From: Elusimicrobiota bacterium
GTDB taxonomy: Bacteria; Elusimicrobiota; Elusimicrobia; 2-02-FULL-39-32
NCBI GenBank assembly: GCA_021730935.1
Contig: JAKFYJ010000037.1
Location: 1 to 39,168 of the forward strand
Reading direction: 5' to 3'
Length of the DNA: 39,168 nucleotides
In this document: piece after piece, positions 1 through 39,168 of the stretch
How the letters are laid out: every line of letters starts with the position of its first letter
How positions within the stretch are numbered: position 1 is the first letter of the stretch
The notes under the pieces: model-generated
The model's database searches: none
Told to the model about the DNA's origin: nothing
The model's input: the letters and a program-made list of their open reading frames with translations, nothing else
Made by a program: the position numbers and the translations under genes

Positions 1-504
1 GGACATGGGTTTTGCGGCGGGCTCATTTTTCAGGATGATCCTGGAAATGCTTTCGACTCCGGCGAGAATGCCTTCGGAAAAATTTCCTTTCTTGAACGCG
101 GGCACAAAATCTTCGCGGATGATCTCTCCGGCCAAACCGTCAGGCAAGATCGGCTCCAGCCCATAACCCACCTCGATCCGGACTTTGCGTTCGTTCGGCG
201 CCACCAGGACCAGGACGCCGTTGTTCTTGTCCTTTTTCCCGATGCCCCAGCTGTTAAAGAGATCAACGGCGTATTCTTCCACGGATCTGCCGCCCAGAGA
301 CGGAACGGTCACGGCGAAGATTTCGGCCGAAGTCTGCTGTTCGGTTTGAGTGATGATGCCGTTCAGACGGGACCGCGCGGGAGCATCCAAAATGCCGGCG
401 AAATCGCTGACAGGGTCCCCGGGTTTTTCAGGGACGGAGGCGGAAACGGGAGGAGCGGATAAAAATAAAAAAAAAGCGGTGAGGGCGGTGAGAACGGACT
501 TCAA
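1..504 (-). CDS. TPM-domain (YgcG-like) exported protein, 3' end cut by window
   Basis: 168 codons are visible and the gene runs off the window. The only sensible start is a TTG at 504-502, which overlaps the stop of the preceding receiver gene (501-503). From it the protein begins with a lysine and then a hydrophobic stretch rich in Phe, Leu and Ala ending near APPVSA, a typical Sec signal peptide. The mature part carries the TPM-domain pattern: a DFAGIL motif near residue 40, a segment ending in AEIFAVTVP, then NNGVLVLVAP and KVRIEVGYGLE. Family members are membrane-associated proteins of poorly defined role, sometimes linked to photosystem II repair or phosphatase activity. The usual C-terminal membrane helix and Gly-rich tail would lie beyond the window. 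It is the last visible gene of a signalling operon. The family assignment is firm; its role here is unknown. Confidence 0.75.
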   Translation of the reverse strand, partial: MKSVLTALTAFFLFLSAPPVSASVPEKPGDPVSDFAGILDAPARSRLNGIITQTEQQTSAEIFAVTVPSLGGRSVEEYAVDLFNSWGIGKKDKNNGVLVLVAPNERKVRIEVGYGLEPILPDGLAGEIIREDFVPAFKKGNFSEGILAGVESISRIILKNEPAAKPMS

Positions 505-887
505 ACTCTTTCGCCGAGGAATTTCTTCACCTTCTGAACCAGGCGGTTCATGTCATAGGGTTTGGTGATATAGTCATTCGCTCCGGACTTGAAAGCTTTT
601 TCGGAATCGCCGATCTGGGTGAGGGCCGTGCACATGATGATGGGGATGTCTTTGGTTTTGGGATCGCTTTTAAGAATTTTGCAGACGTCCCAGCCGTTGA
701 TGCGGGGCATGAGGATGTCGAGCAGGATGATGTCGGGCTTTTCCGAGCGCGCCATGTCGACGCCGATTTGTCCGTCTCGGGCGATGGAGGTCTTGAACCC
801 TTCCACATAAAGCCTGGCCTGCACGCCTTCCGCGAGCTCGATTTCGTCTTCCACGACGAGGATGTGTTTCCTGAATCCGAGATCCAT
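501..887 (-). CDS. Stand-alone response regulator receiver (CheY-like)
   Basis: This is a 128-residue single receiver domain with no output domain. The acidic pocket is E13-D14-E15, the phospho-acceptor is D57 in the IILLDILMP strand, the switch Thr is T87 and the conserved Lys is K109 in DYITKPYD. Such proteins relay phosphate or bind a partner when phosphorylated. It is the third gene of the minus-strand operon; its ATG overlaps the stop of the preceding receiver by one base at position 887. The two adjacent receivers and the upstream hybrid kinase probably form a phosphorelay, but the partner order cannot be read from sequence. All catalytic residues are present. Confidence 0.9.
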   Translation of the reverse strand: MDLGFRKHILVVEDEIELAEGVQARLYVEGFKTSIARDGQIGVDMARSEKPDIILLDILMPRINGWDVCKILKSDPKTKDIPIIMCTALTQIGDSEKAFKSGANDYITKPYDMNRLVQKVKKFLGERV

Positions 888-1276
888 TATTTTTGTCCCA
901 GCAGTTTTTCGATGTTTGAAATCAGTTCCGCGTTGTGAAACGGTTTTGTCATATACATGTCCGCTCCCATGCGGACCCCCATCTCGATCTCGCTTTTCTG
1001 CACGAGGGCTGAGAGGATCATGACGGGAATGTTTTTGAGAGACGGGTCTGATTTCAGGCGGCTGCAGACTTCAAAACCGTTGAGTTTGGGGAGCATGATG
1101 TCCAGGATGATCAGGTCCGGACGGATTTCGCGGACCTTGTCAAAAACTTCCGTCCCTTCAATGACATTGTGGATCTCATATCCTTTCCTCGTCAGGAATA
1201 TGGTCATGAGCTCAATCACGTTCGGCTCGTCTTCCACGAGCAGAATTTTGCGGCCGGGCGAAGCGTCAGCGGCCAT
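887..1276 (-). CDS. Stand-alone response regulator receiver
   Basis: This 129-residue single-domain receiver has acidic residues E15-D16, phospho-acceptor D59 in LIILDIMLP, switch Ser S89 and Lys K111 in MTKPF. It has no DNA-binding or enzymatic output domain. Its start overlaps the 3' end of the upstream hybrid kinase gene by 11 bp (1266-1276) and its end touches the next receiver, so the proteins are likely made together by coupled translation. It resembles its downstream neighbour in length and layout, and the pair may be an old tandem duplication. Family assignment is certain; the target is unknown. Confidence 0.9.
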   Translation of the reverse strand: MAADASPGRKILLVEDEPNVIELMTIFLTRKGYEIHNVIEGTEVFDKVREIRPDLIILDIMLPKLNGFEVCSRLKSDPSLKNIPVMILSALVQKSEIEMGVRMGADMYMTKPFHNAELISNIEKLLGQK

Positions 1277-2801
1277 TGGCGTTGTTTTGGACGTCCAGAG
1301 AAGCGAGGATCGGCGAAATCGCCTTCTTGATTTCGTCGAACTTGAAGGGTTTCCTCACCAATGTGAAGTTCCCGTATTGCATGGCTTCGTTGAGCATTTC
1401 ATTGTCCGGGAACCCCGTGATCACGATGATCGCGGTTTCCGGATTGACTCTTTTCGCTTCCTTGATCACTTCAACGCCGCTCCGGACCGGGAGCATCATG
1501 TCCACCACCAGGAGATCAATGGGAGAATGTTTCCCGCTGGAAACCAGGTGCCCGATCGCTTCCGCGCCGTCGCGCGCCTCAATGACGTCGCACTTCAAAT
1601 CTTTGAGCACGATCCCCAAAAGTTCCAGGATCGAGGCATCATTGTCGACGGCAAGCACGGTGGGTTTGCGGAGCGTTTTCGTCTGGAGGTCCAGAGGCAG
1701 AGTGAACGTGAACCGGCTCCCCCGCCCCACGCCTTCGCTCTCGGCCCAAATCCTGCCCTGATGGAGCCCCACGATTTCTTTGCAGATCGCAAGCCCCAAC
1801 CCGATGCCCGGGGTCGTCGTCTTGTCTTTCCCGAGCTGGAGGAACCGCTCAAAAATCACGTCCAGCTTCGTCGGGTCCACGCCGATTCCATCGTCTGAAA
1901 CCTCGATGCGGACGCCGTCGTCGTCTTTGGAAAGCTTGACCCTCACATGCCCGCCTTCGGGCGTATATTTGATGGAGTTCGTGAGGAGGTTGATGATCAC
2001 CTGCTCAATCCTGGACTCCGCGGCATAAATTTCTATGGGCTCTTTCGGCAGTTCTTTGGCGAGGGATATTTTCCGCGCGGACGCAAGCGCCGCAACATCT
2101 TCCACCTGCTCCAGAACCAGCCTCACGATGTCAAACTTTTTCCAGTTTAGTTTCACCCGCCCCGCTTCCAGCTTTGCCAGATCCAGGATATCATTGATGA
2201 GGTTCGTCAGCCGGAGCGCGTTCGACTTGATGCGCTCGATCCAAGTTTTCTGGATGTCCGTCAAATCCCCGAATATCCCGTCGATAAAATTGTTGGAGGC
2301 GACCATGATCACGGTGAGCGGCGTGTGAAGCTCATGGGAAACGGACGAGATGAAATCGGATTTGAGCTGATTGAGTTCCTGAAGCTTGGTCACGGCGTTC
2401 TCCAGGGTGGTCCGGATCCTCTGCCGTTCAATGGCATAATGCAGGATGCGGGCCATCGCCTTGGCGTTCACTTTCTTCTTCAAAAGGAAATCCTGCGCCC
2501 CCAGCGAAATCACTTCCGATTCCGAGGTGGCATCGTCTTTGTCGCTGAGAACGATGATGGGGACATTGTTGGCGATGGCCTGAACCTTGGTCAGGCTGTC
2601 CAGGCCGTTTCCGTCGGGAAGGGAATTGTCCAGGAGGATCGCGTCCATCCGGCTCTTGGCCAGCATTTCGAGCCCCGCCGAAAGGTTTTTGGCGATCTCC
2701 AGTTTAAAGGGAGTCGTCTTGATCTCGGAGAGGATTTTTTTCATCCCCTGAGCGTCTTTGGCGTTGTCTTCTATCAGAAGGACTCTAATCGCGTGTTCCA
2801 T
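1266..2801 (-). CDS. Hybrid sensor kinase: receiver - HisKA - HATPase - receiver
   Basis: The 511-residue protein has no membrane segment and no classical input domain. Residues 6-125 form a receiver with D58 in LLDNSLPDG. A short helix leads to the HisKA dimerisation domain with H156 in SHELHTPL. The ATPase domain follows with an N box around N271-N275, DDGIG at 303-307 and GIGLGL at 332-337. A second receiver occupies about 380-500, with D434 in VVDMMLP and K484. The N-terminal receiver probably serves as the input, so this is a relay component that responds to another kinase. It heads an operon with two lone receivers and a TPM protein. The ATG at 2801 has AAGGG six bases upstream, but the best promoter places the transcript start only about five bases before the ATG. 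Confidence 0.9.
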   Translation of the reverse strand: MEHAIRVLLIEDNAKDAQGMKKILSEIKTTPFKLEIAKNLSAGLEMLAKSRMDAILLDNSLPDGNGLDSLTKVQAIANNVPIIVLSDKDDATSESEVISLGAQDFLLKKKVNAKAMARILHYAIERQRIRTTLENAVTKLQELNQLKSDFISSVSHELHTPLTVIMVASNNFIDGIFGDLTDIQKTWIERIKSNALRLTNLINDILDLAKLEAGRVKLNWKKFDIVRLVLEQVEDVAALASARKISLAKELPKEPIEIYAAESRIEQVIINLLTNSIKYTPEGGHVRVKLSKDDDGVRIEVSDDGIGVDPTKLDVIFERFLQLGKDKTTTPGIGLGLAICKEIVGLHQGRIWAESEGVGRGSRFTFTLPLDLQTKTLRKPTVLAVDNDASILELLGIVLKDLKCDVIEARDGAEAIGHLVSSGKHSPIDLLVVDMMLPVRSGVEVIKEAKRVNPETAIIVITGFPDNEMLNEAMQYGNFTLVRKPFKFDEIKKAISPILASLDVQNNANGR

Positions 2802-2812
2802 GCTTGTCCCTT

Positions 2813-2841
2813 ATCATATCTCCTCCGGCGAGCAAATTCAA
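2813..2841 (-). promoter_or_regulatory. Promoter for the minus-strand signalling operon
   Basis: Read on the minus strand, TTGAAT (2841-2836) is followed by a 17-base spacer and TATGAT (2818-2813), matching the sigma-70 type consensus at 4/6 and 5/6. The -10 ends 12 bases before the kinase ATG at 2801, predicting a leader of about five bases. It lies back to back with the promoter of the plus-strand LPS operon. Confidence 0.6.
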
Positions 2842-2851
2842 GGAATGTATT

Positions 2852-2860
2852 TGGTATAAT
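2852..2860 (+). promoter_or_regulatory. Extended -10 promoter of the LPS assembly operon
   Basis: TGGTATAAT is a perfect TATAAT preceded by the TGn extension of an extended -10 promoter; no convincing -35 box is seen 16-18 bases upstream. TATAAT ends at 2860 and the GT2 ATG begins at 2870, so transcription is expected to begin about 3 bases before the start codon. No Shine-Dalgarno sequence lies in between, so the first gene is probably translated from a leaderless mRNA. Confidence 0.6.
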
Positions 2861-2869
2861 TTTCCTCGA

Positions 2870-3631
2870 ATGGTTCCCGTCTCCCTTGCCGTCATCTCGC
2901 ACAACTCCGAAAAAACCCTGAAAGAGGTTTTTGAGTCCGTGCAGGGCTTCGTTTCCGAAATGGTCCTGGTGGACGACCACTCCACGGATTCAACTCTTGA
3001 TATCGCGAAAAAATTTTCCCCGCGCATTTTCACTCAAAAGCTGGTGAGCTGTGCGGCGCAAAAACAATATGCCCTGGACCAGTGCGCCAACGAATGGGTT
3101 TTCCTCCTTGATTCCGACGAAACCTGCTCCGAAGAACTCAAAAAAGAAATCGCAGAAGTCGCCGCAAATCCTTCAGCCTTCCCCGCCTATCGCGTGCCGC
3201 GCCGCAACTTTTATTTCGGGAAATGGCTCGCGCACGGCGGCAAATATCCCGATTATCAGGTCCGCCTCTATCGGAAATCGCGCGTCAGATATTCCGACCA
3301 TTTTTCGCACGAGAAAGTGATTGTAACAGGACAAACCGGAACTCTCAAGGGCTGGATCAACCATCAGGCCTATCCCGACCTCGAAACCTGGTGGCTGAAA
3401 CTCGTCCGCACGGCCGAATTTGATTCCCTGGAATGGCAAAGAAACGGCATCCGCCCTTCCACGGCAAACTTCGTCCGCCGCTGTCTCCTTCGCCCGTTCC
3501 GGCGTTTCCTTAGTAAGTATATTTTCAAAGGCGGAATTTTGGACGGCGTGCCCGGCCTGCTTGCGGCCTTGCACGATGTCCTCACCCAAATCCTCACCTA
3601 TCACCTCCTCTCCCAAAAAAGTGAGTCCTGA
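2870..3631 (+). CDS. Family 2 glycosyltransferase (WaaE/KdtX-like)
   Basis: The 253-residue protein is a compact GT-A transferase. The N-terminal strand VPVSLAVISHN leads to the nucleotide-sugar site with VDDHSTDST, followed by EWVFLLDSDE, where DSD is the metal-binding DxD-like motif. The AAQKQYALDQ and YPDYQVRLYRK segments resemble WaaE/KdtX enzymes, which add a hexose to the LPS inner core. It should act on the cytoplasmic face of the inner membrane. An earlier in-frame ATG at 2804 would lie upstream of the TATAAT box and add residues with no similarity to the family, so the ATG at 2870 is chosen. It is the first gene of a long run of LPS genes and overlaps the next by 11 bp. The sugar specificity cannot be told from sequence. 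Confidence 0.85.
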   Translation: MVPVSLAVISHNSEKTLKEVFESVQGFVSEMVLVDDHSTDSTLDIAKKFSPRIFTQKLVSCAAQKQYALDQCANEWVFLLDSDETCSEELKKEIAEVAANPSAFPAYRVPRRNFYFGKWLAHGGKYPDYQVRLYRKSRVRYSDHFSHEKVIVTGQTGTLKGWINHQAYPDLETWWLKLVRTAEFDSLEWQRNGIRPSTANFVRRCLLRPFRRFLSKYIFKGGILDGVPGLLAALHDVLTQILTYHLLSQKSES

Positions 3632-4835
3632 CATCGTTAAAAAAGGGATCGGGATTTCCCTGACCCTCTATGCTCTCGCCATTCCCCTTTCCATGTCCGC
3701 GTCCAACATCGCCCTCGGCTTAACCATTCTTTTCACTCTCGTTTATGTCTTTCAGTCGCAATCCAAAATCTATCTCCCCCGCTCGATTTATCCCCTTCTC
3801 CTTTTTTTCCTCTGGGCTTCCGTCACGGTCTGCGTCGCCGAAAACCGTTTCAGCCTCCTGAGCCTGAAATCCTTCGACAAAACCTGGAACCTGGCCGGCA
3901 TGATTTTTATCCCCGCCGGATTCGCATGGAAATCCCAGGACCTCAAGAAAATATTTAAAATTCTCCTTTTCGCCGCCTCCGCCGTCGCCGTCGCGGGATT
4001 CATGGACTATGCTTTCGGAAAAGAATTTCTGCGCCTGGTTTATGAAGGCCGGTTCTATGGGTTCCAATCCCACCCGCTCCACACCGGCGGACTCTATTGC
4101 CTCCTCTCCCTCACCGCAGTGAGCCTGGCCCTGTTCTCCCCGGGCGAAAGATCCGAAAAATTCGTCTGGGCCGGAACAGGAATCATTTTGTTCATGGCCG
4201 TCATCCTCACAAGGTCGCGGTCCTATTATCTCGCGTGGGCTCTCGGGTTCATGTTCCTCCTCGGCTTCAAAGGGGTGAAAACTTTTCTGATCGGAATCTG
4301 CGCAGGCGCTTGTCTTGTCTTGTTTTTATACGCCCTGGACCCGGGATTTCAAAACCGCATCAACTCCCTCAATGTCCGGCACACGGACGAATCCGCGAAA
4401 ATCCGGTTCCGTTTATGGAAGGCCGCGGAATTGATGGTGGAAGATCATCCGCTCACAGGCGTGGGCTATCACAACTGGCGGAACCGCATCCTGGAATATT
4501 CCCGTTCCGTGTCAGAGGTCCCCCTCGACCAGGCCTCTTTCGCTCACGCCCACAACAGCTATCTCACCTTCGCCGCGGAAACGGGGCTCCCGGGACTCTT
4601 CCTCTTTTTATGCTTTTGGTTTTTCCTTATTAAAGAACAATTGAAAGTCCTGCGGACCTCGCTCAGGGATCATGCCGGGACCGCGCTCATCCTCGCCTCA
4701 ATCGCAGGACTTCTGGCCTTGCTCCTCGCCGCCGTCTTCGAGCATAATTTGCTCACCGCAAGCCTCTCGCTTTATCTATTTTTCCTCATCGGCCTGTCGC
4801 GGGTTCCCTCCGCCGATGACGGCGAGAAATCATGA
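3621..4835 (+). CDS. O-antigen ligase / polymerase family (Wzy/WaaL) membrane protein
   Basis: The 404-residue protein starts at a GTG inside the 3' end of the GT2 gene (11 bp overlap). It has about ten hydrophobic helices and one large periplasmic loop. The diagnostic signature is at 309-325, HAHNSYLTFAAETGLPG, preceded by a loop with GVGYHNW and FRLWKAAELM, as in Wzy_C/O-antigen ligase proteins. WaaL joins undecaprenyl-linked O-polysaccharide to lipid A-core in the periplasm; Wzy polymerises O-units and looks similar, so sequence alone does not decide between them. Setting among core-assembly transferases favours ligase. Its end overlaps the next gene by the ATGA tetranucleotide, which suggests coupled translation. 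Confidence 0.8.
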   Translation: MSPDIVKKGIGISLTLYALAIPLSMSASNIALGLTILFTLVYVFQSQSKIYLPRSIYPLLLFFLWASVTVCVAENRFSLLSLKSFDKTWNLAGMIFIPAGFAWKSQDLKKIFKILLFAASAVAVAGFMDYAFGKEFLRLVYEGRFYGFQSHPLHTGGLYCLLSLTAVSLALFSPGERSEKFVWAGTGIILFMAVILTRSRSYYLAWALGFMFLLGFKGVKTFLIGICAGACLVLFLYALDPGFQNRINSLNVRHTDESAKIRFRLWKAAELMVEDHPLTGVGYHNWRNRILEYSRSVSEVPLDQASFAHAHNSYLTFAAETGLPGLFLFLCFWFFLIKEQLKVLRTSLRDHAGTALILASIAGLLALLLAAVFEHNLLTASLSLYLFFLIGLSRVPSADDGEKS

Positions 4836-5923
4836 GAATTCTTCACATCACCAACGGCATCGAATGGTCCGGCGGCATGGAACAGATCACGATCCTGGTC
4901 AACGAACTCAAGCGCAGGAACCACGAAAACCACCTCATCTGCCCTCCGGGATCCAAACTGATCGAACGCCTCTCTCCTCTCAACATCAACATCGTCCAAA
5001 TCTCCATGCTCCAGGATTATGACCTCATCGCCGCGTGGAAAATCCGGAGAGCCGTCAAAGAGATCAAGCCGGACGTCGTGCACACGCACCATGCCATCGC
5101 CCATGCGGTGACGCTCGTCGCGCTCACGGGGATGAAAAAACCCCCGCTCGTCGTTTCGCGGAGAGTTTCGTTTTCTCCCCGAAAAAACCCGTTCAGCCGC
5201 TGGAAATACGGCTCCTCCAGAATCAATGCCTACACCGTCGTGAGCAAATCGGTGAAAGACACGCTCATCCAGGGCGGAGTGAAACCGGAAAAAATCCATG
5301 TGGTCTACAGCGCCCTCGACCCCAACCGCTTCTCCCATTTGCCGCCCGCGGACGAAACCCGAAAATCGCTCGGGATCCCGGAACATTTTAAGATCGTCGG
5401 AAAACTCGCCAACTATTCCGTCTGGAAAGGGCATCATGTTTATCTGGACGCGGCCAAAATCTGCCTCAAAAAAAGATCCGACATCCGGTTTCTGATGGTC
5501 GGCAAAAACACGGAAACCCTCGTTCAGGAAGTTGAAAAGCTGGGCCTCGCCGATGCGGTTAAAATATTGGGGTTCCGGCGCGATGTCCCTCAAATTCTTT
5601 CCGCGCTGGATGTGAGCGTGAACGCCGCGATCGAGGGCGAAGGATTGTCCGGAGCCATGAGAGAGTCCCTGATGCTTGGAATCCCCGTCGTGGCCTCGGA
5701 TGTTTCCGGAAACAGAGAGATCGTCCAAAACGGCAAAACGGGAATCCTGGTCCCGGCCAGGGATGCCGAGGCTCTTGCCGAAGGAATCCTCAAAGCGCTC
5801 AATGAAAGCGCCGCGTCCAAAGCGATGGCGGAATCCGGAAGAGCGTGGGTGCTGGAAAACGCGACAACGGAAAAAATGACTTCCGACTGCCTGAAACTAT
5901 ACGAGTCTTTATGTGCGGCATAG
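4832..5923 (+). CDS. GT4-family glycosyltransferase (GT-B fold)
   Basis: The 363-residue protein has a GT-B two-lobe layout. The N-terminal lobe begins with MRILHITNGIEWSGGMEQ, where the Gly-rich turn is the family's acceptor-side loop, and includes PDVVHTHHAIAH. The C-terminal lobe holds VGKLANYSVWKGHH, ILGFRRDV and the acidic signature EGEGLSGAMRES at about 267-278, followed by GIPVVASDVSGNREIV. This acidic motif binds the nucleotide sugar in GT4 enzymes such as core or O-antigen hexosyltransferases. It overlaps the ligase gene by 4 bp and the asparagine synthase gene by 13 bp, so it belongs to the LPS operon. The donor and acceptor sugars are not predictable. Confidence 0.85.
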   Translation: MRILHITNGIEWSGGMEQITILVNELKRRNHENHLICPPGSKLIERLSPLNINIVQISMLQDYDLIAAWKIRRAVKEIKPDVVHTHHAIAHAVTLVALTGMKKPPLVVSRRVSFSPRKNPFSRWKYGSSRINAYTVVSKSVKDTLIQGGVKPEKIHVVYSALDPNRFSHLPPADETRKSLGIPEHFKIVGKLANYSVWKGHHVYLDAAKICLKKRSDIRFLMVGKNTETLVQEVEKLGLADAVKILGFRRDVPQILSALDVSVNAAIEGEGLSGAMRESLMLGIPVVASDVSGNREIVQNGKTGILVPARDAEALAEGILKALNESAASKAMAESGRAWVLENATTEKMTSDCLKLYESLCAA

Positions 5924-7677
5924 CCGGCATCGCCAGGTTTGACGGGATCCCCGTCGCCCACAGAATTTTGGAGTCCATGGTTCAATCCATGATCCACCGA
6001 GGGCCCGACGACGAAGGGATTGACATCCAAAACGCCGGTTCCGTTTCCGTCGGATTCGGATTCCGCCGCCTCTCCATCATCGACCTTTCCAGCGGCCGCC
6101 AGCCCATGAAGCACAAACACCTCACCCTCGTCTTCAACGGCGAAATTTATAACTATCGCGAACTCCGAAAAAATCTGGAATCGAAGGGCCGCTCATTCAA
6201 AACCCGGAGCGACACGGAAGTGATCCTTCAGCTTTTCGACGACATCGGCGCGGAGGCCTTTGCGAAACTGAGAGGCATGTTCGCCGTCGCGCTTTGGGAC
6301 GACCATCTGCAGGAACTCTGGCTCGCCCGCGACAGCGCCGGGATCAAACCGCTTTATTATTATTCCGACCCGAAAGTTTTTGCCTTCGCCTCCGAGATGA
6401 AATCCCTCATCCTTTCCGGATCCGTCTCTCTTGATTTTGACCCCAAATCCCTTTCGGATTACATTTCTTACCGTTTTGTCCCAGGCCCCCACACCGTCCT
6501 CAAATCCGTGAAAAAAGTCATGCCCGGGACCGCGCTCCGGATTAAAAACGGATCGATCGACGAAAAAACCTATGCCCCGCCTCAGGACCACACGCCCGAC
6601 AAAAGATCTTTCAGCCCGATAAAAAAAGACCTTGAGCGGCTGATCGAAGACGCTGTGAAATCTCAAATGGTGAGCGATGTCCCCCTGGGAGCATTTTTAA
6701 GCGGCGGCGTGGACTCCAGCCTGATCACAGCCTTCATGGCCAAAAACTCGTCCAGAAAGATCCAAACCTTCTCCATCGGTTTCGAGCAGAGTTCCGGAGT
6801 GGACGAATCCGCGCACGCCAGGAAAGTGGCGAAACATCTCGAGACGGAACATCATGAGCTGATCCTGAACGAGTCCAGCCTCTTCGCCTTCGACAAGGTT
6901 TTTTCGAACATGAACGAGCCGGTCGCAGACCCCACCATCCTCCCCACCGCCATCCTCTCGGAATTCACGCGGTCCACCGTCAAAGTCGCCCTCACAGGTG
7001 AAGGCGGAGACGAACTTTTCGGCGGATACAATCGATACAAAAGGGTGCGATATCCTTTTCTGAACCATTTCCGGCCCATTCCGCCTGAAACCTGGTTCCC
7101 GAGCCACCGCGACTTTTCTGAATCGTCCGTGAACCGGCTCTTCAGAACCTGGTCCCCCAACCTGACTCATCTGGACGCCTCGATCACGGCGCGAAAAAAC
7201 ATCAAAGACCGGCTGAACGAGATTTTAGACCTGGAATGCCGAACGGCCCTCATCGACAAACTGCTCATGAAAGTGGACATGGCAACCATGGCGCATTCGC
7301 TTGAAGCGAGGCCCCCCTATCTCGATGAATCCGTCATGGCGTTTTCCAGAAAAATCCCTTCGGAGTATAAAATCCGCAATTTCAAAGGCAAATACATCCT
7401 GCGAAAAATCGCGGAAACTTATCTGCCCAAAGACATCTGCTGGCGCCGAAAACACGGATTCATCGTCCCGATCTGGAAATGGGTCCACGCCCGCGGCCGC
7501 GATTGGCTCCCCTCCCTCATCGACCCGGCTTTTCTGGACGCCCTCCCATTTATCGAGAGAGAACCCGTTCAAAAAATGCTTGAAAAAAGCTATAATAGCG
7601 AAAATATTTCAGAGATCGCCATTCTTTGGCCTTTGGCCGTGCTGGCGATGTGGAGAAAATCCCTAAAAAGTTCATGA
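5911..7677 (+). CDS. asnB: Asparagine synthase (glutamine-hydrolysing), AsnB family
   Basis: This 588-residue enzyme has two domains. The class II glutaminase begins with MCGIAGIARF, with the nucleophile Cys2 exposed after Met removal, and has the usual HRGPDDEG and FNGEIYNY motifs. The synthetase domain carries the PP-loop SGGVDSS at 264-270, which binds ATP, and LTGEGGDELFGGYNRY. The start is fixed by the need for Cys2; an upstream in-frame ATG at 5845 would bury it. The reaction is ATP-dependent amide transfer from glutamine to aspartate. Members in polysaccharide clusters often amidate sugar acids instead (WbpS-like). Its position between glycosyltransferases, overlapping both neighbours, makes a glycan-modifying role plausible, but this cannot be proven from the motifs. 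Confidence 0.88.
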   Translation: MCGIAGIARFDGIPVAHRILESMVQSMIHRGPDDEGIDIQNAGSVSVGFGFRRLSIIDLSSGRQPMKHKHLTLVFNGEIYNYRELRKNLESKGRSFKTRSDTEVILQLFDDIGAEAFAKLRGMFAVALWDDHLQELWLARDSAGIKPLYYYSDPKVFAFASEMKSLILSGSVSLDFDPKSLSDYISYRFVPGPHTVLKSVKKVMPGTALRIKNGSIDEKTYAPPQDHTPDKRSFSPIKKDLERLIEDAVKSQMVSDVPLGAFLSGGVDSSLITAFMAKNSSRKIQTFSIGFEQSSGVDESAHARKVAKHLETEHHELILNESSLFAFDKVFSNMNEPVADPTILPTAILSEFTRSTVKVALTGEGGDELFGGYNRYKRVRYPFLNHFRPIPPETWFPSHRDFSESSVNRLFRTWSPNLTHLDASITARKNIKDRLNEILDLECRTALIDKLLMKVDMATMAHSLEARPPYLDESVMAFSRKIPSEYKIRNFKGKYILRKIAETYLPKDICWRRKHGFIVPIWKWVHARGRDWLPSLIDPAFLDALPFIEREPVQKMLEKSYNSENISEIAILWPLAVLAMWRKSLKSS

Positions 7678-8705
7678 ACCCAAAACGGATATTGATTATT
7701 CAGTTGAGGCGCGTGGGAGATGTTGTGTTCACGCTCCCCGTCATCGGCGCCCTCCGGAGACAATTCCCCTCGGCGCAGATCGATTTTTTGGTCGAAAAAC
7801 CGGGCGACCAAATGGTCCGCCTCCACCCCGAAATCAACAACACCCTCGTTTATGATTCCAGCCGTCCGCTCCGCTGGCTCCGGGAAATCCGGTCCAAAAA
7901 ATATGACTGGGTGCTCGATTTTCATTCCAACGGCAGAACTCTCATGCTGAGCGCGGCTTCCGGCGCGAGTGTCCGGGCCGGCTTCAAAGGCCCCATTTCC
8001 AGACAAATTGTTTATACCCACAGCGTCCCCACCACCACCGACAAATATTTGCCCGAACAAAAGCTGGACATCCTGCGCGCTCTCGGCGTCCCCTGCGGCG
8101 GGTGGACCTGGGGCCTCCGAATCCCGAAGGAAGAATCCCTTTGGGCTGAACAATTTTTGCGGGAGTCCGGAGTGATCCCGGGAGAAATTCTCATCGGCCT
8201 TGCCCCCGCCACGCGCCGCCCGATCCGCGCCTGGAGAGAAGAGCGGTTCGCGGAGGTCGCTGAAAAGCTGATCTCGGAATCGTCCAAAATCCTCTTTTTA
8301 TACGGCCCCGGCGAAATCGATTTAATCCGCCAGGTCAAAAACGGAATCAAAAATGGATCAACGGAAAAAGTCATCATTCCCCCCGAAATTTCCCTGCTGA
8401 AACTCGCGGCCCTGATCCAAAAATGCGGCGCGGTGGTTGCCGTCGACAACGGACCCAAAAACATGGCGGTGGCGCTCGATGTCCCCACAATCACGCTTTC
8501 AGGCCCCACCAACCCTCTTTCATTCGATCCTTTTGAAGATCCCCGGCACCTCGTGCTCCGGGACTCCAAACTCCATTGCATTTCCTGCGGCACGAACCTT
8601 TGCGCCTATAAACACGAATGCATGGACAACATTTCCGTCGATCAGGTTTTGCGGGGACTCAATGAGTTGACGGCTCCGCTTAAAATATCCAAAGCCGCCG
8701 TTTAG
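7674..8705 (+). CDS. GT9-family glycosyltransferase (ADP-heptose:LPS heptosyltransferase-like)
   Basis: This 343-residue GT-B protein starts MNPKRILIIQLRRVGDVVF, the hallmark N-terminus of heptosyltransferases. Further family motifs are DWVLDFHSNGR, the Ala/Gly-rich stretch near RAGFKGP, GLAPATRRPIRAW, and the donor site VAVDNGPKNMAVALDVPTI followed by LSGPTNPLSFDPF. WaaC/WaaF/WaaQ-type enzymes add heptose to the Kdo-lipid A core at the inner leaflet. The ATG at 7674 overlaps the asnB stop (ATGA). A cysteine cluster near the C-terminus (HCISCGTNLCAYKHEC) resembles that of many GT9 members. Heptose-making genes (gmhB and the heptose kinase) are nearby, which supports ADP-heptose as donor. Confidence 0.88.
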   Translation: MNPKRILIIQLRRVGDVVFTLPVIGALRRQFPSAQIDFLVEKPGDQMVRLHPEINNTLVYDSSRPLRWLREIRSKKYDWVLDFHSNGRTLMLSAASGASVRAGFKGPISRQIVYTHSVPTTTDKYLPEQKLDILRALGVPCGGWTWGLRIPKEESLWAEQFLRESGVIPGEILIGLAPATRRPIRAWREERFAEVAEKLISESSKILFLYGPGEIDLIRQVKNGIKNGSTEKVIIPPEISLLKLAALIQKCGAVVAVDNGPKNMAVALDVPTITLSGPTNPLSFDPFEDPRHLVLRDSKLHCISCGTNLCAYKHECMDNISVDQVLRGLNELTAPLKISKAAV

Positions 8706-8714
8706 GAGGAACAC

Positions 8715-8945
8715 ATGGAAACAGCAACCAACGGTAAATCTCAAAAAAGTTTAGGCAACATCGTGAGCGAACTGGCCCAGACCCATGCCGAACTTTGGGA
8801 CCAGGAAGACCGCGCCCGTTCCAAGAATGACGCGGACGTGGTTCAAGCCAAACGAAACATCGACCGCCTCAACCAGAAACGGAACGACCTCGTTGAACAA
8901 GTGGACGAAATCGTCCTGAATTCCATCAAGGTGACTCATGGCTGA
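8715..8945 (+). CDS. Small helical protein, DUF4254-like
   Basis: The 76-residue protein is predicted to be almost wholly alpha-helical and charged, with no signal peptide or membrane segment. The pattern SELAQTHAELWDQED, then KRNIDRLNQKRNDLVEQVDE, resembles what I recall of DUF4254 proteins, which often sit beside GT9 genes. The function is not known. A strong ribosome-binding site, AGGAGG at 8704-8709, lies six bases before the ATG, unlike the overlapping starts around it, so it may be translated at a higher rate. It overlaps the next, related gene by 8 bp. Family assignment is by memory of the motif only. Confidence 0.6.
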   Translation: METATNGKSQKSLGNIVSELAQTHAELWDQEDRARSKNDADVVQAKRNIDRLNQKRNDLVEQVDEIVLNSIKVTHG

Positions 8946-9219
8946 AACGATCGGCTGGCTGACAGACAAGATCATCGTCTCGGAGCTTAAAATCCACCAC
9001 ACCGTCAAGCAGGTGGAGCGCCCCGACGCTTCGGACGATCACAAAATTTTCTGCCTCAAACGCATCTCCGTCCTCCAGGAACAGCGCAATGACCTCAAGG
9101 CAGAGCTGACTCAGCTCTTTGAGGATCTCCTCGCGGGAAAAGCGAAGATGAAAGTCTATCGGCAATTTAAAATGTATAACGATCCGAGGTTCCGCATCCC
9201 TTCCCCAAAAAAACCTTGA
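8938..9219 (+). CDS. Small helical protein, second DUF4254-like paralogue
   Basis: The 93-residue protein is helical and charged, with a basic C-terminal tail ending PSPKKP. It shares with its upstream neighbour the order of an EL..H segment followed about 25 residues later by LKRISVLQEQRNDL; the RNDL motif is identical in both. The two genes overlap by 8 bp, so the products may form a heteromeric helical bundle, which is an inference. No catalytic motif is apparent. Sitting between a heptosyltransferase and lpxK, it probably serves LPS or surface-glycan assembly. Confidence 0.6.
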   Translation: MAETIGWLTDKIIVSELKIHHTVKQVERPDASDDHKIFCLKRISVLQEQRNDLKAELTQLFEDLLAGKAKMKVYRQFKMYNDPRFRIPSPKKP

Positions 9220-10301
9220 GCTCATCCTTCGCCAAACGCTGGGAAACCCTCGTCACCTCTGAAGACCTGACCGTCTTCGAAAGCCTCATCAGGCTGTTCC
9301 TGAAAGGCGCCTCAAAAGTTTTTGCCTGTGTTTCTTCCCTCCGGAACTGGGGATATGAAGAATCGATTTTTAGCGTCCGGAAAATGAAAGTCCCGATCGT
9401 CTCCATCGGAAACCTGAGCCTGGGCGGCACGGGCAAAACTCAAATCGTCATCTGGTGCGCGGCGCGGCTCAAAGAGCGCGGACTGCGGACCGTGATCCTT
9501 TCCCGCGGATACGGCAGAAAGAACAGCCGCGAAGACATCAAGATCGTCTCCGACGAAAAAGGGATCATCGCAGGCGAAGACGAGTCCGGGGACGAGCCCG
9601 CCCTCATGGCCAGGCAGCTGCCGGGAACCCCGATCATTGTCGGCGCAGATCGGGCGCACGCGGCGCAGATCGCCATGGAAAGGTTTTCCCCCCAGGTCTT
9701 TCTCCTCGACGACGGCTTTCAGCGCAGATCGCTTGCGCGGGACCTGGACGTCCTCTGCCTGGACGAAAAAATGCTGGACGCGCCCCGCATTTTCCCTGAC
9801 GGCTTTTTGCGGGAACCCATCCGATCTTTCTCCCGCGCGCAGTTCGCCCTCATCAAAACTCAAAATGAAGAGCTTTACGCCGCGAAGTTCAGGGAGATTT
9901 TCAAATTTTATCCCACTCTCCCCTCCGCCGTTTTCACGTATCGGACGGACAACCTCCTGGACCACGTGACCGGAAGCATGGTCCAGATTTCCGCGCTCGC
10001 CAAGCGTCCGGTTTATGCTTTTTCGGGGATCGCCAACCCCAGGGATTTCGAACGCATCCTCAAAGACAGCGGCGCGGACCTGATCGCGCTCAAAATTTTT
10101 CCGGACCACCATCGTTTCACTCTCGCGGAACTCGACCGGATGGTGACGGAAGCGAGAGAGAGGAACGCGCTCATGGTCACGACCGAGAAAGACCGCATGC
10201 GGATTCCCAAAGGGGTCCCCGTCTGGTCCGTTCAAGTCTCCGTGCGCTGGCTGAGAGGCGAAGACGAATTTTTGAACGCCGTTTTAAATAAAATTCAATG
10301 A
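9216..10301 (+). CDS. lpxK: Tetraacyldisaccharide 4'-kinase LpxK
   Basis: The 361-residue protein phosphorylates the 4' position of the lipid A disaccharide, giving lipid IVA, at the inner membrane. The P-loop GNLSLGGTGKT is at 65-75, preceded by KVPIVSIG and followed by LSRGYGRK and DEPALMARQLPG, then LDDGFQRRSLARDLDVL, which carries the LpxK-specific DDGFQH-like motif. An N-terminal amphipathic region (about 20-45) should bind the membrane. The start is a TTG at 9216 overlapping the upstream stop. The length is slightly above the usual 330 or so. It directly precedes gmhB with an ATGA overlap. Confidence 0.92.
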   Translation: MSSSFAKRWETLVTSEDLTVFESLIRLFLKGASKVFACVSSLRNWGYEESIFSVRKMKVPIVSIGNLSLGGTGKTQIVIWCAARLKERGLRTVILSRGYGRKNSREDIKIVSDEKGIIAGEDESGDEPALMARQLPGTPIIVGADRAHAAQIAMERFSPQVFLLDDGFQRRSLARDLDVLCLDEKMLDAPRIFPDGFLREPIRSFSRAQFALIKTQNEELYAAKFREIFKFYPTLPSAVFTYRTDNLLDHVTGSMVQISALAKRPVYAFSGIANPRDFERILKDSGADLIALKIFPDHHRFTLAELDRMVTEARERNALMVTTEKDRMRIPKGVPVWSVQVSVRWLRGEDEFLNAVLNKIQ

Positions 10302-10840
10302 AAAATAAAGCGGTCATCATGGACCGGGACGGAACCCTTTTCCGGGACTCCAATTATCTCTCAAACCCCGACGGCATCCGCATCTACAAAGGCGTGCTCC
10401 CCGCTCTCAAGGCGCTCAAATCCCGAGGATGGAAACTCATCGTGGGAACCAACCAATCCGGCATCGGGCGCGGATATTTCGGGCATGACACGGTCCAAAA
10501 GATCCATGACCGGTTCACTTCGATTTGCCGCAAAAATTCCGTGAAGATCGATAAAATATATTATTGTCCCCACCGTCCCGACGAAAACTGCGAATGCCGG
10601 AAACCACGGTCCAAGATGATCCGCCAGGCGGAGAAAGAGTTCAACCTCGATCTTTCAAAATGCGTCGTGGTGGGCGACAAAAAGTGCGACATCGACTGGG
10701 GCCGGAACGCCGGCGCGAAAACCGTGCTCGTGATGACAGGCTATGGACGGAAAGCAAGCCCGGAAACCCGCAAGCGCGCCCATCATATTTCAAAATCACT
10801 CACTCACGCCGCAAAATGGATCCAAACCCATGAGCTATAA
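10298..10840 (+). CDS. gmhB: D,D-heptose 1,7-bisphosphate phosphatase GmhB
   Basis: The 180-residue HAD phosphatase removes the C1 phosphate of heptose 1,7-bisphosphate in ADP-heptose synthesis. The nucleophile and acid are D9 and D11 in MDRDGTL; motif II is GTNQSGIGRGYF and motif IV is VGDKKCDIDWGRNAG. The zinc loop C90-x-H92-x5-C98-x-C100 (CPHRPDENCEC) is diagnostic of the GmhB and histidinol-phosphatase group. The setting with a GT9 transferase and heptose kinase supports GmhB rather than HisB-N. The ATG overlaps the lpxK stop. Confidence 0.88.
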   Translation: MKNKAVIMDRDGTLFRDSNYLSNPDGIRIYKGVLPALKALKSRGWKLIVGTNQSGIGRGYFGHDTVQKIHDRFTSICRKNSVKIDKIYYCPHRPDENCECRKPRSKMIRQAEKEFNLDLSKCVVVGDKKCDIDWGRNAGAKTVLVMTGYGRKASPETRKRAHHISKSLTHAAKWIQTHEL

Positions 10841-11447
10841 CCCCGAACAAAATATCCGTGAAGTTTCCTGGCGCGAAAAATATCGCGTCCGCATGGGAGC
10901 GATCCTGGGCTTCCTCTTCATTTGGAGAGCCCAGCCGACGAACCTCCTCTTCCTGATCCTCGGACTCCTTGCCGCTCTCGCTGGAATTCTCCTCCGCCAA
11001 TGGGCCGCGGGGTGCCTGATCAAAAACGACGAGCTCGCCACGCAGGGCCCCTATGCGATTGTCCGGAACCCGCTTTATCTCGGAAGTTTTCTGGCCGCCG
11101 CGGGATGCGTCCTCACCATCACCTCCTTCCAGTCCCTCTTCACGCTCCGCGTCGGATATTTTGACCGGAGCCTGTTTTTTTGGGCCGGCATCTGGGTGTT
11201 CATGGATTCGGTTTATCTCCCCAAGATCCGGAAGGAAGAAGTCCTGCTCCATGACAAATTCAGGGAAAAATATTCCGAATATGCCGAAAGAGTCCCCGCG
11301 GTTTTCCCGAAACTCTCGCGCATCCCGCGGATGAACTTCTCCACCTTCAGCGTCGAGCGATGGAAGAAAAACAAGGAATATGGAAGCCTGATCGGATTCC
11401 TCGTGATCGCCCTTTTTCTCCTGATCCGTTATCACTTCTCCAGATGA
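10830..11447 (+). CDS. ICMT/PEMT-family integral membrane methyltransferase
   Basis: The 205-residue protein has about four or five hydrophobic helices and the S-adenosylmethionine-binding signature of isoprenylcysteine carboxyl methyltransferase relatives: GPYAIVRNPLYLGSFL at about residues 73-88, then ends with EEVLLHDKFREKYSEYAERVP, the conserved acidic/His part with the E..L.. F...Y..Y pattern. Bacterial relatives methylate varied small or lipid substrates, and few are characterised. The ATG at 10830 overlaps the gmhB 3' end by 11 bp. An LPS operon is not a typical place for this family, so a lipid A or core modification is possible but unproven. Confidence 0.8.
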   Translation: MSYNPEQNIREVSWREKYRVRMGAILGFLFIWRAQPTNLLFLILGLLAALAGILLRQWAAGCLIKNDELATQGPYAIVRNPLYLGSFLAAAGCVLTITSFQSLFTLRVGYFDRSLFFWAGIWVFMDSVYLPKIRKEEVLLHDKFREKYSEYAERVPAVFPKLSRIPRMNFSTFSVERWKKNKEYGSLIGFLVIALFLLIRYHFSR

Positions 11448-12226
11448 ACTTTAAACACATTTACCGCGCGTCCATAATCCTGATTTCATCAACGCTATTT
11501 CTGCCGTCTCTCCAGGCCGCGGTCCCCTGGAAACCGGGAGAAAAACTGACCTTCAACATCACGGTCGGATTCATCGCCGCGGGAGAGTCATCGCTGTCCG
11601 TCGGAGAAGTCCGGGACATAGAAATCTCAACGAACGGCGTCACAAAAAAATATCAGGCTTATCCCTTCGCGGCCGCCGCTCAATCCAATTCTTTCGTCGA
11701 TGTTTTTTTTAAAGTGAGAGATCAAAACGATTCCCTGCTCGATGTCGGCGGGCTTTTCACGCACCGCTTTGAACAGCATAACAACGAAGGAAAATATCAT
11801 TTGAATCAGACGGTGGAATATGACTGGATCAACAAACGGTTCAAGCAGACCGACAACGTTGAGGGACGCGCCCCCAAAATAGAGGAAGGCGACCTCCCCA
11901 TCCCCGTCGTGGACACGCTCTCCAGCCTCTATCTCGTGCGGACCCATGAACTCAAAGTGGGCGGCGAAATTTCCATCGACGTTCATTCCGGGCGTATTTA
12001 TCCCCTCGTGGTGAAAGTGCTCAAGCGGGAAACCGTGAAAGTGCCTGCCGGAAAATTCGATTGTTTCCTGATCGAGCCCTTTTTGAAAGAAAAAGGCATT
12101 TTTATACAGAAAGGGAAAAAATTGCAGGTGTGGCTCACCGCGGACGAAAAAAAGATGCCGGTCAAGATGCAGGCCGAAATCTTCATCGGCCACGTCAAGG
12201 CGGAGCTTGCGGATTATCGTCAATAA
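11444..12226 (+). CDS. DUF3108 exported protein
   Basis: The 260-residue protein starts at an ATG overlapping the preceding stop (ATGA). A signal peptide (hydrophobic 8-22, cleavage after LQA near residue 25) precedes AVPWKPGEKLTFNITVGFIAAG, the characteristic opening of DUF3108 proteins. The remainder is beta-rich, with ETVKVPAGKFDCFLIEP and VWLTADEKKMPVKMQAEI, also typical. Family members are periplasmic or outer membrane-associated beta-barrel-like proteins of unknown role. It is the last gene of the first LPS segment; 21 bases and a promoter separate it from the heptose kinase. Confidence 0.8.
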   Translation: MNFKHIYRASIILISSTLFLPSLQAAVPWKPGEKLTFNITVGFIAAGESSLSVGEVRDIEISTNGVTKKYQAYPFAAAAQSNSFVDVFFKVRDQNDSLLDVGGLFTHRFEQHNNEGKYHLNQTVEYDWINKRFKQTDNVEGRAPKIEEGDLPIPVVDTLSSLYLVRTHELKVGGEISIDVHSGRIYPLVVKVLKRETVKVPAGKFDCFLIEPFLKEKGIFIQKGKKLQVWLTADEKKMPVKMQAEIFIGHVKAELADYRQ

Positions 12227-12235
12227 GAATATAAT
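12207..12235 (+). promoter_or_regulatory. Promoter before the heptose kinase gene
   Basis: TTGCGG (12207-12212), a 17-base spacer and a perfect TATAAT (12230-12235) lie partly inside the 3' end of the DUF3108 gene. The hexamer ends 13 bases before the ATG at 12248, so the transcript would start about 6 bases before it. No Shine-Dalgarno is visible in the AT-rich gap. A second TATAAG at 12236 could be an alternative. Confidence 0.5.
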
Positions 12236-12247
12236 TATAAGATTATT

Positions 12248-13230
12248 ATGAAACCCATTTCCCACGAATATCATCGCCTGATCGACGCCTTCTCCAAAAC
12301 GAAAGTCCTCGTGATCGGAGACCTCATGGTGGACCGCTTCATCCGCGGCAAAGTCACCCGCATTTCCCCGGAAGCGCCCGTGCCCGTGGTCCTGGTCAAA
12401 GACGAATCGGATCTTCCGGGAGGCGCAGGAAACGTCATCATGAACCTGGCTTCGCTGGGCGCCCAGGTGTCCTGCGCAGGAATCGTCGGACGGGACGCGG
12501 TGGGAGAGAACCTCCTCTCAAAATTCCGCGAAAAGGGCATTCTGACCCAGGGCGTTAAATCCGATCCCGCCCTCACCACCATTTTAAAAACCCGGGTGAT
12601 CGCGGAACATCAGCAGGTCGTGCGCTTCGACCACGAAAATGCGTCCCCCATGCCGCACCGCATCCAGGAAGAGATCCTGGGCAATCTCCCCGAGATGATC
12701 CGTCAGACCGACGGCGTCATCCTCTCCGATTACGGCAAAGGCATGATCACGAAAGCCGTTCTCACCGAAGCCATCCGATGCGCGAAAAAATATAATAAAC
12801 CCATCTGCGTGGACCCGAAACTCGAACATTTCCTCTCTTATCGCAACGTCACCTGCATCACCCCCAACACCGGCGAAGCCCTGGGCGGCATGCATCGCCT
12901 CAAGACCGCGAACAAGGAAGATTTCATTCAGCTCGGCAAAGACATTTTGAAAGCCCTCAACTGCAAATCGGTTCTGATCACCCAGGGTGAGGAAGGCATG
13001 ACGCTGTTCGAGAAAAAGCGCATCACGCACATCCCCGCGAAAGCCCAGGAAGTGTTTGACGTGACGGGCGCGGGAGACACCGTGATTTCAGTTTTGACTT
13101 TGTCCCTCGCCTGCGGAGCGGACCTGGTTCACGCCGCGACCCTCTCGAATTTGGCCGGAGGCATCGTGGTGGGCAAACTGGGCACCGCCACGGTCAGCCA
13201 GAATGAGCTCAAAACCGCTTTAAAACTTTT

Positions 13231-13234
<4 letters not shown>
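12248..13234 (+). CDS. hldA: Heptose 7-phosphate kinase (HldA / RfaE domain I)
   Basis: The 328-residue PfkB-family sugar kinase has VIGDLMVDRFIRGKVTRISPEAPVPV near the N-terminus, typical of RfaE/HldE domain I, LPGGAGNVIMNLASLG for substrate binding, LSDYGKG at 159-165, and the catalytic DVTGAGDT with base D277. It makes heptose 1,7-bisphosphate, the substrate of GmhB encoded in the same window. The cytidylyltransferase-like domain II of HldE is absent, so ADP-heptose synthesis must use a separate HldC-type enzyme, not in the window. The gene overlaps kdsB by ATGA. Confidence 0.88.
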
Positions 13235-16380
<3,146 letters not shown>

Positions 16381-16384
<4 letters not shown>

Positions 16385-16629
16385 AATGCCCTTCCTGCAA
16401 CGCAGAAAACAAAGACAATGCCGCCGCCTGCAAAAAGTGCGGAGGCCCCTTCGTCGTTCAGGCGCTTTATTCCCCGTCCAAAGAGTGGCACATCAAAACT
16501 CTGGGGATCATTTATGGCGCGCTCATATTCGTCTTCTTCTTCCTGAACTGGGTGCTCAAACCCTATATGCGCCAGATTCCGCCCGAAGTGACGCCCTGGC
16601 TCCATAAAGGCCAGGACATCCACAAATAG
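16381..16629 (+). CDS. Small zinc-ribbon membrane protein
   Basis: The 82-residue protein opens with a zinc ribbon, CPSCNAENKDNAAACKKC (C3-x2-C6 and C17-x2-C20), followed by a single hydrophobic helix at about 41-57. The remainder is a short polar tail. Similar zinc-ribbon/one-helix proteins are common but without assigned function. It is sandwiched between kdsA and kdsD, with a 4-bp overlap upstream and an 8-bp gap downstream, so it is co-expressed with the Kdo genes. A role at the membrane in Kdo or LPS synthesis is only an inference from position. Confidence 0.75.
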
Positions 16630-16637
16630 GATAAAAA

Positions 16638-17627
16638 ATGCCAGACACGTCTTCCGCGTCCATTTTGCGACGGGCCAAATCCGTTTTGCTGATTGAATCC
16701 CAGGCCGTTCGGGACCAGATCCGGCATCTGGACCGCGGATTCCAAAAAGCCGTTGAAGTTTTTCACAACGCAACTTTGCTCGGCGGGCAAGCGGTGGTGA
16801 TGGGCATGGGAAAATCGGGGCTGATCGGCCGAAAAATTGCGGCCACCCTTTCTTCCACGGGAACCCCCTCCATCTTTTTTCATCCCGCCGAAGGCCTTCA
16901 CGGCGACCTGGGCATGATCCGCTCATCCGACGCGGTGCTCGCGCTCTCCCAGTCCGGAGAAAGCGATGAACTGAAAAAAATTATTCCGGTTTTAAAACAA
17001 AGGAATCTCCCCCTTGTGGCCATGACCCAAAGCGCCTCTTCCCGCCTCGGACGGATGGCGGACATCGTGATCATCACCAAAGTGAGAAAGGAAGCCTGCC
17101 CCATGAATTTGGCTCCCACCGCTTCAACGACCGCGATGCTGGCCCTGGGCGACGCTCTGGCGATGGCGCTCATGGATAAAAAGAATTTCAATTATAAGGA
17201 TTTTGCGAAACTCCACCCGGGAGGAGCCCTCGGAAAAAAACTCACCCTGACCGTCGAGGAAGTGATGCGGAAAGGGAAAGACAACCCCATCGTCAAAGTG
17301 GGCGCGACCGTGAGACAAGCGCTTCTGGAAATGACCCGCACGCGCCTGGGCGCGGCCAACATCGTGGACAGAAACGGAACGCTCGCCGGATTTTTCACCG
17401 ACGGAGATTTGAGACGGAAACTCCAGAAAAATTCCAGGTTATTAGATTTGAAAATCGAACAGGTCATGACCCGCGCCCCCAAGACCGTTCAGCCGGAACA
17501 AGTCCTCCATGAAGCGCTCGCGCTCCTCAAAAGTTTCGGCATCGACAACATCCCCGTGGTGAACGGCCAGGGCAAACCCGTGGGCATCCTGGACGAGCGC
17601 GACCTGCTCGCCGAAGGCATTTCATGA
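16638..17627 (+). CDS. kdsD: Arabinose-5-phosphate isomerase (KdsD/KpsF)
   Basis: The 329-residue protein interconverts ribulose 5-phosphate and arabinose 5-phosphate, the first step to Kdo. The SIS domain spans about 30-190 with VVMGMGKSGLIGRKIAATLSSTGTPSIFFHPAEGLHGDLGM and LALSQSGES; HPGGALGK follows at about residues 194-201. Two CBS domains fill the C-terminus (about 210-329), the last ending GILDERDLLAEG. Length and layout match KdsD/GutQ. The ATG has an AGGA a few bases upstream. It overlaps the kdsC fusion gene by 4 bp. Confidence 0.94.
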   Translation: MPDTSSASILRRAKSVLLIESQAVRDQIRHLDRGFQKAVEVFHNATLLGGQAVVMGMGKSGLIGRKIAATLSSTGTPSIFFHPAEGLHGDLGMIRSSDAVLALSQSGESDELKKIIPVLKQRNLPLVAMTQSASSRLGRMADIVIITKVRKEACPMNLAPTASTTAMLALGDALAMALMDKKNFNYKDFAKLHPGGALGKKLTLTVEEVMRKGKDNPIVKVGATVRQALLEMTRTRLGAANIVDRNGTLAGFFTDGDLRRKLQKNSRLLDLKIEQVMTRAPKTVQPEQVLHEALALLKSFGIDNIPVVNGQGKPVGILDERDLLAEGIS

Positions 17628-18727
17628 TCCCGAAAAAAATTCTCGAGCGCGCAAAGAAAATAAAACTCCTCGTTTTCGACGTGGACGGCGTGCTCACGGG
17701 CGGCGAAATCATCATCCTGGACAACGGCCAGGAAATCAAAATCTGGAGCGTCAAAGACCGCATGGGTTTTGCCATGCTCAAACACAGCAAGTCCGGCATC
17801 AAGATGGCCTGGCTGACCGCGCGAAAATCCGATCAGGTGCAGAAGCGCGGCGAAGAGATCGGCGTCCACTATATCCGGCAAGGCCTCAAGGACAAATGGG
17901 CTGAGCTTCAGGCCATCGCCGCGGAATTGAATCTCAAACCTTCAGAAATCGCCTATTGCGGCGACGATTATGTGGATTACAAAGCCATGAAAAACGTCGG
18001 ACTCGCCGTCTGTCCGCCGGACACGCCTGAACTCCTGAAAAAAATATGCCATTATCAAACCAAAGCGGAAGGCGGCAAAGGCGTGGCCCGCGAAATGATC
18101 GAAATCCTGCTTCACGCCCAGAATCACTGGAAAAAAACCATGGAACCTCTTTTGAGTTTTCTCGTGATCGCCGGCCTCAGCCTGTTCATCTCCGCCTGTT
18201 CCCCCTCTCAAAAAGCGCCGCTCGAGATGGTGGAAAAGCCGGACCAGTGGGTGGAACAGTTCAAGATCACGGAAACCCAGGCCGGCATTCCTGTCTGGAT
18301 CCTCAACAGCGAGATCGCGCAAATTTATAATAAACAGAAAAAAATCACGCTCGAAAATTTTAAAATTGAGTTCATGGACGTGAAATCCAAACGCAAAAGC
18401 AATTCCAAAGAAGACCTCACTCTCGTTAAAAAGAATCTCACGACCAATGCCCAGCTGGAAGCGCCCAAAGGCGAAGTGAACACCGAAACCAAGGACCTCT
18501 CGGCCTGGGGCGGCGTGAAAGTGGAAACGCAGGACGGGACCACGCTCACTTCGGAACGGCTCCAATATTCAACGAAAACCCAGAAGATCACGACAGAATC
18601 CGCCGTCAAAATTGTCCGCAAAGATTCCATATTGATCGGCGAAGGCATGGAAGCCTCCCCGGACTTGAGCACCGTGAAAATCCTTCGGCACCAGGCCTCC
18701 ATTTATCCCAAGAACATCACCCAATGA
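17624..18727 (+). CDS. kdsC-lptC: Fused Kdo-8-phosphate phosphatase KdsC and LPS export protein LptC
   Basis: The 367-residue reading frame joins two neighbours usually encoded separately. Residues 10-165 are KdsC, a capless HAD phosphatase: D19 and D21 in FDVDGVLTGG, LTAR at 65-68, K90 and CGDDYVD with D114-D115. From M173 a signal-like helix (175-190) ends in a lipobox ISAC with C192, and 195-367 is a beta-rich LptC domain with the repeating pattern of LptC/OstA proteins (EAPKGEVNTETKDLSAWGGV). A run of seven A at 18131-18137 lies just before M173; one base fewer would end KdsC at TGA 18153-18155 and leave LptC starting at ATG 18140. So it is either a true fusion or two overlapping genes with one indel. 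KdsC-LptC order and flanking kdsD and lptA match E. coli. Confidence 0.85.
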   Translation: MIPKKILERAKKIKLLVFDVDGVLTGGEIIILDNGQEIKIWSVKDRMGFAMLKHSKSGIKMAWLTARKSDQVQKRGEEIGVHYIRQGLKDKWAELQAIAAELNLKPSEIAYCGDDYVDYKAMKNVGLAVCPPDTPELLKKICHYQTKAEGGKGVAREMIEILLHAQNHWKKTMEPLLSFLVIAGLSLFISACSPSQKAPLEMVEKPDQWVEQFKITETQAGIPVWILNSEIAQIYNKQKKITLENFKIEFMDVKSKRKSNSKEDLTLVKKNLTTNAQLEAPKGEVNTETKDLSAWGGVKVETQDGTTLTSERLQYSTKTQKITTESAVKIVRKDSILIGEGMEASPDLSTVKILRHQASIYPKNITQ

Positions 18728-19344
18728 TGTCCGCCAAGCGCTTTTTTATGTTCCTGACCGCGGTCACAGCCGGACAAATTTTATGCGCTTCTCCCTCAAC
18801 AAAAAAAATCGACGCCAAAGAACTTTCCCGAGGGCCCCTGAACCTCTCGGCCGATGAAACCATCTCCAAAGATCACGGGCGCATCATCGAGTCCGCAGGC
18901 CACGTCAAAGTGAAATATCTCATGGAGAACGGAGACACGCTGGAATCCTCCTCGGGTTTCGCGAAATATGACCATGAGCTGAGTTTGGGCGAAGTCTGGG
19001 GAAACCCCGATGCCTATTGGTTCCGAAGCAAATCCAGCGAACCCGCAACCCGTCTGCTCGCGCAAAAAATAACGCTTAAAATCAAAGACTCCGAACTCTT
19101 CGCCACCGGAAACGTTTCCGTCATCCAGGCTTCCAGCACGCTCACGGCGGAAAAAATTTCTTATTCCAACCTCGAGAAAAAGCTCACCGCCATTGAAGGC
19201 AACCCCGAATTCAACATCGCCCAGGCCAACCATAAAACGCGCATCTCGGCGCAGACGATTGAAGCCTTCACGGAGAAAAAAGAAATTCATTTCGCGGGCA
19301 AGGTCCACGGCAGGGTGCTCCTGAAGGACGAAAAACCTCAATGA
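18724..19344 (+). CDS. lptA: LPS transport periplasmic protein LptA (OstA-like)
   Basis: The 206-residue protein has a hydrophobic N-terminal signal (about 6-22) and then the repeated short beta-strand pattern of the OstA/LptA jellyroll: LNLSADETISKDHGRIIESAGHVKV, LFATGNVSVIQASSTLTAEKISYS, IHFAGKVHGRVLL. LptA forms the periplasmic bridge that carries LPS from LptC to LptD. It overlaps both lptC and lptB by 4 bp. Identity between strands is low but the position in kdsC-lptC-lptA-lptB makes it secure. Confidence 0.88.
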   Translation: MMSAKRFFMFLTAVTAGQILCASPSTKKIDAKELSRGPLNLSADETISKDHGRIIESAGHVKVKYLMENGDTLESSSGFAKYDHELSLGEVWGNPDAYWFRSKSSEPATRLLAQKITLKIKDSELFATGNVSVIQASSTLTAEKISYSNLEKKLTAIEGNPEFNIAQANHKTRISAQTIEAFTEKKEIHFAGKVHGRVLLKDEKPQ

Positions 19345-20060
19345 TCCTCAAAGGCCAGGACCTCAAAAAATCATACGGCCAGAGGCAAGTCTTGAACGGC
19401 GTCCACGTTTCCGTCTCAAGCGGAGAAATCGTGGGCCTGCTCGGCCCCAACGGCGCAGGAAAAACCACCACGTTTTATATGATCGTGGGCATGGTGAGAT
19501 GCGATGACGGATCCGTCACGCTCGACGAAAAAGAAATTTCGCGCCTGCCCATGTATCAGCGCGCGCGCCTGGGCATCGGTTATCTCCCCCAGGAACCCAG
19601 CATCTTCCGAAAACTCACCGTCGAAGACAATTTGAGGATCATCCTTGAGACCCTTGACCTCTCTCCCAAAGCCCAGCGCGAAAAAGAGGACAGCCTCCTT
19701 GAAGAAATGGGATTGATCGACAGAAAGTCCCAGATCGCGGCCACCCTTTCCGGCGGAGAAAAGCGGCGGCTTGAAATCTGCCGAGCTCTTTTGACCGACC
19801 CCAAATTTTTGCTCCTCGACGAACCCTTCGTCGGCATCGACCCCATCACCGTCTCAGAACTTCAGGAAACGCTCCAGCGCCTGCGCTCCAAGGGCTTGGG
19901 CCTCCTCATCACCGACCACAATGTCCGCGAAACGCTCGAGATCATTGACCGCGCCTATATCCTTTATCAGGGCAAAGTGCTCCTCGAAGGCGACGCCAAG
20001 GCCCTTGCGGAAAGTCCCGAAGCCCGCCGCGTTTATCTCGGCGAAGAGTTTGAAATTTAA
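19341..20060 (+). CDS. lptB: LPS export ABC transporter ATPase LptB
   Basis: The 239-residue nucleotide-binding subunit has Walker A GPNGAGKT at 35-42, Q-loop YLPQEPSIF at 81-89, signature LSGGE at 136-140, Walker B LLLDEP at 157-162 and the switch His H192. Particularly LptB-like are GYLPQEPSIFRKLTVEDNL and LTDPKFLLLDEPFVGIDP. It would energise LPS extraction with LptF/LptG, which are not in the window. The last 24 bases, including the stop, are repeated exactly 811 bp downstream at 20848-20871, beyond the toxin-antitoxin cassette; the ancestral gene probably ran straight into hpf. Confidence 0.96.
   Translation: MILKGQDLKKSYGQRQVLNGVHVSVSSGEIVGLLGPNGAGKTTTFYMIVGMVRCDDGSVTLDEKEISRLPMYQRARLGIGYLPQEPSIFRKLTVEDNLRIILETLDLSPKAQREKEDSLLEEMGLIDRKSQIAATLSGGEKRRLEICRALLTDPKFLLLDEPFVGIDPITVSELQETLQRLRSKGLGLLITDHNVRETLEIIDRAYILYQGKVLLEGDAKALAESPEARRVYLGEEFEI
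20037..20060 (+). repeat. 24-bp direct repeat, left copy (lptB 3' end)
   Basis: Begins CTCGGCGAAG and ends GAAATTTAA, including the lptB TAA stop. An identical copy is at 20848-20871. The pair brackets the Phd/VapC cassette exactly; bases outside the pair do not match. Confidence 0.95.
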
Positions 20061-20064
20061 CCCC

Positions 20065-20110
20065 TTGAAATTTCCAAATTCTTCTGTTAGACTATGACTA
20101 GTCTGACTAG
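20065..20110 (+). promoter_or_regulatory. Promoter and palindromic operator of the toxin-antitoxin cassette
   Basis: TTGAAA (20065-20070), a 17-base spacer and TAGACT (20088-20093) form a plausible promoter. Immediately downstream is a perfect inverted repeat CTAGTC-T-GACTAG (20098-20110), with a further GACTA half-site at 20090. The overlap of promoter and palindrome is the arrangement expected for self-repression by the antitoxin, alone or with VapC. Confidence 0.6.
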
Positions 20111-20131
20111 ATATTTAAGGGGGCTTAATTG

Positions 20132-20422
20132 ATGAAGAAAAAACTTGCATTCGCCCACAGCGTTCGTCATCCTTGGCAGCTGCAGGATGCCAAAGCCCGT
20201 TTTAGCGAACTGTTCAGGCTGGTTCGCTCTTCAGGCCCCCAATGGGTCACGCGGCAAGGAAAAGAGGCGGTGGTTGTCATTCCCATCGAGCAATTCAACG
20301 ATCTCGTCAAGAAACAAACAGGGCCGCGAAGCCTTGTGGATTTTTTCGCAAAATCCCCCCTGGCAGGAATTGACTTTAATTTCAAACGCAATCCTGACTA
20401 TGGCCGCGCGATTGATTTGTGA
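20132..20422 (+). CDS. Phd/YefM-family antitoxin
   Basis: The 96-residue protein shows the Phd/YefM DNA-binding domain: WQLQDAKARFSELFRLVRSSGPQ followed by VTRQGKEAVVVIPIEQFNDLV. The C-terminal part after about 65 would wrap the toxin. The ATG at 20132 is preferred over the TTG immediately before it because AAGGGGG (20117-20123) lies 8 bases upstream. It ends overlapping the toxin GTG by 3 bases, the normal order for such modules. It probably neutralises the PIN toxin and represses the operon at the palindrome upstream. Confidence 0.92.
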   Translation: MKKKLAFAHSVRHPWQLQDAKARFSELFRLVRSSGPQWVTRQGKEAVVVIPIEQFNDLVKKQTGPRSLVDFFAKSPLAGIDFNFKRNPDYGRAIDL

Positions 20423-20841
20423 GCGGCTTTTTATTGGACACAAATGTCCTTTCAGAATTAATCAAACACAGCCCAAACCATAAAGTAACTTCCTGGCTCG
20501 AAGGAACTGACGAAGATTTGCTTTATTTGAGCGTGCTTACGATTGGAGAGATTCGCAAAGGCGTCACAGCTCTTCCCCACGCCGGCAAACGCGTCGCGAT
20601 TGAAGCTTGGCTGGAAAAGGATTTGCGCAACCGTTTCGCAAGAAGAATCCTCCCCATCACCGAAGAAATCGCCGACCGCTGGGGCATGATCGCTGGACTT
20701 GCACACGCAAAGAAAATTCCCGTCCCGGTGATCGACGGCCTTTTGGCAGCGACTGCGATTCATCACAACCTCACTCTGGTCACCCGCAACATTAAAGACA
20801 TGGCTCACACGGGCGTTGAAATATTCGATCCGTGGGGATAA
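20419..20841 (+). CDS. vapC: VapC/FitB-like PIN-domain toxin
   Basis: The 140-residue PIN-domain ribonuclease has the acidic metal-binding residues D7 (LLDTNVLSEL), E44 (GEIRKG), D106 (VIDGLLAATA) and the conserved TRNIKD near 122-127. The PIN toxins of this type cleave specific tRNAs or rRNA and arrest growth when free of antitoxin. It starts at a GTG overlapping the antitoxin stop. The end of the gene is 6 bases before the right repeat copy, so the cassette contains little besides the two genes. Confidence 0.92.
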   Translation: MSGFLLDTNVLSELIKHSPNHKVTSWLEGTDEDLLYLSVLTIGEIRKGVTALPHAGKRVAIEAWLEKDLRNRFARRILPITEEIADRWGMIAGLAHAKKIPVPVIDGLLAATAIHHNLTLVTRNIKDMAHTGVEIFDPWG

Positions 20842-20847
20842 GCAATC

Positions 20848-20871
20848 CTCGGCGAAGAGTTTGAAATTTAA
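20848..20871 (+). repeat. 24-bp direct repeat, right copy (former lptB 3' end, hpf -35)
   Basis: Identical to 20037-20060. It is followed directly by the sequence leading to hpf. The TTGAAA inside it (20861-20866) is the likely -35 element of the hpf promoter, so this copy keeps hpf expressed after the cassette was inserted. Confidence 0.95.
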
Positions 20872-20889
20872 TGATTTTTTTGGTAAAAT
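20861..20889 (+). promoter_or_regulatory. hpf promoter
   Basis: TTGAAA (20861-20866), a 17-base spacer, and an extended -10 TGG-TAAAAT (20881-20889). The -10 ends exactly 10 bases before the hpf ATG at 20899, the same spacing as the promoter of the LPS operon at 2852. The predicted transcript begins about 3 bases before the ATG; no Shine-Dalgarno is present. Confidence 0.65.
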
Positions 20890-20898
20890 AAATCACCC

Positions 20899-21438
20899 AT
20901 GCAGCTCAACATAACGGCGCGCCATCTTGATCTCACTCCGGCCCTCTCGGACTATATCCACCGCAAAGTGGAAAAGGCCCAGCGTTTTTTTGATGGCATC
21001 ATCTGGGCGCAGGCCATCCTCACGGTTGAAAAACATCGCCACATCGCAGAGATCATCGTCCACACTCCCGGAAGCACTTTCAGGACCGAAGGCGAAGCGG
21101 GAGACCTTTACAGCGCCGTGGACCTGGCCGCGCACAAAATCGATCTCCACCTTTCCAAACTCAAAAGCAAACAGAAGGACCATCACAGAGACGGCAGAGT
21201 CAAAGCCCGCCTCCCGATTGCTCTCGAAGCTCCCGCAGAAACTGCAGTGCGGCCCGGAAGCGTTTCAGAAGTCTCCAAAGCGATTTTGGAACCCCAATCC
21301 CTCACCAGCGCCATCCGGGAACTCAACGCCCAGCCTCGCCCATTTTTATTGTTTATCAACGAGCGGACCAACCAGGTCAGCGCAGTCTATAAAAAAGGAA
21401 AAGATGATTTCGGGTTAGTGGAAGCCGTCATCCCATGA
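20899..21438 (+). CDS. hpf: Ribosome hibernation-promoting factor (long form)
   Basis: The 179-residue protein has the N-terminal HPF/YfiA domain (about 1-100: ITARHLDLTPALSDYIHRKVEKAQRF, ...DLYSAVDLAAHKIDLHLSKLK) that binds in the ribosomal decoding channel, and a C-terminal dimerisation domain (about 125-179) with PRPFLLFINERTNQVSAVYKKGKDDFGLVE. The long form can by itself bring two ribosomes into 100S dimers. It is the first gene after the toxin-antitoxin cassette and has its own promoter. In E. coli rpoN stands between lptB and hpf; here it is absent. Confidence 0.93.
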   Translation: MQLNITARHLDLTPALSDYIHRKVEKAQRFFDGIIWAQAILTVEKHRHIAEIIVHTPGSTFRTEGEAGDLYSAVDLAAHKIDLHLSKLKSKQKDHHRDGRVKARLPIALEAPAETAVRPGSVSEVSKAILEPQSLTSAIRELNAQPRPFLLFINERTNQVSAVYKKGKDDFGLVEAVIP

Positions 21439-21444
21439 TCCATC

Positions 21445-21933
21445 ATGCTTACGAAAATGAATAAAGACGTCACAATCAACCTCATCGACTTTCTCCCCGA
21501 ATCCGCGATCCAGGCGGAACTGAAAAGCCAATCTAAAAAAGAAGTCCTCAAAGAACTCGTCGCCACGCTGACCGAAGCCCACGGCATCAAAAACTCCGCA
21601 AACATCCTTGAAGCTCTCCTTGAACGCGAAGAGCTGGGCTCCACCGGAATCGGTCAGGGCATCGCGATTCCCCACGGAAAGTCCGACGCCGTGACCAAAG
21701 TCATCGCCGCTCTCGGGATCTCCAAAAAAGGAATCGATTTCGACGCCCTGGACGGAGAGCCGGCCTACATTTTCTTTATGCTGATCGCGCCTTCAAACTC
21801 CGCCGGGATCCACCTCAAAATCCTCGCGAAGATTTCGCGCCTCCTGAAAGACAAATTTTTCCGCCAGGCCTTGCGCGAAGCCAAAACACCACAGGAAGCG
21901 ATCAAGCTCATCAAGGACGAAAACGAGTATTAG
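21445..21933 (+). CDS. ptsN: PTS IIA-like nitrogen-regulatory protein PtsN
   Basis: The 162-residue PTS_EIIA type-2 protein has the phosphorylatable His at H77 in GIAIPHGKSDAV, the family signature, and LIAPSNSAGIHLKILAKISRLLKD toward the C-terminus. The start at 21445 gives a short N-terminal extension; an ATG at 21457 (NKDVTINLIDFLPE) is also possible. PtsN usually receives phosphate from EI via HPr-like protein and controls regulatory targets rather than sugar import. It sits between hpf and hprK, with HPr and EI later in the same operon. Confidence 0.92.
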   Translation: MLTKMNKDVTINLIDFLPESAIQAELKSQSKKEVLKELVATLTEAHGIKNSANILEALLEREELGSTGIGQGIAIPHGKSDAVTKVIAALGISKKGIDFDALDGEPAYIFFMLIAPSNSAGIHLKILAKISRLLKDKFFRQALREAKTPQEAIKLIKDENEY

Positions 21934-21963
21934 TCTCAAGTCCCCAGGCGGAATCAAGTCTCT

Positions 21964-22974
21964 ATGAACCTGACCGTCGAACAATTCCTCAAAGAAAAAT
22001 CAGACGATTTCCAACTTGAACTGATCGCTGGGTCCAAAGGGACCGACAGAATCATCAGCGGCACAGAATTGAACCGTCCGGGCCTGGCCTTGGGCGGTTT
22101 TTTTGACAATTTCCGGTGGGAACGCATCCAGGTGGTGGGGCGCGGAGAAAACGCTTATATCATGGAAGCGGCCCTGAAGGGCAACAAAGATTCTCTCCGC
22201 TCATTCTTCAAGTTCAAAATGCCCTGCATCCTGCTGACCCACAAACTCCGCCCCAGTCCCGAACTCATCGCTTTGGCCAATGAATTTCAGGTCCCGCTCC
22301 TCCTCTGCGGACTTGAGACCGCGAGCCTTGTCGCGGAACTCTCCATTTATCTCGAAGAAAAACTGTCCCCCACCCTCACCATGCACAGCGTCCTCGTGGA
22401 TGTTTACGGCATCGGCCTCCTGATCACGGGCGATTCCGGAATCGGGAAATCCGAGTGCGCTCTGGAACTGATCAAGCGCGGGCACATGATGGTGGCGGAC
22501 GACGTGGTCCTGCTTCAGCACCTGCCGGGCGGCATCCTGATCGGAAAACCGGCAAACGAAATGATGCAGCACCACATGGAAGTGCGCGGCCTTGGAATCA
22601 TCGACGTGAAACAGCTTTTCGGCATGAGCGCGGTCCTGAACCAGAGCCGCATTGAACTTGTGATCCACCTCGAAATGTGGGACGAGAACAAAGAATATGA
22701 CCGGATCGGCCTTGAAGACCATAACCTCGAAATCCTCGGAATGAAAGTGCCCAGGATCGTGATGCCGGTCCGCCCAGGGAGAAACATCGCGATCTTGATT
22801 GAAGTGAGCGCGCTCCATCAGCGCCTGAAGGCCCGAGGCATCAACACCGCCCTGGAGATGCAGAAAAACCTTCTTCAGACTCTGACCCAAAATCCGGCGC
22901 TCCAGATTCCCTCTTCCCAGCCCAAACAGCCGGGCCTCTCCGCCCACAGAAGGAGACACCTCCGTCGAAAATAA
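21964..22974 (+). CDS. hprK: HPr kinase/phosphorylase
   Basis: The 336-residue protein phosphorylates and dephosphorylates Ser46 of HPr. The N-terminal domain (1-130) is followed by the catalytic H141 (MHSVLVDVYG), the P-loop GDSGIGKS at 156-163, VADDVV at 177-182, EVRGLGIIDV, the family signature, and a C-terminal segment with MPVRPGRN. The HPr encoded downstream keeps the target Ser46. The last 40 or so residues are polar and basic, beyond the conserved domain. There is a 30-bp gap from ptsN. Confidence 0.93.
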   Translation: MNLTVEQFLKEKSDDFQLELIAGSKGTDRIISGTELNRPGLALGGFFDNFRWERIQVVGRGENAYIMEAALKGNKDSLRSFFKFKMPCILLTHKLRPSPELIALANEFQVPLLLCGLETASLVAELSIYLEEKLSPTLTMHSVLVDVYGIGLLITGDSGIGKSECALELIKRGHMMVADDVVLLQHLPGGILIGKPANEMMQHHMEVRGLGIIDVKQLFGMSAVLNQSRIELVIHLEMWDENKEYDRIGLEDHNLEILGMKVPRIVMPVRPGRNIAILIEVSALHQRLKARGINTALEMQKNLLQTLTQNPALQIPSSQPKQPGLSAHRRRHLRRK

Positions 22975-22999
22975 AGAGCTGAAAAACAATTTCACCTGC

Positions 23000-23833
23000 G
23001 TGATCGTGACCGGAATTTCCGGCGCGGGCCGAAGCCAGGCCATCAAGTGCCTGGAAGATTTCGGATATTTCTGCGTGGACAACCTTCCGGCGCCGCTCCT
23101 CCCTTCTTTCGCAGACCTCATCGTCCGTTCCGGAAAAGCGATGAAGCGGGTGGCGCTCGGCATCGATGTGCGCGAAGGCAAATTTTTCAAGGGGTTCCAC
23201 GCCGACCTCCAGGAATTCCGCAAACGCAAAATCAATCCCTGGATCATGTTTTTTGACGCGGACGACGCCACGCTCCTGCGGAGGTTTTCAGAAACCAGGA
23301 GAAAACATCCCCTCGGAAAAGGCGTGCTCGAGGGAATCCACGACGAACGCAAACGCTTGAAAGACATCCGCACTCAGGCGGACCGGATCATCGACACCAG
23401 CAACCTGACCCTCTCGGAACTCAAAGAGAAAGTCGCGGTCGCGCTCCCCATGAAGATGAAGCAGACCATCCATGTGACGGTCAATTCATTCGGATACAAA
23501 TACGGCCTGCCCGTGGACGCGGACCTGGTGTGGGACGTCCGGTTCCTCCCCAATCCTTTTTATATCCCCCGGCTACGGCACAAAACCGGACTTTCCAAGG
23601 AAGTCCGCAACTATGTTTTCAACCGCAAAGAGTGCCGAACCTTCATCCCCAAATTTTTCCGGCTCGTGACGGACTGCCTGCCGCACTTCATCAAAGAAGG
23701 CAAATCGTATCTCACCATCAGCATCGGCTGCACCGGCGGACGGCACCGTTCCGTCGCCATCTCCGAGGCCCTCGCCAAGCACCTCAAAGGCAAAGGGTAT
23801 CTCGTCTCCATCCAACACCGAGACATCGAATAA
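23000..23833 (+). CDS. rapZ: RapZ (RNase adapter / nucleotide-binding, YvcJ family)
   Basis: The 277-residue protein has an N-terminal P-loop GISGAGRS (residues 5-12), with Arg in place of the usual Lys, as in many relatives, and the RapZ C-terminal domain ending in LTISIGCTGGRHRSVAISEALAKHL. In enterobacteria it presents sRNAs to RNase E to tune glucosamine-6-phosphate synthase; in others it binds UDP-sugars. The chosen GTG at 23000 has no Shine-Dalgarno and truncates the beta-1 strand (FTCVIVTG) by a few residues; no ATG, GTG or TTG lies upstream before the stop at 22883, only CTG at 22979. Position hprK-rapZ is conserved in many bacteria. Confidence 0.9.
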   Translation: MIVTGISGAGRSQAIKCLEDFGYFCVDNLPAPLLPSFADLIVRSGKAMKRVALGIDVREGKFFKGFHADLQEFRKRKINPWIMFFDADDATLLRRFSETRRKHPLGKGVLEGIHDERKRLKDIRTQADRIIDTSNLTLSELKEKVAVALPMKMKQTIHVTVNSFGYKYGLPVDADLVWDVRFLPNPFYIPRLRHKTGLSKEVRNYVFNRKECRTFIPKFFRLVTDCLPHFIKEGKSYLTISIGCTGGRHRSVAISEALAKHLKGKGYLVSIQHRDIE

Positions 23834-23838
23834 CCCCC

Positions 23839-25740
23839 ATGGGTTCCGTGACACTGCTCCTGGGGATTCACAACCACCAGCCCGTCGGAAATTTCGAGAG
23901 CGTTTTCGAAGAGGCCTATCAAAAAGCCTATCTCCCCTGGGCAAGAACGCTCCTCAAGCACCCGTCCGTCAAATGGAACCTGCACTGCACCGGGATCCTC
24001 TGGGAGTTCCTGGAGAGCCGTCACCCGGAATATTTGGACATCGTGAGAGAAATGGCGCACCGCGGCCAGGTGGAAATCCTGACCGGAGGATTTTATGAGC
24101 CCATCCTGGCAACGCTTCCGGACGCGGACAAACTGGGGCAAATCAAAAAGCTCACGCGTTATATCGAAAAAAAATTTAAAGTCCGTCCCGAAGGGTTCTG
24201 GTGCGCGGAACGCGTGTGGGAACCGCACCTCCCCAAAGCCCTTGAGCAGGCCGGGGTCCGATACACCGTGCTGGACGACTCGCTTTTCCAATCTTCCGGC
24301 ATCCCGAACGAAAACCTGACAGGATATTATCGCGTGGAAGACGGCGCTTCAAGTGTGGACGTTTTCCCCATCGCGGGCCCTTTGAGATTCATGATCCCGT
24401 TTCAGCCGGTGGAAAAATCAATCGAATATTTAAAGTCGCTCCGGAGCCAGGACAAAAACGCGGTCGCGGTCATGGCGGACGACGGAGAAAAATTCGGACT
24501 TTGGCCCGAGACTTATAAATCGGTGTATGAGGACGGATGGCTTGATGAGTTTTTTGAAGCTCTGGAAACCCACAAATCCTGGCTCAAGACCGACACTTTT
24601 TCAAACGCCCGGGCGTCCAGCCGTCCTCAAGGCAGAGCGTTTCTGCCGTCCGGATCATATCCCGAAATGGACAAATGGGCGAAGGGCATCTGGCGGAATT
24701 TTCTGGCAAAATATCCCGAATCCAACAACATGTATAAAAAAATGCTCCGCGTTTCCGGCAAAGTCCACCGCTCAAAATATAATCAAAAAGCTCTCGACCG
24801 CCTGTGGGCGGGTCAATGCAACTGCGCTTATTGGCACGGGACCTTCGGCGGGCTTTATTATCCGATCCTCCGGCAGGCGATTTATCGGAACCTGATTGAA
24901 GCCGAGAACGAGCTTGACCGGGCAAAGAAATCTTCACCCCCAAAAATTGAGGCGGCGGATTTTGACGGAGACGGCGCGGACGACCTGGTTTACGAATCCA
25001 GGAACCAGAATCTTTATGTCTCACCCGCCGGCGGAGGAACACTTTTTGAATGGGATTTTAAACCCGCCGGGCTGAATGTCCTCAATGTCCTCACTCGGAC
25101 GAAAGAGCCGTATCACAACAAGAAAGCCGCGGAGGATTGGCATCGCAAAACGGCGCTCATCGACCATTTCTTCCACCCCGAGACAACGCAGGAAGCGTTC
25201 ACAAATTTGGAATACGGCGAACAGGGCGATTTCGTCACGGGCGCTTATGTTTTTGAGCTGAAAAAAAATTCGCAGATCCTCCTCAAGAGGAAAGGCTGGG
25301 TCTCCGTCGGGACTCAAAAGGTTCCCATCGAAGTGCAAAAGACGATCAAACCCTTCCCCGCGGAAAAAGCCGCCAAAGCCCAGATCGAAGTTTCATATGC
25401 CATAAAAAATCTCTCGGAAATTCGGGCGGATTTCTGGTTCTGCAGTGAAATGAACCTGGCCTTCGCGGTCCATGAAATCAAAACTGACGGACCCTTTGAA
25501 AACGCCGAGTCCTGGGAGAGGACGGACCCCCACCTTCAATGGGCGTTCGCGGCGCGGTTCAGCCAAAAAACTTCAGGCTGGGTCTTCCCTCTGGAAACAA
25601 CCGCAAACTCCATCGACGGGATCGAAAAAACGTTCCAGGGTCTCACCTTCGCGCCGCACTGGAAATTCACTTTGGACCCGGGAGAATCGTTTCAAACAAA
25701 ACTTATGCTCACCTTATCTTCAACCAAGGACCTAAAATGA
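23839..25740 (+). CDS. GH57 alpha-amylase / 4-alpha-glucanotransferase
   Basis: The 633-residue protein begins MGSVTLLLGIHNHQPVGNF, the GH57 first conserved region. The second region has VEILTGGFYEPIL; the catalytic nucleophile is E124 in WCAERVWEP; the acid is D214 or D215 in MADDGEKFG. The C-terminal half resembles the beta-rich DUF1925/DUF1926 domains of the 4-alpha-glucanotransferase type. No signal peptide, so it should act on cytoplasmic glycogen or maltodextrin. It is inserted between rapZ and ptsH, with a 5-bp gap and a 4-bp overlap. That suggests control of glycogen turnover by the PTS, an inference from position. Substrate type is not settled by sequence. Confidence 0.9.
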   Translation: MGSVTLLLGIHNHQPVGNFESVFEEAYQKAYLPWARTLLKHPSVKWNLHCTGILWEFLESRHPEYLDIVREMAHRGQVEILTGGFYEPILATLPDADKLGQIKKLTRYIEKKFKVRPEGFWCAERVWEPHLPKALEQAGVRYTVLDDSLFQSSGIPNENLTGYYRVEDGASSVDVFPIAGPLRFMIPFQPVEKSIEYLKSLRSQDKNAVAVMADDGEKFGLWPETYKSVYEDGWLDEFFEALETHKSWLKTDTFSNARASSRPQGRAFLPSGSYPEMDKWAKGIWRNFLAKYPESNNMYKKMLRVSGKVHRSKYNQKALDRLWAGQCNCAYWHGTFGGLYYPILRQAIYRNLIEAENELDRAKKSSPPKIEAADFDGDGADDLVYESRNQNLYVSPAGGGTLFEWDFKPAGLNVLNVLTRTKEPYHNKKAAEDWHRKTALIDHFFHPETTQEAFTNLEYGEQGDFVTGAYVFELKKNSQILLKRKGWVSVGTQKVPIEVQKTIKPFPAEKAAKAQIEVSYAIKNLSEIRADFWFCSEMNLAFAVHEIKTDGPFENAESWERTDPHLQWAFAARFSQKTSGWVFPLETTANSIDGIEKTFQGLTFAPHWKFTLDPGESFQTKLMLTLSSTKDLK

Positions 25741-26021
25741 TAGAATGTGAACTAACCGTGCAAAATCGTCTGGGCCTTCACGCGAGGCCTGCGTCCATGT
25801 TCGTTCAGACGACGAACAAATATAAATCCAAGGTCAAAGTCGTCAAAGACCACATGGAAGTGGACGGAAAATCAATCATGGGGCTCCTCATGCTGGCGGC
25901 CCCTCTGGGAACGACGCTCAAGATCGTCCTGGACGGCGAAGACGAAACGAAGCTGGCGGAACATCTTAAGAAACTTTTTGATTCAAGGTTCGGGGAAGAC
26001 AACGATTATCAAACAATCTAA
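25737..26021 (+). CDS. ptsH: Phosphocarrier protein HPr
   Basis: The 94-residue protein has both regulatory sites: H15 in GLHARPAS, the EI-dependent phosphorylation site, and S46 in DGKSIMGLLML, the HprK target. Length is slightly above the usual 85-90 owing to a polar C-terminal tail. The ATG at 25737 overlaps the GH57 stop. The TAA stop shares its last A with the ptsI ATG. Confidence 0.95.
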   Translation: MIECELTVQNRLGLHARPASMFVQTTNKYKSKVKVVKDHMEVDGKSIMGLLMLAAPLGTTLKIVLDGEDETKLAEHLKKLFDSRFGEDNDYQTI

Positions 26022-27754
26022 TGCCCATCATCATTAAAGGATTCGCCGCATCGCCCGGCATCGGGATCGGGAAAGTTTTTCTTCTGGACGAAGAAGAGCT
26101 CATCATTCCGCGCCATTATATCCCCAGAGAAGGCGTCAAGCGGGAAGTCGCCCGGTTCAAAAAAGCCCTCGACAAGACCGAAAAGGAAATGAAGAAGGAC
26201 ACCGAGGAGATGCTCAAAATCCTCGGGAAAGGCCACGCGCGATTGGCCGACGCTTATCTCCTCATCATCAAAGATCCCCTGCTCTCCTCGGATATCGAGC
26301 GTGAAATCACCAAGGAACTCGTGAACGCAGAACTCGCCGTCCAGAACTGCCTGGAGAGGGTTTCCCACACTTTTGACCTGCTTAAAGACGAATATTTCAT
26401 GGAGCGCAAGAACGACATCGTTGAAGTGGGCCAGCGCATCATCCGCCAGCTTTTGGGCAAGAAAAAACGAAGCCTCTCGGAGATGAAAGAAGAATCCATC
26501 GTCGTGGCGCACAACCTGCTGCCCTCCGACACCGTCACGCTCAAAGCCGAACTCGTGAAAGGGTTCTGCATCGATGTGGGCGGAAAAACGAGCCACTCGG
26601 CGCTGTTGGCCCAAAGCCTTGAGATCCCGGCCGTCGTGGGACTCCACAACATCACGGCCCAGGTCCGCTCAGGACAATCCGTCATCGTGGACGGGAACCA
26701 GGGCGAAGTGGTCGTGGACCCGGACCCCCAGGCCGTTTTAAATTATCGCAGGGAACGGGAAATCCACATTCAGGAAACCCGCGAACTCACCAAACTCCGG
26801 GACCTTCCGGCCCAAACTCTCGACGGGAAAAGGATCGAGCTTGCCGCGAACGTGGAGAGCACCGAAGACTGCAAAGCCGTCCTGGCCTATGGCTGTGAAG
26901 GCATCGGGCTTTTCAGGACCGAATATCTTTTCCTGAACCGCAAAGCGCTCCCCACGGAAGACGAACAGTTTGACCATTATTCCCGCACGGCGAAACAGAT
27001 GCTGCCTTATGCCACCGTTTTCAGAACCCTCGACATCGGCGGCGACAAGCTTTCCAATTTCATGGAAGGATACACGCAGGAAGAAAATCCGTTCCTTGGA
27101 CTCCGGGGCCTCCGGTTCGGGCTCCGTCACCCCGAAATTCTGAGAACCCAGCTCCGGGCCCTTCTGAAATCATCCGCTTTCGGCAAAGTCAAAATCATGT
27201 TCCCCATGGTTTCCGGCATCGAAGAGTTCCGCCAGGGCAAGAAAATTCTCCTTGAAGAAATGCAGGCCCTTCTGGAGGCCGGCGCGAATCTGGCTCCAAA
27301 AATCGAAGTGGGCGCCATGATCGAAGTTCCTTCCGCGGCCATCACGGCGGACGTGCTCGCCAGAGAAGCCGATTTTCTCTCCATCGGAACCAACGACCTC
27401 ATCCAATACACCATGGCGGTTGACCGGATCAATGAAAATGTGGCGCACCTTTATGAGCCGATGCACCTGGCGATCCTCCGCCTCGTGAAAATGACAGCGG
27501 ACGCGGCTCGGCAGAACGGCAAATGGGTGGGCATGTGCGGCGAAATGGCCGCGGACCCCAAGTTCACGCCTCTCCTCCTGGGCCTGGGCATGGACGAAAT
27601 TTCAGTCGTGCCAGCCCTCGTCCCGAGAGTCAAGAAAATCATCCGGTCCACGAACCTCGCCGAAGCCAAGAAGCTGGCGAACGAAATTTTGTCCATCCCG
27701 GAAGTCTCGCTCGCGCAGGAACGGCTCAACCGCGTGAAGCTCACTTTGATTTAG
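26021..27754 (+). CDS. ptsI: PTS enzyme I (PEP-protein phosphotransferase)
   Basis: The 577-residue enzyme passes phosphate from PEP to HPr. The phospho-His is H192 in GGKTSHSALLA; the PEP-binding C-terminal barrel includes the loop FRTEYLFLNR, GIGTNDLIQY-like SIGTNDLIQYTMAVDR, and the catalytic C506 in GMCGEMAADP. Length matches EI. It closes the operon hpf-ptsN-hprK-rapZ-GH57-ptsH-ptsI. No EIIB or EIIC permease gene is visible, so the chain is probably regulatory. Confidence 0.96.
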   Translation: MPIIIKGFAASPGIGIGKVFLLDEEELIIPRHYIPREGVKREVARFKKALDKTEKEMKKDTEEMLKILGKGHARLADAYLLIIKDPLLSSDIEREITKELVNAELAVQNCLERVSHTFDLLKDEYFMERKNDIVEVGQRIIRQLLGKKKRSLSEMKEESIVVAHNLLPSDTVTLKAELVKGFCIDVGGKTSHSALLAQSLEIPAVVGLHNITAQVRSGQSVIVDGNQGEVVVDPDPQAVLNYRREREIHIQETRELTKLRDLPAQTLDGKRIELAANVESTEDCKAVLAYGCEGIGLFRTEYLFLNRKALPTEDEQFDHYSRTAKQMLPYATVFRTLDIGGDKLSNFMEGYTQEENPFLGLRGLRFGLRHPEILRTQLRALLKSSAFGKVKIMFPMVSGIEEFRQGKKILLEEMQALLEAGANLAPKIEVGAMIEVPSAAITADVLAREADFLSIGTNDLIQYTMAVDRINENVAHLYEPMHLAILRLVKMTADAARQNGKWVGMCGEMAADPKFTPLLLGLGMDEISVVPALVPRVKKIIRSTNLAEAKKLANEILSIPEVSLAQERLNRVKLTLI

Positions 27755-27768
27755 GCCCCGAAACTCCC

Positions 27769-29583
27769 ATGGAAAACATCGACCGCATCCGAAATTTCTG
27801 CATCATCGCCCACATTGACCACGGCAAATCCACTCTCGCTGACAGGCTCCTGGAACGCACAGGCACCATCGCGGTCCGTCACATGCGCGCGCAGATCCTG
27901 GACGGAATGGACCTTGAACGCGAACGCGGCATCACGATCAAGGCGAAGGCCGTGAGAATGCTTTATGAAAATGCCGGAAACCACTTCATCCTGAACCTGA
28001 TCGACACTCCAGGCCACGTGGATTTTTCTTATGAAGTGAGCCGAGCGCTTGCCGCGTGCGAAGGGGCGCTCCTCGTGGTGGACGCGTCTCAGGGCGTGGA
28101 AGCCCAAACGCTTGCGAACGCGCACCTCGCGAAAGAAGCCGGCCTCACTTTGATCCCCGTCATCAATAAAATTGATCTCCCCCAGGCGTCTCCGGATGAA
28201 GCGGCCCGCCAGATCAAGGAAATCATCGGTCTGGAAATGGAACCGCTCCGAGTGAGCGCCAAGGAAGGAGTCGGGATCGACGAGCTCCTGCAGAAAATTG
28301 TTCAGGAAATTCCTTCGCCTCTGGGCGACCCCAAAGCTCCCTTGAGCGCGCTTGTTTTTGATTCTCTTTATGACCCTTATAAAGGCGTGATCATTTTTGT
28401 GCGCGTGATGGACGGCGAAATTTTGCCCGGAAAAACGCTCCTGTTCCTTTCCAACGGCCTCGAACTTGAAGCCGACGACATCGGATATCTCAACCCCAAA
28501 ACGGTCCGGTCCCAGGCCATCAAGACCGGAGAAGTGGGGTATGTCGTGACAGGCTTGAAAGACATCCATCAAATCACCGTCGGTGACACTGTCACGGAAA
28601 AAGGCCGCGCCACCTCAGAACGCCTCAAAGGATATCGTCCCACCCGCCCCTTTGTCTATGCGGGGTTTTATCCCATCAACCCCTCGGATTATGAAAAACT
28701 CAAACGCTCTCTCGAAAAACTCAATTTGTCGGATTCCGCTTTTGTGTATACCTCAGAGTCGAGCGACGCATTGGGATTCGGGTACCGCTGCGGATTTCTG
28801 GGGCTCCTGCACCTGGAAATCGTGAAAGAGCGGCTCCTCCGGGAATTTGAGATGGAAGTGCTGGTCACTTCGCCCAACGTTATTTATCAGGTGGGCCTCA
28901 AAAGCGCCGGAACCGAGAAAGCCAAAACCATCGAAATCGATTCCCCCTCCAAGATGCCGCCCATCGGGGACGTGGAATTCATTGCAGAGCCCATTGTCCA
29001 TGCCACGATCCTGGTTCCTGCAGATGTGGTGGGCGCCGTCATGCAGATGTCCAAGGACCGGCGAGGCAAGTTCATCGACATGAAATATCTCACGCCGGAA
29101 CGCGTCTTGCTCCGTTATCACATCCCTCTCGCGGAAATTCTTGTCGATTTCCATGACAATTTAAAATCCGTCTCCAAAGGATATGCCTCGTTCGATTATG
29201 AACCTTTGAATTACGAAAAGGGCGACCTCGTGAAACTGGAAATCCTGATCCACAATGATCCCGTGGACGCATTTTCCATGATCGTCCACCAGGACAAGGC
29301 TTATTATCAGGGCAAGGCCGTGACCGAGAAACTGCGAGAGCTCATTCCGAGGCACAATTTCGAGATCGCCCTTCAGGCCAGGATCGGGGGCCGCATCATC
29401 GCCCGCGAAACCATCAGCGCTTTAAGAAAAGACGTCACAGCCAAATGTTATGGCGGCGACATCTCCCGGAAACGCAAACTTTTGGAAAGACAGAAAGAAG
29501 GCAAAAAAAGAATGAAACAGATCGGCAACGTGGAAATCCCCAACGAAGCGTTCATGTCCGTCCTGCAACTGGAGAAGAAATAA
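27769..29583 (+). CDS. lepA: Elongation factor 4 (LepA)
   Basis: The 604-residue translational GTPase has G1 AHIDHGKST, G2 in the RERGITIKA region, G3 DTPGHVDF, G4 NKID and G5 VSAKEG, then the EF4-specific domains and C-terminal tail with CYGGDISRKRKLLERQKEGKKRMK. LepA binds stalled or improperly translocated ribosomes. The ATG at 27769 is chosen because MENIDRIRNFCIIAHIDHGKS is the family N-terminus; a much longer frame upstream overlaps ptsI in another frame. Lies directly upstream of lepB, as in many bacteria. Confidence 0.97.
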   Translation: MENIDRIRNFCIIAHIDHGKSTLADRLLERTGTIAVRHMRAQILDGMDLERERGITIKAKAVRMLYENAGNHFILNLIDTPGHVDFSYEVSRALAACEGALLVVDASQGVEAQTLANAHLAKEAGLTLIPVINKIDLPQASPDEAARQIKEIIGLEMEPLRVSAKEGVGIDELLQKIVQEIPSPLGDPKAPLSALVFDSLYDPYKGVIIFVRVMDGEILPGKTLLFLSNGLELEADDIGYLNPKTVRSQAIKTGEVGYVVTGLKDIHQITVGDTVTEKGRATSERLKGYRPTRPFVYAGFYPINPSDYEKLKRSLEKLNLSDSAFVYTSESSDALGFGYRCGFLGLLHLEIVKERLLREFEMEVLVTSPNVIYQVGLKSAGTEKAKTIEIDSPSKMPPIGDVEFIAEPIVHATILVPADVVGAVMQMSKDRRGKFIDMKYLTPERVLLRYHIPLAEILVDFHDNLKSVSKGYASFDYEPLNYEKGDLVKLEILIHNDPVDAFSMIVHQDKAYYQGKAVTEKLRELIPRHNFEIALQARIGGRIIARETISALRKDVTAKCYGGDISRKRKLLERQKEGKKRMKQIGNVEIPNEAFMSVLQLEKK

Positions 29584-29586
29584 ACC

Positions 29587-30459
29587 ATGGAAAACAAAAA
29601 CAAGGCGCTCAAATTCATCTTCTGGGTGGTGACGACCCTGGCTCTCGGAGTCATCTTCTACAAATTTTTCGGAGACCTGGAACAGCCCATGGAATGGAAG
29701 ATCCTCACCGTCTTCATCACATTTTCGATCTGCGCTTTTCTTTATCGCGTCCTCCGGAAAAAATCCACCGAAGACCAGCTCACTCGCTGGACGGATGAAG
29801 CGATCGAGTGGTCCGACACGGGGGTTTCCGCTGTCTCGCTGGCTTTCGTCATCATGGCCTTTGTGCTCCAGGCCTTCAAAATTCCCTCCGGATCCATGAT
29901 CCCCACCCTGCTGGTCGGCGACCACCTTTTCGTGAACAAATTTATTTATGGTCCCCAGGTGCCTTTCACCCTGAAACGCATCAAAAAATTCAAAGAGGTC
30001 CAGCGTTATGACGTTGTGGTTTTCCTTTGCCCCCCCGCAGGACTCTCCGAGAGCGACCGGCGAGACGGCATCAAAAAAGATTTCATCAAGCGCTGCATCG
30101 GCCTTCCGGGAGACACGATTGAGATCAAAGACAAAGCGCTTTATATCAACGGACAGAAAGCGGACGACGCTCACGGGACCTTCAATCAGCCCGCAATTTA
30201 TCCCAGAGTGGCGCTTTTCAAAACGAAAGAAGAATATCAGGCTCAGTGGGAGAAAGGCGAATTTGCCCATGTCCAGACAGAGCTGATCCGCGACAATTTT
30301 GGGCCCGTGAAAGTCCCGGAAAAACATTTCTTCGTGCTCGGAGACAACCGCGACGGATCTTACGATTCCCGCTTCTGGGGCCCCTTGCCGGAAGAATATC
30401 TGAAAGGCCGCGCCTGGCTCCTCTATTGGCCATTGAACAGGATCAAGCTGATCCGTTAA
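29587..30459 (+). CDS. lepB: Signal peptidase I (LepB)
   Basis: The 290-residue membrane protease has three hydrophobic segments at about 8-27, 39-54 and 80-98. The nucleophile is S103 in KIPSGSMIPTL, and the general base is K168 in FIKRCIGLPGD. The GDNRDGSYDSRFWG box near the C-terminus is the signature of the family. The catalytic part faces the periplasm, where it cuts Sec signal peptides such as those of the DUF3108 and LptA proteins. The gap to lepA is three bases. Confidence 0.95.
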   Translation: MENKNKALKFIFWVVTTLALGVIFYKFFGDLEQPMEWKILTVFITFSICAFLYRVLRKKSTEDQLTRWTDEAIEWSDTGVSAVSLAFVIMAFVLQAFKIPSGSMIPTLLVGDHLFVNKFIYGPQVPFTLKRIKKFKEVQRYDVVVFLCPPAGLSESDRRDGIKKDFIKRCIGLPGDTIEIKDKALYINGQKADDAHGTFNQPAIYPRVALFKTKEEYQAQWEKGEFAHVQTELIRDNFGPVKVPEKHFFVLGDNRDGSYDSRFWGPLPEEYLKGRAWLLYWPLNRIKLIR

Positions 30460-30473
30460 GGAGAGAGAAACTC

Positions 30474-30857
30474 ATGTCCGCAATCAACGCAAAGCCATTG
30501 ATCATCATCGCGGAAGACCACAAGGACACGGCGCTTGTTCTCTCGCGCCTGCTGGAGTCCGAGGGCTATGCGACAAGAATCGCGAACAACGGCGGAGAGC
30601 TTTTCAAGCTCATGCGCAACGAAAAGCCCAGACTCATTTTCCTGGACATCCAGATGCCCTGGATGGACGGCACCGAGGTGCTTTTGAAATTGAAGTCTGA
30701 AAAGGACACGGCGGGCATTCCGGTCATCATCTGCACGGGCGAGGACGGGATCAAAGAAGTGCAGAAATATATCAATTGGGGCGCCTTTGACCACATCACC
30801 AAACCGTTCGACAACGACGCCGTGTGCGAAAAAGTCAGGAAGATTTTGAAATCCTGA
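30474..30857 (+). CDS. Stand-alone response regulator receiver
   Basis: The 127-residue CheY-like protein has E14-D15, phospho-acceptor D58 in LIFLDIQMP, switch T88 in CTGED and K110 in HITKPFD. No output domain. The ATG at 30474 has GGAGAGAG (30460-30467) just upstream. No histidine kinase is next to it; the hybrid kinase at 1266-2801 is 28 kb away and could be a partner, but this is not supported by sequence. It lies 14 bp after lepB and one base before a GT4. Confidence 0.9.
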   Translation: MSAINAKPLIIIAEDHKDTALVLSRLLESEGYATRIANNGGELFKLMRNEKPRLIFLDIQMPWMDGTEVLLKLKSEKDTAGIPVIICTGEDGIKEVQKYINWGAFDHITKPFDNDAVCEKVRKILKS

Positions 30858-30858
30858 A

Positions 30859-31971
30859 ATGAACCTCACCGTCTTCGCCGATCATGATCTGAAACATCAT
30901 CTGGCCGGAGGCGCCAACGTCAACCTCGAAGAAAACCTCCGCCGCCTCAGCTCCAAATTTAAAATCCGCCTCCTCTGTTCCTGGGAAGAAGGCCTCCCCG
31001 AGAGAGAAACCAGCCACGGCATCGAGATTTATCGTTTCAAAGGAAACCAACTCTCCCTCCGCTGGACGATTCCGCTTTATTTTAAACGCCGCCTCGAAGC
31101 CGACACAGACGTCGTCTGGGACGAAGTGGACGCCTCTGTCCCCTGGCTGACCCCGCTTTTCACAAAGAAACCCATCCTCATGCATTGCCTGCACTTTCAG
31201 AAATCAAATTATTTTTATGAGCTCCCAAAAATTCCAGCCGCCGCCGCATATTTTTTGGAACCCATGCTTTATCGGCTTTATAAGAACCACACGTCTCTCG
31301 CGATTTCCAAAAGCACGAAAGATTGTTTGATTGAAATTGGGTTTAAACCCGAGAGGATCGAACTGGTTTCTCCGGGCCTGGACCCCAAAATTTTTAAGCC
31401 GGAACAGGAGCTCCTCTCAAAAAAATCAAAGTCCCCCCTCATCGTTTCCCTCTCACGGCTCCGCGCCTGGAAGGGCGTGCATTTTGCGATTCAAGCCATG
31501 AAAGAGATTGCCGCTCAAATCCCCGAAGCTCAATTGGCCGTCATCGGCACGGGGCCTTATGAGCAGGAACTCAAAAAGCTCGTCTCAACATTAGGGCTGG
31601 ATAAAAATGTTCGGTTTTTGGGACGCTTGTCAGAAGAAGAAAAAATGGAATGGCTCGCAAAAGCGAATGTGCTCACAAAAACATCCGGCCGCGAAGGTTG
31701 GGGGATCGATGTCCTGGAAGCGAATGCCTGTCTGACGCCGGCCGTGGGCTGGAGAGTGGACGGAACGAAAGACTCGATTCAGGATCAGAAGACAGGATTT
31801 TTAGTGGAGTTTGGAGACATTCCCGGGTTGGCAAAAAATGTCGTCACCCTGCTTAAAGATCCCGATCTCCGCCTCAAGATGGCCCGCCAATCCCGAACAT
31901 TCTGCGAATCTTTCACCTGGGAAGATTCGGCCTCGAAGATAGAAGAAATCCTTAAAAACCTTCATCCTTAA
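30859..31971 (+). CDS. GT4-family glycosyltransferase
   Basis: The 370-residue GT-B protein has the Gly-rich acceptor loop HLAGGANVNLEENLRRL near the start, then VSPGLDPKIFKPE, SRLRAWKGVHFAIQA, AVIGTGPYEQELKKL, and the acidic E279-x7-E287 motif (EGWGIDVLE) that binds the nucleotide sugar. GT4 enzymes build LPS, capsule or cell-surface glycans. It follows the receiver gene by one base. The 12-bp gap to the convergent giant gene has no recognisable terminator. Substrates cannot be inferred. Confidence 0.85.
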   Translation: MNLTVFADHDLKHHLAGGANVNLEENLRRLSSKFKIRLLCSWEEGLPERETSHGIEIYRFKGNQLSLRWTIPLYFKRRLEADTDVVWDEVDASVPWLTPLFTKKPILMHCLHFQKSNYFYELPKIPAAAAYFLEPMLYRLYKNHTSLAISKSTKDCLIEIGFKPERIELVSPGLDPKIFKPEQELLSKKSKSPLIVSLSRLRAWKGVHFAIQAMKEIAAQIPEAQLAVIGTGPYEQELKKLVSTLGLDKNVRFLGRLSEEEKMEWLAKANVLTKTSGREGWGIDVLEANACLTPAVGWRVDGTKDSIQDQKTGFLVEFGDIPGLAKNVVTLLKDPDLRLKMARQSRTFCESFTWEDSASKIEEILKNLHP

Positions 31972-31983
31972 CATCAATCCTCA

Positions 31984-34900
31984 TCACGCCTGAACCGCGA
32001 TGATCTGAAGGCGTTTTAGCTGTTCGGGAATGGTTGGGGTCACCCGCAAGAGCATTGTCCCGCCGATAATTTCATAAACAATTTTAAAAATATTTTTGCC
32101 TGATTTAAACAAATAGATGAGCTCGTCGGAGCCAATGTATTCCACAGGCAGATTCGCGTTTGAGAGGCGCAAATACGGCATGGAACCCCTCACCGCGCGA
32201 TAGAGGCCTTCAGAATCGTCCGAAGTCGGTCCATGGACAATTTTTCTTGAAACATATGCAAGCAAAGCTCCTGCGTTTTCATCAAGTTTTAATTTTGCAA
32301 TCACCCCGTCGTATGTAACCGAGTCGTTGCTCGCATAAAGCCGAATATATAGAGGTTTGCTCGCGTCATCCTTCATGTGTTTGATCCACGCATTCACAAG
32401 AATATTGACCTGAGCTTCGTTTATCTCGCCGTTGCTGACATCGACGCAAATCACCCGGACATTGTAATTATTTGAAACTTTCCCCTGGATATCCTGCGCC
32501 TGAATTCCGAACGCTCGGGAAAGCTCAATCGCCTCCATTTTGCGGACATCATATCCGTCATAAATGTTTCTTCCAAAACGGCGCGCATTATATTTCCTGA
32601 CGGTGCCGTTAAGATCTCCCTCATGAATGGGCGGGAGGAGTTCGGAGGAAGCGTCAGTCGTGACAGCAAAACGAAGGCTCACAGGCAAATTTTCGGAAGA
32701 AATCCTGAAAAGTTCGGCCAGTCTGTTTCGATGTTTAAACGGAACAGGATCCGCTCCTCGCTCCCACCGTGAGTAAACGGTTTGGGAAATCCCAAACGCT
32801 TCAGCCGCTCGATCATGAGAATATCCTTCAGCCATCCGGGCGAGCTTAAGATGAGTCATGTCTTCAGAAAGGTTTGCGGCGTTCATGGCGTCACTTTGCG
32901 TTTCGATTCCGGAGAGGATGAGGTAAGCAGTTCGTTTTAAAACTTTTGAGGCAATCGGCCAGGCGCGGTCATTTTTCAATGACGAGGTTCTTCCTGTCTC
33001 AAAGTTTTCCAAAACGGAAATGCTGGAAATAATTCCTTCCTGAATGAATATTCGAGACATTTCTCCAAAGCTGACTCCGGAAAGTCTGCGGAGAAGCCTG
33101 AACCGTTCTCCGGGCTTTAGTTTTCGGAGTTCCGCAACAGTTTCCGGCGGCAAAGGCGCAAACCTGCTTCGTCCGAACAAAAGCCATTCAGGAGAAATTC
33201 CAAGTTTATCAGCGACCCTGAATACAACCGCTTCATTCGGTTTATTCCCGCCCCGTTTCCAGGAAGGCAAAGTGTCCGGACCAATGCCTTCAAGGATGTC
33301 TTGTCTTGCAAGGCCATATTCCTTCTGAAGTATATTGATAATGCATTCGATCCGCATAATCATCGCACGCACCGATGAATCGCCTTCGACCGATTTCAAT
33401 TCATCGCGCATCTCCGCGTTCAGGGATTCAGGATCGGCCGCATAAAAATATTTTTTTGCGATCCCTGTCACCTGCCATGTCCCGTTAATGCATCGAAGCG
33501 GGAACCCTCTGAGAGCAAGCTCCTCCAGACCTTTTTCCAGATTTTCGGCTGACGAAATCCAAACATCGCGCTCGTCGCGGTATTTATAAATTTGATCGTA
33601 CAATTCCTGTGAAGTAAACGCCTGTTCAGCCTTTTTCAGAATATTATATCCCCATAAAAGATCGGCAACCGCCTTTTGCCTGAACGGCTCGGAGACTCTG
33701 GACGGAGATTTTGACAAGAATTCGGCGATATCCTTGCCCTCGCGCATCCTAAACTCCTGAGACAGGGGAAGATTTTTTACATCGGTGTTCCTCCACCGAA
33801 TGATCTGAGATGAACTCTGAGGCACCGGCCTCAACCGCAAGGTCAAAAGATGTTCATGTCCATAAAGCACCATCGCCTGAGTCATCGCGAGTTCTGCAAT
33901 TCGAGGTTTGATTTTCAATTTATCCAAAAGAATTGGACGGGCAAACGCCTGAATTCGGCTGGGATTCTTGTTAACAGAAGTTCTTTGACTTGGGGTGAGC
34001 GCGGCCCATGCCTGATTTATGGCCGAAATGATTTGATCCTGATATTCCATCGCCAGTTTCGAGGCCCACAGCTTTTCCCTGAATAATTTCGCGTAGCGGA
34101 CCTTGCGCGGTATTTTTCGCTGTCCGGAAAGAAAGAGGGTGTATTCCGACCATTTGTGCCAGGAGAGCGTGTGCTTCTGTTCGAACAACCATTTGATCCA
34201 ATCATTGGGATTTAAAGATTTGCCGGACGGGGCATGATTCAAGACCAACAACTCTTTTGAAGATAGAGATTGAATCCTCATCCACCCCAACCACCCTCTA
34301 TTCAAGTCGAACCGCACGGCGATGTTGTTCATGGCGTGAGCAAACGAAGGGATTGCCCATCTCACCCAAAGAGATGAGCCGGGGAAGAGGGGGTTGAGGA
34401 GGCCGAAACCCAGGCCATAAAGGAAATGGTTCAGGTAATTTTTGCGGTGGGCGAGACTGAAGATACCCGCCTGAAGAAAGAGAATCGCCCAATCGGAATT
34501 GATGCCCGCGGCATGGAGAACCATGGGCACGAGGACTCGAAAAACGCCTTCTTCCAAGACGCCTTCGAGAAGGACGCTTGAGGCGAGATGGGCGAGAGTC
34601 TTGCGAGTCCACTCCGGCAATGCCGACAACCGCTTAGATTGAACGATCCGCTCATATACTTTCAGCGGAGCGGTGACGGATTGGAGGGAGGCGGAAGGGG
34701 TGTCCGGGAGGATTTGATTCCTGGCGATTTCAATCTGCCTGCGGAAATTGCTCAGCGCCTCTTCTTCCGTCAGACCTGAGATGCCGTCCAAACCTGAAAG
34801 GCTTTCGTCTATTTTCTTTAAGGCAACGACATGAGAACTTCTGTCGTCACTGTGAGAAAACGGATGTTGCCGCAAAATCCTTAAAAGCGCATGAACAAGA

Positions 34901-37900
34901 GGCAGTTGAACCCATCCCTCAAGAATTTCCTTTTGGCGGAGTCCGCGAAGATAAGCGTTGAGTTCGTCGTCACTCCAGTTGACTCCGAGCCACACGCGCA
35001 AGAGATCATATCCCCGAGGCATGATGAAGAAGGGCAAAGCGGTCTGCGGAGGATTTTCACGATCCCGTTGTCGGAAATAATCCCACGCCGCGTCGGCAGT
35101 CTGAACGCTGACCCATTGATTAATGTGACCTTCAAGGATTTTAAGCGCGCTGTCAGAAGAACCTTCAAATATCTCTGAGAGAATCCCGACGGGGCGGGAC
35201 AATTCTTCGCGGATTTGGGGCGAGACGGCGGAAATATATCCATGATCGCCGGCCAGTCTCTCAAGCACACGAGAACGGATATCCCGGTCCATGTTTGCAA
35301 CAACAGAATGCGCTCTAAAAAGCGCGTCGTGTCCCATATACTCTGCAAAGATTCCCCGAAGTATGGAACTCGCGATTTCAGACACCGCCTCGATTCTCTC
35401 TCTCTGAGTTCTGTGAACATCCACGCAGATGCTCACAACCACCCCCGTTTTCTTCTGGGCATAAATTGCCCGCGCCCCGTCTTTGGCAAGGCCCACCACC
35501 ACCCACTCACTGCCATTTCCGTTGGGTCGGAAAGTTGCGGCCTGGTCCAGGTCTTTGGCCACCCAGATGTTGCCGAAGGACAGCGGCATGGAGGAACCGT
35601 CTGTTTTGACCAAACGCCCTCCCTGGAATCCGGACTGGATCACATCCTCCGTTCCGTCCCGCTCAATGACAAGCGTCTTTAAGCCCGAAATGGGTGACCC
35701 GCTTGAATATTGGCTGAGTTCAGGCAACCAGCCGAGATAAGTGATCTGCATGTGGCCTTCATATCCGGGGAGGAGACCCTCTTGACGGAGTCGCGCCGCC
35801 TGGAGCTGAGTGAAGGCCGCCAGGAGCTGAGGACTCACCAGCGGCGGAGTTGCGGGCAAATCGCGCAATGAGGCGACGACATGGTATATTCGGTCCGCAT
35901 TTCGCGGAGAACCAACTGCGATCCGTTCCACAATATCAAGAACAAATTTTCTGGCCCAGGCAGAAACATTTTCACCTCGAGATGTTTGCTCTCTCCATTT
36001 AGCAATTAAAAAATTCAAAAATATCGATGCATTATTCTGTTCATGTGACCTCCAAAACCCATGGACGATCCGTTGGGGAGTCACGAGGGATTCCCGCATG
36101 TCTGGAGAGATATCCTCCCAGCTTGATTGCAGAAATCTCCATGCGGAAGTTAAAAAAAGTGAGGGTGAATACAGTGCCTCCTCTAAAACTTCTGCCTGGG
36201 TTGTCTGTGGAAGACTTTGGAAGTGCGTTTCAAAAAATGCCCATGCATAACTCCATGTAGAGAAAGTAGAGAGGCCGCGGATAAGTTGTTTGAGAGTCAC
36301 GACAGATTCCCGCACGCTCGGAGGAATGTCGTCCCATCTTGAATTCAGAAATTTCCATGCAAAAGAGGGAAGAGAGGAATCACTTTCCAGCGCGGCGCCT
36401 AAAACCTCTGACCGCGTTGCTTCTGGAAGAACCTGGAAGTGTGCTTCGAAAAATTCCCACGCAAAAATTTGTGTTTCTGAATACCCCATACCACGATGAA
36501 GCCGTCGAAGGGTCACCACAGATTCCCGCACGCCTGGAGGAATGTCGTCCCATCTTGATTTCAGAAGCTCCCATGCAGCAGCGGAAACCTGGTGGATTCT
36601 GACTTTATCCAGAGCGGAGCCTAAAACGTCTGACTGTGTTGCTTCTGGAAGATCATGGAAGTGTGCTTTAAAAAATCCCCATACATGTCTCCGTGCATAT
36701 AAATCCGATAAACCATCGATAATCCGTTGAGGAGTCACGACGGATTCCCGCACATCCTGAGGGATGTCATCCCATCGTGATTTCAAAAACTTCCATGCAG
36801 GAATGGAATCAGGGTATTTTCCATACAGCGCATCAATCAGTTTGCGCACCTGAATCTCCCCTTCTGAATCAAACGAAATGCTCTGCAACCTCAGCCACCC
36901 CAACCATTTGTATTTTTCTGGCAACCCCATCCGCACGGCGATGTTGTTCATGGCATGAGCAAACGACGGGATTGCCCATCTCACCCAAAGAGATGAGCCG
37001 AGGAAGAGGGGGTTGAGGAGGCCGAAACCCAGGCCATAAAGGAAATGGTTCAGGTAATTTTTGCGGTGGGCGAGACTGAAGATACCCGCCTGAAGAAAGA
37101 GGATCGCCCAATCGGAATTGATGCCCGCGGCATGGAGAACCATGGGCACGAGGACTCGAAAAACGCCTTCTTCCAAGACGCCTTCGAATGAGCTCGCAAC
37201 AAAAATGGCGGCTCGGGCGGCCTTTGATTTTGAAATCGGGAACAACGCCATGAGACGATGAACCCCGAGAAAGATCCGGTTTCCGGCGACGGATTGGAGG
37301 GGATTTGCGGAATCAGACAAAGCTTCGCCGGTGAGGCTCTTATAATAGGCGTTCACATCTTGCTCGATCGTCGCCTGGGTTTCTTTAAGCAGTTTGGCAT
37401 ATTGTTTAAGTTTGCGGAGATTAACGGGCTGTCCCGAAAATGCTTTTTCGGCATCCTGAACGACAGCATCGATGTCCAGGGCTTTCACCCGCGCGAGGGT
37501 TTGGCGGATCACTGCGGGGTCAAAATCAGAGGCTGTCCATTTCTCTGTCATGTATATTTCTTCTTCCGACTTTCTCACCTCCTGGGCGGCTTTTATAAAT
37601 TTATTAATGATCTTTAATTTAGGACTGAAGGCCTGGTCGTGGTCAAAGGAAACGAAAGTGTCCGCGACCCGAGACTTTTGGATCATGCCCTTTGAATCGT
37701 CCCACTTCCTTGTGAAGACGTTAAAAACAAGGGAGGCGGACTCCGCGGCTTTCAAGGACTTTTGCGGCAAACTCTGCGGAGACATGTGGAGGGAAAGCAA
37801 TGTATAGGCGAATTCGGAATTGGGAACGACTTCGCTCGTGTTTGCCCCAATCTTGCGGCCGATGACATATCCAAGGAACTCGCGGATGGGACTGTTTTCA

Positions 37901-39168
37901 TCGTCATGATACTCCGGTTTTCGCGCTTTTGGGGTTTGATAATATTTCTTCCCATAATAAAGCAGGCTGTCAGATTTTCGAACATAGATGAAATAGGCCG
38001 GCGGCTGAGCGCCTTTAGGCGACATTCCATTACTTCGTAACAGGAGATTGACGGCCTTGGGCAAATCATAGTCCTGTGTTTGAGTGAGCCGGTTCCATTC
38101 GGAATTCAGCTCAAGACGAGAAATCCTTACATTAATAAACGAAAGGATATCCTGATCGATCAGAGGGACATGGATGAGCCGCATCAGAGAGATTGTATCT
38201 TTCAAGTCTTGGACCGAAACATCCTGACGGACTTGCGCCGTCAATTTTTCAACTTGGCTCGCAGGATCCGGGTGTCCGATCGAACGCAAAAAGACATAGG
38301 GCATTCGTAAAAAATCCGCAATATAATCTTTAAGGGTTAAAAATTTACGGAGTTTTCCCAATTCGCCTAATCCCAGAAATAACAAAATCGGCTGAAGATC
38401 GCCGTCCCGTTCAGAAGTGCGCGCGTACGCAGAGTCAATATGTTTTTGAAGTTCTGGAGAAACGGGAACTATCCAATCGGGGAGAGAGTCGCCGTCTGAA
38501 GAAGGAAACGCGGATCTCTTGGAGTTATATATTTCATTCAATTCCTTGATCTGAGCCCTTAAGTCCTCATTTTTCGTTCCATACAGAAACCCTTGAGCGT
38601 CGGATAAAAATCCATGAACAACCAGATCTAAAACATCCCGGCTCACGCCGGCATCCAGAACGGTTTGCGCGTGTTTGATTAAATCAGAGATCATTGCCGC
38701 TGATTGTTCGGGACTCAAATCAATATCTGATGAATCTGCATATCTTTTCAAATATTCTTCCCATGCCTTGATGACAGGCTCGGCGTTTTCCTTCAAAATC
38801 AGGCGCAGTTCATTGTATACCCGGATTTTCTGCTCCGGGGTCATCTCACCAGGAGTGAGGGCACCGACAGGATCAGTGGGATTCAAAACCGCCTTCTGGA
38901 CGCGGGACCCGTGCGGAACGGACATGTTTAAAATCATGTGGAAGATGGAGGCTGAGAGGGCGGCGGAGAACGGGGAGCCGGCGGCAGGGGACGCGGCATT
39001 CAACAGCTCGATCGCAAAGGGCAGGAGTGACAGCGCGGAGACGACAACAGGAATGGCCAGTTTCTCCGTCAATGTGAGGCGTTTGCCTCGGTGCTGGAGA
39101 GTGTGAAGGGCGATGAAAAGGGTGCGGGAAAGGGACAAAACGGCGATGGGATGGAAAGGCATGAGCAT
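31984..39168 (-). CDS. Giant multidomain CPBP-protease protein, 5' end cut by window
   Basis: At least 2,394 codons, open to the window edge, so the true N-terminus may be further out. Residue numbers are from the ATG at 39168. A membrane helix lies at about 38-55. A possible PI3K/HipA-like kinase-like region is at 385-520 (YFIYVRK, REFLGYVIGRKIG, VSFDHDQAF). CPBP/CAAX protease core 1 spans 655-747 with E666-E667-R671, H701 and H738-N741. Four imperfect 72-74-residue repeats follow at 791-1060. CPBP core 2 spans 1529-1620 with E1539-E1540-R1544, H1574 and H1611-N1614. After it come a winged-helix-like segment (about 1830-1905) and three XRE-like HTH segments near 1936-2000, 2010-2090 and 2105-2165, the last being the clearest (RMAEGYSHDRAAEAFGISQT). 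The C-terminal 200 residues are unassigned. Large CPBP proteins are, to my knowledge, known from Omnitrophota. Function is unknown. Confidence 0.85.
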   Translation of the reverse strand: MLMPFHPIAVLSLSRTLFIALHTLQHRGKRLTLTEKLAIPVVVSALSLLPFAIELLNAASPAAGSPFSAALSASIFHMILNMSVPHGSRVQKAVLNPTDPVGALTPGEMTPEQKIRVYNELRLILKENAEPVIKAWEEYLKRYADSSDIDLSPEQSAAMISDLIKHAQTVLDAGVSRDVLDLVVHGFLSDAQGFLYGTKNEDLRAQIKELNEIYNSKRSAFPSSDGDSLPDWIVPVSPELQKHIDSAYARTSERDGDLQPILLFLGLGELGKLRKFLTLKDYIADFLRMPYVFLRSIGHPDPASQVEKLTAQVRQDVSVQDLKDTISLMRLIHVPLIDQDILSFINVRISRLELNSEWNRLTQTQDYDLPKAVNLLLRSNGMSPKGAQPPAYFIYVRKSDSLLYYGKKYYQTPKARKPEYHDDENSPIREFLGYVIGRKIGANTSEVVPNSEFAYTLLSLHMSPQSLPQKSLKAAESASLVFNVFTRKWDDSKGMIQKSRVADTFVSFDHDQAFSPKLKIINKFIKAAQEVRKSEEEIYMTEKWTASDFDPAVIRQTLARVKALDIDAVVQDAEKAFSGQPVNLRKLKQYAKLLKETQATIEQDVNAYYKSLTGEALSDSANPLQSVAGNRIFLGVHRLMALFPISKSKAARAAIFVASSFEGVLEEGVFRVLVPMVLHAAGINSDWAILFLQAGIFSLAHRKNYLNHFLYGLGFGLLNPLFLGSSLWVRWAIPSFAHAMNNIAVRMGLPEKYKWLGWLRLQSISFDSEGEIQVRKLIDALYGKYPDSIPAWKFLKSRWDDIPQDVRESVVTPQRIIDGLSDLYARRHVWGFFKAHFHDLPEATQSDVLGSALDKVRIHQVSAAAWELLKSRWDDIPPGVRESVVTLRRLHRGMGYSETQIFAWEFFEAHFQVLPEATRSEVLGAALESDSSLPSFAWKFLNSRWDDIPPSVRESVVTLKQLIRGLSTFSTWSYAWAFFETHFQSLPQTTQAEVLEEALYSPSLFLTSAWRFLQSSWEDISPDMRESLVTPQRIVHGFWRSHEQNNASIFLNFLIAKWREQTSRGENVSAWARKFVLDIVERIAVGSPRNADRIYHVVASLRDLPATPPLVSPQLLAAFTQLQAARLRQEGLLPGYEGHMQITYLGWLPELSQYSSGSPISGLKTLVIERDGTEDVIQSGFQGGRLVKTDGSSMPLSFGNIWVAKDLDQAATFRPNGNGSEWVVVGLAKDGARAIYAQKKTGVVVSICVDVHRTQRERIEAVSEIASSILRGIFAEYMGHDALFRAHSVVANMDRDIRSRVLERLAGDHGYISAVSPQIREELSRPVGILSEIFEGSSDSALKILEGHINQWVSVQTADAAWDYFRQRDRENPPQTALPFFIMPRGYDLLRVWLGVNWSDDELNAYLRGLRQKEILEGWVQLPLVHALLRILRQHPFSHSDDRSSHVVALKKIDESLSGLDGISGLTEEEALSNFRRQIEIARNQILPDTPSASLQSVTAPLKVYERIVQSKRLSALPEWTRKTLAHLASSVLLEGVLEEGVFRVLVPMVLHAAGINSDWAILFLQAGIFSLAHRKNYLNHFLYGLGFGLLNPLFPGSSLWVRWAIPSFAHAMNNIAVRFDLNRGWLGWMRIQSLSSKELLVLNHAPSGKSLNPNDWIKWLFEQKHTLSWHKWSEYTLFLSGQRKIPRKVRYAKLFREKLWASKLAMEYQDQIISAINQAWAALTPSQRTSVNKNPSRIQAFARPILLDKLKIKPRIAELAMTQAMVLYGHEHLLTLRLRPVPQSSSQIIRWRNTDVKNLPLSQEFRMREGKDIAEFLSKSPSRVSEPFRQKAVADLLWGYNILKKAEQAFTSQELYDQIYKYRDERDVWISSAENLEKGLEELALRGFPLRCINGTWQVTGIAKKYFYAADPESLNAEMRDELKSVEGDSSVRAMIMRIECIINILQKEYGLARQDILEGIGPDTLPSWKRGGNKPNEAVVFRVADKLGISPEWLLFGRSRFAPLPPETVAELRKLKPGERFRLLRRLSGVSFGEMSRIFIQEGIISSISVLENFETGRTSSLKNDRAWPIASKVLKRTAYLILSGIETQSDAMNAANLSEDMTHLKLARMAEGYSHDRAAEAFGISQTVYSRWERGADPVPFKHRNRLAELFRISSENLPVSLRFAVTTDASSELLPPIHEGDLNGTVRKYNARRFGRNIYDGYDVRKMEAIELSRAFGIQAQDIQGKVSNNYNVRVICVDVSNGEINEAQVNILVNAWIKHMKDDASKPLYIRLYASNDSVTYDGVIAKLKLDENAGALLAYVSRKIVHGPTSDDSEGLYRAVRGSMPYLRLSNANLPVEYIGSDELIYLFKSGKNIFKIVYEIIGGTMLLRVTPTIPEQLKRLQIIAVQA
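34312..34568 (-). repeat. 257-bp internal repeat, copy A (second CPBP core)
   Basis: Encodes residues 1534-1619 of the giant protein. Aligns without gaps to 36931-37187 with four mismatches, about 98.4% identity. Both copies keep the protease motifs. One substitution changes Pro to Leu (NPLFPGSS versus NPLFLGSS); the rest are largely silent. Confidence 0.95.
35989..36798 (-). repeat. Four tandem 72-74-residue protein repeats
   Basis: Unit starts at residues 791, 865, 937 and 1009 of the giant protein. Each has a first half AWxFLxSRWDDIPxxVRES and a second half of the type AWxFFExHFxxLPEATxSEVL, so it is itself a double of about 36 residues. The pattern suggests a helical solenoid. The last unit is degenerate, ending in the WRFLQSSWEDISPDMRESLVT segment and a shortened tail. 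Confidence 0.85.
36931..37187 (-). repeat. 257-bp internal repeat, copy B (first CPBP core)
   Basis: Encodes residues 661-746 of the giant protein and matches 34312-34568 at 253 of 257 positions. Flanking DNA on both sides differs from that of the other copy, so the boundaries are sharp. The identity is far higher than in the surrounding protein-level repeats. Confidence 0.95.

What the first reader, a model, noticed from the sequence alone, without database searches (positions are those of the whole stretch)
31984..39168. Giant protein joining two CPBP proteases, solenoid repeats and multiple helix-turn-helix segments
One open frame of at least 2,394 codons links a membrane-embedded CPBP/CAAX-type protease core (present twice, with all Glu/His/Asn motifs intact), a solenoid-like repeat array, a winged-helix-like segment and three XRE-like HTH segments, ending in an unassigned 200-residue domain. 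CPBP proteases cut prenylated or membrane substrates; coupling them to DNA-binding folds in one chain would allow a membrane-tethered regulator that could be released by its own or a partner's cut. The domain calls come from motifs; the regulatory model is inference.
Basis: partly seen in the sequence, partly recalled or inferred. Interest (0 to 1): 0.75.

Follow-up and report, generated by a model that had tools for sequence, protein, structure and literature searches.

The report
Giant protein with built-in membrane proteases
This is the back half of an enormous bacterial protein, one of at least 17 related giants in its genome, that carries membrane-embedded protease modules and DNA-binding-like folds; its relatives share one exported front domain and one short tail signature, which gives a first handle on giant proteins that are widely seen but poorly understood.

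Summary
Window 31984-39168(-) is one open frame of 2,394 codons with two intact CPBP/Rce1-like cores, helical repeats, XRE-type HTH segments and an unassigned C-terminal domain. It is the C-terminal part of a longer gene: a neighbouring contig (9,914 bp, one frame) overlaps its start by 193 bp, giving at least 5,634 residues and a third CPBP core. The genome belongs to Elusimicrobiota, not Omnitrophota.

The gene belongs to an expanded family of giants. About 17 loci in this genome (about 7% of it) and 10-44 copies in each of 20 of 60 class genomes share an exported, possibly Ere/ChaN-like head. Their bodies differ, and their C-termini carry a signature (IxIQA in this class, LSAA in other families); P0001 ends in IIAVQA. 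CPBP-type modules recur as membrane segments of these giants, and most keep the catalytic E/H/H/N residues.

The regulator model is only partly supported. CPBP and HTH are real, but the HTH cluster is absent from all sampled relatives. A parallel exists: CPBP followed by sigma-70 in giants of two other genera. I favour built-in intramembrane proteases that process these giants; this is inference. Giant ORFs in these phyla are known; the head, tail tag and CPBP modules were not found in the papers available.

The parts
31984..39168 (-). Giant open frame (P0001), 2,394 codons plus stop; C-terminal part of a gene that continues on contig C65 (9,914 bp, one frame)
38884..39168 (-). End of a third CPBP core (FIALH, HMILN); its EEAIFT motif lies on contig C65
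   Evidence: sequence; overlap of 193 bp with one mismatch
37294..38001 (-). HipA-like kinase-related domain (aa ~390-625), conserved in G002 and G022 giants; catalytic-loop H/N lost here
   Evidence: PF20613 E 0.12 for the G022 homologue, so weak
36904..37209 (-). CPBP/Rce1-like core 1 (aa 654-755): EEGVFR, FSLAH, HAMNN
36889..37187 (-). Copy 1 of a near-identical DNA cassette covering the CPBP core
36049..36807 (-). Helical (HEAT/ERAP1_C-like) repeat array, aa ~788-1040
34300..34590 (-). CPBP/Rce1-like core 2 (aa 1527-1623), catalytic motifs intact
34276..34568 (-). Copy 2 of the near-identical DNA cassette (93% over 300 bp; about 98% in the core)
33364..33531 (-). Winged-helix-like segment (aa 1880-1935), not confirmed
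33103..33288 (-). XRE/DicA-like HTH, aa 1961-2022
   Evidence: NF007257 E 1.6e-6, below that model's cut-off; second HTH_3 stretch
33004..33111 (-). Possible XRE HTH, aa 2020-2055
   Evidence: HTH_19 E 2.8e-6 but below family cut-off
32698..32850 (-). XRE HTH, aa 2107-2157
   Evidence: HTH_3 E 1.9e-9 whole protein, 1e-11 segment
31987..32667 (-). Tail domain (aa 2168-2394), shared with other giants of the genus
   Evidence: A1/A3; hits not used to build A1 at E 7e-17 and 1e-15; all at or near the ends of giant frames
31987..32004 (-). C-terminal signature IIAVQA

Best explanation
The frame is the C-terminal part of a giant (at least 5,634 residues) from a lineage-expanded family of exported mosaic proteins in Elusimicrobiota. 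Members share a Sec-type signal peptide followed by an FWxxRR motif and a ~450-residue head, differ widely in their bodies, and end in a short conserved C-terminal signature. The body is anchored in the inner membrane by CPBP-type four-helix modules, most of which keep the catalytic residues. Inferred mechanism: these modules are built-in intramembrane proteases that cut their own or sibling giants, turning the chain into membrane-bound and soluble parts; here the released C-terminal part would include the XRE HTH cluster and the tail. Shown: one frame, family membership by tail and shared modules, CPBP and HTH homology, catalytic motif retention, signal-peptide-like N-termini in relatives. 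Inferred: presence of the head on this gene, membrane topology, protease activity, self-processing, DNA binding. The family part is well supported (about 0.85); the confidence given is for the whole statement including processing.
For: Continuation on C65. Tail profile A1 hits only giant frames, at their ends; G001:C73 carries head and tail on one strand around a scaffold gap. HipA-like plus CPBP unit shared with G022:C66, a complete 6,484-aa frame with head and IQA end. Head in 19-23 matches in this genome, nearly all in frames over 1,800 aa. CPBP HMM: 15 of 100 membrane clusters in giants at E<1e-3 versus 0 in reversed and 0.3 in shuffled controls. E/H/H/N set retained in about 19 of 24 modules read by eye at low sequence identity. 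CPBP followed by sigma-70 in G010 and G019. Purifying pattern in the HipA-CPBP region.
Against: The 5' end and head of this gene are not seen. No cleavage site, substrate or expression data exist. CPBP modules could act on unrelated substrates. Some modules are clearly degenerate (C65 cassettes, C44), and the HipA-like domain here has lost catalytic residues, so parts of the chain may be non-enzymatic. HTH are not conserved in relatives. An exported head and DNA-binding HTH in one chain are hard to reconcile unless the membrane modules place the C-terminus in the cytoplasm; topology was not resolved, and the CPBP cores of this frame score only moderately in hydropathy.
Confidence: 0.4

Rival explanations
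1. Surface giant for cell-cell interaction: the CPBP modules are co-opted mainly as membrane anchors, and the enzyme-like and HTH segments are diversified binding or filler domains. Head and tail tags serve export and surface assembly; no processing or gene regulation.
For: Published view of giants in these and sister phyla as surface or predation proteins (PMC10066038, PMC12057145). Heads have signal-peptide-like N-termini. Most bodies of this genome have few recognisable domains. HipA-like domain decayed here; some CPBP modules degenerate.
Against: Retention of the catalytic E/H/H/N set in most CPBP modules across strongly diverged giants argues for activity. Giants of another family contain complete cytoplasmic proteins such as a sigma factor, GGDEF and cation efflux.
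Confidence: 0.35
2. One reading: a membrane-tethered transcription regulator released by CPBP cleavage, comparable to regulated intramembrane proteolysis.
For: CPBP and two secure XRE HTH in one chain; CPBP-then-sigma-70 order shared by G010 and G019 giants.
Against: HTH cluster not found in any giant of 117 class genomes; CPBP-containing relatives of this frame lack HTH; several HTH side by side inside a giant are unlike known membrane-tethered regulators (general knowledge).
Confidence: 0.15
3. Neutral gene-fusion mosaic: captured gene pieces accumulate in a tolerant giant frame without a coordinated function.
For: Recent cassette duplications inside the gene: CPBP core 93%, C65 membrane cassette 90%, 46-bp block 98%; poor conservation of bodies between genomes.
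Against: Open frames over thousands of codons, purifying codon-position pattern, conserved ends in 45 of 46 giants, catalytic motifs retained.
Confidence: 0.1

Closest known systems
Giant ORFs of Omnitrophota and Elusimicrobiota (e.g. Velamenicoccus archaeovorus 39,678-aa protein; PMC10066038, PMC11573180)
   Same: Very long single frames, several transmembrane segments, few annotated domains, sister or same phyla.
   Different: Those papers report adhesin or carbohydrate domains; no shared head, C-terminal signature or CPBP modules are described in the passages searched.
CPBP / Rce1-like intramembrane proteases (PF02517)
   Same: Two cores above the Pfam cut-off with EExxxR, FxxxH and HxxxN.
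   Different: Most members in the class are frames of a few hundred residues; here cores sit two or three times inside a giant chain.
Myxosortase, a CPBP protease that processes C-terminal sorting tags (PMC11980579; only the start of the abstract read)
   Same: CPBP protease linked to a C-terminal tag on surface proteins.
   Different: MYXO-CTERM has an invariant cysteine in a tripartite tag; the giants end in IQA or LSAA without it, and the protease is in the same chain. Functional parallel is speculative.
XRE-family repressors (RstR, DicA) and HipA-like kinases
   Same: Significant HTH similarity; weak HipA-like similarity of aa 390-625.
   Different: Not a HipBA operon: both lie in one giant chain, and the HipA-like catalytic loop is lost here.
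Ere/ChaN (TIKI-type) superfamily
   Same: Head has invariant QDxH, EG and AGGxH motifs and a strand-helix core; EreC, ChaN and HopBA1 appear among weak fold matches.
   Different: No fold match below E 0.1; large helical insert; membership not established.

Membership tests
CPBP/Rce1-like intramembrane protease (PF02517) | Profile score above the family cut-off | tested here: met
   Both cores over cut-off
CPBP/Rce1-like intramembrane protease (PF02517) | Catalytic E, H, H, N motifs | tested here: met
   EEGVFR / FSLAH / HAMNN in both copies
CPBP/Rce1-like intramembrane protease (PF02517) | Four-helix membrane core | tested here: inconclusive
   Hydropathy peaks only 0.75-1.46; no structure predicted for this part
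CPBP/Rce1-like intramembrane protease (PF02517) | Proteolytic activity | not testable with these tools
   none
XRE HTH DNA-binding domain | Profile score above cut-off | tested here: met
   HTH_3 45.1 bits against 23
XRE HTH DNA-binding domain | DNA binding | not testable with these tools
   none
Head/tail giant family (described here) | Tail domain at the end of a giant frame | tested here: met
Head/tail giant family (described here) | C-terminal signature ending A, Q or G | tested here: met
   IIAVQA; 45 of 46 giants
Head/tail giant family (described here) | Signal peptide and head domain at the N-terminus | tested here: inconclusive
   5' end not in the assembly; C65 is 5'-open and no partner contig found by end overlap
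Ere/ChaN (TIKI-type) superfamily (head of relatives) | Significant fold match | tested here: not met
   No match at E<=0.001; EreC rank 7, E 0.39
HipA-like kinase | Profile score above cut-off and catalytic loop | tested here: not met
   PF20613 E 0.12 for a homologue; H/N of the loop lost in this frame
Omnitrophota giant proteins | Encoded in an Omnitrophota genome | tested here: not met
   Class contains a 1,643,562-bp single-contig genome, the size of E. minutum; same-family contigs match Elusimicrobia records

The most novel reading that the evidence does not exclude
Elusimicrobiota and Omnitrophota use a self-processing polyprotein strategy: dozens of giant chains per genome, each with a common exported head, embedded CPBP intramembrane proteases and a common C-terminal recognition tag, are cut into membrane and soluble parts, including transcription regulators (XRE HTH here, sigma-70 in G010/G019-type giants).
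Probability: 0.15. Interest if true: 0.95.

Novelty: new variant of a known kind. Interest (0 to 1): 0.66.

Why it matters
Giant ORFs are among the largest predicted bacterial proteins, common in Elusimicrobiota and Omnitrophota, and mostly without assigned function. A shared head, a shared C-terminal signature and recurrent CPBP modules would unify many of them into one family, give a sequence test for complete genes, and turn the open question of whether such chains stay intact into a defined experiment: mutate the CPBP glutamate or the last residues and look at chain length and location.

Tried and rejected
Structure prediction of aa 1830-2394 (winged helix, HTH, tail) failed: pLDDT 43.6, so nothing is drawn from it. 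Fold search with the good head model (pLDDT 87) gave no significant PDB match. PDB sequence searches with the HTH region and the head profile gave nothing significant. Hypothesis that the CPBP cassette is a genome-wide mobile repeat: rejected, only two copies, both in this frame. Hypothesis that the frame starts at the window end: rejected by C65. Joining C65 to one of the five 3'-open head contigs by end overlap: no informative overlap. One tail homology across families at full length: G022 and G000 tails align only over the last ~32 residues, hhalign E 0.052, so the phylum-wide claim rests on the terminal signature. The original Velamenicoccus paper and a paper on groundwater Elusimicrobia were not held, and bioRxiv preprints, among them the giant-gene preprint, are not in the library.

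Full report
The frame. Window 31984-39168 on the minus strand is a single open frame of 2,394 codons ending in a stop at 31984-31986 and open at the contig end; the window is the whole contig C21. Random frames of this length do not occur at about 50% G+C (composition), and against a congener the differences in aa 419-763 fall 123/99/184 on codon positions 1/2/3, so it is coding and constrained.

It is a fragment. Contig C65 (9,914 bp) is one uninterrupted frame of 3,304 codons whose last 193 bases match the first 193 of this gene with one mismatch and in frame. The joined frame has at least 5,634 residues and no internal stop. This join is inferred from the end overlap. The first 95 residues of the window frame are then the end of a third CPBP core whose EEAIFT motif is on C65.

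Parts. Two CPBP/Rce1-like cores are above the Pfam cut-off with EEGVFR, FSLAH and HAMNN intact. Their cores are about 98% identical in DNA over about 85 codons, while the homologous downstream flanks (WLGWLRLQS / WLGWMRIQS) have diverged, which points to recent gene conversion of the catalytic core (inference). C65 carries another duplicated membrane cassette (90% over 301 bp) and shares a 46-bp block at 98% with the window frame. XRE HTH segments are real: HTH_3 45.1 bits in two stretches, DicA-like 1961-2022, and a weaker third. The repeat array is helical, nearest to ERAP1_C but below cut-off. Residues 390-625 resemble HipA-like kinases only weakly and have lost the catalytic loop residues kept in G022 homologues. 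The winged helix is unconfirmed.

The family. The C-terminal ~200 residues recur at the ends of giant frames in this genome and two congeners. A complete giant from the same genome (C39, P0002) has a signal-peptide-like N-terminus and a ~450-residue head. That head gives 19-23 matches in this genome, nearly all in frames of 1,800-6,657 aa; with the joined gene and C60 these frames sum to 60,670 codons, 6.7% of the genome. In the class 20 of 60 genomes have it, in an all-or-none pattern with 10-44 matches each. In the phylum sample 62 of 295 genomes and 31 of 90 genera have it, with at most five candidates scored per genome. Named carriers include Elusimicrobia, Omnitrophota, Auribacter and a PVC symbiont. 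In G001:C73 head and tail lie on one strand, separated only by a scaffold gap, and G022:C66 unites head, HipA-like domain, CPBP-like modules and the IQA end in one complete frame, which ties the window frame to the head family.

The ends. In about 20 of 23 giants with a visible N-terminus the signal peptide is followed by FWxxRR or a close form (signal peptides judged by eye, no SignalP). Of 25 giants in G000 and G022 with a visible end, 24 end in A or Q, against 12% of other frames in the same loci (binomial p about 1e-21, but paralogues are not independent). In 19 more giants from other genera the last residues are LSAA, LAAA, KAA, KAG, IQA and similar; 45 of 46 end in A, Q or G. P0001 ends in LQIIAVQA. 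A dedicated C-terminal recognition step is the simplest reading (inference).

CPBP modules are a recurrent membrane module. An HMM from 28 CPBP sequences matches 15 of 100 membrane clusters in giants at E<1e-3, against none in reversed clusters and 0.3 on average in local shuffles; ten of the seeds came from giants, so some matches are by construction. Read by eye, about 19 of 24 modules keep the first E, FxxxH and HxxxN; the first dozen were found by a motif search and are biased towards this. That these four residues are the essential ones in Rce1 is from general knowledge. In another family of the class, in which the head was not found, a 13,760-aa frame (G010) carries GGDEF, M48 protease, two CPBP, a complete sigma-70 factor, cation efflux, WD40 and glycosyltransferase domains, and G019 carries MFS, ATP-grasp, CPBP and then sigma-70. 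CPBP before sigma-70 is shared by these two genera.

Host. G051 is a single contig of 1,643,562 bp in the same class, the size reported for Elusimicrobium minutum (PMC2613244). The genome is Elusimicrobiota.

Mechanism. The most likely reading is an exported, membrane-threaded mosaic whose CPBP modules cut the chain or its siblings. Protease activity, topology and DNA binding are not shown. The surface-anchor reading is nearly as likely. The regulator reading keeps some support from CPBP-sigma-70 giants but not from conservation of this HTH cluster.

Novelty. Giant ORFs in these phyla are published and described as poorly characterised (PMC10066038, PMC11573180, PMC12057145). I found no mention of CPBP modules, a common head or a C-terminal signature, but the key preprint on giant genes and the Velamenicoccus paper were not available to check.

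Noticed in passing
G010:C13 (L025-L027), 13,760-aa frame; G019:C123 (L028): Giants without a detected head that look like fused operons: complete MFS, ATP-grasp, GGDEF, sigma-70, M48, cation-efflux and glycosyltransferase domains in one chain, with CPBP before sigma-70 in both.
   Followed up: partly
window 36889-37187 and 34276-34568: Two CPBP cores with near-identical DNA and sharp edges inside diverged flanks, suggesting recent intragenic gene conversion of the catalytic core.
   Followed up: partly
L017 (C65) about 864-1164 and 4323-4617: Duplicated CPBP-like but motif-degenerate membrane cassette, 90% identical, in the upstream part of the same gene.
   Followed up: partly
window 37294-38001 and 32698-33288: HipA-like domain and XRE HTH in the same chain, recalling the HipBA toxin-antitoxin pair; the HipA-like catalytic loop is lost.
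   Followed up: no
table: Head copies are all-or-none: 10-44 per genome in some families, zero in gut Elusimicrobiaceae (f10) and in f8 and f14 of that sample.
   Followed up: no
window 29587-30459: A type I signal peptidase (S26) gene lies close to the giant, next to LepA; a glycosyltransferase (30859-31971) is convergent with the giant.
   Followed up: no
window 17624-18727: One frame matches both a HAD phosphatase and LptC, a possible fusion in lipopolysaccharide transport.
   Followed up: no
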